Below are positions 1-64,000 of a DNA stretch of 64,000 bases, one piece after another (the stretch's first letter is position 1; the number at the start of each line of letters is the position of its first letter). The translations under genes were made by a program, and so were the position numbers. Where the stretch lies: NCBI GenBank assembly GCA_902767135.1, contig CACXGE010000099.1, forward strand, positions 1 to 64,000, given 5' to 3'. The notes beneath the pieces are model-generated. The model was not told the DNA's origin. It saw nothing but the letters and a program-made list of their open reading frames with translations, and ran no database searches. The stretch is from an uncultured Lachnospiraceae bacterium (lineage in GTDB: Bacteria; Bacillota; Clostridia; Lachnospirales; Lachnospiraceae).

Positions 1-17
1 AACAAGGGAGATGAAGG

Positions 18-1496
18 ATGGGATTATCCCTTCCGAAATCCAACTTAATTTTTTTTAAAAAGTGTCTTGACAAATGGGTTCACTTTATAGTAGTTATTAC
101 GGTATTTAATTTTTTTCAGGTAATGGAAGGGAAGCAATCTAAAAGTTATCTCTTAATAGCCACATTACTGGGTTTGGTTCCGGTAATAGCAGCCAGTTAT
201 TTTTGGAAAAAAAATAGGGAAACCACTATGATAAAGCATTTAGCAGGATATGGTTATGCTGTTTTTTATACCTATGTGCTTTTTATGGCTAAAAATAACA
301 TGGTATTTCTTTTTGTAATTCCAATGATTATGATAGTATCTGTGTATAACGATACGATTTATTCTCTTAAAATCAATGTGGGAACCATATTGGAAAGTAT
401 TATCGTTGTAGTATTAGGTGCAAAAACCGGGAAATTTGGTTACGCCGGAAGAGACTCTGCGGTTATTCAGATTGTTATCATGTGTTTGGTTGGTGTATTT
501 TCCTATTATACCAGCAAAGTTCTTAATGCAAACAGCCAGCAGAAGTTGCAGAATGTAATGGAAGCACAAGAGAAGACGGAGCAGGTGTTGGGAAATACTA
601 CAGAGGTTTCTACGAAGCTAGAGCGTGGAATTGGAGAAATTAATCAGGAGTTGGAAAAATTAAATCATGCCACCAGAGTAACCAAGGAGGCTATGGGTGA
701 AGTATCTGCGGGGGTAGAAGATACTGCAGGAGCAGTACAAAAGCAGTTGTACCAGACAGAGGAAATTCAAGATAAGGTGACAAAGGTAAATGATGCGGCC
801 ATGAATATTACAGAAAATATGCAGCTGACATTACAGGTATTAGAAAATGGAAAAAGAAATGTAGCTGTATTGGTAGAACAGGTAGAAAAATCTGTATGCA
901 ATGGAGCACAAGTGGAAGAAAAATTGAAAAATCTAGACAAGTATATGGAGGAAATGCATTCCATTGTAGAGATAATCAATGGAATCACCTCTCAGACTGG
1001 TTTACTGGCTTTGAATGCAAGTATAGAAGCGGCTAGAGCAGGAGAAGCAGGAAAGGGATTTGCTGTGGTTGCCACAGAGATTTCGGGGATGGCTACTCAG
1101 ACGAAAAATGCTACTGTGGATATTGCGGAATTAATTGAGAATGTATCTGCTTCTATTGGTGAAGTGGTAGAAGTGATTCATATGATGATTGAAGGGATTC
1201 ATGAAGAGAAACAGTCTACCAAGGAAACGGCAGAAAGCTTTGATAATATTCAAGACAATACCTATGGGATTCGTGAGAATGTGGAAAAACTGTCTGGTGA
1301 TATTGAAGAATTGAAAGAGGCTAATTATGTGATTATGGATTCTATTCAAAGTATTTCTGCGATTTCAGAGGAAGTGTCCTCCCATGCCGGAGAGACAATG
1401 AGTGCACAAGAGCAAAATGTGGAGATACTAAACAAAATTGCAGAGGGAACAAAGAAGCTGGTGGAGTTGGCAGAACAAAGCAATCATATATCGTAA
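18..1496 (+). CDS. Methyl-accepting chemotaxis protein
   Basis: Membrane chemoreceptor that would signal to the CheA/CheW kinase complex. Roughly the first 180 of 492 residues form five or six hydrophobic helices joined by short loops, with no sizeable extracytoplasmic sensor domain, so the ligand is probably sensed in or near the membrane. The remainder is a long helical cytoplasmic signalling domain whose conserved hairpin tip ([20 protein letters not shown]) lies near residue 330. No HAMP domain is obvious. The ATG is preceded by AGGGAG at a normal distance. It heads a tight run with a YhfC-type protein and trpF. The receptor class is certain; the stimulus cannot be read from sequence. Confidence 0.93.
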
Positions 1497-1518
1497 TAAA
1501 AGAAAGAGGATGATGATT

Positions 1519-2313
1519 ATGGAGATGGAGACAGTAAGTGTAGCAAGTATGATAGGGATGGGAGTATCTATGCTGCTTTCCATGGGGATTCCGGTGGGAA
1601 TGCTCATATATGGAAAAGTGAAAAAAGATGCAAAGGTTTCAAGCTTTCTCATTGGAGCAGGTACCTTTTTTGTGTTTGCGCTGGTATTGGAGCAGATGTT
1701 ACACATGGTAGTTTTAGGAACAGCGCCTAACTTACAGAATAATATCTGGATGTACGGTTTGTATGGCGCAGCCGCAGCCGCAGTTTTTGAGGAGACAGGA
1801 CGTTTGGTTGCCATGAAATTTATCATGAAGAAACACCTGGATTTTAAAAATGGGTTTATGTATGGTGTGGGACATGGTGGAATTGAGGCGATTTTTATTG
1901 GGGGGATGTCAGGTATCAGCAATCTTGTGACATCGGTTATGATTAACTCTGGCACATTGCAAAAGAGCCTGGAAGTACTTGACGATGCTACAAAAGAAGC
2001 TACCTTACAACAGATATCAGCACTGTGGACTTCGGACAGTTATTTGTTTTATATTTCCGGAATCGAAAGAGCCTTTGCTATCTGTCTGCAAATTGGACTT
2101 TCTATTCTTGTGTATCTGTCAGTAAAGAAAGGCAAATGGGGATGTTTGGCATTGGCTTATGTATTCCATTTTGCAGTGGATTTTGTGGCAGTGGTATCAG
2201 CAAAATATATAAATGTAATTTTGGTACAAGTGATAATCATGGTATTTGCTATTGCAGTGCTGCTACTTGCCAGGGCTTTGGCAAAGAAATATCCAGAGGA
2301 AGGTAATATTTAG
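1519..2313 (+). CDS. YhfC-family intramembrane glutamic endopeptidase
   Basis: Polytopic membrane protein of about 264 residues resembling the YhfC family, a group related to CPBP/Abi-type intramembrane proteases. About seven hydrophobic helices are visible. The family-type motifs EETGR (within FEETGRLVAMKF) and GHGGIEA sit near residues 90-125 and would form the metal or glutamate active site. The chosen ATG has AGAGGA eight bases upstream; two earlier in-frame ATGs at 1510 and 1513 are too close to that site. It starts 22 bases after the chemoreceptor stop and its TAG shares one base with the trpF start, so the three are probably co-transcribed. The substrate is unknown. Confidence 0.8.
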   Translation: MEMETVSVASMIGMGVSMLLSMGIPVGMLIYGKVKKDAKVSSFLIGAGTFFVFALVLEQMLHMVVLGTAPNLQNNIWMYGLYGAAAAAVFEETGRLVAMKFIMKKHLDFKNGFMYGVGHGGIEAIFIGGMSGISNLVTSVMINSGTLQKSLEVLDDATKEATLQQISALWTSDSYLFYISGIERAFAICLQIGLSILVYLSVKKGKWGCLALAYVFHFAVDFVAVVSAKYINVILVQVIIMVFAIAVLLLARALAKKYPEEGNI

Positions 2314-2939
2314 TGGAAAAGAGACATACTTTAATCAAGATTTGTGGTATTACTTCGGTAAAAGAAGCAGAATTTTTAAATAAGCATCCGGTGGATTTTG
2401 CAGGGTTTGTTTTATTCTATCCAAAGAGTAAAAGAAATCTCACCATAGAACAGGCAAAAGAGATTGTGTCTGCATTAAAGGAGTCCATTCAGCCGGTGGC
2501 AGTGGTAGTAAGTCCTACCATAGAACAGGCAAAAGAAATTGAAAAGGCAGGCTTTTCCTATATACAGATTCATAAGGATGTGCCAAAAGGCTTTTATGAA
2601 CAGTGCAGTATACCGGTATTAAAGGCCTTTAATGTAAATGATGTGGAGGGTTTTGAAGAGTATCATAAGAACCCGGCCATTGCAGGATACGTGTTTGATG
2701 CTGTAGAGCCAGGCAGTGGAAAGGTGTTTGACTGGAAACTGGTAAAGGATATCCCAAGGGATGAAAAACTTTTCTTGTTGGCGGGTGGGCTTTGTTCAGA
2801 AAATGTTTCAGAGGCAATCCAATATATCAAGCCGGACGGGGTGGATGTATCTTCCGGAGTAGAGTATGAGGACAGCCAGGGAAAAGAAACCGGAAAGGAC
2901 CCGGAGAGGATTGCGGATTTTGTGAAGGCTGTAAAATAA
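2313..2939 (+). CDS. trpF: Phosphoribosylanthranilate isomerase
   Basis: Third step of tryptophan synthesis: Amadori rearrangement of phosphoribosylanthranilate to CdRP, on a TIM barrel. The acid-base pair of the family is visible: Cys in KICGI near the N-terminus and Asp in FDAVEPGSGK, followed by the usual FDW. At 208 residues it matches the family length. It starts with GTG, sharing one base with the preceding TAG, with AGAGGAAGG about ten bases upstream. It is odd that trpF sits alone behind a chemoreceptor and a membrane protease with no other trp gene nearby; the rest of the pathway must be elsewhere or absent. A strong hairpin follows immediately. Confidence 0.93.
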   Translation: MEKRHTLIKICGITSVKEAEFLNKHPVDFAGFVLFYPKSKRNLTIEQAKEIVSALKESIQPVAVVVSPTIEQAKEIEKAGFSYIQIHKDVPKGFYEQCSIPVLKAFNVNDVEGFEEYHKNPAIAGYVFDAVEPGSGKVFDWKLVKDIPRDEKLFLLAGGLCSENVSEAIQYIKPDGVDVSSGVEYEDSQGKETGKDPERIADFVKAVK

Positions 2940-2940
2940 A

Positions 2941-2976
2941 GGGATGGGACCCATGTGTCTGGGGTCCCATCCCTTT
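2941..2976. terminator. Bidirectional terminator between trpF and the symporter gene
   Basis: Perfect 12-bp inverted repeat, GGGATGGGACCC and GGGTCCCATCCC, with a 9-base loop between convergent genes. The T-rich tail is better on the minus strand (TTTATTTT), so it mainly ends symporter transcription, but it should also stop trpF readthrough. Confidence 0.9.
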
Positions 2977-2980
2977 GTGT

Positions 2981-4630
2981 CTATTTCGCAGCTTTTTCGT
3001 TTTTCAGTATTTCCTGAAATTCTTTCATATCCTTTGCAATCTCACCGCTTAAAGCAAGGAGACAGATTAAGTTGGGAATTGCCATCAATGCGTTGGCAAT
3101 GTCAGAGAAATTCCACACAATATCCAAAGCTGTGGTTGCACCAAGATAGGCAATTAAGGAGAATACAATACGATAAATCATATTTAGCTTTGGAGATTTC
3201 ACCAGGTATTCAAAAGCTTTTTCGCCGTGGTATTCCCAGCCAAGGATGGTGGAGAAGGCGAATAATGCAATGCCAATGCTTACCAGAATAGCTCCAAGTC
3301 TGCCAAGTACCGTCTCAAAAGCTAAGATGGTAAGTGCAGCACCCTTAATGACGGCAGCATACTCGTAAGTACCGTCTTCGTTAAATATGTACTTGTTGCC
3401 GGAAGCATCTGACCAGGTACCAGTAAGGTTATCTGTAGTCTCCACAGCAGTGAGAACCAAAGTAGAATGATCAGAACCTGTCAATGTCAATGTATTTTCG
3501 TCAATGTCATAGGTATAATCATTGCTGGCATCCTTTCCGTCGGAGACATTGGAAGCGTCGATGGAAATTACGTTATCCGTTGCGTCATAGACTCCAGTAA
3601 TATTTGTCTCTGTGCTTCCAAGGACACCGGAGCTGGCAATACAAAGACCGGTAATAGTGCAGACTACAATGGTATCCCAGAAGGTACCGGTCATATTGAT
3701 ATAACCCTGGCGAACCGGATGGTCTGTGTGGGCGGCAGCGGCTGTGATAGCAGCAGAACCCATACCTGCTTCGTTTGAGAATACACCACGGGCAACCCCA
3801 AAACGCATGGCATTCATCATAGAGGCTGTAATGGTTCCACACAAACCGCCACCTACTGCCTGAACAGAAAATGCCATGGTAAAGATTTCCTTGATACCTG
3901 CAGGAACATTTCCGATATTTCCAATGATTACAAGAATACCTGCAATTACATAAAAAATTGCCATAAAAGGCACCACAATGCTAGACACCTTAGATATATA
4001 TTTAATCCCACCTACGATAATAACCAAGGCCAGAATAGTAATCACAACACCGGTGATAATCGGTGAGATATGGAAGGTTGAGTTCAAAGCTTCGGAAATA
4101 GAATTTGCCTGTGTCATATTTCCAATACCAAAGGAGGCAATGACAGCAAAGAGTGCAAACAACCAGCCTAAAACGCTTCCTAATGTTTTATTCTTAAAGG
4201 ATTTTTTCATGGTGTACATTGGACCACCACTCATTTCACCTTTTTCATTCACTTCACGGTACTTGATGGCAAGCATACATTCAGAGAATTTGGAGGTGAG
4301 GCCGAAGGCGGCGGAAATCCACATCCATACCAATGCTCCGGGACCGCCGGACACCATTGCGGTAGCCACACCTACAATATTACCGGTACCAATGGTGGCT
4401 GCTAACGCCGTAGTCAGAGCTGAAAATGGAGAGATATCTCCTTTTCCACCATCTGATTTTTTTCGTGCTTCTTTACTTAAGGTACTTTTAATAGCATAAG
4501 GCAAATTACGCCATGGAAGAAATCCGGTACGAATTGTCAGGAAAATTCCGGTACCAACCAGTAGGATTAACATCACCGGACCCCAGACAAAGCTATCTAC
4601 GGATTCTAAAATTTTTCCGAATGTTTCCAT
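2981..4630 (-). CDS. Sodium:alanine symporter (AgcS family) with an inserted extracytoplasmic domain
   Basis: Membrane carrier that imports alanine or glycine with sodium. It shows the AgcS family features: an N-terminal WGPxxL helix, GTGNIVGVA near residue 80, SGGPMY, and NEAGMGSA. It is 549 residues, whereas family members are usually 440-490. The surplus is a hydrophilic block at about residues 338-429 (positions 3344-3619), placed between helices ending ITGLCIASSGVLG and starting GAALTILAFE. That block contains NLTGTWSDASGNKYIF and DGTYEY, resembling small beta-sheet domains of secreted proteins. The start ATG at 4630 has AAAGGGGA upstream; longer in-frame starts lack support. Confidence 0.9.
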   Translation of the reverse strand: METFGKILESVDSFVWGPVMLILLVGTGIFLTIRTGFLPWRNLPYAIKSTLSKEARKKSDGGKGDISPFSALTTALAATIGTGNIVGVATAMVSGGPGALVWMWISAAFGLTSKFSECMLAIKYREVNEKGEMSGGPMYTMKKSFKNKTLGSVLGWLFALFAVIASFGIGNMTQANSISEALNSTFHISPIITGVVITILALVIIVGGIKYISKVSSIVVPFMAIFYVIAGILVIIGNIGNVPAGIKEIFTMAFSVQAVGGGLCGTITASMMNAMRFGVARGVFSNEAGMGSAAITAAAAHTDHPVRQGYINMTGTFWDTIVVCTITGLCIASSGVLGSTETNITGVYDATDNVISIDASNVSDGKDASNDYTYDIDENTLTLTGSDHSTLVLTAVETTDNLTGTWSDASGNKYIFNEDGTYEYAAVIKGAALTILAFETVLGRLGAILVSIGIALFAFSTILGWEYHGEKAFEYLVKSPKLNMIYRIVFSLIAYLGATTALDIVWNFSDIANALMAIPNLICLLALSGEIAKDMKEFQEILKNEKAAK

Positions 4631-4856
4631 AATACATTCCCCTTTCTTTATATCTTTTATAATAAAAATAGAAAGAGGGTAACTCATTAAGTTATCCTCT
4701 TCGATGTAAGCTATTTTATTTGATTTTAAAGTTGTTGTCAACTGTAAATCAATTATATTTGGGGTGTTGACAATTTTATACCATAAAGGTTTCAATGTCC
4801 TTAAACAAAGAGTGCTATCGAATATACGGTTAGCCTGGAATAAATTTAGTTATAAA

Positions 4857-4895
4857 AAATAACCGCTAGTTTACCAGACAGGGCGGTTATTTTTT
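4857..4895 (-). terminator. Terminator downstream of the GT-C-like membrane gene
   Basis: AAATAACCGC and GCGGTTATTT form a 10-bp stem; on the minus strand it runs into TTATTTTTTAT. The stop codon of a small reading frame at 4887-4967 lies inside the stem. The plus strand also has a T run, so it may protect both directions. Confidence 0.8.
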
Positions 4896-4967
4896 GTGTG
4901 AATTGTCTTTTTCAATTGTATATCCAAGTCCATAAGCTGTCAGTACAAGACCGATAACAGCAATCAT
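4887..4967 (-). CDS. Possible small membrane peptide, or detached C-terminus of the upstream gene
   Basis: A 26-residue frame starts at an ATG ten bases after the upstream TAA and in the same frame as it: MIAVIGLVLTAYGLGYTIEK, then DNSHKK. It is one hydrophobic helix with a charged tail and ends inside the terminator. No good ribosome site precedes it. It may be a last membrane helix of the larger protein cut off by a TAA, a readthrough extension, or a chance frame. The in-frame placement makes chance less attractive but does not exclude it. Confidence 0.35.
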   Translation of the reverse strand: MIAVIGLVLTAYGLGYTIEKDNSHKK

Positions 4968-4976
4968 AATCCCATT

Positions 4977-6272
4977 TTAAATCATCCCACGAATCCCGAT
5001 AAGATAAAAGGATGCCAAAGATAGCAGTGCAAGGAAAGTGACCAGAATTTGAAAGCTTTTCCTTTTAGGAAGTGTTTCATCCAAAGAAAGCAGATAGACA
5101 AATACCAAAAGTGCGGGAAATAAATATCTGCCCTGAGGTTGAAAGTCAATAAAGTATGCATTGTAAATCACAAGCAGATAGGACAGCAACATCAAGCCGA
5201 CACAGGTAATATAGCTTAGGATGTTTTTGGCATTTTTTTCACGGAAATTTGTCTTTAAAACCCCATAAGAACCAAAAACAAATAATGCAAAAAAGCATAG
5301 TCCATAGGTAATATAATACACAGGCGAGGTTCCAATAGCGTAGGCGCCGTATAGTCCGCAGAAGCTTTCCCCTAATAAGGTGTGAAATCCCATTTGTGTC
5401 AAAAGGGTAGAAAGTGAAATGCCCTTTTGGTGTAAGTAGATAGAAGGTGCCATGTCTGCAAGTGGTGTGGTGCTTTTGTATTCATAGTCTGCCTGCATTA
5501 AGGTAACTTCTTCTATGATATTACTTTTATCCAGACCGTATACCGAAAAATCTAATGCCATACGAATTCCTAAAGTAAGCAGGGCAATGCAAAACAGGGT
5601 AATGCAGGACAATATCAGATGCTTTCTCTTTTCCTTAGGTGCAAATATAACCTCATATAGAAAGAAAAAGAACAACCACAGTGGTATCAGGTAATAGTTT
5701 TTCTTGGACATTAAGGTAAGACCAAATAGTATACCAAGGGGTATATAATGATACCATCGCCCGTTCTGTTCCAGAATCTTGTGTAGAAAACTGTTTTTTT
5801 TCAGAATCTGGTAAAGGCACAGATAACCTAAGAAAAAATCAAAGGCATCAGAGGTTGCATAGGAAAATAGATACCATAGTTGGGGTGTGATGCAAAATGC
5901 CACAGTAAGCAGGGGATTTTCTTTATACATCCCAATTCCCATAACAGTTAATATAGTAGCCAGCAATAAACTAAACCCTCGGAAGTTCCACACCACAGGA
6001 AGCAGCATTGCAAGTTTCCCAGCGAGGAAATAGTAGATATTTAATTCCCAAAGCCTGGTCATGCCATATCCGCTAAAATAACTGTGGTCCAAATCTCTTA
6101 CATCGGTCAAAGCATTATGATTTGCATAGTACATAATGGCAGGTTCTGTCTGGTACTCATCCGGATGGATGGTATTGGGACTGAAGATTCCTATCAGATA
6201 GATTCCTATCAGTCCTGCAAGTAATATGGCAGGGAGTAAAATTGTAGGGTTTATCTTGTTTTTTGTATTCAT
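4977..6272 (-). CDS. Polytopic membrane protein, GT-C glycosyltransferase-like
   Basis: 431 residues with about ten or eleven hydrophobic helices. After the first helix comes SPNTIHPDEYQTEPA: an acidic pair in the first outer loop is the hallmark of GT-C glycosyltransferases, which use lipid-linked sugar donors. I do not recognise a specific subfamily, and the acceptor is unknown. It stands alone between the symporter and the ketoacyl-synthase leader, transcribed on the minus strand. The reading frame stays open for another 29 codons after its TAA (see the small frame at 4887-4967), so the C-terminus may have been shortened. Fold assignment moderate, function open. Confidence 0.6.
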   Translation of the reverse strand: MNTKNKINPTILLPAILLAGLIGIYLIGIFSPNTIHPDEYQTEPAIMYYANHNALTDVRDLDHSYFSGYGMTRLWELNIYYFLAGKLAMLLPVVWNFRGFSLLLATILTVMGIGMYKENPLLTVAFCITPQLWYLFSYATSDAFDFFLGYLCLYQILKKNSFLHKILEQNGRWYHYIPLGILFGLTLMSKKNYYLIPLWLFFFFLYEVIFAPKEKRKHLILSCITLFCIALLTLGIRMALDFSVYGLDKSNIIEEVTLMQADYEYKSTTPLADMAPSIYLHQKGISLSTLLTQMGFHTLLGESFCGLYGAYAIGTSPVYYITYGLCFFALFVFGSYGVLKTNFREKNAKNILSYITCVGLMLLSYLLVIYNAYFIDFQPQGRYLFPALLVFVYLLSLDETLPKRKSFQILVTFLALLSLASFYLIGIRGMI

Positions 6273-6400
6273 AATTATTATCCTCGTTTTTATGATACTC
6301 TTGACACTTACATCACATTATGGCATGAGAATACATATAAGTCAAAATTTTTTGTAATTATGAAACCAAATCAGTTAAAATAGAGTCTAATAAGTGGGGA

Positions 6401-6427
6401 AGCCAGGGAACCCGGTATCGTGGCACG
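6401..6427 (+). repeat. Dispersed repeat, family 2, copy 1
   Basis: AGCCAGGGAACCCGGTATCG followed by TGGCACG. Closely similar 26-27-bp units occur at 9391-9416 and 10126-10151. No target duplication was seen. It lies just upstream of the promoter at 6484. Confidence 0.65.
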
Positions 6428-6483
6428 ACGGAATCGGCGATTTAGGCGATTTGCACAAAAAAATCCGGAATCATAAAAAGGTA

Positions 6484-6511
6484 TTGACATAATAAATAAA
6501 AATGATAAAAT
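6484..6511 (+). promoter_or_regulatory. Probable sigma-A promoter
   Basis: Consensus TTGACA, a 16-bp A/T-rich spacer, then TAAAAT preceded by TGA. It would transcribe the small frame at 6563 and probably the ketoacyl synthase-chemoreceptor pair. Confidence 0.65.
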
Positions 6512-6562
6512 AGAGATACAGTTTATGTACAGCTTAAAAAATACAAGAAGGGGTTGACTGGT

Positions 6563-6640
6563 ATGAGAAAAGGGAATATAATCTGGCAGAGCAGAGCATT
6601 TTTGCGTTTTTTTAGGCTGGGGTTGTCGCAGCTGTATTAA
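6563..6640 (+). CDS. Small cationic peptide candidate
   Basis: 25 codons starting MRKGNIIWQSRAFLRFFRLG and ending LSQLY. AAGAAGGGG lies about nine bases before the ATG, and a good promoter lies 52 bases upstream. The product would carry five basic and no acidic residues and alternate aromatic with basic positions. It could be a leader peptide, a signal or membrane-active peptide, or a remnant. No homologue is recognised; support is the promoter and ribosome site only. Confidence 0.4.
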   Translation: MRKGNIIWQSRAFLRFFRLGLSQLY

Positions 6641-6823
6641 GGTTGTCTTTTAATGCATAGAATTTTTATGTGTTAAAGGGCTTTTTTTATTCATTTTAAT
6701 ATCAAGAGAGGTGAGCAAGAAAAAGAAGGGGATATCTATGGTACAGTAAATCAAGAGTGGAATTTGTAGTAACTCAAATAAAGAGTCTATTTGACTGCCA
6801 ATATTGAAATGGGGTGTTTCTTT

Positions 6824-7819
6824 ATGAAGAATGTAATTATTGAAGGTACAGGTGTGTATACACCAAAGAATGCAGTGTATAATGCAGATATCGATGAACA
6901 TTTTAATAAAAGAGGATTAAGTGCACATAATCTTATGGAGCATTTGGGAAGAAAAAAACGGTATTTTATTTCAGAAGGAGAAAATACCATTACTATGTGT
7001 CAGAATGCAATTGAAGATTGTGTGAAAAAGAATGAGATCTCGTTAGAAGATATAGAGATGGTTGTTGTTTGTAGCGATACACCAGAATACTTGTTCCCGT
7101 CAAATGCAATGAAATTAACAGGTTTATATGGGGAGAAATTGAAAAATGTAAAAGTCGCCTTTGACTTAAACAGTAATTGTACGGGTATGGTTCAAGGAAT
7201 GGATGTTGTAAATAAATACATGAAATGTTCAAATATAAAAAAGGCATTAGTAGTGGGATGTTTTTGTATAACTCCGATTGCATTATGGTCAGATACTGTG
7301 GTTTATGCTACTTTTGCAGATGCAGCGGCGTGTGCGGTTCTTTCAAGTAAAGAAAGTGGGAGTCCTGAGGGATTTCTTGATGTGGAAGTATTTGTAGATG
7401 CTAGTTATCACAATTATATAACTTATCCCAAATGTGGGATGTCAAAGGTACCATTAAAATCAATCGAACCAAATGAAAAAAGATTGGAGTGGAATCCTTT
7501 TCCAATGGATTTTATTCCAGAACGTTGGGTAGACACGATTAAAGTGGTGTTGGAAAGAAACTCATTAAACGTGGATGAAATAGATTTTTTTATTTTCTCG
7601 CAATTAAGTGATGCCTATAATTTACAGACCCTAGAGTTATTAGGTGTACCAGAAGATAAATATTATTTTTGGGGTAGGGAATATGGATATACAGGAAATA
7701 CTTGCCCAGTTTTATGCATTGATAGGATGTGGGATAAGTATAATAAACAGGGAAAAAAAATGATAGTGTGTACAGTTGGAGCCGGCTATTCTGCCATTGT
7801 CCAATTATATCAATTTTAA
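6824..7819 (+). CDS. Divergent 3-oxoacyl-ACP synthase III-like protein
   Basis: Thiolase-fold enzyme of the KAS III (FabH-like) class, 331 residues, normal length. The acyl-accepting Cys is present in NSNCTGM (Cys119), and the C-terminal Asn in YTGNT (Asn292). Where FabH has PHQAN, this protein has FSQLS at 258-262, so the catalytic His is replaced by Ser259; FADAAACAVL replaces the usual FGDGAGAVVL. A changed triad is typical of KAS III relatives that make signals or secondary metabolites, or act as acyltransferases, rather than start fatty acid synthesis. No fab gene is nearby. The ATG at 6824 has a GGGG-rich site upstream. A chemoreceptor gene follows after 12 bases, so they are likely co-expressed. 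Confidence 0.85.
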   Translation: MKNVIIEGTGVYTPKNAVYNADIDEHFNKRGLSAHNLMEHLGRKKRYFISEGENTITMCQNAIEDCVKKNEISLEDIEMVVVCSDTPEYLFPSNAMKLTGLYGEKLKNVKVAFDLNSNCTGMVQGMDVVNKYMKCSNIKKALVVGCFCITPIALWSDTVVYATFADAAACAVLSSKESGSPEGFLDVEVFVDASYHNYITYPKCGMSKVPLKSIEPNEKRLEWNPFPMDFIPERWVDTIKVVLERNSLNVDEIDFFIFSQLSDAYNLQTLELLGVPEDKYYFWGREYGYTGNTCPVLCIDRMWDKYNKQGKKMIVCTVGAGYSAIVQLYQF

Positions 7820-7831
7820 GGGGGAATTCTT

Positions 7832-9376
7832 ATGGAGAAAAAAAAGACTGCAGTTGAGGTATATTTGTCCACAGTGTATAAGTGGGGGCTTATTATTTTG
7901 GTGAGTGCATGTATGTGTGCTACCGCTACATTTAACACAGAAAAGTTATTGGGTTTTTATCCCAAAGTACCATGGATTGCTACAATTTTATTTGCGACTA
8001 TGGACGTTATTTTCTTTATATCTGCAATGGCAATTGTGAAAACATCCTTTGACGAAAATGGAGATTTAAAAGAAGGAAGATTAAAAATAGGAAAAATATT
8101 TTCTGCTAGTGTATTAATTATACAGTGGAATTATATTTTGTATATGATTCCATCAAGGACATTTTGGGGTTTTTTGTTCTTCTTTTTAATTTTGATGGCA
8201 TTTTTTTTGGATATTAAGTTGCTAATTATCAGTGGCCTGGTTTGCATGGGCTCGTTATTTGTTGCATGGGGTGTGCGAGGAACTGCTCTTCTACCAGTCA
8301 AAGATGAATTGTTTATTACAGATGTTATTATGTGTTTCATAGGACTTAGTTTGTCATTGGCAGGTTTGTCTATTTTTGTTTATTTTGTATCTCATTTTTT
8401 AGTAACAGCCAAAAAAGATGAACTGGAAAGGAACAACGAGCATGTGATGAAGGTTTTAAATTCTGTAGAGGTAATATCAGAACGGCTACATGAAGCAGGA
8501 ACCTCCCTCTCAAAAATCTCTGAGAATGAAAGTGCCTCAGCCCAGGAGCTGGCTGCAACCAGTGAGCAATTGGCAGAGAGTAGTGACACCCTTGGTACGA
8601 AAAGCGATGAAAGCATGGAAAACCTTGGGGAACTTAGGGAATGGGAAGGTGTTGTGGCGGATAACGTGGACAAGGTAGAAAACACATCCAAAGAGCTTCT
8701 TGATAAATCTATGGAAAATGAAAGACTGTTAAACAATTTACATACCATCAATGGAGAGGTCTCCCAATCCATGACGGCTACAACAGATATGGCAAAAAAA
8801 CTGTCAGATGCAGTACAGGAAATAGGTGCTACCTTAAACCTTATCAGTGAAATATCTACTTCCACCAATTTGCTGGCTCTCAATGCATCCATTGAAGCGG
8901 CAAGAGCCGGGGAAGCCGGAAGGGGCTTTGCAGTTGTAGCCTCAGAGGTGGGAAACCTTGCCAATAATACACAGGAGTCTTTAAAAGAAGTAGAAACGGT
9001 GATTCAACGAGTGCAAAGCAGTGTGAGAGAAATTACCCAACAGATTGAAGAAAACTCATCGAAACTGGATACACAAAATGAATATTTTGAGGATGTATTT
9101 GAAAGCATGCAGGGAATGACAGCGTTGCTCCACGTTTCCGTTGATGCAATCAATACCATGGGTCAGGCCCATGACAAACAGTCAGAGGTGATTAAAAGAA
9201 CGGTATCCATCAATCAGGAAATTGCACAGAGTATCAGAGACGAAAACATACAGTTTGCTTCCATCAATACCATGGCAGAAAATAATGCAAATGATACTGC
9301 CCAGGTTGCTGCCCAGGCAAGTACCATCAATGATATGGTAGATGAGATGCGCACTCTGTTAAAAAGTGAAGCGTGA
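7832..9376 (+). CDS. Methyl-accepting chemotaxis protein
   Basis: 514-residue chemoreceptor. Six hydrophobic helices fill about residues 15-190 with no large outer domain; a cytoplasmic helical signalling domain follows, with the conserved tip [20 protein letters not shown] near residue 347. It has the same architecture as the receptor at 18-1496 but a different membrane part. GGGGGAA precedes the ATG, 12 bases after the ketoacyl synthase stop. The pairing suggests the receptor may respond to a lipid or small molecule made by that enzyme; this is inference only. Its TGA stop is the first triplet of a 15-bp tandem repeat. Confidence 0.93.
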
Positions 9377-9416
9377 GCCAAGTAACCCTGAGCCAAGTAA
9401 CCCGATATTGTGGCAC
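9374..9416 (+). repeat. Dispersed repeat, family 2, copy 2, with a 15-bp tandem duplication
   Basis: TGAGCCAAGTAACCC occurs twice in tandem (9374-9388, 9389-9403); the second continues as CGATATTGTGGCAC, matching the copies at 6401 and 10126. The first unit overlaps the stop codon of the chemoreceptor gene. Confidence 0.65.
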
Positions 9417-9428
9417 ACACAGTAACCA

Positions 9429-9465
9429 AAAAGGCTACCAGCGATTATGCCGGTAGCCCTTTTTC
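9429..9465. terminator. Bidirectional terminator between chemoreceptor and toxin genes
   Basis: AAAAGGCTACC pairs with GGTAGCCCTTTT (one bulged base), loop of about 12, followed by T runs on both strands. It lies between convergent genes. Confidence 0.85.
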
Positions 9466-9776
9466 TATAATAGATTTCTATATTCTCTCCGTCCATCTAC
9501 AACAGCATAAATTATTACTGTTTTCTCCACTTCATTGACCTTATAAAATATCAAATGTCTTTCTACAATAAGCACTCTGTACCCTTGTTTCCGTAGTATT
9601 GAATATTTGGGTACACTTCCTGAAAAGGGACAATCTTCTAACCTTTTCATGGCATTCTCAATCTTATCAAGATAATTTAAAGCAATATCCACACTTCTTG
9701 AATCATCCGCAATATAAAAAATAATCTCTCTTAGTTGCTCATCTGCTTTATCCGTTCTAATAATCTTATACTTCAT
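9465..9776 (-). CDS. ParE/RelE-family toxin
   Basis: 103-residue small basic protein of the ParE/RelE superfamily, type II toxin-antitoxin. The N-terminal KYKIIRTDKADEQLREIIFY helix and the C-terminal strands with YRVLIVERHLIFYKV and DGRREYRNLL match the ParE group, which poisons gyrase; RelE-type mRNA cleavage cannot be excluded because catalytic residues vary. It overlaps the antitoxin gene by 11 bases, the antitoxin being first, as usual. The pair is bracketed by family 2 repeats at 9374-9416 and 10126-10151. Confidence 0.88.
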   Translation of the reverse strand: MKYKIIRTDKADEQLREIIFYIADDSRSVDIALNYLDKIENAMKRLEDCPFSGSVPKYSILRKQGYRVLIVERHLIFYKVNEVEKTVIIYAVVDGRREYRNLL

Positions 9777-10050
9777 CGGATTTCCTCTCTAAGAGAGATT
9801 TGCGTATATCATCAAACGTTTCTTGCATTGGTGATACTCTTCCATTTACAACATCCTCTTCTGCCTCTGCCAATGTACGCAATAATTCCAATTCAGATCT
9901 CATTTGATAATAGTCTTGTAAGCCCATTACTGCTGTATCCCCACGACCATTCACTGTAATAATAACAGGTGTTCTGTTTTCATGACACTCCTTAGAAATT
10001 TCACTATAATGATTTCGCAAATCCGAAGATGGTCTGATAATTGCATCCAT
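9766..10050 (-). CDS. Phd/YefM-family antitoxin
   Basis: 94-residue partner of the ParE-like toxin. The N-terminal half has the Phd/YefM DNA-binding fold (SSDLRNHYSEISKECHENRT, then VIITVNGRGDTAVMGLQDYY). The acidic C-terminal part (LAEAEEDVVNGRVSP onward) should wrap the toxin. Such antitoxins bind their own promoter together with the toxin and repress the operon. A/T-rich sequence with TATAAT-like elements on the minus strand lies just upstream at about 10075-10105. AGGTGT precedes the ATG. Confidence 0.9.
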   Translation of the reverse strand: MDAIIRPSSDLRNHYSEISKECHENRTPVIITVNGRGDTAVMGLQDYYQMRSELELLRTLAEAEEDVVNGRVSPMQETFDDIRKSLLERKSDEV

Positions 10051-10125
10051 AAATTACACCTCCATGCTTTGATATAGTCAAATTATATCATAATATGTAT
10101 ATGCTGTCTATTAATTGTTACTGTG

Positions 10126-10151
10126 AGCCAGGGAACCAGGTAACGTGGTAC
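10126..10151 (+). repeat. Dispersed repeat, family 2, copy 3
   Basis: AGCCAGGGAACCAGGTAACG then TGGTAC. It matches the copies at 6401 and 9391 with a few substitutions, and with copy 2 brackets the toxin-antitoxin pair in direct orientation. Confidence 0.65.
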
Positions 10152-10287
10152 ATGCAAAATAGAACAAAGGTCATTTATCAAAGAGGAATATTTTTTGTTC
10201 AGAATCTATAGACAATTTCCAAAGAAAAGTGTATACTGACTATCACAGGTTTTGCGTATAACGCAAGAGGAAACAGAGAAAACTAGT

Positions 10288-10438
10288 GAAGAGTAGTAAC
10301 AGTTCAGTCAGGTCTGCGCATTTACTGCGCTGAGCGTGCGAAAATGTGAATTTAACAAAAATCGGGCAATTATGCATGCGTAAGCATTGCCCGATTTCGT
10401 AACAGTTCAGCACATTGGCTGAACAGTTACGAAGAGTA
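10288..10438. mobile_element. 135-bp GTAAC-ended non-autonomous element with perfect 8-bp target duplication
   Basis: The element spans 10296-10430. It begins GTAACAGTTCAG and ends CTGAACAGTTAC, which are inverted copies. Immediately outside, GAAGAGTA occurs on both sides (10288-10295 and 10431-10438), a perfect 8-bp direct repeat. Inside is a hairpin, AATCGGGCAAT with ATTGCCCGATT, at about 10360-10396; the last 32 bp are themselves a palindrome like the short elements elsewhere. A second copy at 41810-41943 differs at four positions in the first 105. It has no coding capacity. It sits 47 bases upstream of the DUF1858 start, so it contributes to that gene's leader. Confidence 0.88.
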
Positions 10439-10477
10439 ACTATTGTGTTAGCATTAGAATATGGAGGATACAAAATC

Positions 10478-10684
10478 ATGGAAATAACAAAGGAAATGAC
10501 AATTGGAGAATTATTACAGGTTGCACCACAGGCTGCACCGGTTCTTTTAGAGATTGGGATGCATTGTCTTGGATGCCCATCAGCACAGGGAGAAAGCTTA
10601 GAAGAGGCTGCTATGGTTCACGGACTTGACGCTGTGGATTTGGTGGCAAAAATCAATGAAGTAGTGAATGCAAAAGAAGCATAA
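10478..10684 (+). CDS. DUF1858 redox-disulfide domain protein
   Basis: 68-residue protein matching the DUF1858 family, described as a hybrid-cluster-protein-associated redox disulfide domain. It opens [14 protein letters not shown] and has a CxxC pair in [13 protein letters not shown] (Cys30, Cys33), then ends in helices. Family members are small stand-alone or fused proteins of unclear role, probably in redox or metal handling. ATGGAGGA lies ten bases before the ATG; the longer in-frame start lies inside the mobile element and is not supported. A terminator follows, so it is monocistronic. Confidence 0.88.
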
Positions 10685-10708
10685 ACATTAGGAACTGTGA
10701 AAAAAGAT

Positions 10709-10734
10709 GCCCTGGTAAGTCGCCAGGGCGTTTT
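10709..10734 (+). terminator. Terminator after the DUF1858 gene
   Basis: GCCCTGG and CCAGGGC, 7-base loop, followed by GTTTTCG. Short but GC-rich stem. Confidence 0.75.
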
Positions 10735-10781
10735 CGTGTACAAAAATTTAGGCAACCATATGATATAAGGAGAATTTGGAT

Positions 10782-11525
10782 ATGAATAAGAGAAAAGCAG
10801 TGATTTTGGCAGCAGGAAAAGGAACCAGAATGGAGTCAGATTTACCAAAAGTAATACATACCATTGATGGCAAGCCAATGGCAGAGTACGTGATTGAGGC
10901 GGTAAAGGAAGCAGGTATGGAGGATATCTGTTTAATTGTAGGATACAAGGCAGAACAGGTAAAGGAGGCTATTACCTCCAAGGTAAGCTTCTGTGTTCAG
11001 GAGGAACAGTTAGGAACAGGTCATGCAGTAAAGTGTGCCAGTGACTTTATTGGAACAAGTGGGGAAGTATGTGTTCTCTGTGGGGATACTCCTTTGATCA
11101 CTGGGGAAACCTTAAAGAAGGCTATGGAATATCATGAGAACAGCAAAAATCAGATGACCGTTATCTCCGCAATTATGGAAGACCCTACAGGTTATGGAAG
11201 AATTATCCGGGATGAACAGGGAGAATTTTTAAAGAATGTGGAACATAAGGATGCAACAGAAGAGGAGAGAAAGAGCAAGGAAGTAAATTCCGGAATGTAC
11301 ATTTTCTCCTGCAAGGACCTATCCTATGCATTGACTCAGATTCATAATGATAATGCCCAGGGAGAATACTATCTTCCGGATACTTTGGAGATTATCCGCA
11401 ATCAAGGGGGAAAGGTAGGAGCTTATGTTTTGGAGGATGCCAAAGAAATGTCAGGAGTTAATACAAAGGCTCAGCTTGAGGAAGCCACAAGAATCATGCA
11501 CGAAAGAGTGGGAAAGGGAATCTAA
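10782..11525 (+). CDS. glmU: GlmU uridyltransferase domain only
   Basis: UDP-GlcNAc pyrophosphorylase: joins GlcNAc-1-phosphate to UTP for peptidoglycan precursors. The nucleotidyltransferase signature LAAGKGTRM lies near residue 10, with LPKVIH, QLGTGHA, LCGDTPL and VNSGMY following in order. It ends at residue 247, right after GVNTKAQLEEATRIMHERV, exactly where bifunctional GlmU (about 450 residues) would enter its left-handed helix acetyltransferase domain. That domain is absent, and pth starts one base after the stop, so there is no trace of decay. GlcN-1-P acetylation must come from another protein, or the substrate differs. The ATG at 10782 has AAGGAGA upstream. glmU-pth-mfd order resembles Bacillus. 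Confidence 0.85.
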   Translation: MNKRKAVILAAGKGTRMESDLPKVIHTIDGKPMAEYVIEAVKEAGMEDICLIVGYKAEQVKEAITSKVSFCVQEEQLGTGHAVKCASDFIGTSGEVCVLCGDTPLITGETLKKAMEYHENSKNQMTVISAIMEDPTGYGRIIRDEQGEFLKNVEHKDATEEERKSKEVNSGMYIFSCKDLSYALTQIHNDNAQGEYYLPDTLEIIRNQGGKVGAYVLEDAKEMSGVNTKAQLEEATRIMHERVGKGI

Positions 11526-11526
11526 G

Positions 11527-12087
11527 ATGATAGTGATTGCAGGATTGGGAAATCCTACCAAAGAATATGAACATACCAGACATAATGTAGGCTTTGATAC
11601 CATTGACGTAATTGCGGATAAGTATGGAATTTCTGTCAGTGAAAAGAAGCACAAGGCATTGATTGGAAAAGGACACATAGAAGGGCAGAAGGTGATTCTG
11701 GTAAAACCACAGACTTACATGAACCTGAGCGGAGAGAGTATTCGGGAGGTTTGTGATTATTTTAAAGTAGATCCGGAAAGGGAGTTGATTGTTATCTATG
11801 ACGATATCAGCCTGGCACCGGGAAAGCTGCGCATCCGTCCAAAGGGCAGTGCCGGCGGTCACAATGGAATCAAGAATATTATTGCACAGCTGTCCACCCA
11901 GAATTTTTACCGTATCAAAGTGGGAGTAGGTGAAAAACCAAAAGGTTGGGATTTAGCGGACTATGTGTTAGGGCATTTTTCCAAGGAAGAAAATGAATGG
12001 ATGGAAACGGCCTTTGAGGAGGCAGCAAAGGCAGTGGAAGTCATAATAACCAAAGATATTGCAACAGCAATGAATCAGTTTAACTAG
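11527..12087 (+). CDS. pth: Peptidyl-tRNA hydrolase
   Basis: Releases peptides from tRNAs that fall off the ribosome. 186 residues, normal length. The family landmarks are present: GLGNPTKEYEHTRHNVGFD with the catalytic His, LVKPQTYMNLSG, DDISLAPGKLRIRPKGSAGG and HNGIKNI. It begins one base after the glmU stop and is followed ten bases later by mfd, so it belongs to the same operon. The ATG has no strong ribosome site of its own, suggesting coupling to glmU translation. Confidence 0.96.
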   Translation: MIVIAGLGNPTKEYEHTRHNVGFDTIDVIADKYGISVSEKKHKALIGKGHIEGQKVILVKPQTYMNLSGESIREVCDYFKVDPERELIVIYDDISLAPGKLRIRPKGSAGGHNGIKNIIAQLSTQNFYRIKVGVGEKPKGWDLADYVLGHFSKEENEWMETAFEEAAKAVEVIITKDIATAMNQFN

Positions 12088-12097
12088 GAGAAGTTTC

Positions 12098-15000
12098 ATG
12101 AACGTAGTGACCTATCCCTTAAGGGATTTAGAGGAATACAATGAAATAAAGAAAAAGCTGTTAAGCCCCAAAGGGAAAGGAATACTTCAGCTTTGTGGTT
12201 GTGTGGAATCCCAGAGAGTACACCTGATGCAGGGATTAGGGGAAGCGTTTAAGCGAACGCTTATTATCACCTATGATGAACAAAGAGCCAGAGCCATTTA
12301 TGAGGATATGAAATTTTTCAGGGAGCCGGTGGCTTTGTATCCTGCCAAGGATTTTATTTTCTTCAATGTTGACATTAAAAGCAATCTGTTAGTGAAGGAA
12401 CGAATGAAGGCACTCAAAATGCTTTTAGAAGAGGAAAGTGCCACCTTGATTACTACCATTGACGGATTGATGGATAGTTTAATTCCTCTAGAGGAATTAG
12501 AGCAGTATATTTTCCAGATAGAGGAAGGTGCTATCTTAGAACGGGATGCCTTGATAAAAAAGTTGTTTTCCATGGGATATGAAAAAACCACTTTGGTAGA
12601 AGGGGGAGGTCAGTTTGCAGTGCGGGGGGATATTGTGGATATTTATCCGTTGACGGAAGAGCTTCCTTTTAGAATCAATTTTTTTGATGATGAAGTGGAA
12701 AAGATCGTGGCATTTGAACCGGAGTCCCAGCGTGCAATCTATCCGGAGAGCATGGAGGATATGATTAGCAATGTAAGGCTTTACCCGGCCACGGAGCTTA
12801 TGCTGACAGAGTCAAGGAAGAAGACAGGATTAGAAAAAATCAAGGAGGAAGCAAAGCTTCAGGAGGCAGCCTTTCGAAAGGAGCACAAGTCAGAGGAGGC
12901 TCACCGTGTGTACCGAATGGTAGAGGAATTGGAAGATGAGCTGATGGTTCTTGGAAGGGCAAATGCAGACAGCCATGTGAAAAGTTTTTATGATAATACA
13001 GTATCTTTATTAAATTATTTTGAAGATGCCTTGATTTTTTTGGATGAGCCTGTGAGAGTTTACGAAAAGGGTCAGGTAGTGGAAACAGAGTTTCGAGAAA
13101 GCATGATACACCGTATGGAAAAGGGATACGTGCTGCCTTCCCAGACAAAAATTTTATATGGCTGTAGGGAGATTATGGGAAGAATAGAGAACCACAATAC
13201 AGTGGCAATTTCCACCTTAGAGCCAGCCAGAACAGAGTATAAGGTCCGGGAAAAATATAGTTTTTCGGTACAGAATGTAAATTCCTATAATCACAGCTTT
13301 GAACTTCTGGTAAAGGAAATAAAGAACTACAGGAAACGTGGGTATCGAGTGCTTTTATTATCCCCGTCAAAAACCAGAGGAGAGCGTCTGGCAAATGACT
13401 TGATGGAGGCAGAGCTTCCAGTATTCTACAGTGAAAATCAGGATAGACTTTTGGAACCAGGAGAGGTGATGGTTACCTACGGAAATGTACACAAGGGCTA
13501 TGAGTATCCGTTGATTTCCTTTGTGGTAATCTCAGAGGGGGATATTTTTGGAACAGAGCATAAGCACAAAAAGAGGGCAAAAAAGAAAAGCGGTTATGAA
13601 GGAAAAAAAATCAACAGCTTTACAGACCTGCAGGTTGGGGATTATGTTGTGCATGAAAACCATGGTTTGGGGATATATAAAGGAATTGAGAAGATTACTG
13701 TGGATAAAGTGGCAAAAGATTACATGAAAATCGAGTATGCCTCAGGAGGAAATCTGTATATTCTTGCCACTGGTCTTGATATGATTCAAAAATATGCAGG
13801 CTCGGATGCCAAGGTTCCAAAGTTGAATAAGCTAGGAGGTAAGGAGTGGCAGAAGACCAAGACCAAGGTAAAGACAGCGGTGGATGTGATTGCCAAAGAT
13901 TTGGTGGAGCTGTATGCGGCAAGGCAGGAAAACAATGGCTTTGTGTATGGCGAGGATACCGTATGGCAACGGGAGTTTGAAGAGCTCTTTCCCTATGATG
14001 AGACAGAGGATCAGTTAGCTGCCATTGAGGCAACCAAGCAGGATATGCAGAGCAATAAAATCATGGACCGCTTAGTGTGCGGAGATGTGGGCTATGGAAA
14101 AACGGAAATTGCCATTCGTGCAGCCTTTAAGGCAGTACAGGAGGAAAAGCAGGTGGTGTATTTAGTTCCCACCACCATTCTGGCACAACAGCATTACAAT
14201 ACCTTTGTCCAGCGTATGAAGGATTTCCCGGTAAATATTGAGCTGATGTCCAGATTTCGCACTCCATCCCAGATAAAGAAAACCATTCAGGGATTAAAAA
14301 ATGGTCTGGTGGACATTGTCATAGGAACCCACAAGGTACTGTCAAAGGAAGTGGAATACAAAGATTTAGGACTGTTAATTATTGACGAGGAGCAGCGCTT
14401 TGGGGTGGCACACAAAGAAAAGATAAAGAAGCTTAAGGAAAATGTGGATGTGCTGACATTAACCGCAACCCCTATTCCCAGAACCCTTCACATGAGTCTT
14501 ATTGGGATTCGTGATATGAGTGTTTTGGAGGAGCCACCTATGGACCGTCTGCCCATTCAGACTTTTGTGATGGAATTTAATGAGGAGATGGTGAGGGAGG
14601 CAATCAACAGAGAACTTGCCAGAGGGGGTCAGGTGTTTTACGTATATAATAGGGTGAACAATATTGATGAAGTGGCCAATATGGTGGCGAATCTGGTGCC
14701 GGAGGCAAATGTGTCTTTTGCACACGGACAGATGAAGGAACATGAGTTAGAGAATATCATGTGTGACTTTATCAACGGAGATATAGATGTGCTGGTATCC
14801 ACAACCATTATCGAGACAGGTTTGGATATCTCCAACGCCAACACCATTATTATCCATGATTCGGACAATATGGGATTGTCTCAGTTATACCAGCTAAGAG
14901 GCCGTGTGGGAAGGTCTAACAGGACAGCCTATGCTTTCTTCATGTATCAGAAGAATAAGATGCTAAAGGAAACTGCAGAGAAACGACTTCAGGCCATCAA

Positions 15001-15646
15001 AGAGTTTACAGAGCTGGGAAGCGGATTTAAGATTGCCATGCGGGATTTGGAAATCCGTGGTGCCGGAAATCTTTTAGGCGAGCGACAGAGCGGTCATATG
15101 GCAGCGGTAGGTTATGATTTGTACTGCAAGATGTTAAATACTGCGGTAAAGAAGTACAAGGGAGAAGAGGAAAGAGAAGAGTTTGAGACTGTGATTGATA
15201 TCAGTGTCAACGCCTTTATTCCTCCAAGCTACATTGCCAATGAGATGCAGAAATTAGATATGTATAAAAAAATTGCTGCCATTGAAAGTGAAGAGGAAAA
15301 GGAAGACATCATGGATGAATTGCAGGACAGATACGGGGATTTGCCCAAAAATGTGGAGAATCTTTTAAATATTGCCAGCTTAAAGTGTATGGCTCACCGG
15401 GCGTATGTGACGGAGGTCAGTGACAAATCCGGAAATATAAGGATTACCATGTATGAACGTGCAAAGATTAAGGTGGAAGAGATTCCTTCCTTATTAGAAA
15501 AGTTCCAGGGAAGTTTAAGCTTCAAGCCGGAACAGACGCCGTATTTTGTGTATCAGGAATCGGGAAACCGCAGGAAGGAAAAAACCCCGGTGGTGGAAAC
15601 TGTGAGAAGGTTATTAAGTGAGTTAATTGTTATTGTGCAGAGCTAG
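12098..15646 (+). CDS. mfd: Transcription-repair coupling factor
   Basis: ATP-driven translocase that removes RNA polymerase stalled at DNA damage and recruits UvrA. 1182 residues, full length. Domains in order: UvrB-like N-terminal region that has lost nuclease function, polymerase-interacting domain near residues 510-570 (DLQVGDYVVHENHGLGIYKG), then the RecG-like helicase with Walker A GDVGYGKTE near 662 and IDEEQRFGV near 762, GLDISNANTI, QLRGRVGRS, and the C-terminal TRCF domain. TAGGAG precedes the ATG. A long hairpin ends the operon. Confidence 0.97.
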   Translation: MNVVTYPLRDLEEYNEIKKKLLSPKGKGILQLCGCVESQRVHLMQGLGEAFKRTLIITYDEQRARAIYEDMKFFREPVALYPAKDFIFFNVDIKSNLLVKERMKALKMLLEEESATLITTIDGLMDSLIPLEELEQYIFQIEEGAILERDALIKKLFSMGYEKTTLVEGGGQFAVRGDIVDIYPLTEELPFRINFFDDEVEKIVAFEPESQRAIYPESMEDMISNVRLYPATELMLTESRKKTGLEKIKEEAKLQEAAFRKEHKSEEAHRVYRMVEELEDELMVLGRANADSHVKSFYDNTVSLLNYFEDALIFLDEPVRVYEKGQVVETEFRESMIHRMEKGYVLPSQTKILYGCREIMGRIENHNTVAISTLEPARTEYKVREKYSFSVQNVNSYNHSFELLVKEIKNYRKRGYRVLLLSPSKTRGERLANDLMEAELPVFYSENQDRLLEPGEVMVTYGNVHKGYEYPLISFVVISEGDIFGTEHKHKKRAKKKSGYEGKKINSFTDLQVGDYVVHENHGLGIYKGIEKITVDKVAKDYMKIEYASGGNLYILATGLDMIQKYAGSDAKVPKLNKLGGKEWQKTKTKVKTAVDVIAKDLVELYAARQENNGFVYGEDTVWQREFEELFPYDETEDQLAAIEATKQDMQSNKIMDRLVCGDVGYGKTEIAIRAAFKAVQEEKQVVYLVPTTILAQQHYNTFVQRMKDFPVNIELMSRFRTPSQIKKTIQGLKNGLVDIVIGTHKVLSKEVEYKDLGLLIIDEEQRFGVAHKEKIKKLKENVDVLTLTATPIPRTLHMSLIGIRDMSVLEEPPMDRLPIQTFVMEFNEEMVREAINRELARGGQVFYVYNRVNNIDEVANMVANLVPEANVSFAHGQMKEHELENIMCDFINGDIDVLVSTTIIETGLDISNANTIIIHDSDNMGLSQLYQLRGRVGRSNRTAYAFFMYQKNKMLKETAEKRLQAIKEFTELGSGFKIAMRDLEIRGAGNLLGERQSGHMAAVGYDLYCKMLNTAVKKYKGEEEREEFETVIDISVNAFIPPSYIANEMQKLDMYKKIAAIESEEEKEDIMDELQDRYGDLPKNVENLLNIASLKCMAHRAYVTEVSDKSGNIRITMYERAKIKVEEIPSLLEKFQGSLSFKPEQTPYFVYQESGNRRKEKTPVVETVRRLLSELIVIVQS

Positions 15647-15715
15647 GATTTCAGGGATGCGACCCCCTATTGTAAAAGGGAGCTTAGCAATAGACTGGAA
15701 TTGTAATTTAACAGG

Positions 15716-15758
15716 AAATCCGTTATACTAATGATAAATTAGGTATAACGGATTTTTG
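15716..15758 (+). terminator. Terminator after mfd
   Basis: A 13-bp perfect inverted repeat, AAATCCGTTATAC and GTATAACGGATTT, with the loop itself containing TAAT/ATTA, followed by TTTTT. It lies just before the next ribosome site. Confidence 0.8.
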
Positions 15759-15779
15759 ATATGTGCAGGAGGTTGGAAC

Positions 15780-17474
15780 ATGGCAAAAACAGTGGCAATT
15801 GGAATACAGAGTTTTGATAAGATAATAGAAGGAAACTATTTTTATATTGACAAGACATCCTTTATAAAAGAGTGGTGGGAAAGCGGAGATGATGTAACCC
15901 TTATTACCCGCCCAAGACGTTTTGGAAAAACCCTGAATATGAGTATGTTAGAGCAGTTCTTTTCTGTGGATTATGCAGAACGGGGAGAGTTGTTTGAGGG
16001 ACTTTCCATCTGGGAGGAGGAAAAATACAGAGAGTTACAGGGAACCTATCCGGTGATTAGTCTGTCTTTTGCCCGGATAAAAGAAAAGGATTATAAGAAA
16101 ACAAAGGCTAAAATATATGAAGTGATTAGAAATGAATATATTAAATATAGTTTTATAAAAGACAGTGATGTTTTAACAGATGCAGACAGAGATACGTTTA
16201 ACCGTATGTTATCAAGAGACATGGAGGAAACAGATGCAACCTCAGGGTTGTACCAGCTATCTGATTTTATGTATCGTTATTATGGGAAAAAAGTGATTAT
16301 TTTACTGGATGAATATGACACTCCCATGCAGGAGGCTTATGTAAATGGATTCTGGGATGAACTGGTTGCGTTTACCAGAAGTCTCTTTAACTCTACGTTC
16401 AAGACAAACCCATATATGGCAAGAGCTGTTATGACTGGAATTACACGAGTAAGCAAGGAGTCCATTTTTTCCGATTTAAACAATTTGAAAGTTGTTACCA
16501 CTACATCAAATGAATATGCCACGTGGTTTGGTTTTACAGAACAAGAGGTTTTTTGTGCATTGGAGGACTGTGGATATGGTAATAGAAAGGAAGAGATAAA
16601 ACGATGGTATGATGGATTTGTTTTTGGAGAACAAAAGGATATTTATAACCCCTGGTCTATTTTGAATTTTCTGGATACAGGGAAACTTGCCACGTATTGG
16701 GCTAACACCAGCTCCAATAGTCTGGTTGGAAAACTCATCCGGGAGGGAAGCAAAAGAGTAAAACTCAGTTTCGAAACTTTGCTGCTGGGGAAAACAATCT
16801 GCTGTCCGATGGATGAGCAGATTGTGTATAATCAGCTAGATAATAGTGAAGGGGCTATCTGGAGTCTGCTGCTTGCCAGTGGGTATCTGAAAGTAATCCA
16901 TTATGAAAGCGAAGAAAATGTGGTGGGTGGTGGATTTCCTAAATACGAACTGGAACTTACCAATTTTGAAGTAAAGCGTATGTTTGAGCGCATGGTGCAT
17001 ACATGGTTTGAAGAACAGGAGGGAAACTATAACGATTTTGTGGAAGCCTTGATTCTGGGAGATTTAGATGCCATGAATGAATATATGAATCGTGTGGCAG
17101 AGCAGATGTTTAGCAGTTTTGATGGCGGAATCAAGCCTTCCAAATCACAGCCTGAGCGCTTTTATCATGGATTTGTACTAGGTTTAATTGTCGACCTTTC
17201 AGACCGATATGTAATTACATCCAACCGGGAAAGCGGATTCGGACGATATGATGTGGTGATAGAGCCAAAGGATAAGAAAGAGGATGCAATCATTTTAGAG
17301 TTTAAGGTGTTCCATTCCAAAAAAGAAACATCTTTAGAAGACACCGTTGCATCTGCTCTTGCCCAGATCAAAGAGAAAAACTATGAGGCAGACTTGATTC
17401 GAAAGGGAATCCCGGCAGAGCATATCCGCAAGTATGGTTTTGCCTTTGAGGGAAAAAAGGTGCTGATTGGATGA
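15780..17474 (+). CDS. AAA-ATPase-like protein with C-terminal PD-(D/E)XK nuclease domain
   Basis: 564 residues of a family common and multi-copy in Lachnospiraceae and Bacteroidetes (AAA-ATPase_like/DUF1703 architecture). The N-terminal part has a Walker A-like RPRRFGKT near residue 43 and Walker B IILLDEYDTP near 173; the C-terminal part has a PD-(D/E)XK core, YDVVIEPKD then AIILEFKVF near 504. The biological role is not established; mobile or defence-related functions have been supposed. AGGAGG lies nine bases before the ATG. It stands alone between two terminator-like palindromes. Confidence 0.85.
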   Translation: MAKTVAIGIQSFDKIIEGNYFYIDKTSFIKEWWESGDDVTLITRPRRFGKTLNMSMLEQFFSVDYAERGELFEGLSIWEEEKYRELQGTYPVISLSFARIKEKDYKKTKAKIYEVIRNEYIKYSFIKDSDVLTDADRDTFNRMLSRDMEETDATSGLYQLSDFMYRYYGKKVIILLDEYDTPMQEAYVNGFWDELVAFTRSLFNSTFKTNPYMARAVMTGITRVSKESIFSDLNNLKVVTTTSNEYATWFGFTEQEVFCALEDCGYGNRKEEIKRWYDGFVFGEQKDIYNPWSILNFLDTGKLATYWANTSSNSLVGKLIREGSKRVKLSFETLLLGKTICCPMDEQIVYNQLDNSEGAIWSLLLASGYLKVIHYESEENVVGGGFPKYELELTNFEVKRMFERMVHTWFEEQEGNYNDFVEALILGDLDAMNEYMNRVAEQMFSSFDGGIKPSKSQPERFYHGFVLGLIVDLSDRYVITSNRESGFGRYDVVIEPKDKKEDAIILEFKVFHSKKETSLEDTVASALAQIKEKNYEADLIRKGIPAEHIRKYGFAFEGKKVLIG

Positions 17475-17476
17475 AC

Positions 17477-17513
17477 ATTACGGTCTCAGCAGTAAATGCT
17501 GAGACCTGTAATG
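17477..17513. repeat. Palindrome downstream of the AAA/nuclease gene
   Basis: ATTACGGTCTCAGCA and TGCTGAGACCTGTAAT form a near-perfect 15-bp stem with loop GTAAA. No T run follows, so it is not a classical terminator. It lies directly next to a 31-bp GTAAC element. A GTCTCA/TGAGAC stem also occurs at 53521-53536. Confidence 0.6.
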
Positions 17514-17517
17514 AATA

Positions 17518-17564
17518 GAAACTTCGTAACAGTTTAGCCTATGGCTGAACTGTTACGAAATTTC
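17518..17564. mobile_element. 31-bp GTAAC palindromic element with imperfect 8-bp flanking repeat
   Basis: Element at 17526-17556: arms GTAACAGTTTAGCC and GGCTGAACTGTTAC around a three-base centre. Flanks GAAACTTC (17518) and GAAATTTC (17557) match at seven of eight positions. They can also pair as inverted repeats, which weakens this copy as evidence for duplication. Confidence 0.72.
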
Positions 17565-17674
17565 AAGTTTCCCCCAGGAAAGTGTTGAACACTTTAAAAA
17601 AAAGAGATATAATGGAGTCTGTTGTGAATATTCGTATGGGTATTCGCAGAATTCAAGACATAGGAGAGGAAACA

Positions 17675-18319
17675 ATGAAGCGGAGAGTTGGAAAGCTACT
17701 TCAAATTTTTCCTATCATTGTAGTAATGACTATAAGTAGTGGCTGTGGGAGTGAACCGGTATTGTCCACGGATGTGATTGCTCAGTTTGAAGGAGAGGAC
17801 ATTACAAAAGAAGAGGTTTCTTTTTATTTAATTGTCAATCAGATTGTATATGAAAAACAGTTTGCCAGTGAGTATCCTGACCAGGATATCTGGCAGATGG
17901 ATTTGCTGGGGACTGGAAATACCTTGGAGGAGGATGTAAAGTCAAGTATATTACAACAACTTCGTCAGATGCATATTTTGTTGGATAAGGCAGAGGAATA
18001 TCATGTGGAGTTTTCCAAGGAAGACGAGGAAGAATTATTGGTGTTAATGGAAATATTTCAGCAGGAGTATGCACCAAAGGTTCTGGAGGAATTGCAGATG
18101 GAGGATGGGATGCCCAGGGAACGCATGAAAGAATCCATGCTTGCGGCCAAGGTGAAGGAGAAAATATGTAATTCCAAAGGCTGGAGTGAGGAGGAAAAGG
18201 AGAAAAAATTTGAACGTCTTATGGAAGAATGGGCATTGTCCTATCATTTCACCATTCGGGAAACAGATTGGGAAAACACCCATTTTACGTTAGGGCAGTA
18301 TAGTGAGGAAAGCCAGTGA
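17675..18319 (+). CDS. Probable SurA/PrsA-like lipoprotein
   Basis: 214-residue exported protein. A basic start (MKRRVGKLLQ) and hydrophobic stretch lead to SSGCGSEP, a plausible lipobox. The body reads like the N-terminal helical domain of SurA/PrsA-type foldases: VIAQFEGEDITKEEVSFYL, then acidic helices, without a recognisable peptidyl-prolyl isomerase domain. It is followed by a longer protein with the same opening plan, so the two are probably paralogues acting outside the membrane. AGGAGAGGA precedes the chosen ATG; an earlier in-frame ATG at 17582 would spoil the signal peptide. Confidence 0.65.
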   Translation: MKRRVGKLLQIFPIIVVMTISSGCGSEPVLSTDVIAQFEGEDITKEEVSFYLIVNQIVYEKQFASEYPDQDIWQMDLLGTGNTLEEDVKSSILQQLRQMHILLDKAEEYHVEFSKEDEEELLVLMEIFQQEYAPKVLEELQMEDGMPRERMKESMLAAKVKEKICNSKGWSEEEKEKKFERLMEEWALSYHFTIRETDWENTHFTLGQYSEESQ

Positions 18320-18372
18320 TGATTGAAAATTAGGAATCAGAAATCAGAAATCAGAGATGATAAAGTAAAGAT

Positions 18373-18397
18373 ATCTGTTCCGTGGTTCTGAACAGAT
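18373..18397. repeat. 27-bp-class palindrome, copy 1
   Basis: ATCTGTTC and GAACAGAT arms around CGTGGTTCT. Nearly identical at 44009-44033, and related at 23606-23632. A 31-bp GTAAC element is inserted at its right edge. Confidence 0.6.
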
Positions 18398-18437
18398 AGT
18401 AACAGTTTATCCATAGGCTAAACTGTTGCAACAGATG
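18391..18437. mobile_element. 31-bp GTAAC palindromic element next to another palindrome
   Basis: Element at 18399-18429, arms GTAACAGTTTATCC and GGCTAAACTGTTGC. Flanks AACAGATA (18391-18398) and AACAGATG (18430-18437) match at seven of eight. The left flank is the right arm of the 27-bp palindrome, so this element went into an existing palindrome. Confidence 0.8.
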
Positions 18438-18466
18438 CGAAAATATGAAATCAGAGGAGAAGAAAG

Positions 18467-19558
18467 ATGAAAAAGTCAGTAAAAGTTTTAGGTATCACTG
18501 CTGCAATGATGGCAGCATTAACTATGGGGGGCTGTGGAACCAAACCTACAGAAACTGCGGCAACTGTATATGGAGAGAATGTGTCTGTCAGTGAACTTGG
18601 TATGTATACTATTTATCAGCAGGTTCAGTATGAGCAGTTTTACAGTATGTATTTGGGAACTTCGGTAGACTGGTCACAGGAGTACGATGGTGCAACCATG
18701 GAGGATGAAACAAAGAAAAACGCCTTAGATACATTTAAGAAAATGAAAATTGTAGCTGCACATGCAGGGGATTACAATGTTTCTGTCTCAGAAAAAGAAC
18801 AAAAGAAGATTGATAAAGCAGCCAAAAAACTGGTGAAAAGTAATGATACCAAAGCACAGAAGGTCTTGTATATTACGGAAGATGGCGCCAAGGAATTATT
18901 TAAGACTTATTATTTATATAATAAAACAAGTGAGGCCATGGTAGCAGATGTAGATACGAATGTTTCTGATGAGGAAGCAGCACAGAAAAAAATGTCATAT
19001 GTAAAGTTTGACTTGGAATCTACTACAGATGAAGAAGGAAATACGGTAGAGTTGACAGAGGATGAGAAGAAAGAAGCAAAAGCTAAGGCAGAGGAAGTTG
19101 CCAAGGCAGGAGCAGACAAATTAGAAGCGTCAGTGGAAGGTACGGATTATACTGTGGAAACTGCCACCTTTGATGATGAGTCGGATACTTTGGACAAGAA
19201 GGTGTACAAGGCAGCCAAGAAATTAAAAGAAGGACAGATGTCAAAGGTAATTGAAACAGACAGTGCCTGCTATGTCATTCGTTTGGATAGCAATTTAGAC
19301 AGAGAAGCAACAGACAGCAAGAAGGAAGAAATTGTAAGCCAAAGAAAGAGTGATGCTTTTGATGCGATTTACGAAGAATGGGAGAAGGCAGATGATGCTT
19401 TTGTAGTAGATGAAAAAGTATGGAAAACCATAAGATTTAAAGATAAAATCACATTAAAGCAGGAGGAGACAGAAACCTCAGAAGAAAATACAGAAACTAA
19501 GGATACGGCTGACACAGAAGAGACACAATCAGAGGAGACCACAGAAGCCACAGAATAA
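18467..19558 (+). CDS. PrsA-like foldase lipoprotein
   Basis: 363-residue lipoprotein with signal MKKSVKVLGITAAMMAALTM and lipobox GGCGTKP. A helical domain (TVYGENVSVSELGMYTIYQQ) is followed near residues 170-275 by a parvulin-like region (KMSYVKFDLEST, then KKLKEGQMSKVIETDSACYV and IRLD), as in PrsA, which folds secreted proteins at the outer membrane face. The tail from about 330 is rich in Glu and Thr. GAGGAGAAG precedes the ATG. Its neighbour at 17675 shares the N-terminal plan. Isomerase activity is not certain because the catalytic region is divergent. Confidence 0.82.
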   Translation: MKKSVKVLGITAAMMAALTMGGCGTKPTETAATVYGENVSVSELGMYTIYQQVQYEQFYSMYLGTSVDWSQEYDGATMEDETKKNALDTFKKMKIVAAHAGDYNVSVSEKEQKKIDKAAKKLVKSNDTKAQKVLYITEDGAKELFKTYYLYNKTSEAMVADVDTNVSDEEAAQKKMSYVKFDLESTTDEEGNTVELTEDEKKEAKAKAEEVAKAGADKLEASVEGTDYTVETATFDDESDTLDKKVYKAAKKLKEGQMSKVIETDSACYVIRLDSNLDREATDSKKEEIVSQRKSDAFDAIYEEWEKADDAFVVDEKVWKTIRFKDKITLKQEETETSEENTETKDTADTEETQSEETTEATE

Positions 19559-19568
19559 ACAGAGAGAA

Positions 19569-19594
19569 AAACCTGCATAAATGCAGGTTTTTTA
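19569..19594 (+). terminator. Terminator after the PrsA-like gene
   Basis: AAACCTGCAT and ATGCAGGTTT followed by TTTATG, tight loop. It lies between the lipoprotein and phosphatase genes. Confidence 0.75.
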
Positions 19595-19611
19595 TGATAA
19601 CAGGAGGAAAG

Positions 19612-20259
19612 ATGGAGATTTATCTTATCAGACATGGAGAGACAGAATGGAATACTTTGCGAAAATTACAGGGAAGATCTGACACAGAATTAAATGAAGT
19701 GGGAATTCAATTAGCACAGATGACATCCAAGGCATTGGAGGATATCCCTTTTGATGTTATATACACCTCTCCACTAAAGCGTGCAAAAAAAACGGCAGAA
19801 ATCATGAAAGGGGATAGAGATATCCCTTTGATTGAGGAGGAGAGAATTCAGGAAGTGTGTTTTGGAGCGTATGAAGGCTTAGGGTGCACGAAAGAAAACT
19901 ATGAGATACCGGATCCAGAATTTGAATATTTTTTTCAGGCACCGGAAAAGTATGTGGCAAAAAATGGATGTGAAAGTATAGAACAATTATGTGAAAGAAC
20001 CACTTCCTTTTTGAAAGAACTGTTAAACAGGAAGGAACTGCAGGATAAGAAGGTCTTAATTGCAACCCACGGTGCAGCTATGAAGGGACTTCTCAGTATT
20101 TTTCATGAAGGAGAAAAAGAAAATTTCTGGGGATGTGGTGTACATAAAAACTGTGCAGTCACCAAATTAACCTATAAGCATGGGAAATTGGAATTAGAAT
20201 ATGAAAACCGCATTTTCTACCCGGAACATTTGGGGACAAAACCCAGATTTGCAAAATAG
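19612..20259 (+). CDS. Histidine phosphatase family protein (phosphoglycerate mutase-like)
   Basis: 215 residues with the RHGETEWN catalytic motif near residue 7 (the phosphorylated His), RSDTELNEVG, SPLKRAKKTAEI and ATHGAAMKG with the second His. Family members include phosphoglycerate mutase, cobalamin phosphatase CobC and sugar phosphatases; the short length without the mutase insert fits a phosphatase rather than a glycolytic mutase. AGGAGG lies four or five bases before the ATG. ybaK follows after 18 bases. Confidence 0.9.
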   Translation: MEIYLIRHGETEWNTLRKLQGRSDTELNEVGIQLAQMTSKALEDIPFDVIYTSPLKRAKKTAEIMKGDRDIPLIEEERIQEVCFGAYEGLGCTKENYEIPDPEFEYFFQAPEKYVAKNGCESIEQLCERTTSFLKELLNRKELQDKKVLIATHGAAMKGLLSIFHEGEKENFWGCGVHKNCAVTKLTYKHGKLELEYENRIFYPEHLGTKPRFAK

Positions 20260-20277
20260 TCGTAAGGAGGAATACAG

Positions 20278-20760
20278 ATGGCAAAGGAAAAAGAAGTCAA
20301 AACCAATGCCATGAGAATCTTAGATAAAAATAAGATTTCCTATCAGGTGAACACCTATGAGTGTGATGAATTTATTGATGGAGTGCATATTGCAGATAAG
20401 TTAAACCAGCCCTATGAAATCAGTTTTAAGACGTTGGTGGCTGTGGGAAAAAGCAAGGCAAATTATGTGTTTGTGATTCCTGTGGATAAAGAAATTGATT
20501 TCAAGAAGGCAGCGAAAATGGTGGGAGAAAAAAGTGTGGAATTAGTCCCGGTAAAGGAAATCCAGGGATTGACAGGTTACATCCGGGGAGGATGTACGCC
20601 CATAGGAATGAAAAAACTATTCCCCACGGTGATTCAGGAAAGTGCAAAGAATTATGAAACAATCATTGTCAGTGGTGGAAAATTAGGACTTCAGTTAGAG
20701 TTATCCCCAAAAGATTTGTGTAAAGTGGTCAAAGGAGAGTATGGAGATGTTATCCAATAA
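20278..20760 (+). CDS. ybaK: YbaK/EbsC-type Cys-tRNA(Pro) deacylase
   Basis: 160-residue editing-domain protein that hydrolyses Cys mis-attached to tRNA-Pro. It matches the YbaK group: NAMRILDKNKISYQVNTYEC at the start, KTLVAVGKSKANYVFVIPVD in the middle with the conserved Lys, and GYIRGGCTPIGMKK. Normal length. TAAGGAGG lies before the ATG. Its 3' end overlaps the next gene by about 14 bases. Confidence 0.92.
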   Translation: MAKEKEVKTNAMRILDKNKISYQVNTYECDEFIDGVHIADKLNQPYEISFKTLVAVGKSKANYVFVIPVDKEIDFKKAAKMVGEKSVELVPVKEIQGLTGYIRGGCTPIGMKKLFPTVIQESAKNYETIIVSGGKLGLQLELSPKDLCKVVKGEYGDVIQ

Positions 20761-21586
20761 AAAATATCTGTTGTTTGGTATCCTGATTCTTGTACTTATG
20801 TCAGCAGCGGGTGGGGTATGGTATTATCATGAGATGGCCAAGAAAGAAGGGCGGATATCATCCGCACAGAATGCACAGCAAAAAGAGCATGCATCGGAAG
20901 AAATGACCACAGAAAAGGCAGAAGGAATTGTGATTTTTCTTCACTCAGGTGGTTTTGTGGTGGAGAAAAATAATTATCATGAATTATTTGGTGCGGCAGT
21001 GGGGAAGGAACTGGGATTTGATTATGTGGTGCCGGATTATCCTGTGAATACCACCTATGAGGAAACCTTGTATTACATGGAGGAAATATACAAAAACGCC
21101 AGGGAACAGTATGACAAGATGTGGTTGATTGGCTGTTCTGCAGGAGCGAATCTTTCCGTGGCAAGTATGTTAAAGTATGGAGATACCTATGGTATGCCGG
21201 ATAAATTGATTCTTATGTCCCCATGGTTGGACACCTCCATGGAAAACCCGGACATTGTATGTGTCAGCGATTTTGACAAAGAGTTTTATGAATCCTTAGT
21301 TCAATGGGGACAAAACTATAATGGTGGGGATAATGAAACGATGTATGCCAGTCCCCTGAAAGCAAAAAAAACCCAGTTAAAAAAGTTTCCAGAGACAATT
21401 ATGTTTGTTGGGGAAATTGATATTTTACGTTTTGATGCGGAGAAATTCAGTGAGAAACTTAAGGCGGCAGGGGTGGATTGTACCTATGTCACCGCCCAGG
21501 GAAAAAATCATGGGGAGATATTTACAGAGTTTGCAGGAAATTTGCAAATACCTGAAATTATGAAACCATATATTTCATTGGAGTAA
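20747..21586 (+). CDS. Membrane-anchored alpha/beta hydrolase (HSL-type esterase-like)
   Basis: 279 residues. One N-terminal helix (LLFGILILVLMSAAGGVWYY) anchors it, probably facing outside. The hydrolase fold shows HSGGF in place of the HGGG oxyanion motif, nucleophile elbow GCSAGAN, an acidic residue in GEIDILR and His in GKNHGE, so the catalytic triad looks complete. Family members cleave short esters or peptides; the substrate is unknown. I chose the ATG at 20747 because AAAGGAG sits nine bases upstream; the ATG at 20741 is too close. It overlaps the ybaK end. Confidence 0.82.
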   Translation: MLSNKKYLLFGILILVLMSAAGGVWYYHEMAKKEGRISSAQNAQQKEHASEEMTTEKAEGIVIFLHSGGFVVEKNNYHELFGAAVGKELGFDYVVPDYPVNTTYEETLYYMEEIYKNAREQYDKMWLIGCSAGANLSVASMLKYGDTYGMPDKLILMSPWLDTSMENPDIVCVSDFDKEFYESLVQWGQNYNGGDNETMYASPLKAKKTQLKKFPETIMFVGEIDILRFDAEKFSEKLKAAGVDCTYVTAQGKNHGEIFTEFAGNLQIPEIMKPYISLE

Positions 21587-21634
21587 GGTACCAGAAACTG
21601 TTACTAAAGTATTAAATTATGAAAATTATTTCAC

Positions 21635-21664
21635 AGACCTGGAAATTATCCAGGTCTAATTTTG
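21635..21664 (+). terminator. Terminator after the hydrolase gene
   Basis: AGACCTGG and CCAGGTCT, 7-base loop, then AATTTTG. Confidence 0.75.
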
Positions 21665-21791
21665 TGCAAAAGCGATGAAAAAACATGGTTTGTTCTGAAA
21701 AAATATACAAAAAATCACATAAAAAAGTAACAAAACTGATAAAGTTATGTAAAAATAACGAAAATAGTGGCAATTTTCCTTCAAAAAGATG

Positions 21792-21797
21792 TATAAT
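21792..21797 (+). promoter_or_regulatory. Probable -10 element of the surface protein gene
   Basis: TATAAT preceded by GATG, 31 bases before the ATG at 21828, with AAGGAGG in between. No good TTGACA lies at the right distance, so the -35 element is weak or absent. Confidence 0.5.
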
Positions 21798-21827
21798 GAC
21801 TATGTTTAGATAAGGAGGAAAGTTGTT

Positions 21828-23591
21828 ATGAAGAGGGTATATGTAAAAAAATTGGCAGCAGTCGTATTATCTATAGCACTGGTGACGGGAAATACAGCAT
21901 CTAATATGATGGTCACCAATGCAGCAACCCAAACGGTAAAATCAATTACATTAAACAGTAAATCAAAAAAGATGGCAGTGGGAGAAAAGACTACTTTAAA
22001 AGTGAAAAGTGTAAAGCCTGGGAATGTCTCAAAGAAGGTTATCTGGAAAACACAAAACAGTAAAATTGCCACAGTAAATTCTAACGGTAAAGTAACAGCA
22101 AAAAAGCCGGGAAATACTACCATAACAGCAATAAGTAAAGTAAATAGAAGTGTGAAAGCTACATGTAAAATCAAGGTGTATGCAAAGGTGAAAAGTGTGA
22201 CGGCTTCTGTTAGCAGGAAAACCATTGAGGTGGGTGAGAACTTCAAATTAAAAGCAAAAATAGCACCTTCTAACGCTTTAAAAACAGTGACGTTTCGCTC
22301 AAGTAATGAGGAGGTTGTCAGTGTATCAGCAGCAGGTGTGGTAACAGGGGAAGAAATTGGCAGGGCTACCATTTACATTACCAGCAAATCCGGAGCAAAA
22401 CAGGGAAAATGTATCGTTACCGTCAGTGATTCATTTGCAAATTATGTTGAGGGCAGGGAGGATGATGGAAATGGAACGGTGGTCAAAAATACACCAACTC
22501 CAGTGTTGAACTTTATCTTTGATGACGAAGATGAGGAAGAAGATGATTACGAAGAAGATGACGGAGATGAGGAAGAAGATGACGAGGATGAAAATTATGT
22601 AGTAATCACTAAGGCACCTGCAACGCCAACGAATACTCCAATACCAACCAACACCCCAATTCCAACAGATCCAGCAGACGTTATTTTACATAGTGGTACA
22701 TACAAAAACGTCAGTTGGCAGATAAACGGAGAGGGATTGTTGGGGGTAACAGGGACAGGAGATATGTATGAAACAGGAAATGTTCCTTGGTTTGAATGGT
22801 CTGATGAGATTACAGCCGCAAAAATTTCTGTTCAGGGTGCTACATCAGCACAGGAAATGTTTAACAATTGCCGGAATATGACCAGCCTGGATATTACTGA
22901 ATTTGATATGTCTGAACTTGTGAATATGAAGGGAATGTTTAAAAACTGCAGCAGTCTTAAGGAAATTGAAATACAGGATGTGGATACCAGGAAGGTGACC
23001 ACCATGGAAAATATGTTTGCAGGATGTGAAAGTTTATTGTGGGCACCAGTAGAGAATTTTAATACAGAAAATGTGAAAAACATGAAGAAGATGTTTCGTA
23101 ACTGCAGTTCTTTGGTAGAATTAGATTTGGGAAGTTTTGATATGTCAAAGGTAACTCAGGCAGAGAATATGTTTGCAGGATGTACCAAACTTGTGAGTAT
23201 CCTTAGTCCGGAAAGCACAGGGCAGATTATCATAGAACTACCAGTGGGAACCTGGCAGGACGAAGAAGAAATTTATTATTTTCATCTGCCACAAAATATA
23301 ACAGAGAGCAAAGAATTAACAAAGATATCTGATGAAAAACTGGAAGTAACATCAACTCCAATTCCCAACGCTGGGGATGAAGAAGATTTTGAGGGAGAGG
23401 ATTTTGAGGACGAAGATTCAGAAGAGGATTCTGGGGAGGAGGATTTTGAGGACGAAGATTCAGAAGAGGATTCTGGGGAGAAAGATTTTGAGGACGAAGA
23501 TTCAGAGGAAGAGGATTCCCAGGAGGAAGATTCTCGGGAAGAAATCATATTTATGATAAAAATCACTCCAACACCGATTCCGAATCTGTAA
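21828..23591 (+). CDS. Secreted surface protein with Big_2 and BspA-type repeats
   Basis: 587 residues. A signal peptide (MKRVYVKKLAAVVLSIALVT, then GNTAS) leads to two bacterial Ig-like Big_2 domains at about 35-120 and 125-205 (KSITLNSKSKKMAVGEKTTL and similar). Then come an acidic linker, a Thr-Pro stretch (TNTPIPTNTPIPT), and DUF285/BspA-like repeats at about 300-470 built on MFxxCxxL units with FDMS. A second acidic stretch near 515-575 contains DFEDEDSEEDSGE-type repeats encoded by a 42-bp DNA repeat. No sorting signal or anchor is visible. Likely an adhesion or cell-surface protein; the ligand is unknown. Confidence 0.85.
   Translation: MKRVYVKKLAAVVLSIALVTGNTASNMMVTNAATQTVKSITLNSKSKKMAVGEKTTLKVKSVKPGNVSKKVIWKTQNSKIATVNSNGKVTAKKPGNTTITAISKVNRSVKATCKIKVYAKVKSVTASVSRKTIEVGENFKLKAKIAPSNALKTVTFRSSNEEVVSVSAAGVVTGEEIGRATIYITSKSGAKQGKCIVTVSDSFANYVEGREDDGNGTVVKNTPTPVLNFIFDDEDEEEDDYEEDDGDEEEDDEDENYVVITKAPATPTNTPIPTNTPIPTDPADVILHSGTYKNVSWQINGEGLLGVTGTGDMYETGNVPWFEWSDEITAAKISVQGATSAQEMFNNCRNMTSLDITEFDMSELVNMKGMFKNCSSLKEIEIQDVDTRKVTTMENMFAGCESLLWAPVENFNTENVKNMKKMFRNCSSLVELDLGSFDMSKVTQAENMFAGCTKLVSILSPESTGQIIIELPVGTWQDEEEIYYFHLPQNITESKELTKISDEKLEVTSTPIPNAGDEEDFEGEDFEDEDSEEDSGEEDFEDEDSEEDSGEKDFEDEDSEEEDSQEEDSREEIIFMIKITPTPIPNL
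23393..23518 (+). repeat. 42-bp in-frame tandem repeat in the surface protein gene
   Basis: A unit starting GATTTTGAGGACGAAGATTC recurs at about 23401, 23443 and 23485, with few changes. It encodes DFEDEDSEEDSGE and keeps the frame, so the number of units can vary without breaking the gene. Confidence 0.8.
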
Positions 23592-23605
23592 TCCTAGAGG
23601 AAGCA

Positions 23606-23632
23606 TATCTGTCAAGACCCATGAAACAGATA
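23606..23632. repeat. 27-bp-class palindrome, copy 2
   Basis: TATCTGT and ACAGATA arms with a divergent 13-base centre. Same outer sequence and length as those at 18372-18398 and 44008-44034. A 31-bp GTAAC element follows 13 bases later. Confidence 0.5.
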
Positions 23633-23645
23633 CGAATCCATAGAA

Positions 23646-23676
23646 GTAACAGTTTAGCCATAGGCTAAACTGTTAC
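23646..23676. mobile_element. 31-bp GTAAC palindromic element, no flanking repeat
   Basis: The most regular copy: GTAACAGTTTAGCC, centre ATA, GGCTAAACTGTTAC, a perfect 14-bp stem. Flanks CCATAGAA and GATAAAAA do not match, so the duplication has decayed or a rearrangement occurred. Confidence 0.7.
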
Positions 23677-23692
23677 GATAAAAAAACAGTCC

Positions 23693-23727
23693 AAGGTGTA
23701 TAAGAAATTTTCTTATACACCTTTTTG
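23693..23727 (+). terminator. Terminator after the surface protein gene
   Basis: AAGGTGTATAAGAA and TTCTTATACACCTT, 14-bp stem, then TTT. It lies 100 bases after the stop, with two palindromic elements between. Confidence 0.85.
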
Positions 23728-23845
23728 AAGCTTGTAACTATTTTAGGCTTTCTTAAGTGGCAATTTTGTGGTATGATAAAGATTAGTTATGTGACAGTTC
23801 CAATATCAGGGGACAAAAATCAGTTACAGATATGAGGACTTTATT

Positions 23846-25888
23846 ATGAAGAAAAGAATAAAGGTAAAGGGACAATTAAATTCCTATATGCAATGGCCCA
23901 TGTATTTGATAGTTTTATTGTTGGCAATGAATGTGGCGATGTATACTCTGGAGATAAAAGCAGGAATATTGATGAGCATATTTGTCTGCATCTATGTAGT
24001 GATTGTTGCTGTTTTATACTATTATAACCGTCAGATCTTAATCAACGAAATGATAAATTTTGCCACTGGTTATGGGCAAATTCAAAGAAGGTTGTTGCAG
24101 GAGTTAGAGATTCCGTATACTCTTTTAGATGAAAACGGAAGAGTAGTATGGATGAATAATGCGTTTCGACAATTAGTTGGGAAGAACAGGGACTATAAAA
24201 AATCTATTACAAATCTATTTTCTGTGATTTCCAAGGATAAATTTCCAGAAGAATCAGAGCCGGTAACGATCCATGTCAGTCTGGAAAACTCAGATTACAG
24301 AGCAGAGCTTCAAAGGATTGCATTGGACCCAATTTCGGAAAATATTACACTGTTAGGTGAGGAGCAGGCAGAGGATTATCTGATTGCCATGTATTTGTTT
24401 GATGAAACGGAATTAAACCGCTATATTCGTGTCAACAGAGAGCAACAGCTAGTGGCAGGGTTGATTTATATTGACAATTATGATGAAGTTATAGAAAACG
24501 TAGAAGATGTGAGAAGTTCTTTGTTGGTTGCACTGATTGACAGAAAGATAAATAAATATATTTCTGGAATAGATGGAATCGTAAAGAAAATGGAAAAGGA
24601 CAAGTATTTTGTCGTAATGAAACAGGTTTGCCTGGAACAATTGGAAGAAAAACGTTTTGAACTGCTGGATGATGTTAAGACAGTAAATATTGGAAATGAA
24701 ATCCCCATTACATTAAGTCTGGGCCTTGGAGTAGGTGGGAACACATATGCCCAAAATTATGAGTACGCTAGAAATGCCATTGATTTGGCTTTGGGTCGAG
24801 GTGGAGACCAGGCAATTGTAAAGAGAAAAGACAAAATCGTCTACTATGGAGGTGAGGCGAAACAGGTAGAGAAAAATACCAGAGTAAAGGCAAGGGTAAA
24901 GGCACAGGCTCTGCGTGAGCTGATAGAGACCAGAGACAAGGTAATTGTTATGGGACATCAGATGGGAGATGTGGATTCTTTTGGCGCTGCGATTGGTATC
25001 TACAGGGCGGCTAAAACCATGAATAAACCCTGCTTTGTGGTAATCAATGAAATTACTACTTCGGTAAGAAAATTAATCGATGGTTTTTTGGATAATCCGG
25101 ATTATGAAGAGGATATGTTTTTGAACAGTGCCCAGGCGAAAGAAATCATTAACTCCAACACACTTTTGGTTGTGGTGGATGTAAACAGACCAAGCTACAC
25201 AGAATGTCCGGAACTGTTATCTATGTGTAGAACCATTGTAGTTCTAGACCACCACAGACAGACTACAGAAGTGATTGAAAATGCAGTTTTGTCTTATGTG
25301 GAGCCATATGCTTCCTCCGCTTGTGAGATGGTTGCGGAGATTTTACAGTACTTTGACGACAATGTAAAGATTAGGACCATGGAAGCGGATTGCATCTATT
25401 CCGGAATTTTGATTGATACGGATAGCTTTGTAAACAAAACCGGAGTGCGAACCTTTGAGGCTGCAGCATATTTGCGAAGAAATGGTGCTGATGTTACCAG
25501 AGTCCGTAAGATTTTCCGTGATGATATGGCAGAGTATAAGGCTAGAGCGGAGATTGTCCGAAATGCAGAGGTTTATCTGGGGGCTTATGCAATCAGTGTT
25601 TTGCCAAAGACAGAATTGGACAGCCCTACGATTGTGGGAGCAAAAGCAGCCAATGAACTGTTAAATATTGTGGGTGTAAGAGCATCCTTTGTTCTGACAG
25701 TTTTTCATGAAAAAGTATATATCAGTGCTCGTTCCATAGATGAAGTGAATGTGCAGATTATAATGGAAAAATTAGGCGGTGGAGGACATCAAACAGTAGC
25801 CGGTGCTCAGATTAATTGTGATTTGAACACGGCGTTAGAGCAGTTAAAGTCTACATTGTTAGAAATGATTGAAAAAGGAGAAATTTAA
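23846..25888 (+). CDS. gdpP: Cyclic-di-AMP phosphodiesterase
   Basis: Membrane enzyme degrading c-di-AMP. 680 residues. Two N-terminal helices (to about 60), a PAS domain (LLDENGRVVWMNNAFRQLVG near 95), a degenerate GGDEF domain (about 180-330), then the DHH domain with GHQMGDVDSFGAA near 365, VVVDVNRP, VLDHHRQT near 467, and DHHA1 with GGGGHQTVAGAQ near 644. All metal-binding residues look intact. The order gdpP-rplI-dnaB is conserved in Firmicutes. The rplI ribosome site lies in its 3' end. The ATG has ATGAGGA upstream. Confidence 0.95.
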   Translation: MKKRIKVKGQLNSYMQWPMYLIVLLLAMNVAMYTLEIKAGILMSIFVCIYVVIVAVLYYYNRQILINEMINFATGYGQIQRRLLQELEIPYTLLDENGRVVWMNNAFRQLVGKNRDYKKSITNLFSVISKDKFPEESEPVTIHVSLENSDYRAELQRIALDPISENITLLGEEQAEDYLIAMYLFDETELNRYIRVNREQQLVAGLIYIDNYDEVIENVEDVRSSLLVALIDRKINKYISGIDGIVKKMEKDKYFVVMKQVCLEQLEEKRFELLDDVKTVNIGNEIPITLSLGLGVGGNTYAQNYEYARNAIDLALGRGGDQAIVKRKDKIVYYGGEAKQVEKNTRVKARVKAQALRELIETRDKVIVMGHQMGDVDSFGAAIGIYRAAKTMNKPCFVVINEITTSVRKLIDGFLDNPDYEEDMFLNSAQAKEIINSNTLLVVVDVNRPSYTECPELLSMCRTIVVLDHHRQTTEVIENAVLSYVEPYASSACEMVAEILQYFDDNVKIRTMEADCIYSGILIDTDSFVNKTGVRTFEAAAYLRRNGADVTRVRKIFRDDMAEYKARAEIVRNAEVYLGAYAISVLPKTELDSPTIVGAKAANELLNIVGVRASFVLTVFHEKVYISARSIDEVNVQIIMEKLGGGGHQTVAGAQINCDLNTALEQLKSTLLEMIEKGEI

Positions 25889-25889
25889 A

Positions 25890-26336
25890 ATGCAGGTAAT
25901 TTTATTAGAAGATGTAAAGAGTCTTGGAAAAAAAGGTGAGATTGTAAAAGTAAATGAAGGTTATGCAAGAAACTTTATCTTGCCAAAAAAATTAGGCGTG
26001 GAAGCTAATTCAAAGAATTTAAATGATTTAAAACTTAAGAAAGCCAACGATGAAAAGGTGGCCAAGGAGCAATATGAAGAAGCCCTAGCCTTAAAGGCTA
26101 AAATTGAAGAGGCACAGGTAAACCTTTCTATTAAGGCTGGAGAAGGGGGAAGAACCTTTGGTTCGGTATCTTCGAAAGAAATCTCTCAGGCGACAAAAGC
26201 TCAGTTATCGTTAGAGTTAGATAAAAAGAAGATTCATTTGGCAGAGCCAATCAAGACGGTTGGCACTCATAATGTGACTGTAAAACTACATCCAAAGGTA
26301 AGTGCAGAGTTGAAAGTAAAAGTAAGTGAGGCATAG
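25890..26336 (+). CDS. rplI: 50S ribosomal protein L9
   Basis: 148-residue L9, binding 23S rRNA at the base of the L1 stalk. The opening MQVILLEDVKSLGKKGEIVK and GYARNFILPKKL are the family signature; a long helix joins the N and C domains, the latter starting at GEGGRTFGSVSSKEI. The start is set by AAAAAGGAGAAAT just upstream, inside the last codons of gdpP. Two bases separate its stop from the dnaB start. Confidence 0.97.
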   Translation: MQVILLEDVKSLGKKGEIVKVNEGYARNFILPKKLGVEANSKNLNDLKLKKANDEKVAKEQYEEALALKAKIEEAQVNLSIKAGEGGRTFGSVSSKEISQATKAQLSLELDKKKIHLAEPIKTVGTHNVTVKLHPKVSAELKVKVSEA

Positions 26337-26338
26337 CA

Positions 26339-27673
26339 TTGGAAGAAAGTGTAATAAAAAGAGTACAACCACATAGTATAGAGGCAGAACAGGCGGTACT
26401 TGGAGCCATGCTTTTGGACCAGGAGGCTATTGTAAAGGCGGCAGAGATTCTAAAGCCCCAGGATTTCTATGCAAGACAGTATGGAGTACTGTTCGAGGCT
26501 ATGATAGAGCTGAATCATGAGGGTAAGCCGGTAGATTTGGTTACACTTCAAAACCGATTGAGAGAAAAGGATGTTCCACCGGAAATCAGCAGTCTGGAAT
26601 TTGTCAAGGACATCGTTGGTATGGTGGACACCTCAGTAAATGTGGAACAGCATGCCAAAATTGTATCAGACAAAGCATTGCTTCGCCAAATTATCAAAAC
26701 CAACGAAGAGATTGCCAATACCTGTTATGCTGGAAAGGAAAGTGTGGATACCATTTTAGAGTCTACAGAAAAACAGGTATTTGACCTGGTACAGTCCCGG
26801 GGAAGCAGTGATTTTGTGCCCATCAATCAAATTGTAATCAATGCATTGGAACGTATTGAGGCATCTGCTAAGACAAAGGGAAATGTCACCGGTCATGCCA
26901 CAGGATTTCTGGATCTGGATTATAAGACTGCGGGTATGCAGCCTTCTGATTTGGTTTTAATCGCAGCCAGACCTTCCATGGGTAAGACTGCCTTTGTTTT
27001 GAATATTGCAGAATATATGGCATTTCATGACCACAAATGCGTTGCCATTTTCAGTTTGGAAATGTCAAAGGAGCAGTTGGTCAACCGATTGTTTTCCTTA
27101 GAGTCAAGAGTGGATGCCCAGCAGTTAAGAACCGGGGATTTAAAGGACAGTGACTGGGAGAAACTGGTGGAAAGTGCTGGTGTCATTGGAAACTCAAAGT
27201 TGATTATCGATGATACAGCCTCCATCTCCATCACAGAAATGCGTTCAAAATGTCGTAAATTTAAGTTAGAACATGGCTTGGATGTGGTAATTATCGACTA
27301 CCTGCAGTTGATGACGGGCAGTGGAAAACGCCAGGAGGGAAGACAACAGGAGGTGTCAGAAATCTCCCGTTCTTTAAAGGCTATGGCAAGGGAGCTGCAG
27401 GTGCCCGTGCTTGCATTATCCCAGCTAAGCCGAGCTGTAGAGCAGAGACCGGATAAAAGACCCATGTTGTCAGATTTACGTGAATCTGGGGCGATTGAGC
27501 AGGATGCGGACGTAGTAATGTTTATCTACCGTGATGATTATTACAATAAGGACTCCGAACGCAAAGGCATTGCTGAGATTATCATTGCAAAACAAAGAAA
27601 TGGTCCCATTGGTACGGTAGATTTGGTGTGGCTGCCGGAATATACCAAATTTGCAAACTATAAAAGAAATTAA
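26339..27673 (+). CDS. dnaB: Replicative DNA helicase
   Basis: Hexameric fork helicase, 444 residues. N-terminal collar domain (PHSIEAEQAVLGAMLLD), linker, then RecA-like motor with Walker A ARPSMGKTAF near residue 210, Walker B VVIIDYLQLM near 318 and arginine-finger region LRESGAIEQDADVV. It starts with TTG two bases after rplI; the site (AAGTGAGG) is weak, so coupling to rplI translation is likely. The dnaD and dnaC genes at 49.5-51.6 kb would load it. Confidence 0.96.
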   Translation: MEESVIKRVQPHSIEAEQAVLGAMLLDQEAIVKAAEILKPQDFYARQYGVLFEAMIELNHEGKPVDLVTLQNRLREKDVPPEISSLEFVKDIVGMVDTSVNVEQHAKIVSDKALLRQIIKTNEEIANTCYAGKESVDTILESTEKQVFDLVQSRGSSDFVPINQIVINALERIEASAKTKGNVTGHATGFLDLDYKTAGMQPSDLVLIAARPSMGKTAFVLNIAEYMAFHDHKCVAIFSLEMSKEQLVNRLFSLESRVDAQQLRTGDLKDSDWEKLVESAGVIGNSKLIIDDTASISITEMRSKCRKFKLEHGLDVVIIDYLQLMTGSGKRQEGRQQEVSEISRSLKAMARELQVPVLALSQLSRAVEQRPDKRPMLSDLRESGAIEQDADVVMFIYRDDYYNKDSERKGIAEIIIAKQRNGPIGTVDLVWLPEYTKFANYKRN

Positions 27674-27678
27674 TATAA

Positions 27679-27717
27679 AAAAAGATACTTTTCTTCAGCA
27701 AAAAGTATCTTTTTTTG
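27679..27717 (+). terminator. Terminator after dnaB
   Basis: AAAGATACTTTT and AAAAGTATCTTT, loop of about eight, then a T run. It ends the gdpP-rplI-dnaB operon. Confidence 0.9.
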
Positions 27718-27889
27718 CGTTTTTTTTAATGCATAATTTTATGATAGCGAACTTTAAAGAAAAAAATTCTAGCCAGCCGACATACTTCTTAGGTTTTCGC
27801 ATAAAAAAGATGGTATCATCTTAAAAGATGGTAATACCAGCTTGTAATTGAAAAGAGAATTGAAAAACGAAAGGCGTAGGTGAAGTGTT

Positions 27890-28594
27890 ATGCAGGAAAT
27901 GAGGTATATGATTTCGGATACTGCGAAGAAGATTGATGTGGAGGCACATGTATTGCGGTATTGGGAGGAGGAATTATCCTTGCATATTGCAAGAAATGAG
28001 ATGGGACATCGATACTATACTGCAAAAGATATTCTTATATTTAAAAATATTAAGAAATTAAAAGAACAGGGATTTGCTTTAAAGACCATTAAGATGGTAT
28101 TGCCGGAAATTGAAAAAGAGGATTTAGAGGACATTATCCGGAGAAAAGATGAGTTGAATATGCAGGCGGAACAGCTGGGAGCTACGGGCACCCACAATAT
28201 TGTTCCTTTCGAGAGTACAAATGTGGGAATGCCAGTGGAACAAAACAATCTGGATACCGTAAATAGCCAGGAGGAGAAAATGCGACAATTCCAGGTAATC
28301 CTGGGAAATATCGTAGCACAGGCCATACATAGCCAGCAGGAGGGCTTAAGTAAGGATATCAGTGATAAGGTTACCAAGAATGTCAGTGAGAAGGTCTTGA
28401 AGGAAATAAACAGTATCTCGAAAGAGGAACAGGAGAGGAACGAAGAACATTTTAGAAAAATAGACGAATCCATAAGAAGAATTTGTGATGAAAACAGGAA
28501 AGAAGCAGAAGAACGGAAACAACAAAAAGTGAAAAAAAAGGGATTGTTTTCAAGGAAAGAAAATCCAAAACAGAAACAAAAATTATATACATAA
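27890..28594 (+). CDS. MerR-type helix-turn-helix protein with coiled-coil tail
   Basis: 234 residues. The N-terminal part (about 5-75) is a MerR winged helix: ISDTAKKIDVEAHVLRYWEE, then GHRYYTAKDILIFKNIKKLK. The rest is not an effector domain but charged helices ending in a Lys-rich tail (KQQKVKKKGLFSRKENPKQK). That plan resembles RacA-like chromosome-binding proteins as much as classical MerR regulators, so it could organise DNA rather than sense a ligand; this is inference. AGGTGA precedes the ATG. Confidence 0.75.
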   Translation: MQEMRYMISDTAKKIDVEAHVLRYWEEELSLHIARNEMGHRYYTAKDILIFKNIKKLKEQGFALKTIKMVLPEIEKEDLEDIIRRKDELNMQAEQLGATGTHNIVPFESTNVGMPVEQNNLDTVNSQEEKMRQFQVILGNIVAQAIHSQQEGLSKDISDKVTKNVSEKVLKEINSISKEEQERNEEHFRKIDESIRRICDENRKEAEERKQQKVKKKGLFSRKENPKQKQKLYT

Positions 28595-28632
28595 AAAAGA
28601 GGATGGAGCATTCAATGCATCCATCCTCTTAT
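28594..28632. terminator. Bidirectional terminator between the MerR-like and ferredoxin genes
   Basis: AAGAGGATGGA and TCCATCCTCTT form an 11-bp stem; the inner GCA/TGC can extend it. It overlaps the MerR-like stop codon and lies 36 bases downstream of the ferredoxin stop. Confidence 0.85.
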
Positions 28633-28667
28633 AACTTCTTGCTTTATAAGAAATTTTGTTCTGAAAA

Positions 28668-28838
28668 TTAGCCTTCTGAGATAGCTCCAGCTGGACATGT
28701 TCCAGCACAAGCACCGCAGCTGATGCATGTATCAGCATCAATTTCGAACTTTCCATCTCCTTCTGAGATAGCTCCTACTGGACAAGCACCAGCACAAGCA
28801 CCACAAGAAACACAAGCGTCTCCAATTACGAATGCCAT
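28668..28838 (-). CDS. 2[4Fe-4S] ferredoxin
   Basis: A 56-residue clostridial ferredoxin. Two CxxCxxCxxxCP clusters are visible: CVSCGACAGACP near residue 9 and CISCGACAGTCP near 39, in an internal duplication (GAISEG closes both halves). It carries electrons at low potential for pyruvate oxidation, hydrogenase or radical-SAM enzymes. Strong AAGGAGG lies eight bases before the ATG. It lies 108 bases downstream of pflA on the same strand; the flavodoxin or ferredoxin that reduces PFL activase could be this protein (inference). Confidence 0.95.
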   Translation of the reverse strand: MAFVIGDACVSCGACAGACPVGAISEGDGKFEIDADTCISCGACAGTCPAGAISEG

Positions 28839-28946
28839 AATATTATCCTCCTTGTAAAATATAAAATGTGTGTAATGCCCTTAAGGCTAAGTTTATTTTA
28901 ATATAAATCACTTAATTATACAAGTGAATTACAAGAAATTTTTGTT

Positions 28947-29708
28947 TTATTTATTTCCATTTATGGCATTTCTTTTTGCCTTGATACCCTCTAGAATATG
29001 TTTTTTTAATTCCAAAGCAGTATTTTTATCCATGGCAGGAACATCTTTAAGTGGATATTCCATATTTAGTTTTTCATACTTGGGTTTTCCCATAGTATGA
29101 TAAGGAAGCACGTCTAAGGCTTTCAAGTTTGACAGGCCTCCGATAAAGTAACCTAAGTTATACAGGTCTGTAGGGTCATCCGTGATTCCTGGAACCACCA
29201 CATGGCGTATCCAGAGGGGTACTTCTTTTGCTGCCGTATATTCTGCAAACTTTAAAATCTGTTCATTGGGCTGGGAACACAGTTTCTGGTGTTTTTCCGG
29301 GTCAATGTGCTTGATATCCAACATAATCAGGTCTGTGACCTCCATGAGCTTATCCAGCTTTTCGATGTAAGCGGTATTAGCTTCGTTATAGGCAATCCCA
29401 GAGGTGTCTAAACAGGTGTGGACACCTTTTTCCTTTAATTTGGTAAATAGTTCTGTGACAAAATCAACCTGCATCAGTGGTTCTCCACCAGTGACTGTGA
29501 CACCGCCATTGGTATAAAACATTTTGTTTCTTTCATATGCATCAATAATCTCGTCAGTATCCATTTGATTTCCTGTATTCATTTCCCAGGTGTCTGGATT
29601 ATGGCAGTAGAGGCAGCGCATGGGACAACCCTGAACAAAGACCACAAAGCGGGTTCCAGGACCGTCTACAGTGCCAAAACTTTCGGTAGAGTGTACATAT
29701 CCTTTCAT
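28947..29708 (-). CDS. pflA: Pyruvate formate-lyase activating enzyme
   Basis: Radical-SAM enzyme that abstracts hydrogen from the glycine of PFL. 253 residues. The cluster-binding CX3CX2C is at Cys28, Cys32, Cys35 (GCPMRCLYCHNPDTW), and VTGGEPLMQ binds the S-adenosylmethionine. It follows the small glycyl-radical gene by 90 bases, with a terminator between, and has its own ribosome site GAAAGGAGAA. Here its substrate is probably the separate small glycyl-radical protein at 29799-30041 in complex with the core. Confidence 0.96.
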   Translation of the reverse strand: MKGYVHSTESFGTVDGPGTRFVVFVQGCPMRCLYCHNPDTWEMNTGNQMDTDEIIDAYERNKMFYTNGGVTVTGGEPLMQVDFVTELFTKLKEKGVHTCLDTSGIAYNEANTAYIEKLDKLMEVTDLIMLDIKHIDPEKHQKLCSQPNEQILKFAEYTAAKEVPLWIRHVVVPGITDDPTDLYNLGYFIGGLSNLKALDVLPYHTMGKPKYEKLNMEYPLKDVPAMDKNTALELKKHILEGIKAKRNAINGNK

Positions 29709-29746
29709 AAGGTTCTCCTTTCATATTTGGTTTATATTGTGTAAAA

Positions 29747-29779
29747 AAGGGGCCCCCATTGCTGAGGCCCCTTAGAAAA
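29747..29779 (-). terminator. Terminator between the glycyl-radical gene and pflA
   Basis: AAGGGGCC and GGCCCCTT, 11-base loop, followed on the minus strand by TTTTTT. Strong, so pflA is either separately promoted or expressed by partial readthrough at a lower level than PFL. Confidence 0.85.
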
Positions 29780-29798
29780 ATCATATATGCGATAGCAA

Positions 29799-30041
29799 TT
29801 ACATGCTTTCGTGGAATGTACGTGAGATAACGTCAGCCTGCTGTTCTGGAGTTAACTTAACAAAGTTTACAGCATAGCCAGAAACACGGATTGTCAACTG
29901 TGGATAGTTTTCAGGATGAGCCTGAGCATCCTTAAGGACATCTCTGTTCAGTACATTTACATTCAAATGATGTCCACCCTTTGTAGCATATCCGTCTAAT
30001 AATGATACTAAGTTATCTACCTGTGCCTGATTTTCAGCCAT
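29799..30041 (-). CDS. grcA: Autonomous glycyl-radical subunit of pyruvate formate-lyase
   Basis: 80 residues matching the C-terminal segment of PFL and the E. coli repair protein GrcA/YfiD. It carries [19 protein letters not shown], then [18 protein letters not shown] with the radical Gly55, and ends RTFHESM like PFL. In E. coli GrcA is a spare that replaces a damaged PFL end; here the main PFL gene lacks this end completely, so this protein must supply the radical itself. It lies third in the pfl run. AAAGGAGGATATT precedes the ATG. Confidence 0.93.
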
Positions 30042-30070
30042 TGTAATATCCTCCTTTAAAATAATCTGAT

Positions 30071-30274
30071 TTAATCTTCCAATTGATCGTCAATGCCTTC
30101 GTGGAGGGTAGGAACCTGGCAAGCCAGGTTCCCCTTTGCACAATCGATACAACCGAGAGTTTCAACACTCCGTTCCGTCGAATCGCCATTGACTTCAACG
30201 TTAAGGTGTCCTACACCTTTCTGAGTTGAGCCATCCAAGAAGGCTACAATATCGTCGATTCTTTTATCGTTCAT
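30071..30274 (-). CDS. Small PFL-derived protein without glycyl radical
   Basis: 67 residues between the PFL core and the glycyl-radical gene. Its first 30 residues ([20 protein letters not shown], then LNVEV) match the start of the neighbour ([20 protein letters not shown]), i.e. the PFL linker strand. Instead of RVSGYAV it continues with a Cys-containing tail, [14 protein letters not shown], and ends acidic. So it is a paralogue that kept the docking part and lost the radical part. The gene contains a perfect 9-bp hairpin at 30111-30132. AGGTGTG precedes the ATG. Role unknown: spacer, competitor or sensor. Confidence 0.75.
30111..30132 (-). promoter_or_regulatory. Hairpin inside the small pfl paralogue
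   Basis: GGAACCTGG, loop CAAG, CCAGGTTCC: a perfect 9-bp GC-rich stem within the coding sequence of the 67-residue frame. No T run follows. It could stabilise or stop part of the transcript and set the ratio of PFL core to radical subunit; this is inference. Confidence 0.45.
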
Positions 30275-30292
30275 TTAAATCACACCTATTGA

Positions 30293-32335
30293 TTAGTTGT
30301 TTCCTAAATCGATTTCGATATCACCAGCGAATACCTGATCTTCTTTTCCAAGTGCTCCAGGAATGATAGTAAAGGTATTTGAGATACCATCCTGTGCTTC
30401 CATGAATGGAAGTTTAGAAACGGAAGAAAGAGAAGCTACTGCACCATGAGTATCACGTCCGTGAAGTGGGTTAGCACCTGGAGCGAATGGCTGTCCTTTC
30501 TTTCTACCATCTGGTGTGTTACCTGTTGCCTTACCATAAGTAACGTTTGAAGTAATTGTTAATACAGAACATGTTGGGAAACTGTCTCTGTATGTATACT
30601 GCTGTCTTAAGAATCCCATGAATGTACGAAGAACCATCTGAGCAAGTTCATCTACGCGGTCATCATCATTACCATATTTAGGGAAGTCACCTTCTACATT
30701 GTAATCTACAACGATACCGTCTTCATCTCTGACAGCTGTAACCTTTGCGTACTTGATTGCTGATAAGGAGTCAGCTACTACAGAAAGACCAGCGATACCT
30801 GTTGCGAAGTAACGACGTACATGAGCATCATGTAAAGACATCTGTAATCTTTCGTAGCAGTACTTGTCATGCATATAGTGGATAATGTTCAATGACTGTG
30901 CATATACACCTGTTAACCACTTCATCATGTCTTTGTATTTAGACCATACATCGTCAAAGTCTAATACATCACCTTCTAATGGACGATACTTAGGTCCAAC
31001 CTGTTTCTTGGAAACTTCGTCTACACCACCATTGATAGCGTATAATAAACATTTCGCAAGGTTTGCTCTAGCTCCGAAGAACTGCATTTCCTTACCAACT
31101 CTCATGGAAGATACACAACAAGCGATAGCGTAATCATCACCATGTGTTACTCTCATCAAGTCATCGTTTTCGTACTGAATAGAAGAAGAGATGATTGACA
31201 TCTTAGCACAGTATTTCTTCCATGCAAGTGGTAATCTTGTAGACCAAAGTACTGTTAAGTTTGGTTCAGGAGCTGCACCTAAGTTCTCTAATGTGTGTAA
31301 GTAACGGAAGGACATCTTTGTTACCAATGGACGACCATCAATACCAACACCACCAAGAGATTCTGTTACCCATACTGGATCACCAGCGAAAATGCTGTTG
31401 TATTCTGGTGTACGAGCAAACTTAACGCAACGTAACTTCATGATGAAGTGGTCTACGAATTCCTGAATCTGATCTTCTGTAAATGTTCCGTTCTTTAAGT
31501 CTCTCTGAGCGTAGATATCTAAGAATGTAGATGTACGTCCAAGGGACATAGCTGCACCGTTCTGTTCCTTAACTGCTGCTAAGTATCCGAAGTATACTGC
31601 CTGGATAGCTTCCTGTACGTTTGTAGCAGGCTTAGTAATATCGCATCCGTAAATTTCAGCTAATTTAGCAAGTTCTTTTAAAGCCTTAATCTGTTCAGAG
31701 TACTCTTCACGGTCACGAATTACTTCTGGAGTCATGATTTCTGGAGTTCCGGCTTTCTGAGCTTCCTTATCTTCGATAAGACGATCAATACCATATAAAG
31801 CTACACGACGATAGTCACCGATGATACGTCCACGTCCGTAAGCATCTGGGAGACCTGTGATTACATGGCTTGAACGACAAGCTCTCATTTCTGGTGTGTA
31901 AGCATCAAATACACCAGCATTGTGTGTCTTTCTGTGTGTTGTGAAGAATTCAACTACTTCTGGATCTACTTCGTATCCGTTATCTTCACAAGCTTTCATT
32001 GCCATACGGATACCACCGTAAGGCTGCATAGAACGCTTAAAAGGCTTATCTGTCTGGAAACCAACGATAGTTTCTTTTGACTTGTCTAAGTATCCAGCTC
32101 CATGGGAAGTAATAGTAGATACAACCTTTGTATCCATGTCAAGAACGCCGCCTGCTTCACGTTCCTTCTTTGTTAAATCCATTACCTGTGCCCATAAGTC
32201 TTTTGTGTTCTGTGTAGGCCCTGCTAAGAATGATTCATCTCCTTCATAAACATCATAGTTCTTCTGGATGAAATCTCTTACATTAACTTCTTTTTCCCAA
32301 AGTCCGCCTACAAAATCTTTCCATTCTGGTCTCAT
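30293..32335 (-). CDS. pflB: Pyruvate formate-lyase core, lacking the glycyl-radical segment
   Basis: Converts pyruvate and CoA to acetyl-CoA and formate. 680 residues, about 80 fewer than E. coli PFL (760). The catalytic Cys pair is intact (IACCVSSM, Cys406 and Cys407), as are the [10 protein letters not shown]-type and [18 protein letters not shown] blocks. It ends [21 protein letters not shown] just before the linker and RVSGYAV segment that carries the radical glycine in ordinary PFL. That segment is supplied by the separate gene at 29799. The enzyme is thus naturally split. AGGAGG-like AATAGGAGGAAT precedes the ATG. Confidence 0.93.
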
Positions 32336-32665
32336 TTTTGTACATTCCTCCTATTATAAATATAAAAATATGGTTAAGTAAAACAATCGTGGAATTGTCT
32401 TACCTGGTTCCTATGCTTACATTATAAGATAATCATTTTCTAACGTCAAGAACAGAAGTACACAAGAAATGTACTTTTTTGTATACAAAATACAAAACAC
32501 CCGCTTTCCAGAAACATAGTAAATTCCTTGTGAATCTGGTATGGATGTTTTGTAAATATTATGTGACTATTTGGTGTAGTTAAAGGAACAGTTCAGGCAG
32601 GGCTGTGCATTTACTGCGCTGACTGTCTGAACTGTTACTAGATAAATGAATCAAGGAATGGGAGC
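32336..32665. other. Intergenic region between pflB and the pseudouridine synthase gene
   Basis: 330 bases holding the presumed pflB promoter (A/T-rich, minus strand, about 32380-32460) and the 54-bp mobile element at 32585-32638. No further gene seen. Confidence 0.6.
32577..32646. mobile_element. 54-bp GTAAC-type element with 8-bp flanking repeat
   Basis: Element at 32585-32638: GGAACAGTTCAGGCAG at one end (T to G at base 2) and CTGTCTGAACTGTTAC at the other. The centre, GTGCATTTACTGCGCTGA, matches the 5' third of the 135-bp elements. Flanks TAGTTAAA and TAGATAAA match at seven of eight. It appears to be an intermediate-length member of the family. Confidence 0.78.
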
Positions 32666-33385
32666 CTATGATACATCTGGAAATAATTTTTTAAATAAAG
32701 GGTTTCTCGGAGTGGTAACAAAAGAAACTTCTTCCTTGGTGGAGGGATGCACAAAGGCAAGTTTTAGAGAACAAAGACATAGGTGTTCTTCTGGTACACC
32801 ACCATATTTTTCATCTCCTAAAAGAGGGGCATTGATATGGGACAACTGGGCACGTATCTGGTGGTGCCTTCCGGTGTGTAATTCAATGTGAAGCAATCCG
32901 TAGGTTCCATTTGTTTCCTCTAATACATAACTTAAGGAAGCAGGTTTTCCATCAGGTGTATTGACAGGAACCACAGAGGATTTGTTCTGTTTACTGTCTT
33001 TTTTCAGATAATTCTTAAGGATGGCAGCTTCCCTTTGGGGAATGGAGCTGGTAATGGCCAGATACTCTTTGGTGAGAGTATGTCCGGTTAACTGACGGCT
33101 TAAACTGGTGGCAGCTTCCTTGGTTTTGGCAAAAAGAATCAGTCCTTCCACCGGCTGGTCTAACCGATTGATAACCGCAAGATAGGGAGTGCTATCTCTT
33201 GGGGACATATTCTTTGCTAAGTAATTTTTTATGATATGCTCTAAATCTGTCTGGGAAGTCTGCCTGGTCTGGACAGCCATCCCGGCAGGTTTGTGACAGA
33301 GAAGGATATGGCTGTCTTCGTATATAATATAATCCTGAATGTTAGGTTCTTTTTTAAAGGAAGGGGATAACAGTGGTTTCATCAT
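32666..33385 (-). CDS. RluA-family pseudouridine synthase
   Basis: 239 residues. Converts uridine to pseudouridine in rRNA or tRNA. The catalytic Asp is in INRLDQPVEG; other family blocks are LCHKPAGMAVQ, YLAI, ELHTGRHHQIRAQL and PLLGDEKYG. No S4 domain is visible. The exact RNA target cannot be assigned. The chosen start at 33385 has AAAGGGG eight bases upstream; the frame stays open further upstream into the ABC-F gene but that lacks support. Operon with the ABC-F gene (13 bases apart). Confidence 0.88.
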   Translation of the reverse strand: MMKPLLSPSFKKEPNIQDYIIYEDSHILLCHKPAGMAVQTRQTSQTDLEHIIKNYLAKNMSPRDSTPYLAVINRLDQPVEGLILFAKTKEAATSLSRQLTGHTLTKEYLAITSSIPQREAAILKNYLKKDSKQNKSSVVPVNTPDGKPASLSYVLEETNGTYGLLHIELHTGRHHQIRAQLSHINAPLLGDEKYGGVPEEHLCLCSLKLAFVHPSTKEEVSFVTTPRNPLFKKLFPDVS

Positions 33386-33398
33386 TTCAATACCCCTT

Positions 33399-34952
33399 TT
33401 ACAATCTGGTGGTCCACTGGGTACAATCCCATACATCTGTGGCTAAACCTTCATAAAATTCCGGTTCATGGCAGACCATGAGGATACTGCCTTTATATTC
33501 CTTTAAAGCACGTTTTAGTTCCTCTTTGGCATCCACATCCAAGTGGTTGGTAGGCTCATCCAGAACCAAAAGATTGGATTCACGGTTGATGAGCTTGCAA
33601 AGACGGACCTTTGCCTGTTCCCCACCACTCAAAACCTTTACCTTGCTCTCGATATGCTTGGTAGTCAACCCACATTTAGCCAGGGCAGAGCGAACCTCGT
33701 ACTGGGAAAATGCAGGAAATTCCTGCCAGATTTCTTCCAGACAGCTTGTTTCAATTCCTTGAGGAGTTTCCTGCTCAAAGTATCCAAGTTCTAAATAGTC
33801 TCCCAGGACAACTTTGCCAGAGAGAGGTTTGATAATGCCAAGAATACTTTTCAATAAGGTAGATTTACCGATACCGTTGGCTCCGGTAAGGACAATTTTC
33901 TCCCCACGTTCCATACGAAGGTTCAAAGGAGAAGAGAGGGCTTCCTCATATCCAATAATTAAATCGGTAGTTTCAAAGATATACCTTCCCGGGGTTCTGG
34001 CAGTTTTGAAATGAAATTCAGGCTTTGGTTTTTCGGCGGCAAGTTCAATTTTTTCCATTTTATCCAGCTTTTTCTGTCTGGACATAGCCATATTTCTGGT
34101 AGAAACCCTGGCTTTGTTTCTGGCTACGAAATCTTTCAAATCTGCGATTTCCTGCTGCTGTCTGTTGTATGCGGCTTCCAGCTGGGCTTTCTTCATGGCA
34201 TATACTTCCTGAAATTTATCATAATCTCCTACATAACGGTTTAATTCCTGGTTATCCATGTGATAAATTAAGTTAATTACGCTGTTTAAAAAAGGAATAT
34301 CATGAGAGATTAAAATAAATGCGTTTTCATAATCGTTCAAATATCGTTTCAGCCATTCGATGTGTTCCACATCTAAGTAATTGGTGGGCTCATCTAGAAG
34401 GAGAATATCCGGCTTTTCTAACAACAGTTTTCCCAGTAGGACCTTCGTTCTCTGACCGCCGCTTAAATCAGTAACGTCTTTCTCAAGACCTAAGTCCAAT
34501 AATCCCAGTGCTCTTGCAACTTCTTCCACCTTTGCGTCAATAATATAAAAATCATGGAGAGTGAGGGTTTCTTGAATGGTCCCCAGTTCTTCCATCATTT
34601 TTTCCAGTTCCTGCTCAGTGGCATCTCCCATATGGTCACAGATTTTATTCATCTTATTTTCAAGTTCAAAAAGATAGCTAAAAGCACTGCGTAGCACATC
34701 GCCGATGGTCATACCTTTTTCCAGGGCAGTATGCTGGTCAAGATAACCCACCCGGACATTTTTTGCCCATTCAATTTTACCTTCATCTGGCATGAGTTTT
34801 CCTGTAATGATATTCATAAAGGTAGATTTTCCTTCTCCGTTTGCTCCGACAAGCCCAATATGCTCGCCTTTTAGCAGACGGAAGGAAACGTCATTGAAGA
34901 TGGCCCTGTCACCAAAACCATGGGATAAGTGTTCAACGTTTAAAATACTCAT
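33399..34952 (-). CDS. ABC-F family ATPase
   Basis: 517 residues with two ABC domains and no membrane part. Walker A motifs GANGEGKST and GANGIGKST, signatures LSGGQRTKV and LSGGEQAKV, Walker B DEPTNYLDVEHIE and DEPTNHLDVDAKE, joined by a charged linker near residues 250-310. ABC-F proteins act on ribosomes, as translation factors or antibiotic protection. Nothing here marks it as a resistance type. AAAGGAGAAT precedes the ATG. Confidence 0.93.
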   Translation of the reverse strand: MSILNVEHLSHGFGDRAIFNDVSFRLLKGEHIGLVGANGEGKSTFMNIITGKLMPDEGKIEWAKNVRVGYLDQHTALEKGMTIGDVLRSAFSYLFELENKMNKICDHMGDATEQELEKMMEELGTIQETLTLHDFYIIDAKVEEVARALGLLDLGLEKDVTDLSGGQRTKVLLGKLLLEKPDILLLDEPTNYLDVEHIEWLKRYLNDYENAFILISHDIPFLNSVINLIYHMDNQELNRYVGDYDKFQEVYAMKKAQLEAAYNRQQQEIADLKDFVARNKARVSTRNMAMSRQKKLDKMEKIELAAEKPKPEFHFKTARTPGRYIFETTDLIIGYEEALSSPLNLRMERGEKIVLTGANGIGKSTLLKSILGIIKPLSGKVVLGDYLELGYFEQETPQGIETSCLEEIWQEFPAFSQYEVRSALAKCGLTTKHIESKVKVLSGGEQAKVRLCKLINRESNLLVLDEPTNHLDVDAKEELKRALKEYKGSILMVCHEPEFYEGLATDVWDCTQWTTRL

Positions 34953-34980
34953 AAAATTCTCCTTTTGTGTTCAAATGATA

Positions 34981-35013
34981 AAAAAGGAAAAGAAAGTTAC
35001 TTTCTTTTCCTTA
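34981..35013 (-). terminator. Terminator overlapping the mecA stop codon
   Basis: AAGGAAAAGAAAG and CTTTCTTTTCCTT, 13-bp stem, 3-base loop, then TTTTT on the minus strand. Confidence 0.75.
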
Positions 35014-35802
35014 TAACTGTGCTAACTGCTGTAAAGCATTCGCTTCAATCATTTTCTTGTAATGTTCTGCGTAATATGCCTCAAATGCAGGAAAATATTT
35101 CACAGGTCTTGCATATTCTGAAAGAATGTTACACACTTTATTGAATTCTTCCGGAGTGTGTTTTGACTTCATCAAAAACAGCATATACACATTATCCTGT
35201 GTATTTTTATATAAAGTGTTTACCCCATCATAACATCCGTTCACCACATGTGCCATCCGTATTGCTGCATCTAGAGAAGCAATCTGGAAAGCGATGGTAA
35301 TGTCTGACGGGACTTCTGGAATTATTTTTCCGGTTCCTTTCTTTTCTTCCTCTTTTGCCTTGGCCTTTAAAGTTTCAGGCAGTGGAGCAAAGTTTTTATC
35401 TCCCTGTAATTTCTTTTTTCCTTCCTGGATTTTTTTAAATAAATCAAGAATATCATCAGCCCCTTCAGCAAAACTGTTTACCGCATTTTCAATCTCTGCC
35501 ACAGCGGCATCACTGGCAGGTGCAAATTTGGAAAAACGTGTATCCAGTTCATCGGGATCTTCCACTTTTGTGATAATCAGCACAATGCATTCTGGAGAAA
35601 TGGGAATGGCTTCTATCATCAAGGGAATATCTTCTGCTTCGAAACCAAACTCAAAAGAGGCCTGTTCCATCATATCACGAAATAGGGATTTTGCTTTTTC
35701 TGTTCCATAGGCAAGCTCACTAAGCTTTAAATTGCGGTCAGCTAAATCCTCCTTCGTCAAGGTGCATCGGATTTGGTTATCGCTTACTTTTTCAATTTTC
35801 AT
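35011..35802 (-). CDS. mecA: Adaptor protein MecA
   Basis: 263 residues. MecA delivers substrates to the ClpCP protease. The N-terminal substrate-binding domain (MKIEKVSDNQIRCTLTKEDL) and the C-terminal ClpC-binding domain (from about 150; ITIAFQIASLDAAIRMAHVV then EYARPVKYFPAFEAYYAEHY) are joined by an acidic, Lys-rich linker. Normal length for Clostridia. In Bacillus it controls competence; here substrates are unknown. A terminator overlaps its end, so it is transcribed alone. Confidence 0.93.
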   Translation of the reverse strand: MKIEKVSDNQIRCTLTKEDLADRNLKLSELAYGTEKAKSLFRDMMEQASFEFGFEAEDIPLMIEAIPISPECIVLIITKVEDPDELDTRFSKFAPASDAAVAEIENAVNSFAEGADDILDLFKKIQEGKKKLQGDKNFAPLPETLKAKAKEEEKKGTGKIIPEVPSDITIAFQIASLDAAIRMAHVVNGCYDGVNTLYKNTQDNVYMLFLMKSKHTPEEFNKVCNILSEYARPVKYFPAFEAYYAEHYKKMIEANALQQLAQL

Positions 35803-36128
35803 ACGAATCGCTTCCTCCCTTACTAGTTTATTTTACTATAAAAAAATCAAAAAATGTCTATCATGTCGGTAAAGAAAGTATATCCAATCTGTGGATTTTC
35901 GTCAAGGGGTGCATGAGGAGTAAAATATAAAAAAATTATAAATTTGCTTTTTTGTGTATTTTATATAATTTAAAAGAAAAAAACAGACCTAATTTTTAAA
36001 ACTGGGTACTTGATAAAATTTTTGGGGGTTATAGTTACCAAAAACAAAGAGAAGGTATTGCGGTGAAAGAAGAATTTTTCTATAATGAGTGCATAAGGTA
36101 GCTGTCCTGAAGGAAAGGAGGAAAGAAC
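35803..36128. other. Intergenic region upstream of the kinase gene
   Basis: 326 bases, very A/T-rich, with the divergent promoters of mecA and the kinase. A 12-codon frame with GTG at 36063 (MKEEFFYNECIR) has AGAAGG nearby but no other support. AAAGGAGG at 36114-36121 is the ribosome site of the kinase. Confidence 0.55.
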
Positions 36129-37505
36129 ACGGACAAGGGAAAAATTCTTTTCCAAAAATATAAGGTATTGGAGAAGGCAGGAAGTGGATATGGCAGCGAA
36201 GTATACAAAGTAGAGCATATAAAGTTGCACGCTGTTCGAGCTATGAAGTGCATTCACAAAGAAAAAGTTTCTTATGAAAAAATAATGAGGGAAGCCATTT
36301 ATCTGAAAAGTTTCAGGCATCCAGGAATACCGGTATTATATGATATGGAAGAAGATGATATATATTTCTATATTATAGAAGAATTTATTTCTGGTGCATC
36401 TATCAAATCATTATTAAGCAATCGGCAGACAATTACCCAGTTAGAAATAATAAATATAGGAATCCAATTATGTGACATTGTAGGGTATTTGCATTCTATG
36501 CAGCCTTATCCTGTGATTCACGGAGATATCTCGGATGGAAATATTCTGTTACAGGAAGGGCAGATTAAGCTCATAGATTTTGGCAATGCCTCAAAGGTTA
36601 CAGGGAGAGAACATAAACAGGATATCTATGGAACCAGGGGGTTTGTAAAATCACAGACAATGGATAACTGTAAACAAAAAGACATTTATGGAATTTGTGC
36701 GTTATTGCATAAAATGCTTCATAAGGGGAGTCTGGCAGAAGAAGGGAAAGAGGTTCGTAGGAGACAAAAGAAACTGGAAAGTATTTTAAATAAAATACAG
36801 AACAGTGACTGTGAAAATGTGCGTGAATTGCGGGAACAGTTAATAACATTAGACAACAACAGGCAGCATACCTTTGAACACAGTATTTTTCAATTTTTTA
36901 AGAAAAATACCAGACAGGAAACAAACATATGTAGAACCTATGGAATTATAGGGATTACTCCCTCCTGTGGAGTTACCACCATGGCTTTTTATCTTGCCAG
37001 TCAACGAAAAGCATCGGAAAAAACAGCTCTGGTAGAATATGGAGAACAAAAGGATTTGGGCAAGTGGAAGTTATGGCAGGAGGAGAACGGAATAAAAACA
37101 GAATATATCAAGTATGGATTTTCCTGTGAAAAAATAGACTTTTACCCTATGGCGGACAGAGAAGTAATGTCTTATGTATGCAATCAGGGTTATGAGGCGA
37201 TTATTGTGGATTATGGTCTGCTGACAGAACAAAATCAACACGAAATATCATTATGTAATAAAAAAATAGTATTGGGAAAATATTGTAAATGGAGTCAGAC
37301 ATCGGCAATGCATTCGTTAGAACTTCTGACGAATCAGTTAGACACAAAGGACTGGATTTACATGAGTCTTTTTTATGACAAAGCTGTCTGCAAGAACATA
37401 GAACAGAAGTTGGGAATTCACATTCATATGCCTTTCCCCCAGATAAATACCCTGTTGTCAGAATATATAGACCATCACTTTGATAAAAACCTAAGGGAAA
37501 AGTGA
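36129..37505 (+). CDS. Serine/threonine kinase-like protein fused to a MinD/ParA-like P-loop domain, apparent ACG start
   Basis: Homology starts at DKGKILFQKYKVLEKAGSGY, typical of Hanks kinases, but no ATG, GTG or TTG lies before it. AAAGGAGG at 36114 sits seven bases before ACG at 36129, exactly where a start belongs; upstream is TGA at 36108. The first conventional start, TTG 36168, would delete the first strand and has no site. Kinase motifs: RAMKCIHK (Lys), HGDISDGNI (HGD for HRD), DFGNASKV. From about residue 265 a second domain starts IGITPSCGVTTMAFYLASQ, a deviant P-loop like MinD/TadZ proteins, without other clear motifs. 458 residues. Partners unknown. Confidence 0.78.
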   Translation, partial: TDKGKILFQKYKVLEKAGSGYGSEVYKVEHIKLHAVRAMKCIHKEKVSYEKIMREAIYLKSFRHPGIPVLYDMEEDDIYFYIIEEFISGASIKSLLSNRQTITQLEIINIGIQLCDIVGYLHSMQPYPVIHGDISDGNILLQEGQIKLIDFGNASKVTGREHKQDIYGTRGFVKSQTMDNCKQKDIYGICALLHKMLHKGSLAEEGKEVRRRQKKLESILNKIQNSDCENVRELREQLITLDNNRQHTFEHSIFQFFKKNTRQETNICRTYGIIGITPSCGVTTMAFYLASQRKASEKTALVEYGEQKDLGKWKLWQEENGIKTEYIKYGFSCEKIDFYPMADREVMSYVCNQGYEAIIVDYGLLTEQNQHEISLCNKKIVLGKYCKWSQTSAMHSLELLTNQLDTKDWIYMSLFYDKAVCKNIEQKLGIHIHMPFPQINTLLSEYIDHHFDKNLREK

Positions 37506-37734
37506 AAGAGAAAAAATTAAAATACATAACGCTGCCATAAATGCCTTCTGTTTGTGAAAGACAAAGGATTTAGATGCTTATTCTATTACCATAACATATC
37601 ACAATGTAACTAAGTAAGAGCACGCTTTTTTGTCAGGCAAATGGTAGAAAACCACCAGAGACGATTGAAATATCCTGTATGTGCATATGGAAAAATATCA
37701 GGAGGAGAGGAACAAAAGTCTCTGGTTTGTTTTT

Positions 37735-38796
37735 TTACTTTACCACCCATTTTTTGATTTGGTATACCAGCAAGGAAAAAGCAATCAGGCATAGGAGAAA
37801 GCATAAGATTCCTGTGCGGTACCCTAGATTGGGAAGGTAGAGACAGAACCAACATATGATAAATAACTGGTATACATACATTTGGTAGCTGAGTTTTCCT
37901 AAAAATTCCAGGAAAGGAATCTGGGAAAATATTTGTCCGGTAAAAGTGATGTTAGAAAATGAAAGGGTTATGCCTATAAATAACAGTAAAATAAGGTAAA
38001 AGTCCATCTGGCTGTCAGCCACAAAAGCACTTTCAAAAAGCACAAAACAAAGGCAGAAAAGTTCTGACAGGGTAAGCAGAAGTTTTAGCCCAAAGTTTTT
38101 TTCTATGTGATTTTTGAACTGGCTTATATGGTGGCTAAGACAATAAGAAAGACAACCTAAACTCATGGCGGCAAACCCTCGGGTTAAGCCATCGGACAGA
38201 TGAAGAATCTGAGCACTTCCCCAAACATCCATGTGACCTACGTTTGCGGAAAAGAAGCTGTATGTGGCAATTACCGACACAGGGGCGATAATTGTCAGAT
38301 ATAATTTCCTGTGAAAGCAAATGAGACCATAGATTATGCATCCCCCGATAAGCAGGGAGGAAAGATACCAGGTAGGATAATTTAATAGCCCTGAACATTT
38401 TAAGCCAGAGGCGTGAAGAAACAAAAGTTCAAAAATATAGCCAAATAAAGTTTTGAGAGCATCCTTGCAGGCAATGGCTCCGCTTACCAGTGAAAGTATA
38501 AATAGAAGTAAAAAGGCAAATAAATAATCCGGGTATAATTTTTTCATTCGTTGGAAGGTAAATTGGTAGGGAGAGAGAGTATCTGCCTGGCAGAATGCTT
38601 TTTTTGCAATCATAAATCCGGACAACAAAAAGAAGAACTCCGTTCCAATGTATGCCCCGGAGTAATAAGGGCAGGATTTAAAATAAGAATTTGAAAAGTG
38701 CATTACTGCAATTGCAATAATAAATAAACAACGAAACAGTTCCATTTCGTTGTTTCGTTTTAAGTTAGCATCTGTTTTTGGGGCTTGTTTTACCAT
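37735..38796 (-). CDS. Acyltransferase family 3 membrane protein
   Basis: 353 residues, about ten hydrophobic helices, of the OafA/YrhL-like acyltransferase-3 class, which adds acetyl or other acyl groups to surface sugars. The family signature of Arg and His ten apart is in ELFRCLFIIAIAVMHFSNSY; FFFLLSGFMIA follows. No SGNH domain is attached. The start at 38796 has GAAAGGAAC upstream; the earlier in-frame ATG has no site. Substrate unknown; it stands alone. Confidence 0.85.
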   Translation of the reverse strand: MVKQAPKTDANLKRNNEMELFRCLFIIAIAVMHFSNSYFKSCPYYSGAYIGTEFFFLLSGFMIAKKAFCQADTLSPYQFTFQRMKKLYPDYLFAFLLLFILSLVSGAIACKDALKTLFGYIFELLFLHASGLKCSGLLNYPTWYLSSLLIGGCIIYGLICFHRKLYLTIIAPVSVIATYSFFSANVGHMDVWGSAQILHLSDGLTRGFAAMSLGCLSYCLSHHISQFKNHIEKNFGLKLLLTLSELFCLCFVLFESAFVADSQMDFYLILLLFIGITLSFSNITFTGQIFSQIPFLEFLGKLSYQMYVYQLFIICWFCLYLPNLGYRTGILCFLLCLIAFSLLVYQIKKWVVK

Positions 38797-39180
38797 AACC
38801 GTTCCTTTCGTATTATGCTGGATTTCGTTCACACAGTTAGTGGAGCGAGCCATGAATCTTTGTACTAAACATAGTAGCATTGTGTGAAAAAAGATGCAAG
38901 AGAGAAATTTATTCTCTTGTTACTCTGCACACAGGGGGTGTACAATAACCTTTCTTTTTTGTACATTGATAATTGAAGAAAGGCTTTACACCATTTCAAA
39001 TTCAAAAATAATCATCATTTTCTGCTTTTGTTCCGATTTTCCTATCCTTGCGGGAAAGAAACAAGTGTGTTAAACTGTTAGACGAGTGTTTTGGTAACAG
39101 TTTCGTCTATGGCTGAACAGTTACGTGTTTTGTATAAAACGTGAAGAGACAGAGTAAGCTATGTGAGAATGGAGAAAAAT
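38797..39180. other. Intergenic region between the acyltransferase and GH18 genes
   Basis: 384 bases, divergent promoters, containing a 31-bp GTAAC element with perfect target duplication at 39086-39132. A nearby TTAAACTGTTAG at about 39070 looks like a relic half of another copy. No other gene seen. Confidence 0.6.
39086..39132. mobile_element. 31-bp GTAAC palindromic element with perfect 8-bp target duplication
   Basis: Element at 39094-39124, ends GTAACAGTTTCG and GGCTGAACAGTTAC. GTGTTTTG occurs immediately on both sides (39086-39093, 39125-39132), eight of eight. Confidence 0.88.
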
Positions 39181-41043
39181 ATGGAAGAAAATTTACAAAG
39201 AGAAACTGTAGAGGAAGGGAAAACTACAGAGATTTCGGAAAATCATCAGAATATAAGTTCAAATCCCAGCCATAGGAAAGGGCGTAAAAGAAGGAAAAAG
39301 TCAGGGACAGGCAGAAATGTGGCAATCTTTTTGATATTGGTGCTGGCAGTTGTAGGGGTAGGCTGCCAGATGGCAAAAAAATATCTTCCAAGCAAAGAGA
39401 TGGCGGATTTGTGGGAATATTATGAGATAGAAAATCATCAGGCTGCCGTCTGCTATAATGGAGAAGTGTTAGAAGAGAAAGCCATAGTAAGAGACGGAGA
39501 AATCTATATCTCATTGGCACAGGCAAAAGAAGTGTTTAATGACAGATTTTATTATGATTACAATGAAGATTTACTTCTCTATGCCATGCCGGATCATATT
39601 CAGTGTGCAGGAGTGGGGGATACAGGATTTTCTACCTATGAAAGTTATGTGGCAGAAAAAAAGAAGGTCATCAAGGATTATGGTATACCACTTGTGGTGA
39701 AAAAGAAAACAACCGTCTATGTGGCAATTCAGCCGGTGTTGGAGGATTATGTCTACAATATAGGAAGCGTTTCCTATGAAACAGAGCCAAACCGTGTGGT
39801 GATCAACACGGTAGAATACCTAAAAGCCAGTGACTATATGGCAACTACCAAGGAAGTGGCAGTGAGAAAACTAGGAGGTATCAAAAGTCCTATTCTTAGA
39901 AAGCTTTCTCAAGGAGAAAATGTGATTGTGATGCAGGAATTAGAATCCTGGACAGAGGTTGTTACCACGGATGGATTGAAGGGATATGTACAGACCAAGC
40001 GACTGGTAGAAGGAGAGGAATTTCCTTGCGAAAAGGAAAAAGAAGAACCGGTAGTTTCCAATTTGGTCAGGGACAAAAAAATTAATTTAGCCTGGCACCA
40101 GACCACCAGCTATGAAGCAAATGAAAAGATTACAGAACTGTTAGATGGCACTTCGGGAATCAATGTAATTTCCCCCACCTGGTTTGCTCTTAGTGACAAT
40201 GAAGGAAACTTTACCAATTTAGGACAGAAAAGTTATGTAAATCTCATGCATCAGCGGGGGATTGAGGTGTGGGGACTTATCAGCAACTTTGAACATGATG
40301 TGGAAATATCTGAAATGTTAAACTATACTTCAAGAAGACAAAACTGTATCAAGAAGCTGATTAGGACAAGTAAGAAATTGGGATTAGACGGCATTAATTT
40401 GGATTTTGAGCAGATTTCAAAGGAGGATGGGGAAGGTTATATCCAGTTTGTCAGGGAACTTTCGGTGGCTTGTAGGAAAAATAGTCTTGTTCTTTCCATT
40501 GACAACTATGTGCCAACAGGATATACCGCCCATTATAACCGAAAGGAGCAGGGAATCTTTGCAGACTATGTGGTGATCATGGGGTACGATGAGCACTACG
40601 GCGGTTCCCAGGTGGCAGGATCTGTGGCATCCATAGGATTTGTCAAGGAAGGAATTGAAATGACTACTGACCAGGTGGACCCTTCCAAGGTAATCAATGC
40701 CATACCCTTTTATACAAGAATCTGGAAGGAAGTAACCAATTCCGACGGCAGCGTAGAGGTAAGCAGTGAGGCTGCGGGAATGGAACGGGTGGAAAGGCTG
40801 ATTGCCGAAAAAAACCTGGATGTAGGATGGAGCGAAGAATGTGGTCAGTTCTATACAGAGTGGCAGGAGGATGGAGCCACATATAAAATCTGGATTGAAA
40901 ATGATTTGTCCATTGAGGAAAAGATGAAGCTGATACAGGAATACAAGCTGGCAGGGGTGGCAGAGTGGAAGTTGGGCTTCCAGAAAAATACGGTCTGGAG
41001 CGTGATAAAAAAATATATCAAATCGAAGTCCTGTACTGAATAG
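39181..41043 (+). CDS. Membrane-anchored GH18-family protein (YaaH/YdhD-like)
   Basis: 620 residues. A hydrophilic, Lys/Arg-rich start, one membrane helix near 46-66 (AIFLILVLAVVGVGC), two copper-amine-oxidase-like or SH3-like regions (SLAQAKEVFNDRFYYDYNED; an SH3-type stretch near 225-275 with LSQGENVIVMQELESWTEVV), then a GH18 barrel from about 295. The GH18 catalytic motif is DGINLDFEQ near 403, with Glu as acid. Related proteins in spore formers cleave cortex peptidoglycan during germination. The start is uncertain: GTG 39163 and ATG 39169 are alternatives; GGAG before 39181 decided it. cwlD follows after 49 bases. Confidence 0.82.
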   Translation: MEENLQRETVEEGKTTEISENHQNISSNPSHRKGRKRRKKSGTGRNVAIFLILVLAVVGVGCQMAKKYLPSKEMADLWEYYEIENHQAAVCYNGEVLEEKAIVRDGEIYISLAQAKEVFNDRFYYDYNEDLLLYAMPDHIQCAGVGDTGFSTYESYVAEKKKVIKDYGIPLVVKKKTTVYVAIQPVLEDYVYNIGSVSYETEPNRVVINTVEYLKASDYMATTKEVAVRKLGGIKSPILRKLSQGENVIVMQELESWTEVVTTDGLKGYVQTKRLVEGEEFPCEKEKEEPVVSNLVRDKKINLAWHQTTSYEANEKITELLDGTSGINVISPTWFALSDNEGNFTNLGQKSYVNLMHQRGIEVWGLISNFEHDVEISEMLNYTSRRQNCIKKLIRTSKKLGLDGINLDFEQISKEDGEGYIQFVRELSVACRKNSLVLSIDNYVPTGYTAHYNRKEQGIFADYVVIMGYDEHYGGSQVAGSVASIGFVKEGIEMTTDQVDPSKVINAIPFYTRIWKEVTNSDGSVEVSSEAAGMERVERLIAEKNLDVGWSEECGQFYTEWQEDGATYKIWIENDLSIEEKMKLIQEYKLAGVAEWKLGFQKNTVWSVIKKYIKSKSCTE

Positions 41044-41092
41044 ATAGGAAAAATGCATATACTTAAGAAAAGATATAAGTTTTGGTGAGTAT

Positions 41093-41863
41093 GTGAAAAA
41101 AATGAAAAAGGCAGTTGGTTTAGGGTGCTTTATCCTTGCCATAGCACTACTTTTGTTTTCTAATGAGCAGGTAAAACAGGTGCTATCTGAAGCAAATCTG
41201 ATAAAACAGGATTATGTGATTGTGATTGATCCGGGACATGGAGGAGAGGATTCCGGCAAAGTATCTGTAAATAACACCTATGAAAAGGATATTAATCTTC
41301 AGATTGCCAACAGATTAAAAAAATATTTGGAAAGTTCCGATGTGAAAGTGGTGATGACCAGGGAAGAGGACAAAATGCTATGTGATGCAGGCTCTCTTCA
41401 CAAGAAGGCGGAAGATATGAGAAACCGGTGCAGCCTGATAAACAAAGCCAAGCCGGAATTTACGGTAAGTATACACCAGAACAGCTATACCTCTGGAGAA
41501 ATCAGTGGTGCTCAGGTATTTTACCACACCCAGTCCAAAGAGGGAAAAATCATTGCAGATTGTATTCAGAAACATTTGGTCAGCTATCTTGATAAGGAAA
41601 ATAAAAGGGTTGCCAAGGGCAATGAAAGCTATTATTTGCTGAAAAATACAGAAAACCCAACGGTAATTGTAGAATGTGGTTTCTTGTCCAACAAAGAAGA
41701 GGCAGATAAATTGGAAACCGAAGCATACCAGGACCGGGTTGCCTGGGCAATTCATATGTCAGTGATGGAACTTTTGTCAAGCGGTACAAAGAAGAGTGAA
41801 CAAGTCAATGTAACAGTTCAGTCAGGTCTGCGCATTTACTGCGCTGACCGTGCGAAAATGTGA
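41093..41863 (+). CDS. cwlD: N-acetylmuramoyl-L-alanine amidase, CwlD-like, with element-derived C-terminus
   Basis: Zinc amidase (amidase_3) that removes the peptide from muramic acid, in Bacillus needed to make muramic lactam in spore cortex. Signal anchor at residues 8-25, then zinc ligands in DPGHGGEDSG, EKDINLQ and SIHQNSY, with catalytic Glu in VECGFLSN. Residues 1-239 are native; the last 17 (VTVQSGLRIYCADRAKM) are encoded by a 134-bp mobile element. Removing the element restores GTC AAT TAA, i.e. a stop right after residue 239. The tail lies beyond the fold and probably does no harm. The start is GTG 41093; ATG 41102 is possible. Confidence 0.88.
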   Translation: MKKMKKAVGLGCFILAIALLLFSNEQVKQVLSEANLIKQDYVIVIDPGHGGEDSGKVSVNNTYEKDINLQIANRLKKYLESSDVKVVMTREEDKMLCDAGSLHKKAEDMRNRCSLINKAKPEFTVSIHQNSYTSGEISGAQVFYHTQSKEGKIIADCIQKHLVSYLDKENKRVAKGNESYYLLKNTENPTVIVECGFLSNKEEADKLETEAYQDRVAWAIHMSVMELLSSGTKKSEQVNVTVQSGLRIYCADRAKM

Positions 41864-41951
41864 ATTTCACAAAAATCGGGCAATTTTGCATGCGTAAGCA
41901 TTGCCCGATTTGGTAACAGTTTAGCCTATGGGTGAACTGTTACCAGTCAAT
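41802..41951. mobile_element. 134-bp GTAAC-ended element inserted at the cwlD stop codon
   Basis: Element at 41810-41943, beginning GTAACAGTTCAG and ending GTGAACTGTTAC. Flanks AAGTCAAT (41802-41809) and CAGTCAAT (41944-41951) match at seven of eight. It is a close copy of the element at 10296-10430. It contains the hairpin AATCGGGCAAT/ATTGCCCGATT, and its last 31 bp equal a short element. It supplies the last 17 codons and the stop of cwlD. Confidence 0.87.
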
Positions 41952-41982
41952 TAATGGTTAGAAATCAGAAAGAAGAATATAA

Positions 41983-43044
41983 ATGGAAACAATTTTGATA
42001 AAAGCAGAAAAAGAACAACAGTGCGTAAAGCTTGCAGGGGAATGTTTAAAAAAAGGTGGTCTGGTGGCATTTCCAACAGAAACTGTCTATGGTCTTGGAG
42101 CAGATGCCTTGAACGAAGAAGCTGCATCCAAAATCTACAAAGCCAAAGGAAGACCATCGGATAATCCCCTGATTATTCATATAGCGGATATGGAATCTCT
42201 GGAGAAAATTGTAAAAGAGGTACCACAAAAAGCCAGAGTCCTGGCACAGAGGTTCTGGCCGGGACCACTGACAATGATTATGCCCAAAAAAGAGATTGTT
42301 CCATTATCTACCACAGGGGGATTAGAGACGGTAGCGGTGCGAATGCCAAACCATCCCTTAGCGCTTCATATTATCAAAGCTGGTGGAGGTTACATTGCAG
42401 CTCCCAGTGCAAATACATCGGGCAGGCCATCTCCAACGCTGGCAAAGCATGTGGAAGAGGATATGAATGGAAAAATTGATATGATTGTGGATGGTGGTAT
42501 TACTGGTGGAGAAATTGGAATCGAGTCAACCATAGTGGATATGAGTGTGGAGCCTCCCATGATATTAAGGCCTGGATTTATTTCAAAGGAAATGTTGGAA
42601 GAATGTATTGGACCAGTAGCAATGGATGAAACTCTCATGTGTGTTCCAAAAGACAAGACGCCCAAGGCTCCGGGAATGAAGTACAAGCATTATGCTCCGA
42701 AGGCAGAAATGCAGATTGTAGAAGGGGAAATCCACAAGGTTTGTGACTCAATCAACAAATTTACTGCAAATTGGTTGGAAAAGGGGAAAAAAGTTGGTAT
42801 AATAGCAACAGATGAAACGAAAAACTGCTATGAAAAAGGGATGGTAAAAACCATAGGTTCCAGAGAAGATGACAGAACCATCGCCAGAAACCTTTATGCA
42901 GTGCTTCGTGAGTTTGATGAAGAAGATGTTGATGTGATTTATTCAGAAAGTTTTTCCCAGGGAAGTATGGGGAATGCGATTATGAATCGATTATTAAAGG
43001 CAGCGGCACATAGAGTGATTACCGTTGGAGAAAAGGAAGAATAA
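41983..43044 (+). CDS. ywlC: L-threonylcarbamoyladenylate synthase
   Basis: Sua5-type enzyme, 353 residues: makes threonylcarbamoyl-AMP for the t6A modification of tRNAs reading ANN codons. YrdC domain in the first 200 residues (VAFPTETVYGLGADA, KAKGRPSDNPL, WPGPLT, SANTSGRPSPT) and a C-terminal Sua5 domain from about 235 (PKAPGMKYKHYAPKAEMQIV). Length fits the two-domain Sua5 form. AGAAAGAAGA precedes the ATG. Followed closely by rpiB. Confidence 0.95.
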   Translation: METILIKAEKEQQCVKLAGECLKKGGLVAFPTETVYGLGADALNEEAASKIYKAKGRPSDNPLIIHIADMESLEKIVKEVPQKARVLAQRFWPGPLTMIMPKKEIVPLSTTGGLETVAVRMPNHPLALHIIKAGGGYIAAPSANTSGRPSPTLAKHVEEDMNGKIDMIVDGGITGGEIGIESTIVDMSVEPPMILRPGFISKEMLEECIGPVAMDETLMCVPKDKTPKAPGMKYKHYAPKAEMQIVEGEIHKVCDSINKFTANWLEKGKKVGIIATDETKNCYEKGMVKTIGSREDDRTIARNLYAVLREFDEEDVDVIYSESFSQGSMGNAIMNRLLKAAAHRVITVGEKEE

Positions 43045-43055
43045 GGAGGCAAGTT

Positions 43056-43484
43056 ATGATAGCAATTGGATGTGACCATGGCGGATTTGATTTAAAGGAA
43101 AAGGTTGTTGCTCATTTAAAGGAGTCAGGATATGAGGTAAAGGATTGTGGATGTTACAATAAAGAATCCTGCGACTATCCTATTTATGGAAAGGCAGTAG
43201 GAGAAGCAGTTGCCTCAGGAGAATGCGAAAAAGGTATCGTAATCTGTACTACGGGAATCGGGATTTCCATTGCCGCAAATAAGGTAAAGGGTGTGAGAGC
43301 TGCGTTATGCACCGACTCACTTTGTGCCAGAATGACAAGACTTCATAACGATGCAAATGTACTGGCATTGGGAGCAAATATTGTAGGACCGGGTCTGGCA
43401 CTGGAAATTACAGACATTTTTCTGAATACAGAGTTTTCAAAAGAAGAAAGACACCAAAGAAGAATTGACCTAATCGAAGGATAA
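43056..43484 (+). CDS. rpiB: Ribose-5-phosphate isomerase B
   Basis: 142 residues. Interconverts ribose-5-phosphate and ribulose-5-phosphate; related proteins are allose-6-phosphate isomerases and LacAB. CDHGGFDLK at the N-terminus, the active-site Cys and loop in VICTTGIGISIAANK, and RMTRLHNDANVLALGA. AAGGAGGC precedes the ATG, 11 bases after the sua5 stop. Confidence 0.95.
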   Translation: MIAIGCDHGGFDLKEKVVAHLKESGYEVKDCGCYNKESCDYPIYGKAVGEAVASGECEKGIVICTTGIGISIAANKVKGVRAALCTDSLCARMTRLHNDANVLALGANIVGPGLALEITDIFLNTEFSKEERHQRRIDLIEG

Positions 43485-43513
43485 CACCAGGATAAATAGT
43501 AAAGGAATGATTT

Positions 43514-43999
43514 ATGGGAAGTAAAAGAGAAGATTATATTAGCTGGGACGAATATTTTATGGGAATCGCCTATCTTTCAGCTATGCGCTCTAAGGACCCA
43601 AACACCCAGGTGGGAGCTTGCATTGTCAGCCAGGATAATAAGATATTAAGTATGGGCTACAACGGATTTCCGGTAGGATGTTCAGACGATGAGTTTCCAT
43701 GGGATAGGGATGGGGATACCTTAGATACCAAATATGTATATGTTACCCATAGTGAATTAAATGCCATTTTGAATTATAGAGGTGGCAGCCTTGAGGGTGC
43801 AAAATTATACGTTTCTTTGTTCCCCTGTAATGAATGTGCAAAAGCCATTATTCAATCAGGAATCAAAGAAATTGTTTATGATAGCGATAAGTATAGTACA
43901 ACACCGGGAACCATTGCATCCAAAAGAATGTTAAAATCCGCAGGAGTTACCTGCAGACAATATAAGAAAACAGGAAGACAGGTTTCTTTGGAATTTTAG
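43514..43999 (+). CDS. Deoxycytidylate deaminase (ComEB-like)
   Basis: 161 residues. Zinc-dependent deaminase converting dCMP to dUMP for thymidylate synthesis. The zinc site is visible: THSELNAI (His and catalytic Glu) and PCNECAKAI (two Cys). RSKDPNTQVGACIV and GYNGFPVGCSDDEFPW match the dCMP deaminase group. AAGGAATG precedes the ATG. In Bacillus it is comEB; no competence gene is nearby here. Confidence 0.93.
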   Translation: MGSKREDYISWDEYFMGIAYLSAMRSKDPNTQVGACIVSQDNKILSMGYNGFPVGCSDDEFPWDRDGDTLDTKYVYVTHSELNAILNYRGGSLEGAKLYVSLFPCNECAKAIIQSGIKEIVYDSDKYSTTPGTIASKRMLKSAGVTCRQYKKTGRQVSLEF

Positions 44000-44007
44000 T
44001 ATAAATG

Positions 44008-44034
44008 TATCTGTTCCGTGGCTCTGAACAGATA
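44008..44034. repeat. 27-bp palindrome, copy 3
   Basis: TATCTGTTCC, centre, CTGAACAGATA; one base different from the copy at 18372-18398. It lies between comEB and metG. No flanking duplication. Confidence 0.6.
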
Positions 44035-44073
44035 GGTACCAATAGTTTCGAAGGAGCTTTAAGGAGGATTATT

Positions 44074-46032
44074 GTGGAAAAAGAAAAATATTATATTACA
44101 ACAGCCATAGCTTATACATCAGGAAAGCCGCATATCGGAAATACATATGAAATTATACTGGCAGACAGCATTGCCAGATTCAAAAGACAGCAAGGATATG
44201 ATGTTCGCTTTCAGACAGGGACAGATGAACACGGTCAGAAGATTGAGATAAAGGCAAACGAAGCGGGAATTACCCCAAAGGCATTTGTAGACGAAAAGGC
44301 CGGAGAAATCAAAAGAATCTGGGATTTGATGAATACATCTTACGACAGATTTATACGTACAACAGACCAAGACCATGAAGCTCAGGTAAAGAAGATTTTT
44401 AAAAAGCTTTACGACCAGGGGGATATTTATAAGGGACATTATGAAGGACTTTACTGTACGCCTTGTGAGTCTTTCTTTACAGAATCCCAGTTGGTAAACG
44501 GAAAGTGTCCAGACTGTGGACGAGAAGTTTCTCCAGCCAAAGAAGAGGCTTATTTCTTTAAGATGAGTAAATATGCAGACCGTCTGATGGAACATATCAA
44601 CACACATCCGGAATTTATTCAGCCGGTTTCACGAAAAAATGAAATGATGAATAATTTCCTTTTGCCGGGATTACAGGATTTGTGTGTATCAAGAACTTCT
44701 TTTCAGTGGGGAATCTCAGTAGATTTTGATCCGAAACATGTGGTGTATGTGTGGTTAGATGCACTGACAAACTATATTACAGGTTTGGGATATGACTGTG
44801 ACGGAAATCATGGAGAACTTTTCAACAAAAACTGGCCTGCGGATTTGCATTTGATTGGTAAAGATATTATTCGTTTCCATACGATTTACTGGCCAATTTT
44901 CTTGATGGCACTTGATTTGCCGTTACCTAAGCAGGTGTTTGGACATCCTTGGTTATTGCAGGGTGGCGAGAAAATGAGTAAGTCAAAGGGAAATGTAATT
45001 TATGCAGATGATTTGGCAGATATTTTCGGTGTGGACGCTGTCCGTTATTACGTGTTGCATGAAACTCCTTTTGATAATGACGGAACCATCACCTGGGAAC
45101 TGATGACAGAGCGTGTGAATTCAGAATTGGCAAATACCTTGGGAAATCTGGTACACCGTACGATCTCTATGTCAAATAAGTATTTTGACGGAGTGGTTAA
45201 TTATACCGGAGTTTCAGAGGCAGTGGATGAAGACTTAAAATCCGTTGCTGTGGGTACTGTGGACAAGGTAGAAGAGAAGATGAAAGATCTGCGCGTTGCT
45301 GATGCAATGACAGAAATTTTTGCTCTGTTCCGCAGATGTAATAAGTATATCGATGAGACAACACCGTGGATTCTTGCAAAAGATGAAGCAAAGAAGGCAA
45401 GATTAGAGACCGTAATGTACAACCTGGTGGAAGGAATCTGCATTGGGGCGACCTTGCTTGCACCGTTTATGCCAGAAACAGCAGAGAAAATTTTTGCCCA
45501 GTTAAACACATCAGAAAGAAAGTTAGAAGACTTAAAAATCTTCGGACTTTATCCGTCAGGCTCTAAGGTAACGGAGAAACCGGAAATGTTGTTTGCACGC
45601 CTTGATTTGGAAGAAGTGATGAAAAAGGCAGAAGAAATTCAGGAAAAGCAAAGACAAGAGGCTGGAATAAAAGAGGAAGAACCAGGAATTGATATTCAGC
45701 CAAAGGAAGAAATTACTTATGATGACTTTATGAAGATGCAGTTTCAGGTAGGAGAGATTATTGCCTGTGAGGAAGTGAAGAAATCAAAGAAATTGTTATG
45801 TTCCCAGGTAAAAATCGGAAGTCAGGTAAAACAGATTGTTTCCGGAATCAAGCAGTACTACAAGCCAGAGGAAATGGTTGGAAAGAAAGTTATGGTATTG
45901 GTAAATTTAAAGCCAGCCAAACTTGCAGGAGTGCTGTCAGAGGGAATGCTTTTGTGCGCAGAGGATGCCCAGGGAAATCTTGCCTTGGTAACACCAGAGA
46001 AGGATATGCCGTCAGGAGCTGAAATCTGTTAA
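44074..46032 (+). CDS. metG: Methionyl-tRNA synthetase
   Basis: 652 residues. Class I synthetase with HIGH-type KPHIGNTYE near residue 19, KMSKSKGNV near 300, zinc-finger Cys residues in YCTPCES and GKCPDCGRE, and a C-terminal tRNA-binding (EMAP/Trbp111) domain from about 545 (DFMKMQFQVGEIIACEEVKK). Starts with GTG at 44074, six bases after AAGGAGG; the frame is open upstream to 44005 but those codons run through the 27-bp palindrome and are not translated. pbp follows after 17 bases. Confidence 0.96.
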   Translation: MEKEKYYITTAIAYTSGKPHIGNTYEIILADSIARFKRQQGYDVRFQTGTDEHGQKIEIKANEAGITPKAFVDEKAGEIKRIWDLMNTSYDRFIRTTDQDHEAQVKKIFKKLYDQGDIYKGHYEGLYCTPCESFFTESQLVNGKCPDCGREVSPAKEEAYFFKMSKYADRLMEHINTHPEFIQPVSRKNEMMNNFLLPGLQDLCVSRTSFQWGISVDFDPKHVVYVWLDALTNYITGLGYDCDGNHGELFNKNWPADLHLIGKDIIRFHTIYWPIFLMALDLPLPKQVFGHPWLLQGGEKMSKSKGNVIYADDLADIFGVDAVRYYVLHETPFDNDGTITWELMTERVNSELANTLGNLVHRTISMSNKYFDGVVNYTGVSEAVDEDLKSVAVGTVDKVEEKMKDLRVADAMTEIFALFRRCNKYIDETTPWILAKDEAKKARLETVMYNLVEGICIGATLLAPFMPETAEKIFAQLNTSERKLEDLKIFGLYPSGSKVTEKPEMLFARLDLEEVMKKAEEIQEKQRQEAGIKEEEPGIDIQPKEEITYDDFMKMQFQVGEIIACEEVKKSKKLLCSQVKIGSQVKQIVSGIKQYYKPEEMVGKKVMVLVNLKPAKLAGVLSEGMLLCAEDAQGNLALVTPEKDMPSGAEIC

Positions 46033-46049
46033 AAAAACGAGGGTTTATT

Positions 46050-48029
46050 ATGAGTAAGAACAAAAAAAGAAAAAAGGGAAGCAATCCGGTGATGGATGGA
46101 TTATTTTATGGCACACAGATTGTTTTTGGTGTGACCATTGTAGGATGTATTCTCTTATTCTTTATGAGTGGTTATTGGAAGACTTCAGTACAACTATATA
46201 AGGATGCAAAGACGATGGTGGAGAATTCCACAAGAGAGGATTTTGCAGCCTATAAGACTTCTGTGGTTTACGATGACCAGGGAAGAATTATCAGGTTGAT
46301 AAAAAACGAAAGATTTCAGGTTTATTTAAACTATGATGAGATTCCCCAAATGGCTAAGGATGCAATTGTCAGTATTGAAGATAAAAGATTTTACGAACAT
46401 CATGGGGTTGATTTAAAAGCCATTACAAGGGCGGTGGTAGCACTGGTGAAAAAGGATGCCATCACCCAGGGAGGCAGCACCATCACCCAGCAGCTGAGCA
46501 GGAATATTTTTCTGACACACACAGTTTCCTGGGAAAGAAAAGTGGAAGAAATTTTCATTTCCCTTAGATTGGAAAAAATCTATTCCAAAGAAGATGTTAT
46601 GGAATTTTATTTTAATAATGTATATTTTGCCAATGGATATTACGGAATAGAGGCGGCAAGTATGGGATATTTTAATAAATCCTGTAAGGAATTAAATTTA
46701 TCAGAACTTGCTTTTCTCTGTGCCGTACCGAACAGTCCGTCCATGTATGATCCCAGAAAGCATTTGGAGAATACCTTGAAAAGAAGAAATCTGATTCTGG
46801 AGGAAATGCTAGAGGATGGCAAGATTACCCAGGAACAATGCGATGAGGCGAAAGCTTATGAGATTGTGCTAAACAATATGGAAATCGTTCCGGCAGGTAC
46901 TTATGTGGATACTTATGTGAATTATTGTGCAACCAGAGCGCTGATGGAACAGAATGGATTTGAATTTCAATATAAGTTTGAAAACTCGCAGGAGCAGGAA
47001 GCTTATGAGACTGCTTATAATGAAGCCTATAATACATGGAATGAGAAATTAACCTCCGGAGGATATAGAATATATACCACAATCAATGTGCAAATGCAGG
47101 AAAAACTTCAGGAGGCTGTGGACAATGAAACCTTTGGTTTTGTAACCAAACAGGATGACGGGGTGTATAATGTGCAGGCGTCAGCGACCTGTATTGATAA
47201 CGATACAGGTCGTGTGAAGGCTATCGTCGGCGGACGGAGTCAAAGTGATGTGAATGTTTCCTTCAACAGAGCTTTTCAGAGCAAACGCCAGCCAGGCAGT
47301 TCTATTAAACCTCTGCTTGTGTATGCGCCAGCCTTGGAAAAAGGGTACACAGCCAATAGTTCTCTAAGGGATGTAAAAACAGAGGATGGTCCGAAAAATT
47401 CAGGGGATGCATACTCGGGAAGCCTTTCTTTAAGGACAGCAGTAGAAAAGTCCAGAAATGCTGCGGCTTGGAGTCTGTATCAGGCAATCACTCCGGATTA
47501 TGCCATGGAATACTTGTACAACATGGAATTTAGTGGAATTACACAGGATGACTACAATTTATCTACCGCATTAGGTGGATTTACCACCGGATTCAATACA
47601 GTGGAAATGGCGTCAGGCTATGCCACACTGGAAAACAACGGAGTGTTCCGTAGTCCTACCTGTATCGATAAAATTACAGATGCCAACGGAAATGTGATTG
47701 TGGAAAATGTGGGTGCCAGCCGACAGGTATACTCTGAAAATACCGCAAAAGAAATGACGGATATCTTAAAGGGAGTTCTCACCAGGGGAACCGGTGTAAA
47801 GCGCAGATTGAAAAATCACACTGCGGCGGCAAAAACCGGTACTACCAATGATAATAAGGACGGATGGTTCTGTGGATATACCGCTCAGTATACAACTGCT
47901 GTGTGGGTGGGATTGGATATTCCCCAGGCAATGGAGGATTTAAGTGGTTCCACGTTCCCAGGACAGATATGGAATACCTTTATGGAAGATATTCACGAAG
48001 GGTTAGACAATCTACCATTAAATCAATAA
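46050..48029 (+). CDS. Class A penicillin-binding protein
   Basis: Bifunctional peptidoglycan glycosyltransferase and transpeptidase, 659 residues. One N-terminal membrane helix (GVTIVGCILLFFMSGYW), GT51 domain about 75-250 (SIEDKRFYEHHGVDLKAITR, TITQQLSRN), transpeptidase from about 350 with the Ser motif PGSSIKP, SRN, and AAKTGTTND. All active-site residues are present. Short C-terminus without extra domains. It follows metG closely; the two may be co-transcribed. Confidence 0.95.
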   Translation: MSKNKKRKKGSNPVMDGLFYGTQIVFGVTIVGCILLFFMSGYWKTSVQLYKDAKTMVENSTREDFAAYKTSVVYDDQGRIIRLIKNERFQVYLNYDEIPQMAKDAIVSIEDKRFYEHHGVDLKAITRAVVALVKKDAITQGGSTITQQLSRNIFLTHTVSWERKVEEIFISLRLEKIYSKEDVMEFYFNNVYFANGYYGIEAASMGYFNKSCKELNLSELAFLCAVPNSPSMYDPRKHLENTLKRRNLILEEMLEDGKITQEQCDEAKAYEIVLNNMEIVPAGTYVDTYVNYCATRALMEQNGFEFQYKFENSQEQEAYETAYNEAYNTWNEKLTSGGYRIYTTINVQMQEKLQEAVDNETFGFVTKQDDGVYNVQASATCIDNDTGRVKAIVGGRSQSDVNVSFNRAFQSKRQPGSSIKPLLVYAPALEKGYTANSSLRDVKTEDGPKNSGDAYSGSLSLRTAVEKSRNAAAWSLYQAITPDYAMEYLYNMEFSGITQDDYNLSTALGGFTTGFNTVEMASGYATLENNGVFRSPTCIDKITDANGNVIVENVGASRQVYSENTAKEMTDILKGVLTRGTGVKRRLKNHTAAAKTGTTNDNKDGWFCGYTAQYTTAVWVGLDIPQAMEDLSGSTFPGQIWNTFMEDIHEGLDNLPLNQ

Positions 48030-48032
48030 AAA

Positions 48033-48070
48033 AAGAAGTTCTATACCAGATGGTACAGAACTTCTTTTTC
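48033..48070. terminator. Bidirectional terminator between the PBP and PRPP-synthetase-like genes
   Basis: AAGAAGTTCTATACC and GGTACAGAACTTCTT with one mismatch, 4-base loop, with A and T runs on either side. Convergent genes. Confidence 0.88.
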
Positions 48071-48083
48071 TTGTGCTATTTTT

Positions 48084-49265
48084 TTAGACTTGTCCGTTAC
48101 GGTACTTATTTAATAATACCTGGATTCTCTCACTTGGGTCAAGGAGCTCGCTGATGGAACCGTCATGATTTAAGGTATCGATAATATACGCAATGTATTT
48201 ACTCATATCGCAGTTGATATAGTATGGACGGCTTAACAATTCTTCCGGCTGATAAATCAGGTTGGTTGTCAATACTCTGTCGATAATACCCTCTTCGTAT
48301 GCCTTATCAAATTTTTCCAATCCATTGGTAAACAATCCGAAAGTGGTACATGCGAAAATTCTTCTGGCTTTTCTGGCCTTTAACTCAGAAGCAACTTCTA
48401 AGATACTGTCACCGGAAGAAATCATGTCATCCACGATAATCATGTCTTTTCCTTCTACATTGCTTCCCAAGAATTCATGGGCAACAATAGGATTTTTTCC
48501 ATTGACAATCTGAGTATAGTCACGTCTCTTGTAGAACATACCCATATCCAGACCTAGAACGTTTGCCATGTAAATGGCACGGTTCATACCACCTTCGTCC
48601 GGGCTGATTACCATCATATGATCTGCGTCAATCTTTAAATCTTTTTGATTTTCCAGGAGACCTTTTACAAACTGATAGGTTGGCTGTACTGTCTCAAAAC
48701 CATTTAGAGGAATTGCATTCTGTACTCGTGGGTCATGGGCATCAAAGGTAATGATATTATCCACACCCATGCTGACCAACTCCTGTAATGCCAAAGCACA
48801 GTCTAAGGATTCACGGTTGGTACGTTTGTGCTGACGGCTTTCATAAAGAAATGGCATAATCACTGTGATACGTCTGGCTTTTCCCCCTACCGCAGCAATG
48901 ATTCTTTTCAAGTCCTGGTAATGATCATCCGGTGACATATGATTCACGGTTTCAAACATTGGATAAGTTAAGCTGTGGTTGGTAACATCTACCATAAGGT
49001 ACAAATCGTATCCACGAACAGATTCGTTGATAATACCTTTTGCCTCTCCAGAACCAAAACGAGGTACTGCGGCATCTAAAATATAGGAATCTCTCTGATA
49101 ACCGGCAAATGCCAAGGTGGATTTGTGCTCGCTCTCCCATTCCTTACGCCATTTGGCAAGGTAAGCATCCACTTTTTGTCCCAATGGCATACAGCTTTTT
49201 AATGGAATCATTCCAAGGGTTCCAACTGGAATTGTTTCAAGTTTGCGATCTTCTCTCATGAGCAT
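48084..49265 (-). CDS. prs: Ribose-phosphate pyrophosphokinase-like protein
   Basis: 393 residues, longer than standard PRPP synthetases (about 315) by about 75 residues, mainly at the N-terminus and internally. Recognisable blocks: RITVIMPFLYESRQHKRTNR (flexible loop and ATP site), DNIITFDAHDPRVQ, MVISPDEGGMNRA and the PRPP loop IIVDDMISSGDS. These support synthesis of PRPP from ribose-5-phosphate and ATP. The extended form is common in Lachnospiraceae. A full standard prs gene may exist elsewhere. GGAGGAG precedes the ATG. Confidence 0.85.
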   Translation of the reverse strand: MLMREDRKLETIPVGTLGMIPLKSCMPLGQKVDAYLAKWRKEWESEHKSTLAFAGYQRDSYILDAAVPRFGSGEAKGIINESVRGYDLYLMVDVTNHSLTYPMFETVNHMSPDDHYQDLKRIIAAVGGKARRITVIMPFLYESRQHKRTNRESLDCALALQELVSMGVDNIITFDAHDPRVQNAIPLNGFETVQPTYQFVKGLLENQKDLKIDADHMMVISPDEGGMNRAIYMANVLGLDMGMFYKRRDYTQIVNGKNPIVAHEFLGSNVEGKDMIIVDDMISSGDSILEVASELKARKARRIFACTTFGLFTNGLEKFDKAYEEGIIDRVLTTNLIYQPEELLSRPYYINCDMSKYIAYIIDTLNHDGSISELLDPSERIQVLLNKYRNGQV

Positions 49266-49301
49266 ATTTTCTCCTCCATATCTATCTTTTAATCGTTAGG
49301 T

Positions 49302-49359
49302 GTTGTTGTTCACAAGTGCCCTGTGCCTGGTAAATGCTCAGACCTGTCTGAACTGTTAC
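49302..49359 (-). mobile_element. Diverged GTAAC-type element, reverse orientation
   Basis: On the minus strand it reads GTAACAGTTCAGACAGGTCT then GAGCATTTAC, matching the start of the 135-bp elements; the other half has drifted and only GTGAACAAC remains at the far end. No flanking repeat is seen. An old or truncated copy. Confidence 0.6.
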
Positions 49360-49481
49360 GTATTTTCTTTCCTTCATAATAACTTAGAATCATGTAAAGT
49401 ATACTACCCAAGTTAAAGTTATATCTTAACACGTAGGAAATGTCAAGCCTGGGTTTGCATTGTAATAATATAATCATAGTA

Positions 49482-50483
49482 TTATGATTTCTTTTTTCGG
49501 CGAATATCATCGCCGATGAGTTTTAATTTTATATAATTTGCGCTGAGCCTTGAGGTAGTTCGCTCTGTATAAATCTCAGAAATTTTTGCGGGGGAGAGAT
49601 TTGTGGAAATAATTGTGGATTTCTTTCTTAAAAATCTCTCATTGATACAGGTAAACAAGGCAGAACAGGAAAAATTGTTGGTCAATTCTGTACCAAGGTC
49701 ATCTATGATGAGTAAGTCACAATTCCATATATGATTGGTAACATCTGTTCCCTCTGTGGAATTACCCTGAAAACGTTGTTTTGCCAGAGCGTCAAATAAA
49801 TCCTGACTGGTAAAATAGATAACTGAGTATCCTTCCGGCAGCAAAGCGTTGGCAATACAGTGGGTAAGAAAGGTTTTCCCGGTTCCTACATCACCGTAAA
49901 TCAGTATATTTTCGTAATTTTGACCAAAGTTTCTGGTAAAATTTTCACAGGTGTCGTAGGCTTTCATGGCTAACGAAAAAGCATCCCGCCCTTTGTTGTC
50001 TTTGATTTGCGGACTGTAGTAGTCCAGATTAAAGGTATCAAAATTTTCCTCTTTTGGCATATGCAAAAGATTGGACTGTTCATAAAGAACACGAATTTCC
50101 TCCTGCTGAAAACATTTGCATTTTTTGTCTTCCACGTAACCTGTGTCCTTACATATAGGACAATCATAGGTAGGCTCTAAGTAATCCGGTGGATAATTAT
50201 TTGCCACAAGTAACTGCTTTCGTTCTCCAATCAGTTCATCTAAGGCTGATTTCAAATCGGTGTCTGCTGTAGCGATAGGAGCTTGTGCCTGTGGGGCAGG
50301 GGAGAGCAGTCGTTGCCTTACACTCTCCATAGAAAGGGAAATGATTTCTTCTTCCAGAATATTGTAGGCGGGAAGTTTTGATGCAATTTCTTCCTGGCGC
50401 CGGGTCAGCATTGCCCTGTGATTCTGCCTTTTTCTTTCGTAGATACGCATGATTTTGTCATATTGGGAATTTGTTAATGCCAA
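49482..50483 (-). CDS. dnaC: DnaC/DnaI-type helicase loader
   Basis: 333 residues. AAA+ loader that places DnaB on DNA. N-terminal helical domain with a zinc site (DCPICKDTGYVEDKKCKCFQ), then Walker A YGDVGTGKTFLTH near 190, Walker B LLIIDDLGTE, and sensor/Arg residues TTSRLSANY. It is 12 bases downstream of dnaD, so they form a primosome operon. AAGGAGGTGAAAT precedes the ATG, inside the dnaD 3' end. Confidence 0.92.
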   Translation of the reverse strand: MALTNSQYDKIMRIYERKRQNHRAMLTRRQEEIASKLPAYNILEEEIISLSMESVRQRLLSPAPQAQAPIATADTDLKSALDELIGERKQLLVANNYPPDYLEPTYDCPICKDTGYVEDKKCKCFQQEEIRVLYEQSNLLHMPKEENFDTFNLDYYSPQIKDNKGRDAFSLAMKAYDTCENFTRNFGQNYENILIYGDVGTGKTFLTHCIANALLPEGYSVIYFTSQDLFDALAKQRFQGNSTEGTDVTNHIWNCDLLIIDDLGTELTNNFSCSALFTCINERFLRKKSTIISTNLSPAKISEIYTERTTSRLSANYIKLKLIGDDIRRKKKS

Positions 50484-50495
50484 GATTTCACCTCC

Positions 50496-51566
50496 TTAAT
50501 CCAGCCATTCTTCTTCCAATTCATCGTTACTTAAAGTTCGCTGTGTAAAATTATGAAATTTACTTCCGGATGTTGGACTACTTGTAATTTTTCTGTTTTG
50601 CTCCAACTGTTTCTTTTCGTGGAAGCTTTTGTCAAGCTTTTCAATATCTGCAAGGGTATGAACGCTTTTTGCCTTCCAGTCATGTAATATTTTATTGGCA
50701 TATTCAAAGCTTGGATTATGTGTTTTTTGTATGGTACGGTTGCAGGCTTCGATGATAATGGACAAATCGAAACCAAGAGTGTTTACCCAGGTGGTAATCA
50801 TATCTTCTTCCGTTGGAGAAGGATGCCGGTTGCGGATACCAAAAGCTTTTAAAACAGAGAAACAATACTTATGGTATGTGTTGGTGCGCTCCCGTGCCTG
50901 TTTGGGAGTTTTAATCCCCTGTTCTACCCAGGCTTGAGCTGTTTTTTCAATGTAGTGAAAGCTTTGACTTCCTTTGCTGGCACAGTATTCCAAAAGGTAG
51001 TCAATAAGTTCCACATTAAACTTTAGTTCGTCGTAAATATATAGTAATGAGTTGATATCTGTAGGACTTAGCTGTCGTTTCAGGTAGCCTTGGGCTCCCT
51101 CGATTACCATCTGTACATCTTCACGCTGTTGGAATTCTCTCATCTGGTCTAAGGAATATTCATGACGTCCAGGGGATGTGGCAGCTTTGGAAGGGGATGT
51201 GGCAGCTGTCTGTGGCATGGAGGCCATTTTGGGTTCCTCAGATGAGATGGTGTTGTTGGCAGAAGCTTTACTGTGTATGGGTAATAGCTGTATGTGAGTT
51301 GGAAAATTAGCTGAGTCAACGGACAGGGACAGCAATCCTTGTTGTTGCCAGTAATTTAACCCTCGAATAATATCGCCCTCTGTGTCATTTAATTTCTCTG
51401 CCATGGAATGAATGGAACAGGATACATTGTTTGAAACACACCGCAGCAGATATAAATAAATTTTTACGTATTCACCGTTGGAAACAGTCATATACTCATC
51501 AATAAATAGATTGGAAATCAGTGTTACATCATAAGATGAACTGTTGGTGAGATTTAAATTTTTCAT
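50496..51566 (-). CDS. dnaD: DnaD-domain replication initiation protein
   Basis: 356 residues. DnaD remodels DNA at origins and restart sites and recruits the loader. N-terminal winged-helix part (about 15-95), then a DnaD/DnaB2 domain near 180-250 (LIDYLLEYCASKGSQSFHYI) and a second related one near 255-310, as in primosomal DnaD/DnaB-type proteins. A low-complexity Thr/Ala/Pro stretch joins them. Its upstream region holds the DnaA-box cluster at 51819-51991, so DnaA may control it. Confidence 0.9.
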   Translation of the reverse strand: MKNLNLTNSSSYDVTLISNLFIDEYMTVSNGEYVKIYLYLLRCVSNNVSCSIHSMAEKLNDTEGDIIRGLNYWQQQGLLSLSVDSANFPTHIQLLPIHSKASANNTISSEEPKMASMPQTAATSPSKAATSPGRHEYSLDQMREFQQREDVQMVIEGAQGYLKRQLSPTDINSLLYIYDELKFNVELIDYLLEYCASKGSQSFHYIEKTAQAWVEQGIKTPKQARERTNTYHKYCFSVLKAFGIRNRHPSPTEEDMITTWVNTLGFDLSIIIEACNRTIQKTHNPSFEYANKILHDWKAKSVHTLADIEKLDKSFHEKKQLEQNRKITSSPTSGSKFHNFTQRTLSNDELEEEWLD

Positions 51567-51690
51567 TGAATGTATCCTCCGTATCGTTTTCTGTCGGTTT
51601 TGGCATCAAGTACCAAGACCTGTACTGAATAGCTTTCTACATTATACCACAAAAAAAAACAAAAGAACAGATGGGAGAAAATTGTGAAAA

Positions 51691-51737
51691 AAATAATGGT
51701 AACAGTTTAGACTATGGCTTAACTGTTACAAATAATG
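51691..51737. mobile_element. 31-bp GTAAC palindromic element with perfect 8-bp target duplication
   Basis: Element at 51699-51729, arms GTAACAGTTTAGAC and GGCTTAACTGTTAC. AAATAATG occurs immediately on both sides (51691-51698, 51730-51737), eight of eight. Confidence 0.9.
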
Positions 51738-51818
51738 TAATTACGAAATTATTGTTAAATTGTATACATAGCTGTTGATAGATATTTCCTACAGCGAATA
51801 ACAATGATGGGATAAATA

Positions 51819-51991
51819 TGTGGATAATGTGGATAACTTGTTGACATAATTGAAATCCGTGTCGAAAAAGCTCGATATTATAAGAAAAATGGCTCATTAT
51901 AAAAAAGTGGATAAATCAACTTATGTAAACAAGAAAATCCACATGTCTACCCTTCGAAAAATGTTGATAAACATGTGGATAATGTGGATAA
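51819..51991 (+). promoter_or_regulatory. DnaA-box cluster
   Basis: TGTGGATAA, the complement of the consensus DnaA box TTATCCACA, occurs four times exactly: 51819-51827 and 51828-51836 in tandem, 51974-51982 and 51983-51991 in tandem. Near matches are TGTTGATAA at 51962-51970 and AGTGGATAA at 51906-51914. The boxes sit upstream of dnaD and at the 3' side of murC. Either a DnaA-controlled promoter, a DnaA-titration site or part of an origin; there is no dnaA or dnaN in the window. Confidence 0.8.
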
Positions 51992-52003
51992 CTGTTTTTT
52001 ACA

Positions 52004-53383
52004 CTACTTTCCGAGCAAATGATTTCCTATATTTACTACATCTCCGGCTCCCATGGTAATCAATAAATCTCCGGCGGAGCAATGTTCCAATAGAAATTCT
52101 TCGATTTCCCCAAAAGATGGAAAATAAAAACATTTCTTTCCAGAATCCTCTATTTTCTTTGCAAGTGTTTCGGAACTGATTCCCAGATTGTCTGTCTCTC
52201 GGGCAGGATAGATATCTGCCAGAATAATATTTTCTGCCATGCTTAAAGCCTGGGCAAATTCATCCATCAAAGCTTTGGTTCTGGTAAAGGTATGAGGCTG
52301 GAAGACACACCAAAGTTTCTTATGTGGATAATTCTGGGCGGCAGATAAGGTGGCTTTGATTTCTGTAGGGTGGTGGGCATAATCGTCAATAATGGTGACA
52401 CCGCCAATTTCCCCTTTGTATTCAAAACGTCGGTCTGTTCCTGAAAACGCTAATAAAGCCTTCTTGGTAGTATCTAAGTCAATATGTAATAAATCGGCGG
52501 CAGCGATAGCTGACAAAGAATTATACACATTGTGAATTCCGGTAACAGACAAGGAAATCTGTGACACTTCCTCTCCTTTTTTTAACAAAGTATAGGTGGG
52601 CCTGCCAAAATCATCAAAAATAATGTCTTTGGCGGAGTAGTCAGATGTCTCCTGAGCACCAAAAGTAATGATGTTGCAATTTAATTCATCCGTAAAATAA
52701 GAAAGGTTGTCTATGTCAGAGGATATAATCAACGTACCATCTGTTGGTAAAAGCTTTGTGAATTTTTTAAAGGAGGCACGTATATCGTCTAGGTCTTTAA
52801 AAAAGTCCAAATGGTCTGCATCTATATTTAGAATGATACCAATCTTAGGATAAAAACTTAAAAAACTGTTTGTATACTCGCAGGCTTCTGTCAAAAAATA
52901 TTGGTTGCCGCCTACACGGATATTTCCATGGATTGCTTTTAAAATTCCACCAATGGATAGTGTAGGGTCTGTGTCTGCCTGCAACAGTACATGGGATAAC
53001 ATGGAAGTTGTTGTTGTTTTTCCATGGGTTCCGGATACTGCAATGGGTATCCGATAGTTTTTCATCAACTGTCCTAAGAATTCTGCACGGGTGAGCATTG
53101 GCAGATGTCTCTCAACTGCCCTTTGAAATTCTGGATTATCTTTATGGATGGCGGCGGTATACACTACCAGGTCCACATCATCTGCAATGTTTTCTGCTTT
53201 CTGTCCGATATATACCTGTATGCCTAAAGATTCCATATGTTTTGTCAGGTCAGAAGCTTTCATGTCAGAACCGGAAACTTTAAAGCCTTCTTTGTTTATG
53301 ATTTCAGCAAGTCCACTCATGCTGATTCCACCAATACCTATAAAAAATACATGTATTGGCTGGTTAAAATTGATTTGATACAT
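52004..53383 (-). CDS. murC: UDP-N-acetylmuramate-L-alanine ligase
   Basis: First Mur ligase: adds L-Ala to UDP-MurNAc. 459 residues. Rossmann-like N-domain with FFIGIGGISMSGLAEI, ATP loop SGTHGKTTTTSMLSH near 110, and YAHHPTEIKATL and HTFTRTKAL in the C-domain. The start at 53383 has AAAGGATG upstream. The gene ends immediately beside the DnaA-box cluster. Confidence 0.96.
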   Translation of the reverse strand: MYQINFNQPIHVFFIGIGGISMSGLAEIINKEGFKVSGSDMKASDLTKHMESLGIQVYIGQKAENIADDVDLVVYTAAIHKDNPEFQRAVERHLPMLTRAEFLGQLMKNYRIPIAVSGTHGKTTTTSMLSHVLLQADTDPTLSIGGILKAIHGNIRVGGNQYFLTEACEYTNSFLSFYPKIGIILNIDADHLDFFKDLDDIRASFKKFTKLLPTDGTLIISSDIDNLSYFTDELNCNIITFGAQETSDYSAKDIIFDDFGRPTYTLLKKGEEVSQISLSVTGIHNVYNSLSAIAAADLLHIDLDTTKKALLAFSGTDRRFEYKGEIGGVTIIDDYAHHPTEIKATLSAAQNYPHKKLWCVFQPHTFTRTKALMDEFAQALSMAENIILADIYPARETDNLGISSETLAKKIEDSGKKCFYFPSFGEIEEFLLEHCSAGDLLITMGAGDVVNIGNHLLGK

Positions 53384-53510
53384 AGATAACATCCTTTCTT
53401 TTTCGATTACAAATACCAATATCGTAACATTTCGTCACACATAATTTTTATTATACTCCATATGAAAAGAAAAATCCATTTAAAAACACATAAAAGTACA
53501 GTAACTGTCA

Positions 53511-53565
53511 CGAAACTTCCGTCTCAAAATTGAGACCACTATAAATGTATTCCATGGAAGTTTCG
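53511..53565. repeat. Nested palindrome upstream of glgC
   Basis: Outer arms CGAAACTTCC and GGAAGTTTCG, inner stem GTCTCA/TGAGAC at 53521-53536. Both the outer GAAACTTC and the inner GTCTCA also occur at 17480-17525, next to a GTAAC element, so these may be related pieces. Confidence 0.5.
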
Positions 53566-53624
53566 TAAAGCTGATGCACACAAATATTCATTACAAAAAA
53601 GTGAAAAAAGTTTGAAGTTTGATG

Positions 53625-53653
53625 TTCCAGTTTCAAAGAATGTATGATATAAT
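53625..53653 (+). promoter_or_regulatory. Probable glgC promoter
   Basis: TATAAT at 53648-53653 with TG one base upstream (extended -10) and a weak TTCCAG 17 bases earlier. It leaves a leader of about 105 bases. Confidence 0.55.
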
Positions 53654-53765
53654 CAAAGAGTAGGTAAACTACGCTCATTTTTAAATACATAAAGAAAAAA
53701 TTGACGGTTTTACAGTCAATATAAAATATAGCTTTCTTACAAGCTGTAAATGAGAGGTGATAACA

Positions 53766-55040
53766 ATGATCAAAAAAGAAATGATTGCCATGTTGTTGGC
53801 AGGAGGACAAGGAAGCCGTTTGGGAGTGCTTACAAAAAAAGTTGCAAAGCCGGCAGTTTCTTTTGGCGGTAAGTACAGGATTATCGATTTTCCTCTGAGC
53901 AACTGTATCAATTCCGGAGTTGATACAGTGGGTGTGTTGACACAGTATCAACCATTACGTTTGAATGCTCATATAGGGATTGGTATTCCATGGGACTTGG
54001 ACAGAAATATCGGTGGAGTTACCGTGCTGCCACCTTATGAGAAGAGTACAAGCAGTGAGTGGTATTCGGGAACAGCCAATGCAATTTATCAGAACTTAGA
54101 GTATATGGAAACCTACAATCCGGACTACGTTCTGATCTTGTCAGGTGACCACATCTACAAAATGGATTACGAAGTTATGCTTGATTTCCATAAGCACAAT
54201 AATGCAGATGTTACCATTGCAACTATGCCTGTTCCTATGGAAGAAGCAAGCAGATTCGGTATTGTGGTTGCAGATGAAGAGGGAAAAATCAGTAAATTTG
54301 AAGAAAAGCCAGAACACCCAAGCAGTAATCTGGCGTCTATGGGAATCTACATATTTAGTTGGCCTGTGCTTCGTGAAGCACTGTTAGAAATGTCTGATGA
54401 GCCAGGGTGTGACTTTGGTATGCACATTATTCCACATTGTCATGTCAACAATAAGAGACTGTTTGCTTATGAGTTCAATGGATACTGGAAGGATGTAGGT
54501 ACCCTGGGCTCTTATTGGGAAGCCAACATGGAGTTGATTGATTTAGTGCCGGAATTTAATTTGTATGAAGAATTCTGGAAGATTTATACCAAGAGTGACA
54601 CACTGCCACCTCAGTATATTTCATCGGAGGCAAGAATTGAGAAAAGCATCATCAGCGAAGGTGCAGAAATTTATGGTGAAGTAGTCAATTCCGTTATCGG
54701 AGCAGGTGTAGTTATCGGCAAAGGCAGTGTGATACGGGATTCTATCGTCATGAAAGGTACGGTAGTGGGTGAAAACGTAGTAATGGATAAATCTATTATT
54801 TCGGAACAGGTTAAAATTGGAAACAATGTTGTGTTGGGCATCGGTGAAGATGTACCAAACAGATTAGAGCCAAAGATTTATTCCTTTGGACTTGTAACCG
54901 TTGGTGACAAAGCGGTGATTCCGGATGATGTAAAGATTGGAAAAAATACAGCGATTTCCGGGGTGACGACACCGGAAGACTATCCAGATGGAATTTTAAA
55001 CAGTGGTGAGACAATAATGAAGGCAGGTGACAGGCGATGA
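53766..55040 (+). CDS. glgC: Glucose-1-phosphate adenylyltransferase
   Basis: 424 residues. Makes ADP-glucose for glycogen. Nucleotidyl loop [20 protein letters not shown] near 10, [34 protein letters not shown], and a C-terminal left-handed helix ([20 protein letters not shown]). AGAGGTGATAAC precedes the ATG. glgD overlaps by four bases (ATGA), so the two are translated together. Confidence 0.96.
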
Positions 55041-56155
55041 GAGCAATAGGAATTATTTTGGCTGGTGGTAATAACTACCGAATGAAAGAATTATCAAATA
55101 AGCGTGCTATCGCAGCTATGCCAGTGGCAGGAAGTTATCGAAGCATTGATTTTGCCCTTAGTAATATGGCAAATTCCCATATTCAAAGGGTGGCGGTACT
55201 GACACAGTATAATGCCAGAAGTTTAAACGAACATTTAAGTTCTTCCAAATGGTGGGATTTTGGACGTAAACAGGGCGGTTTGTTTGTATTTACACCAACC
55301 ATTACCGCAGATAACAGCTTCTGGTACAGAGGAACTGCAGATGCCATTTATCAGAATATCTCTTTTCTGAAAAACAGTCATGAGCCATATGTCATTATTG
55401 CATCAGGCGATGGCGTTTACAAGTTGGACTACAATAAAGTATTGGAATATCATATTGCCAAGAAGGCAGACATCACAGTGGTTTGCAAGGATGTACAGTT
55501 GGGAAATGACTCGGAACGTTTTGGTGTGATTAAAATGGATAAAGATGGAAGAATTCTGGAATTCGACGAAAAACCAATGGTTGCAACGTCGAATACCATT
55601 TCCTGCGGTATCTATATTATTCGCAGAAGACAGTTAATTGAGCTGTTGGAAAAGTGTGCAAGGGAAGAACGTTACGACTTTGTAAAAGATATACTTGTAC
55701 GATACAAAGGAATGAAGCGGATTTATGGATATGAGATGAAGGATTATTGGAGTAACATATCTACGGTGGAAGCGTACTATAATACGAATATGTCCTTCTT
55801 AGATCCAAATGTGAGAAATTATTTCTTTAAGCAGTATCCGGATGTATATTCCAAAGTTGACGATTTGCCACCTGCAAAGTATAACAATGGAGCAGTGGTA
55901 AAAAACAGTCTGATATCCAGCGGATGTATTGTCAATGGAACCGTAGAGAACTCTGTTTTGTTTAAGAAAGTCTTTGTGGGAAATAATTGTACCATCAGAA
56001 ATTCCATCATTTTAAATGATGTTTATGTTGGAGATAATACAACCATCGAAAATTGTATTGTGGAAAGCAGGGATACCATTCGTGCCAACACATATCATAA
56101 AGGAGAAAATGGAATTGAGGTTGTAGTGGAAAAAAATGAGAGATATGTGCTTTAA
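55037..56155 (+). CDS. glgD: Glucose-1-phosphate adenylyltransferase regulatory subunit
   Basis: 372 residues, paralogue of GlgC. In Firmicutes GlgD alone has little or no activity and raises GlgC activity in a heteromer. It has the fold ([46 protein letters not shown]) but the glycine-rich loop is altered from GGQGSRL to GGNNYRM, as is usual for GlgD. Starts at the ATGA overlap with glgC. spoVG follows after 33 bases. Confidence 0.94.
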
Positions 56156-56188
56156 AAGATATGGTGAAAGGCGAAAGGGGATACAAAA

Positions 56189-56455
56189 ATGAATATTACA
56201 GATGTACGTGTCAGAAAAATGACAAAAGAAAGCAAAATGAAGGCGGTAGTATCTATTACTATTGACGACGTATTTGTAGTACATGATATAAAAGTAATTG
56301 ACGGAGAAAAGGGATTGTTCATTGCTATGCCAAGTAGAAAATCAACGGATGGAGAATATAGAGATATTGCTCATCCAATCAATTCGGAGACGAGAGATGG
56401 TATCCAGAAAATTATTTTGGAAAGCTATGAAAAATCTTTACAGGAAGAAGAGTAA
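56189..56455 (+). CDS. spoVG: SpoVG RNA/DNA-binding regulator
   Basis: 88 residues: [40 protein letters not shown], then a helical end. SpoVG is a small nucleic-acid-binding protein controlling sporulation and surface genes in Firmicutes. It is 33 bases after glgD and ends at a strong terminator, so it may be transcribed with glgCD. GAAAGGGG precedes the ATG. Confidence 0.95.
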
Positions 56456-56496
56456 GCGTTACTGTTCGGACAAAAATAAGTTTTAAAGAGAAAGAC

Positions 56497-56530
56497 AAGG
56501 GTGTCAGGAAAAAATTCTGGCACCCTTTTT
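56497..56530. terminator. Terminator after spoVG, also facing the subtilase gene
   Basis: AAGGGTGTCAG and CTGGCACCCTT (one G-U pair) with a 9-base A-rich loop, then TTTTT on the plus strand. Confidence 0.88.
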
Positions 56531-56567
56531 ATTTTTGAATAAAGTTGACAAAGCCTGCATTTTTAAT

Positions 56568-58316
56568 TTAAGTGAGCCCACTGAGGCGTCGTAAGGTATT
56601 GTACAAATCCAATTTTCCGTATCCCCAAAGAGGATTTGGCGTCTCATAGGAGGCGGGCATAATGGCACCCCGTAATAAATAGTTTTTCACTACAATACCG
56701 TTGACAAAAATCAGATTGTTATTTATGATTGCCCACTGCAGAAAAAGTGCAGCGGCTCCGCAACACTGGGCAGCGGCGATACTGGTTCCGGAAAACAGTT
56801 CTCCAGGTGGTATCTTTGCACCTGCAGACAGAGAGGCGTTTTTGGATACATTATATATAGAAGAAACAGGTACAAAAATGTCTACTCCAGGAGCTGCGAT
56901 GGTAGGTACTATTTTGTTGTCAGCAGTATAACCTCTCCCAGATGTGACAGCAAGACTTTCCGTGCGGTAATCATAGGAAGCTACGGTGATGGCATTGGAA
57001 CAATCTCCAGGGGCTGTTACCGTGATATTTGGGTCGGGTGACAGAAAGTAGGTCTCCGATTCCAGAAAAGAGGTGATGGGAAGCCACATATCCAGAGGGA
57101 TTGGCTGTGGGTTAACATTTCGGATAGAAATGCGCCAAAGCCCAGGGGCAGGTTTTAGAAACCGCAGGTAGATTAACTGTCTGCCAGATTGATTTTCTAT
57201 GAAAAAATAATCCAGATAGATGATTGTGTTAAGAAAGACAAAAGTAACTGTCCAGGAAGAATAAGGAGGTTGAAAACGAATCTCCCTGGTCTCGCCGGAG
57301 GGGGAAAGGATTTGCAAGGAAAAATCAGTGAAATTTTCGCTCCACAGTTCAGCACTAAATCCAAGTTCTCCTCCAAGGGTAAAAATTTCAATGGTTTCAG
57401 AAACGTTGTTTGGTGATAAGTCAGCGTGGTAATGATGTCGGCTGTTTCCCTCATTGCCGGAAGGCAGACAGATGCAAAAAGAGTGAAGTTTGCTGAACAA
57501 ATCACAGCTTACGGACAACGCCAAAGCACCGGTATGGGAACCACAACTACTTTGTAAGGGAATACAGATAGAAACCGGAATATCATTTAAACGCCTGCTG
57601 CATTCTCGAATATACTCCAGGGCAGCAATGATGTCATTTTCCTGGTAGCAGGGCACATCATCAGGGATCAAAAAAAAGTCCCGCAAATATTTTTTTGCCT
57701 GTTTTAATTTGACAACAATCAATGTGGATTCCGGGGCGGCACCAGAAAATAACAGAGGCTCTACTGTGTTGCCCGCAGCCACCCCGGCGACTACTGTGCC
57801 GTGGGAGGAACTTGGAGAGGCGGAAGTGTTTCCCACTCTCTCCAAAAGCATTTGGTTTATCTCAGTGGAGGTGTAAGATGTTCCATAAGAGAACCCAAAC
57901 GGTGGAGCTAAGGTGTTGGACTGGTCCCAATAATAGGCAATTCGGGTGGTGTTATCCGGGTTTAAAAATAGTGGGTTGGTAAAGTCGATTCCGTCATCAA
58001 TGATTGCCACTGCCACGTCCTTTCCGCGAAGGGGGATAAAGGGCTGGTTTTGTAAGGTCTGTATTCCGGAAGCCTGAAGGCTTTGAAAGTCTGCAGGACC
58101 AAAACATTTGGGAATACTGGCATCGCCATGGGTATGATTGGGAAATAACATTGCATTTTCCCTTGGTACATGAACTACTGCATACAATTCATTTAAGATT
58201 GTGATGGGATAGAGATCCCTCAAGGTATCTAAAAGATTGTGAGAACCACCATAGTTAAAAATATAATCTACCATATTTTCGTCAATGGCAGCTGGGATAG
58301 AAGAAGATTCGGCCAT
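56568..58316 (-). CDS. Subtilisin-family (S8) serine protease
   Basis: 582 residues. The catalytic triad is intact: Asp107 in AIIDDGIDFTNPLF, His172 in SHGTVVAGVAAGN, Ser512 in FSGTSIAAAQ. Between His and Ser lies an insert of about 200 residues with beta-rich stretches, as in the CspA/B/C germination proteases of Clostridia. No signal peptide is visible, which also fits Csp-type proteins acting inside spores; this is inference. The start at 58316 is chosen because TATAAT lies 34 bases upstream, but there is no ribosome site; Met at 58274 is an alternative. Confidence 0.85.
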   Translation of the reverse strand: MAESSSIPAAIDENMVDYIFNYGGSHNLLDTLRDLYPITILNELYAVVHVPRENAMLFPNHTHGDASIPKCFGPADFQSLQASGIQTLQNQPFIPLRGKDVAVAIIDDGIDFTNPLFLNPDNTTRIAYYWDQSNTLAPPFGFSYGTSYTSTEINQMLLERVGNTSASPSSSHGTVVAGVAAGNTVEPLLFSGAAPESTLIVVKLKQAKKYLRDFFLIPDDVPCYQENDIIAALEYIRECSRRLNDIPVSICIPLQSSCGSHTGALALSVSCDLFSKLHSFCICLPSGNEGNSRHHYHADLSPNNVSETIEIFTLGGELGFSAELWSENFTDFSLQILSPSGETREIRFQPPYSSWTVTFVFLNTIIYLDYFFIENQSGRQLIYLRFLKPAPGLWRISIRNVNPQPIPLDMWLPITSFLESETYFLSPDPNITVTAPGDCSNAITVASYDYRTESLAVTSGRGYTADNKIVPTIAAPGVDIFVPVSSIYNVSKNASLSAGAKIPPGELFSGTSIAAAQCCGAAALFLQWAIINNNLIFVNGIVVKNYLLRGAIMPASYETPNPLWGYGKLDLYNTLRRLSGLT

Positions 58317-58349
58317 AAATATATTACACTGAACAGAAAATATTATCAT

Positions 58350-58377
58350 ATTATATGCGAAAACGGAAAAATTGTAA
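58350..58377 (-). promoter_or_regulatory. Probable promoter of the subtilase gene
   Basis: On the minus strand TATAAT at 58355-58350 with a TTACAA-like -35 at 58377-58372. It leaves a short leader without a ribosome site. Confidence 0.5.
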
Positions 58378-58396
58378 CGTATCTGTTCAGAATTAC

Positions 58397-58427
58397 GTAA
58401 AAGTTCCCCCATGGGCTAAACGGTTAC
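58397..58427. mobile_element. Degenerate 31-bp GTAAC element
   Basis: GTAAAAGTTCCCCC, centre, GGGCTAAACGGTTAC: same length and ends as the others, several substitutions. TATCTGTTCAG at 58379-58389 resembles an arm of the 27-bp palindromes. No matching flanks. Confidence 0.55.
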
Positions 58428-58540
58428 ATTAGTTTTATAAACTGTGAATCCTGGTGACCGTTGGGAATGTGTACGTAAAAAATACAAAAATAAAAAAGTG
58501 TAAATTTCATAAAAAAAACAAAAAAAACAGGGTTTGTTCA

Positions 58541-58569
58541 TTGACTTTTTTTTTAGAAAGGCGTAATGT
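58541..58569 (+). promoter_or_regulatory. Probable atp operon promoter
   Basis: TTGACT, 17-base T-rich spacer, TAATGT, with the atpB start 117 bases downstream. Confidence 0.5.
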
Positions 58570-58685
58570 GTTTATGTTCAGAAGAGGGCAGGAAATTTTA
58601 AGTTGTATGAAATAACAGAAAGTTTCCCCGGAATCTGAAAACGCATTTATGAAATAAAAAATAAATAGGAAAGGAAGTGAGAAAA

Positions 58686-59390
58686 ATGGATGCATTTGTT
58701 GAAAAGCTGGTAGATGGGCTGAACGAGGAACTGGAATGCGAAACTGTATTTTCGATTCCACTGGGCAATGGCCATTCCATACCTGTGTTTGAATCAGTGG
58801 TAGTAACCTGGATTATCATTGTAGCATTGATTGTGATATCCAAATTGCTTGTGAGAAATCTTACCATAGATCATGTGAGCAAAAAACAGCTTGCATTAGA
58901 ATCGGGAATCGGTTTTTTGAGAAATTTCTTTGAAGATGCCTTGGGAGAACACGGAGTAAGATATATGCCATATCTTATGACGGTAATCCTATATATCGGA
59001 GTAGCAAATGTGATTGGCTTATTTGGATTTAAGCCACCTACAAAGGACATGAATGTAACCATCGCACTGTCGTTAATGAGTATTATTCTAATTGAGTATG
59101 CAGGCATTTATAAAAAAGGTGTAAAGGGTTGGATCAAAGGATTTGCACAACCGGTGGCAATTGTTGCACCAATTAATGTATTGGAAATTTTTATTCGACC
59201 GTTATCCTTATGTATGCGATTGTTTGGTAATGTATTGGGAGCTTTCGTAGTTATGGAGCTTATCAAACTATGTATACCAGTTGGAGTGCCCACCGTATTT
59301 AGCTTGTATTTCGATATTTTTGATGGTCTGATTCAGGCCTATGTATTCGTTTTCCTGACCTCATTATTCATAAACGAGGCAACGGAGTAA
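58686..59390 (+). CDS. atpB: ATP synthase F0 subunit a
   Basis: 234 residues, five or six helices. Forms the ion half-channels next to the c-ring. The essential Arg is in LEIFIRPLSLCMRLFGNVLG, and the C-terminus ends in TSLFINEATE. Start ATG 58686 with AGGAAAGGAAG upstream; GTG at 58677 is possible but less well placed. First gene of the operon; atpI is missing from the position upstream where many Firmicutes have it. Confidence 0.95.
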   Translation: MDAFVEKLVDGLNEELECETVFSIPLGNGHSIPVFESVVVTWIIIVALIVISKLLVRNLTIDHVSKKQLALESGIGFLRNFFEDALGEHGVRYMPYLMTVILYIGVANVIGLFGFKPPTKDMNVTIALSLMSIILIEYAGIYKKGVKGWIKGFAQPVAIVAPINVLEIFIRPLSLCMRLFGNVLGAFVVMELIKLCIPVGVPTVFSLYFDIFDGLIQAYVFVFLTSLFINEATE

Positions 59391-59408
59391 AAGTACTGGA
59401 AATTTTAA

Positions 59409-59681
<273 letters not shown>

Positions 59682-59747
59682 TTGGAATTGAAAAAGTTTT
59701 ATCCAGAAAAATCGTAAATAGAATCGTTTAGAAAGCAGGTGGTACAG

Positions 59748-60242
59748 GTGTTAAAGCTAGACCCATGGAATATAGTCTTTACCATTGTAAACCTTCTCAT
59801 TTTATACTGGGCAATGAAGAAATTCTTGTTTGGACCGGTGCTTGCTATCATGGATAAGCGCAGAGAGCTGATTGAGGGGCAGTTAGAGGATGCTGCCCAA
59901 AAGGAGCAGGAAGCCACGGAAATGAAAGCTGCCTACGAAAAAGATTTAAGACAAGCAAAAGAGGAAGCAAAAGGGATTGTTGAGAAGGCTCACGGTGATG
60001 CAAAGGTAGAGTACGACAGAATTATCAAGGAAGCTGACGAAAGGGCAGCCCAGATTATTGTGAAAGCCAATAAGACGGTAGAACTTGAAAAGCAGAAAAC
60101 GTTACAGGAAATGGAAAGTGAAATTGCTTCCATTGCCTTGGCAGCAGCAGCAAAGATTATGAATGAGTCACAGGAAAATGACCAGACACTTTACAATAAG
60201 TTTATAAAAGCAGGTGATGCCAATGACACAGCTGGCAATTAA
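59748..60242 (+). CDS. atpF: ATP synthase F0 subunit b
   Basis: 164 residues: one membrane helix (WNIVFTIVNLLILYWAMKKF) and a long charged coiled coil, the stator stalk. GTG at 59748 is chosen because AGGTGG lies just upstream; GTG at 59739 lies within that site. The 3' end overlaps atpH by 20 bases. Confidence 0.93.
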   Translation: MLKLDPWNIVFTIVNLLILYWAMKKFLFGPVLAIMDKRRELIEGQLEDAAQKEQEATEMKAAYEKDLRQAKEEAKGIVEKAHGDAKVEYDRIIKEADERAAQIIVKANKTVELEKQKTLQEMESEIASIALAAAAKIMNESQENDQTLYNKFIKAGDANDTAGN

Positions 60243-60723
60243 TTACGGAACAGCTCTTTTTGAGCTGAACCTTCCAAAAGAAGAGACAAAGTCCCAGATG
60301 GATACCCTGCTAGGCAGCAAGGAACTGTTAAATGCGTTGTGCAGTCCCATTGTTTCCTTAAAAGAAAAGCAGGCGGTCATTGACAGGATTTTTACAGGAA
60401 AATTCAAAAACTTTTTAAAGTTAATATGCAGTCAACAAAGTGCAGAGTATATTCCTGAAATTTTGGAAGCGTATAAAGAAAAATGTAACCAGGCAGAGGG
60501 TATTCTGGAAGGAGAACTGTGCTATGTTACCCCCCCAAGCGAAGAACAACTGTCCCAGATAAAGGCATTTCTTTGTAAAAAATATCAGAAGAAAGCCATT
60601 CGTCTGAACATGAAGCAGGATGCAAACCTGGTGGGAGGATTTGTTCTCAGGATACAGAATTATGAATATGACTGGAGTTATGCGGGAAGATTAGAGATGT
60701 TACGCAGAAAAATAGTAAGATAG
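60223..60723 (+). CDS. atpH: ATP synthase F1 subunit delta
   Basis: 166 residues linking the b stalk to the alpha subunits. N-terminal helical bundle (LAINYGTALFELNLPKEETK) and C-terminal part ending YEYDWSYAGRLEMLRRKIV. ATG 60223 has AGGTGAT upstream, within the atpF 3' end, implying coupling. Confidence 0.92.
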   Translation: MTQLAINYGTALFELNLPKEETKSQMDTLLGSKELLNALCSPIVSLKEKQAVIDRIFTGKFKNFLKLICSQQSAEYIPEILEAYKEKCNQAEGILEGELCYVTPPSEEQLSQIKAFLCKKYQKKAIRLNMKQDANLVGGFVLRIQNYEYDWSYAGRLEMLRRKIVR

Positions 60724-60780
60724 AAAAACAGAAAGTAAAGAGAAAAGAGAAAAGAGAAACAAAAAACGGAGGTGATAGGC

Positions 60781-62289
60781 GTGAGCACAATCAGTTCAGC
60801 AGAAATTATTTCCATACTGAAAAGCGAGATTGAAAATTTCGATGTAGAAACCGGTGAACAGGAAGTAGGTAACGTTATCTGGGTTGGTGACGGCATTGCT
60901 ATGGTATACGGAATTGACCATGCGGTTTATGGAGAAATCGTAATTTTTGAAAACGGTGTAAAAGGTATGGTTCAGGATATTCGCCGAAATGAAATTGGTT
61001 GTATTCTTTTTGGAAAAGATACAGGAATTAAGGAAGGATGCAAGGTAAAACGCACAGGAAAAAGAGCAGGTATTCCAGTGGGAGATGCTTTCCTGGGAAG
61101 AATTGTAGATGCGTTGGGCGCACCTATCGATGGAAAAGGAGATATCCCCGCTGTGGATTATCGTCCCATCGAACAGGAGGCTCCGAGCATTGTAGAGCGT
61201 AAGTCCGTAAATGAACCTATGGAAACAGGAATCTTAGCTATTGACTCTATGTTTCCTATTGGAAGGGGACAAAGAGAGTTAATCATCGGTGACAGACAGA
61301 CAGGAAAGACATCCATTGCCATAGATACCATTTTGAATCAGAGAGGAAAAGATGTTATCTGTGTGTATGTGGCTATCGGACAGAAGGCATCTACCGTTGC
61401 CAAGATTGTGAATACATTAAATCAGCATGATGCTATGGACTATTCTATCGTGGTGTCTGCTACAGCAAGTGATTCAGCCCCATTACAATACATTGCACCA
61501 TATTCCGCAACAGCGCTGGCAGAATATTTTATGTATCAGGGAAAAGATGTGTTGATTGTATATGATGATTTGTCAAAACACGCAGTTGCATATCGTGCCT
61601 TGTCATTGTTGTTAGAGCGTTCTCCGGGTCGTGAAGCTTATCCAGGGGATGTATTCTATTTACATTCACGATTGTTAGAGCGTTCCAGCCGACTAAGTGA
61701 TGCTTTAGGAGGAGGTTCTATCACAGCCCTTCCGATTATTGAAACCCAGGCAGGGGATGTGTCAGCCTACATTCCAACCAATGTAATTTCTATTACAGAC
61801 GGTCAGATTTTCTTAGAGAGCAATTTGTTCTTCTCGGGTATGCGTCCGGCGGTAAACGTTGGTTTATCCGTATCCCGTGTAGGAGGTGCGGCACAGACAA
61901 AGGCTATGAAGAAGGCAGCGGGTTCTATCCGTATTGACTTGGCCCAGTTTAGGGAAATGGAAGTATTTACCCAGTTTAGTTCAGACTTGGATGCTACTAC
62001 CAAGGAACAGTTACAGTACGGTACCGGATTGATGGAATTATTAAAACAGCCATTGTGTCATCCGCTGAGTCTCCATGAGCAGGTCATTACGTTGGTAACG
62101 GCCACCAATAAGCTTATGCTGGATATTGACAAGAAGCAGATCAAAGCCTTCCAGTTAGATATGTTGTCATATTTTGACTCTGTTCATCCAGAGATTGGAC
62201 AACAGATTGATGAGACAAAGGTACTTGATGAAGAAATGATTGGAAAAATCCTTGAAATAGCAAAGGAATATAAGAGTAGTAGGTGTTAA
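60781..62289 (+). CDS. atpA: ATP synthase F1 subunit alpha
   Basis: 502 residues. Regulatory nucleotide-binding subunit of the hexamer: Walker [10 protein letters not shown] near 170, [35 protein letters not shown] and [10 protein letters not shown] with the conserved Arg. Starts with GTG at 60781, preceded by GGAGGTGAT. Confidence 0.97.
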
Positions 62290-62290
62290 G

Positions 62291-63184
62291 ATGGCAAATG
62301 CAAGAGAAATCCAAAGCAGAATGAAAAGTATCAAAGATACAATGAAAATTACCAATGCTATGTATATGATTTCTTCTTCTAAGCTAAAGAAGGCAAAACA
62401 GACTCTTATGGCAACAGAGCCTTATTTCTATACTTTACAGATGGCAATTGGACGTATTCTGCGTCATATGTCAGAAGAGGAAGTACATAACGTATATTTT
62501 GATGAAAGAAAAGAAATTGAAGAAAAGGATAGAAAAAAGGGGTATATCGTTGTCACTGCAGATAAGGGAATGGCAGGTGCGTATAATCATAATGTAATAA
62601 AACTGGCAGAGGAGCATATGAACGAGTCAGAACATCCCATGTTGTTTGTTCTAGGTGAGTTGGGTAGACATTACTTTACCAAACAGCATATGCCAATTGA
62701 GGAAACCTTTCATTATACGGTACAGAATCCAACCATGAACCGTGCCCGTAATATTTCAGAGCGAATTTTAGACAGGTACAAGGCAGGGGAATTGGATGAT
62801 GTGTATATTATTTATACAAAAATGAATGGACCCATACAGACAGAAACAGAGATGCTTCAGTTGTTGCCATTGAAAAAAAGTGAGTTCGGACCGGCTCCCA
62901 TTGGAGTTCCCCTAGAGAACATAGAGATGACTCCTTCACCGGCCGCAGTGATGGAGCATATTGTCCCAAACTATGTGGCAGGTTTTGTATATGGTGCCTT
63001 GGTGGAGTCTTATGCCAGTGAACACAATTCCAGAATGATGGCAATGGAAGCTGCAACCAACAGTGCCAAGGATATGCTTAGAATGTTAGAGATTGAATTT
63101 AACCGTGTGCGACAGGCAGCCATTACCCAGGAAATTACAGAGGTAATCAGTGGTGCCAAAGCACAGAAGAAAAAGAAAAAATAA
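62291..63184 (+). CDS. atpG: ATP synthase F1 subunit gamma
   Basis: 297 residues, central rotor shaft. N-terminal helix MANAREIQSRMKSIKDTMKI and the C-terminal helix RMMAMEAATNSAKDMLRMLE are the family ends. It starts one base after the atpA stop. A Lys-rich tail (KAQKKKKK) ends it. Confidence 0.95.
   Translation: MANAREIQSRMKSIKDTMKITNAMYMISSSKLKKAKQTLMATEPYFYTLQMAIGRILRHMSEEEVHNVYFDERKEIEEKDRKKGYIVVTADKGMAGAYNHNVIKLAEEHMNESEHPMLFVLGELGRHYFTKQHMPIEETFHYTVQNPTMNRARNISERILDRYKAGELDDVYIIYTKMNGPIQTETEMLQLLPLKKSEFGPAPIGVPLENIEMTPSPAAVMEHIVPNYVAGFVYGALVESYASEHNSRMMAMEAATNSAKDMLRMLEIEFNRVRQAAITQEITEVISGAKAQKKKKK

Positions 63185-64000
<816 letters not shown>

Follow-up and report, generated by a model that had tools for sequence, protein, structure and literature searches.

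PFL, an enzyme central to fermentation in gut Lachnospiraceae, loses its radical to O2, a classic reason for the strict anaerobiosis of such bacteria. In many gut bacteria the oxygen-sensitive radical part of PFL is a separate small protein, and this splitting of the radical domain looks like a means of swapping a damaged part. What, then, is the role of a short gene without a radical motif that lies between the core gene and the radical gene of such a system? The question is raised by the window analysed here, a stretch of 64,000 nucleotides from an uncultured Lachnospiraceae bacterium.

In the window, a PFL core gene is followed on the same strand by an open reading frame of 67 residues, here called the mini, then by the gene of the radical subunit and by pflA (Table 1). 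A core without radical domain adjoining a complete radical subunit and an activase makes this a split PFL system. An earlier note on this DNA had placed the 67-residue frame between core and radical genes at positions 30071-30274, and this location is exact: the frame lies on the minus strand, with its ATG at 30274, its final codon at 30074 and a stop ending at 30071. The mini ATG follows the core stop after a gap of 18 nucleotides, in the same reading frame. The core itself matches TIGR01255 with 1064.6 bits (cut-off 994.2) over profile positions 2-665 of 744; it has the invariant catalytic pair Cys406-Cys407 and no Cys at its C-terminus. The separate radical subunit is already in databases as GrcA3. 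Directly 3' of pflA lies the gene of a two-cluster ferredoxin (FdxA_fam), which could be the electron donor of the pflA product.

Table 1. Features of the split PFL locus in the window, and small open reading frames with a similar N-terminus elsewhere (positions after a contig handle refer to that contig)
Feature	Position	Strand	Basis or remark
Promoter-like TTGACG-17-TATAAT upstream of core gene	32421..32449	minus	consensus match only, 11 of 12
PFL core, 680 aa, without glycyl-radical domain	30293..32335	minus	PF02901 E=8e-214
Possible ribosome-binding site AGGTG, 8 nt upstream of mini ATG	30283..30287	minus	sequence
Mini, 67-aa radical-less docking protein with dithiol tail	30071..30274	minus	ORF, homologues, synteny, purifying selection
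Mini docking module (predicted), residues 1-28, helix and strand HLNVEV	30191..30274	minus	homology to radical-subunit N-terminus
Mini tail motif, residues 44-57	30104..30145	minus	conserved Cys are C45 and C52
Split glycyl-radical subunit, 80 aa, RVSGYAV, GrcA3-like, without Cys	29799..30041	minus	NF038360 E=2.2e-46; PF01228 E=7.8e-23
Terminator-like hairpin between radical subunit and pflA	29754..29767	minus	consensus match only
PFL-activating enzyme pflA, radical SAM	28947..29708	minus	TIGR02493 304.7 bits, cut-off 231.75
Two-cluster ferredoxin gene (FdxA_fam)	28668..28838	minus	
Second small-ORF family, window's own genome	L303:1441-1713	minus	adjoins asparaginyl-tRNA synthetase-like ORF
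Second small-ORF family, further members	L217:2912-3154, L221:2858-3130, L222:2400-2609, L224:2987-3202, L225:2815-3066		
Third small-ORF family	L218:2915-3172, L219:2955-3269, L220:2844-3149		

To begin with the nature of the frame, the mini is a real gene. Its shortness and the lack of any Pfam or PHROGs family might suggest a chance frame or a decaying duplicate of the radical subunit, and sequence searches gave no PDB match either. However, a profile built from 15 homologues (E below 1e-14) recovered it in about 97 of 397 Lachnospiraceae genomes, so that the lack of conservation in relatives, named by the earlier note as its refutation, clearly does not apply, and two genomes from other families of the same order carry it as well. 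Among five congeners, dN values of 0.02-0.16 stand against dS values of 0.25-1.5 (dN/dS about 0.1), which indicates purifying selection on the frame and rejects its decay. Synteny is equally fixed. In the comparison suggested by the earlier note, homologues lie beside split pfl genes in other Lachnospiraceae: 94 of 99 distinct minis are flanked by the core gene and the radical gene in the same orientation, and the full gene order of the window including the activase is retained around 82 of the 99. Because homologues occur in many genera with dN well under dS, the mini is not a product of chance, and we count the chance or decay reading as refuted. The remaining five of the 99 are orphans away from pfl, and thus co-expression with pfl is not universal. 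In two of the genomes with orphans (L117, L118) pflA stands between the core gene and the radical-subunit gene rather than after both.

Regarding its distribution, a scan of genome contigs with the single protein gave matches solely in Lachnospiraceae and Clostridia genomes, and further samples added two more clostridial families (L266, L269, L300). A wide sample of 398 genomes across the phylum gave one-piece PFLs and nothing more outside the family. Plasmids gave no match, and a single match of 13 residues on a viral contig was regarded as chance.

The homology of the mini is confined to its N-terminal part. Residues 2-28 share 48% identity over 27 residues with the N-terminus of the radical subunit, and the NCBIfam model GrcA3 (NF038360), the only NCBIfam hit, covers residues 2-29 below threshold (E=1.6e-4, 21.7 bits, cut-off 158). 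The earlier description of a copied docking strand therefore stands as to the copying, while the copied part is a helix plus the strand and not the strand alone. The glycyl-radical motif RVSGYAV is absent from the mini of the window and from all listed homologues; as had been read from the window sequence, a Cys-containing tail stands instead of the radical loop (replacement segment residues 41-54). Two other families of small frames with a similar N-terminus were seen away from pfl. One, with a similar N-terminal helix and strand and the tail HHGRCDVGSPWAKG, is also present in the window's own genome and gave no Pfam or NCBIfam family; the other carries the tail KCCHMYGR-A-ETV-LLDMYTD.

Within the tail, the comparison of 100 distinct minis allows the constant part to be narrowed down. 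The pattern C-x5-9-C-x-[VIA]-P-[TN] is matched by 97 of them, and six residues separate the two Cys in 91; the other three, from two lineages, stop early and end in C-x-x-C. C45 and C52 are conserved family-wide, whereas C42 is found in 72 of 100. The reading of three characteristic Cys is thereby not supported: by alignment, the constant feature of the mini tail is two thiols, not three. The spacing of the pair is 5-9 in the minis and 0-6 in the core tails described below, a variability that fits flexible thiols; a fixed metal site in the tail was rejected on the same ground. A disulfide between mini and radical subunit was also rejected and is unlikely because radical subunits show almost no Cys (none in 150 of 153 distinct sequences, one of the other three having its Cys before the start Met). 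An extra core Cys specific to split enzymes, as a possible disulfide partner, was sought and none was found. The tail sequence A-C-x-V-P is similar to the active-site loop A-C-C-V-S of the core (residues 405-410), an unquantified likeness that could be mimicry or chance.

A new observation came from split PFL loci without a mini. In these, the core itself ends in a tail with the same two-Cys motif, for instance ...DLADCSNGACQIPNLNDVEDNE or ...IGDCANMACNIPNIEESIDREPEL, and MAFFT placed these tails against the mini tails unaided. To extend this set, split loci from further genomes were picked solely for the presence of a radical subunit and the absence of a mini, and distinct loci were counted. 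Tail Cys were found in 0 of 96 split cores with an adjacent mini, and at least two in 44 of 50 split cores without one (44 of 44 in the class with a tail in cis, which is so defined). One-piece PFLs had no linker Cys in 21 of 24 cases. Of the six split cores with neither tail nor adjacent mini, four come from genomes that hold an orphan mini (G006, G309, G324, G361) and a fifth (G158) from one with a divergent orphan mini ending in ECENSPVPMACGVPT; in the sixth, G315, no tail and no mini were found. Conversely, the genomes with a tail in cis had no mini in the family-wide profile search, their matches being the radical subunit. Thus, tail in cis and gene in trans are shown to be mutually exclusive in split PFL loci, and, by sequence comparison, what stays constant across split PFLs is the Cys tail rather than the docking module. 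Split enzymes are almost always paired with a short two-Cys segment, either as a core tail or on a separate docking protein.

The rule is strong but not absolute. In other clostridial families outside Lachnospiraceae, 13 split loci comprised seven with a tail in cis, three with a mini (in L266 located after the radical gene) and three in which neither was found, so that 10 of 13 obey it. Neither tail nor mini was found at L264/L301, L299 and L270/L302 (the last at the end of a contig, in a genome that is 82% complete). Given by genome, split loci with no tail and no mini found occur in G315, G1053 and G992. Because neither form was found at some split loci, the element is not indispensable and not needed for catalysis as such. 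In split-pfl genomes an additional radical subunit gene is often present on its own, without a core gene in its neighbourhood (L120-L127), reminiscent of a spare part.

How often the element changed between the two forms was estimated on a tree of 163 cores from which the tail was excluded. The best tree shows about 15 changes between cis and trans, the exact number being uncertain because support values come from a quick search, and the supported branches force at least six gains or losses of each label. On these branches, five independent pairs all went opposite ways (5 of 5, p 0.0625), pairs too few for a formal test. Nested among the split PFLs is a clade of eight one-piece enzymes without a tail. 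In another nested one-piece pair (L143, L193), a Cys-containing linker lies between core and radical domain, and this pair looks like a cis-tail core re-fused to a radical domain.

To describe the possible docking in structural terms, an AlphaFold2 model was computed for a core-mini fusion obtained by natural readthrough, with the TAA read as Gln, and with an alignment in which the one-piece PFLs were cut after the docking strand. The model reached a pLDDT of 81.8 and a pTM of 0.85; for the docking helix (690-705 of the fused reading) the pLDDT was about 86. Residues 1-721 of the model superpose (Z 56.6, rmsd 2.2 over 691 residues) on residues 3-715 of E. coli PFL (2pfl), and the docking module superposes on E. 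coli PFL 682-715. The model thus supports the placement of the docking module in the radical domain's place on the core, as a matter of consistency and not as independent proof, because the one-piece alignment rows lead the model there. The tail was not confidently placed in either of two readthrough jobs (pLDDT about 30-45); in untrimmed superpositions it runs into the Gly734 region, at a pLDDT of about 30 that set this aside as evidence. The proposal that the mini could occupy a core free of its radical subunit is supported in part: docking homology and the modelled position are consistent with a site that would be shared with the radical subunit, and the structure prediction suggested in the earlier note agrees for the docking module and leaves the tail without a confident place.

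Taken together, we propose a placeholder role for the mini: itself radical-less, it would carry a dithiol tail to the unoccupied radical site, keeping the core folded and its thiols safe until it is displaced, a reading to which we assign a probability of roughly 0.48. The N-terminal helix and strand would dock on the core at the radical-subunit site and deliver a flexible tail, of which the pair of thiols is the sole constant feature. This tail may enter or cap the vacant radical-loop site beside Cys406-Cys407, and could keep the radical-free core folded with its catalytic thiols safe, either capped or in a mixed disulfide when conditions are oxidising, until the mini gives way to a fresh radical subunit. 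In relatives with a core-fused tail, tethering would take the place of the docking module. A split core would regularly find itself without a radical domain, such as when O2 has cleaved the radical subunit, which would create the need for a placeholder; in a one-piece PFL the enzyme's own domain would cover the site. The split core has no stretch equivalent to E. coli 696-733; the mini adds helix, strand and tail, and the cis form adds the tail alone. In E. coli, PFL that is cleaved or without an intact radical domain is proteolysis-prone (PMC8683613). A protective or redox role would fit the strict pairing of the two-Cys tail with the split state, and the placeholder reading is favoured because what both forms have in common is a pair of thiols at the expected entry point of the radical loop into the barrel, with a spacing that varies too much for a metal site.

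Other roles were weighed against the same observations. The mini might be a loading or activation factor: instead of shielding the site, it would flag an empty core as competent and help the radical subunit to be inserted or to be activated by PflA. In E. coli, residues 696-733 (the beta10 strand and half of the loop) are needed for binding and activation of the spare part YfiD, and when they are truncated, YfiD activation falls 32-fold and binding is no longer measurable (PMC8683613); the mini has a copy of this stretch, with the helix and the beta10 strand but no Gly, and the cis tail sits at the same chain position. However, the helix and strand are missing from the cis tail, and conservation is centred on two thiols, which a pure recognition element leaves unexplained, so that we consider this role unlikely although it deserves to be kept in mind. 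A docking module that brings a thiol pair to the radical site, in a role linked to the split state, would also suit a radical quencher, whose dithiol gives hydrogen to the glycyl or thiyl radical and switches PFL off before O2 destroys the radical subunit. Yet mini and radical subunit would be expected to compete through the docking module, so that one core would not hold both, and one-piece PFLs with the same O2 problem do without it; we regard quenching as improbable.

Even less probable is a half-site enforcer, in which a core dimer would hold one radical subunit and one mini and have one active site. The mini and the radical subunit do have the docking module in common, and half-site radical content was reported for E. 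coli PFL in vitro (discussed in PMC12338860), but the same work does not support half-site reactivity in vivo, and every cis core has a tail, so that such tails could not set a 1:1 ratio. Finally, a tail rich in Cys, with three in some copies, could bind Zn or a cluster, as in the small Fe-S subunits of other glycyl radical enzymes. Since there are two constant Cys only, at a spacing of 0 to 9 and with no further fixed ligand, we rate such a site as very improbable, a little below the half-site role.

Extending the placeholder reading beyond the mini, split glycyl radical enzymes in general may depend on a dithiol guard that moved repeatedly between the core C-terminus and a decoy of the radical subunit, and that shields the thiols of the empty core until exchange, a broader proposal which we hold tentatively and at less than even odds. 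Across Clostridia the split state is accompanied by a dithiol element, present either in cis or in trans but not as both, and this implies that a core without its radical part calls for separate handling. If this is true, the radical domain is a replaceable cartridge with its own protective cap. The element offers a testable handle on the oxygen survival of split glycyl radical enzymes, and a basis for annotating a widespread nameless small gene. In the literature searched, with bioRxiv and most subscription journals lying outside that search, neither the mini nor the core tail was found described.

Among known systems, GrcA/YfiD and GrcA3 resemble the mini in being small and in carrying the docking strand of the PFL radical domain; they act in trans on a PFL core, as the mini would. 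The mini sits beside the pfl genes, alongside a complete radical subunit, and unlike GrcA/YfiD it has neither the RVSGYAV loop nor the C-terminal helix after it; in their place is a conserved pair of Cys. Lacking the radical motif, the mini stands outside GrcA. Short Cys-containing partners of glycyl radical enzymes are known in the HPAD small subunit and in BSS beta and gamma, whose Cys sets serve [4Fe-4S] clusters. The mini differs from these Fe-S subunits in its two constant Cys of variable spacing, where they have four fixed Cys per cluster, and in a docking module related to the radical domain. With redox-active dithiol proteins it shares a conserved Cys pair.

The closest solved cores are the formate acetyltransferases of PDB entries 38la and 38lb (1079.5 and 1139.7 bits), apparently of the split type, for which no mini or separate radical-subunit chain was matched in the PDB. 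The 38lb chain runs on past the core as ...FGECDMCEMKELD, with a C-x-x-C at the tail position, and the mini or tail may thus be partly known to the authors of these entries. The nearest likeness in fold position is the stretch 696-733 of oxygen-cleaved E. coli PFL, which likewise comprises the beta10 strand and the start of the loop without the radical Gly (PMC8683613). That stretch is part of PFL and a product of damage, whereas the mini is a dedicated gene with a dithiol tail.

Follow-up and report, generated by a model that had tools for sequence, protein, structure and literature searches.

A 31-bp palindrome with 8-bp target duplications in a Lachnospiraceae genome, a probable ends-only derivative of an ISBst12-type IS66 element

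The solo palindrome at 51699 raises the question of whether a unit of only 31 bp can be a mobile element, and of what would move it. It lies between two exact copies of an 8-bp sequence in a 64,000-nt window, by which we mean the whole stretch of DNA analysed. The unit consists of two 14-bp terminal inverted repeats placed back to back with 3 bases between them, and as a single strand it folds into a perfect hairpin. The pattern GTAACAGTT-N13-AACTGTTAC is present seven times in the window at up to three mismatches, where shuffled sequences predict 0.01 occurrences, and an eighth copy, a 32-bp version at 10399, is located inside a longer element (Table 1). An earlier note on this DNA had counted eight scattered copies, and had described direct repeats that are exact at 51691 and 39086 and match at seven of eight positions at 17518 and 18391; all of these are as it stated.

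Table 1. The 31-bp palindrome, the longer elements that contain it, and their relatives in the window
Feature	Position	With flanks	Strand	8-bp flanks and remarks
Palindrome starts at ≤3 mismatches	17526, 18399, 23646, 39094, 41913, 51699, 58397			
Solo 31-bp element	17526-17556	17518..17564	.	Duplication 7/8, GAAACTTC/GAAATTTC
Solo 31-bp element	18399-18429	18391..18437	.	Duplication 7/8, AACAGATA/AACAGATG; directly adjoins a different palindromic repeat at 18371-18398
31-bp copy	23646..23676		.	No recognisable duplication (flanks not matching)
Solo 31-bp element	39094-39124	39086..39132	.	Exact duplication GTGTTTTG
Solo 31-bp element	51699-51729	51691-51698 + 51730-51737	.	Exact duplication AAATAATG; genes on either side: Mur ligase and DnaB_2 (Pfam)
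Degenerate 31-bp copy	58397..58427		.	No duplication
135-bp MITE	10296-10430	10288..10438	+	Exact duplication GAAGAGTA; palindromic right end 10399-10430
134-bp MITE	41810-41943	41802..41951	+	Outer duplication 7/8, AAGTCAAT/CAGTCAAT; right end is the 31-bp palindrome 41913-41943
54-bp palindromic relative	32585-32638	32577..32646	.	Flanks TAGTTAAA/TAGATAAA, 7/8; made of MITE left-end sequence
MITE left-end relic	49330..49359		-	No partner end found

Throughout the genome to which the window belongs (an assembly of 2.86 Mb in 171 contigs, ~96% complete) the same pattern occurs at about 102 places, compared with 5 for a reversed control. Eighty-six copies were read together with their flanks, of which 43 are joined to the body of a longer MITE to form a composite and 43 are not; most of the unjoined copies are solo, and another composite family accounts for a few (e.g. 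L059 and L023). The 8-bp sequences to the left and right of the 43 unjoined copies are identical in 11 and match at 7/8 positions in 9, giving 20/43 at ≥7/8, where 0.17 are expected if left flanks are paired with the right flanks of other copies. Flank identity peaks only at a length of 8 (a mean of 0.70, against 0.30-0.43 at lengths 4-7 and 9-12), and the 43 composite copies provide a built-in negative control, with flanks at the 31-bp boundary never matching at more than 4/8 positions. The matching 8-bp flanks are target-site duplications, chance being excluded, and the genome-wide flank count proposed in the earlier note comes out in favour of its reading, with a signal at length 8 only. 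The exact duplications are A+T-rich, and 72/75 copies tested lie outside ORFs of ≥100 aa, whereas a position picked at random in the same loci falls inside such an ORF in ~78% of cases.

In the other half of the flank-read copies (43/86) the palindrome forms the right end of a ~134-bp MITE with a conserved body, and it is at the outer boundaries of these longer elements (133-137 bp) that many have 8-bp flanks matching at 7-8/8. The most common 31-bp sequence is found in 14 solo copies and in 12 MITEs. The 196-bp element L058 has the appearance of a nested insertion, and reads as a partial internal duplication. We also note that the Amidase_3 ORF at 41093-41863 runs into the MITE at 41810-41943, such that its last ~17 codons are element-derived, and that the ORFs of relatives end sooner.

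In its own species the exact sequence family has been strongly amplified, giving 71 forward matches to a stricter pattern compared with 0-1 in each of four other genomes of the same genus. A broader 31-bp pattern matches many genomes, and nearly all of these carry a Lachnospiraceae or Clostridia label; Eisenbergiella porci, Parablautia muri, Hominisplanchenecus murintestinalis and many MAGs are among them. Of the 25 other genomes sampled, 15 have one or more solo 31-bp copies with flanks at ≥7/8, and composites 82-179 bp long that have the same ends and 8-bp duplications are frequent as well. Within the genus, G003 carries ~136-bp MITEs that have a 28-bp palindrome, GTAACAGTTCAGATACCTGAACTGTTAC, as their right end, as well as 28-bp units that stand alone and are flanked by duplications matching at 7/8 and 8/8; G001 and G004 contain MITEs of 147-164 bp whose ends and duplications are the same, together with shortened units of 38 bp and 66 bp flanked by exact duplications. 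No relatives of the palindrome were found in viral contigs, plasmids or phages.

Comparison with these relatives also reveals sites from which the elements are missing. Four same-genus genomes lack the MITE at 41810-41943 at the syntenic position, and a 28-bp solo unit in G003, which sits just downstream of a conserved promoter-like sequence and duplicates the target AACTTATC, is lacking in both G004, which holds AACTTATC once, and G002, which holds AACTTAAC. The intergenic region at 51699 is too diverged among the relatives for a base-level empty-site alignment. The empty sites that the earlier note had called for are seen at genus distance only.

A candidate partner is found in G001, in which contig C9 carries a 1815-bp element (L079, 1154-2968) with the inverted ends GTAACAGTTCAGCC...GGCTGAACTGTTAC, which are the ends of the 31-bp unit; up to 14/14 bases are identical between an arm and the end of an L079-type IS. 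The element codes for a 505-aa transposase and has no other ORF of ≥80 aa within 1154-2968, and so is a single-ORF element without tnpA or tnpB. Its transposase matches DDE_Tnp_IS66 (PF03050) at 76.8 bits (cut-off 23.1), and is a divergent member because its score against NF033517, 157.9 bits, is below the cut-off of 180. L079 is the sole complete copy of the IS, and its flanks (AATTTTAC/GGGGATTT) do not match and form no 8-bp duplication. Its borders are confirmed by further copies, with right ends in G002 (C26 and C19) and left ends in G002 (C17), G312 (C75) and G322 (C222), in which the alignment stops exactly at the same terminal bases and the surroundings differ. All of these further copies are truncated where a contig ends, as repeats in draft assemblies tend to be. 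G317 contains a 142-bp derivative composed of the left 83 and the right 31 bases of an L079-type IS.

The L079 transposase leads by tblastn to ISGst1 and ISGka4, which are annotated as IS66-like with one transposase gene each, have ends GTAACTATTCAGCC, and are flanked by the exact 8-bp duplications AAAAGAAC and AACTCGTC; both elements have the GTAA ends and 8-bp duplications that the earlier note had given as typical of IS66. In ISDge4, a member of the ISBst12 group that has moved in the laboratory, the ends are GTAACTGCTCAGCA/GTGACTACTCAGCA and the repeat is 8 bp long (PMC12898284). Transposase type, ends and duplication length therefore all indicate the ISBst12 group of IS66, and the likely mover of the 31-bp units is a single-ORF element of this type and not a tnpABC locus. 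Like this group, the units have ends starting with GTAAC, sharing 12/14 bases with the ISGst1/ISGka4 end and 11/14 with one ISDge4 end, they are flanked by 8-bp duplications, and their presumed partner has a single DDE_Tnp_IS66 ORF; they differ in that the window elements are gene-free and consist of two ends only, and in that the partner comes from relatives and not from their own genome.

The earlier note had suggested looking for an IS66-type locus whose ends start with GTAACAGTT, and an element with such ends does exist in relatives, but it has one ORF instead of tnpA/B/C and is not seen in the genome that carries the window, where searches of the 171-contig, ~96% complete draft by family, protein and DNA found no L079-type IS; repeats of this kind break contigs in such a draft. 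The sole PF03050 match in that genome (C56, 30 bits) lacks the ends in question and resembles a different DDE transposase, and GTAACAGTT ends are also missing from those IS66 elements of other palindrome-bearing genomes whose tnpC-like genes are full-length (L174-L201). With protein P0001 as query at a strict threshold of E≤1e-60, no match was obtained among 299 genomes of the family, mostly one per genus; no relatives of the transposase were found in viral contigs, and no solved structure matches it by sequence.

We conclude that the 31-bp palindrome probably derives from a single-ORF ISBst12-type IS66 element, of which it keeps only the ends, and that as a non-autonomous unit it is probably moved by the transposase of that element. 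The copies themselves, the 8-bp duplications at their outer boundaries, the ends held in common with the IS66-type element of relatives and the absence at syntenic sites form the direct basis for this reading, and the earlier proposal of ends-only elements moved by an IS66-type transposase was largely right, given the shared ends, the duplications and the genus-distance empty sites. A full IS encoded elsewhere would supply the transposase, which would recognise GTAACAGTTYAGCC at both arms and move or copy the 31-bp unit to a site between genes, mostly rich in A+T, where a staggered cut of the target followed by fill-in would generate the 8-bp duplication. When the outer pair of ends is taken, the MITE would move, and when the inner pair is taken, the 31-bp unit. 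That an L079-type transposase acts on so short a unit is what we infer from these relationships.

Whether the solo copies travel by themselves is a narrower matter, and here we lean only slightly towards the view that the 31-bp and 28-bp units transpose independently, being made of just two back-to-back transposase ends. At 31 bp, a duplex does not bend easily enough for both ends to fit one ordinary transpososome, and we speculate that synapsis could possibly occur through hairpin or cruciform extrusion or through pairing between copies.

The principal alternative, unlikely in our judgement and one that the earlier note had not considered, is that only the MITE has ever moved and that the solo 31-bp copies are its in-place deletion products, in the manner of solo LTRs. 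The 134-bp MITEs read do have a suitable layout, in which a 9-12-bp sequence at the outer left end recurs in direct orientation, ~103 bp away, as the inner arm of the palindromic right end, and the stretch between can form hairpins; slippage between the two direct repeats would drop the body and leave the palindrome inside the old 8-bp duplication of the MITE. The sharing of the main 31-bp sequence between solo copies and MITEs is in keeping with such a route, as is the occurrence of both together in several genomes. Set against this is a rare loop variant, GCCGGGGGC, which is present in two solo copies at unrelated sites and in 0/43 MITEs, and because of this distribution movement from solo to solo is favoured. 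Furthermore, G001 contains a solo 31-bp copy (L078) with an exact 8-bp duplication, even though the MITEs read in that genome do not have the palindromic right end, and the ratio of solo copies to MITEs differs among genomes, from 0:8 in Eisenbergiella porci to 2:0 in two others, albeit in small samples. None of these three observations is conclusive, and independent movement and in-place deletion may both be acting. We infer that the 31-bp unit moves by itself and is not simply left behind when the MITE body is lost, but some of the solo copies could be deletion products.

It is improbable that the mover is instead a transposase of some other family that makes 8-bp duplications, or a REP/RAYT-like hairpin mechanism, with the likeness to IS66 ends arising by coincidence or end capture. 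The failure to detect an L079-type element in the own genome would fit such an origin, as would the perfect single-strand hairpin. Against it stand the GTAA start, the exact 8-bp duplications of the named IS66 relatives, and an IS66-type element that, in several genomes, has ends identical to those of the unit over fourteen bases; fixed 8-bp duplications, moreover, are not known from REP-type repeats. That the palindromes are immobile regulatory or terminator hairpins of the host, with flanking repeats arising by chance, is scarcely credible, since, although the copies are nearly all intergenic and fold well, the excess of matching flanks at a length of precisely 8 bp, the species-specific amplification and the absence from syntenic sites in relatives all contradict it, no T-run follows the hairpin at 51699, and an Rfam search of the window gave no match.

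With the ISBst12-type origin as the preferred reading, the units can be compared with other small bacterial repeats. MITEs derived from IS elements are already familiar, and bacterial examples in review are ~100-170 bp, such as RUP, which is 107 bp and linked to IS630-Spn1 (PMC2229807). A length of 31 bp is far below this, as the earlier note had remarked. RUP resembles the units described here in being non-autonomous and intergenic, in sharing ends with an IS, and in being present in about a hundred copies (PMC2229807). The units differ from MITEs of this type in their length of 31 bp (28 bp in G003) as against about 100-170 bp, in having only 3 bases between the ends, and in their 8-bp duplication, whereas RUP inserts at TA. 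REP and REPIN sequences are likewise very short, dispersed, intergenic palindromes of high copy number, but the units here have fixed 8-bp duplications and IS66-type ends. We found no description of 28-31-bp IS66-type units in the open-access literature.

If the units do move independently, few mobile DNA units known from bacteria would be as small, and their synapsis would have to be unusual. The smallest substrate that a DDE transposase uses in nature would then be two ends with three bases between them, an arrangement not readily fitted by standard models of the paired-end complex, and a simple rule for MITE formation would be suggested, in which a palindromic end module either moves alone or carries neighbouring DNA with it. 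Short, intergenic and species-specific copies are a ready source of changes to promoters and 3' ends in Lachnospiraceae, and units of 31 bp are likely to be missed by ordinary repeat or IS annotation.

Several other repeats are seen beside these elements or in the same genomes. A second repeat body, TTTGTGTGCATCAGCTTTACGAAACTTCC...GAAGTTTC, is present in the window at 53503-53585 and also at L059 (1400-1540), L023 (1-120) and L048 (2843-2925), and is joined to varied end modules, namely the 31-bp palindrome, GTATCTGTTC... or GTGACAGTTAC, which suggests that end modules are exchangeable. The palindrome GTATCTGTTCCGTRGTTCTGAACAGATAC has separate copies in the window at 18371-18398 and 44009-44038, and at L020 (594-632) it serves the MITE body as an alternative right end. 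Other genomes contain 27-28-bp palindromes, GTAACTGTTC...GAACAGTTAC, with 8-bp flanks matching at 7/8 (L088, 5248-5274; L116, 1778-1805; L111, 6630-6657), and these could be another ends-only family. A 25-bp unit, GTAACAGTTCAGCCTTGACGGTTAC, at L306 1501-1525 (contig C25 of G004) has flanks TATTCCTT/TATTTCTT matching at 7/8 and is possibly an even shorter element, although as a single case it may be due to chance. Lastly, a 28-bp repeat, GATAAAYATGTGGATAATGTGGATAACT, occurs at 51811-51838 and 51966-51993, upstream of the DnaB_2 gene, and is kept in same-genus relatives; it contains a DnaA-box-like sequence and may be a DnaA-binding site.
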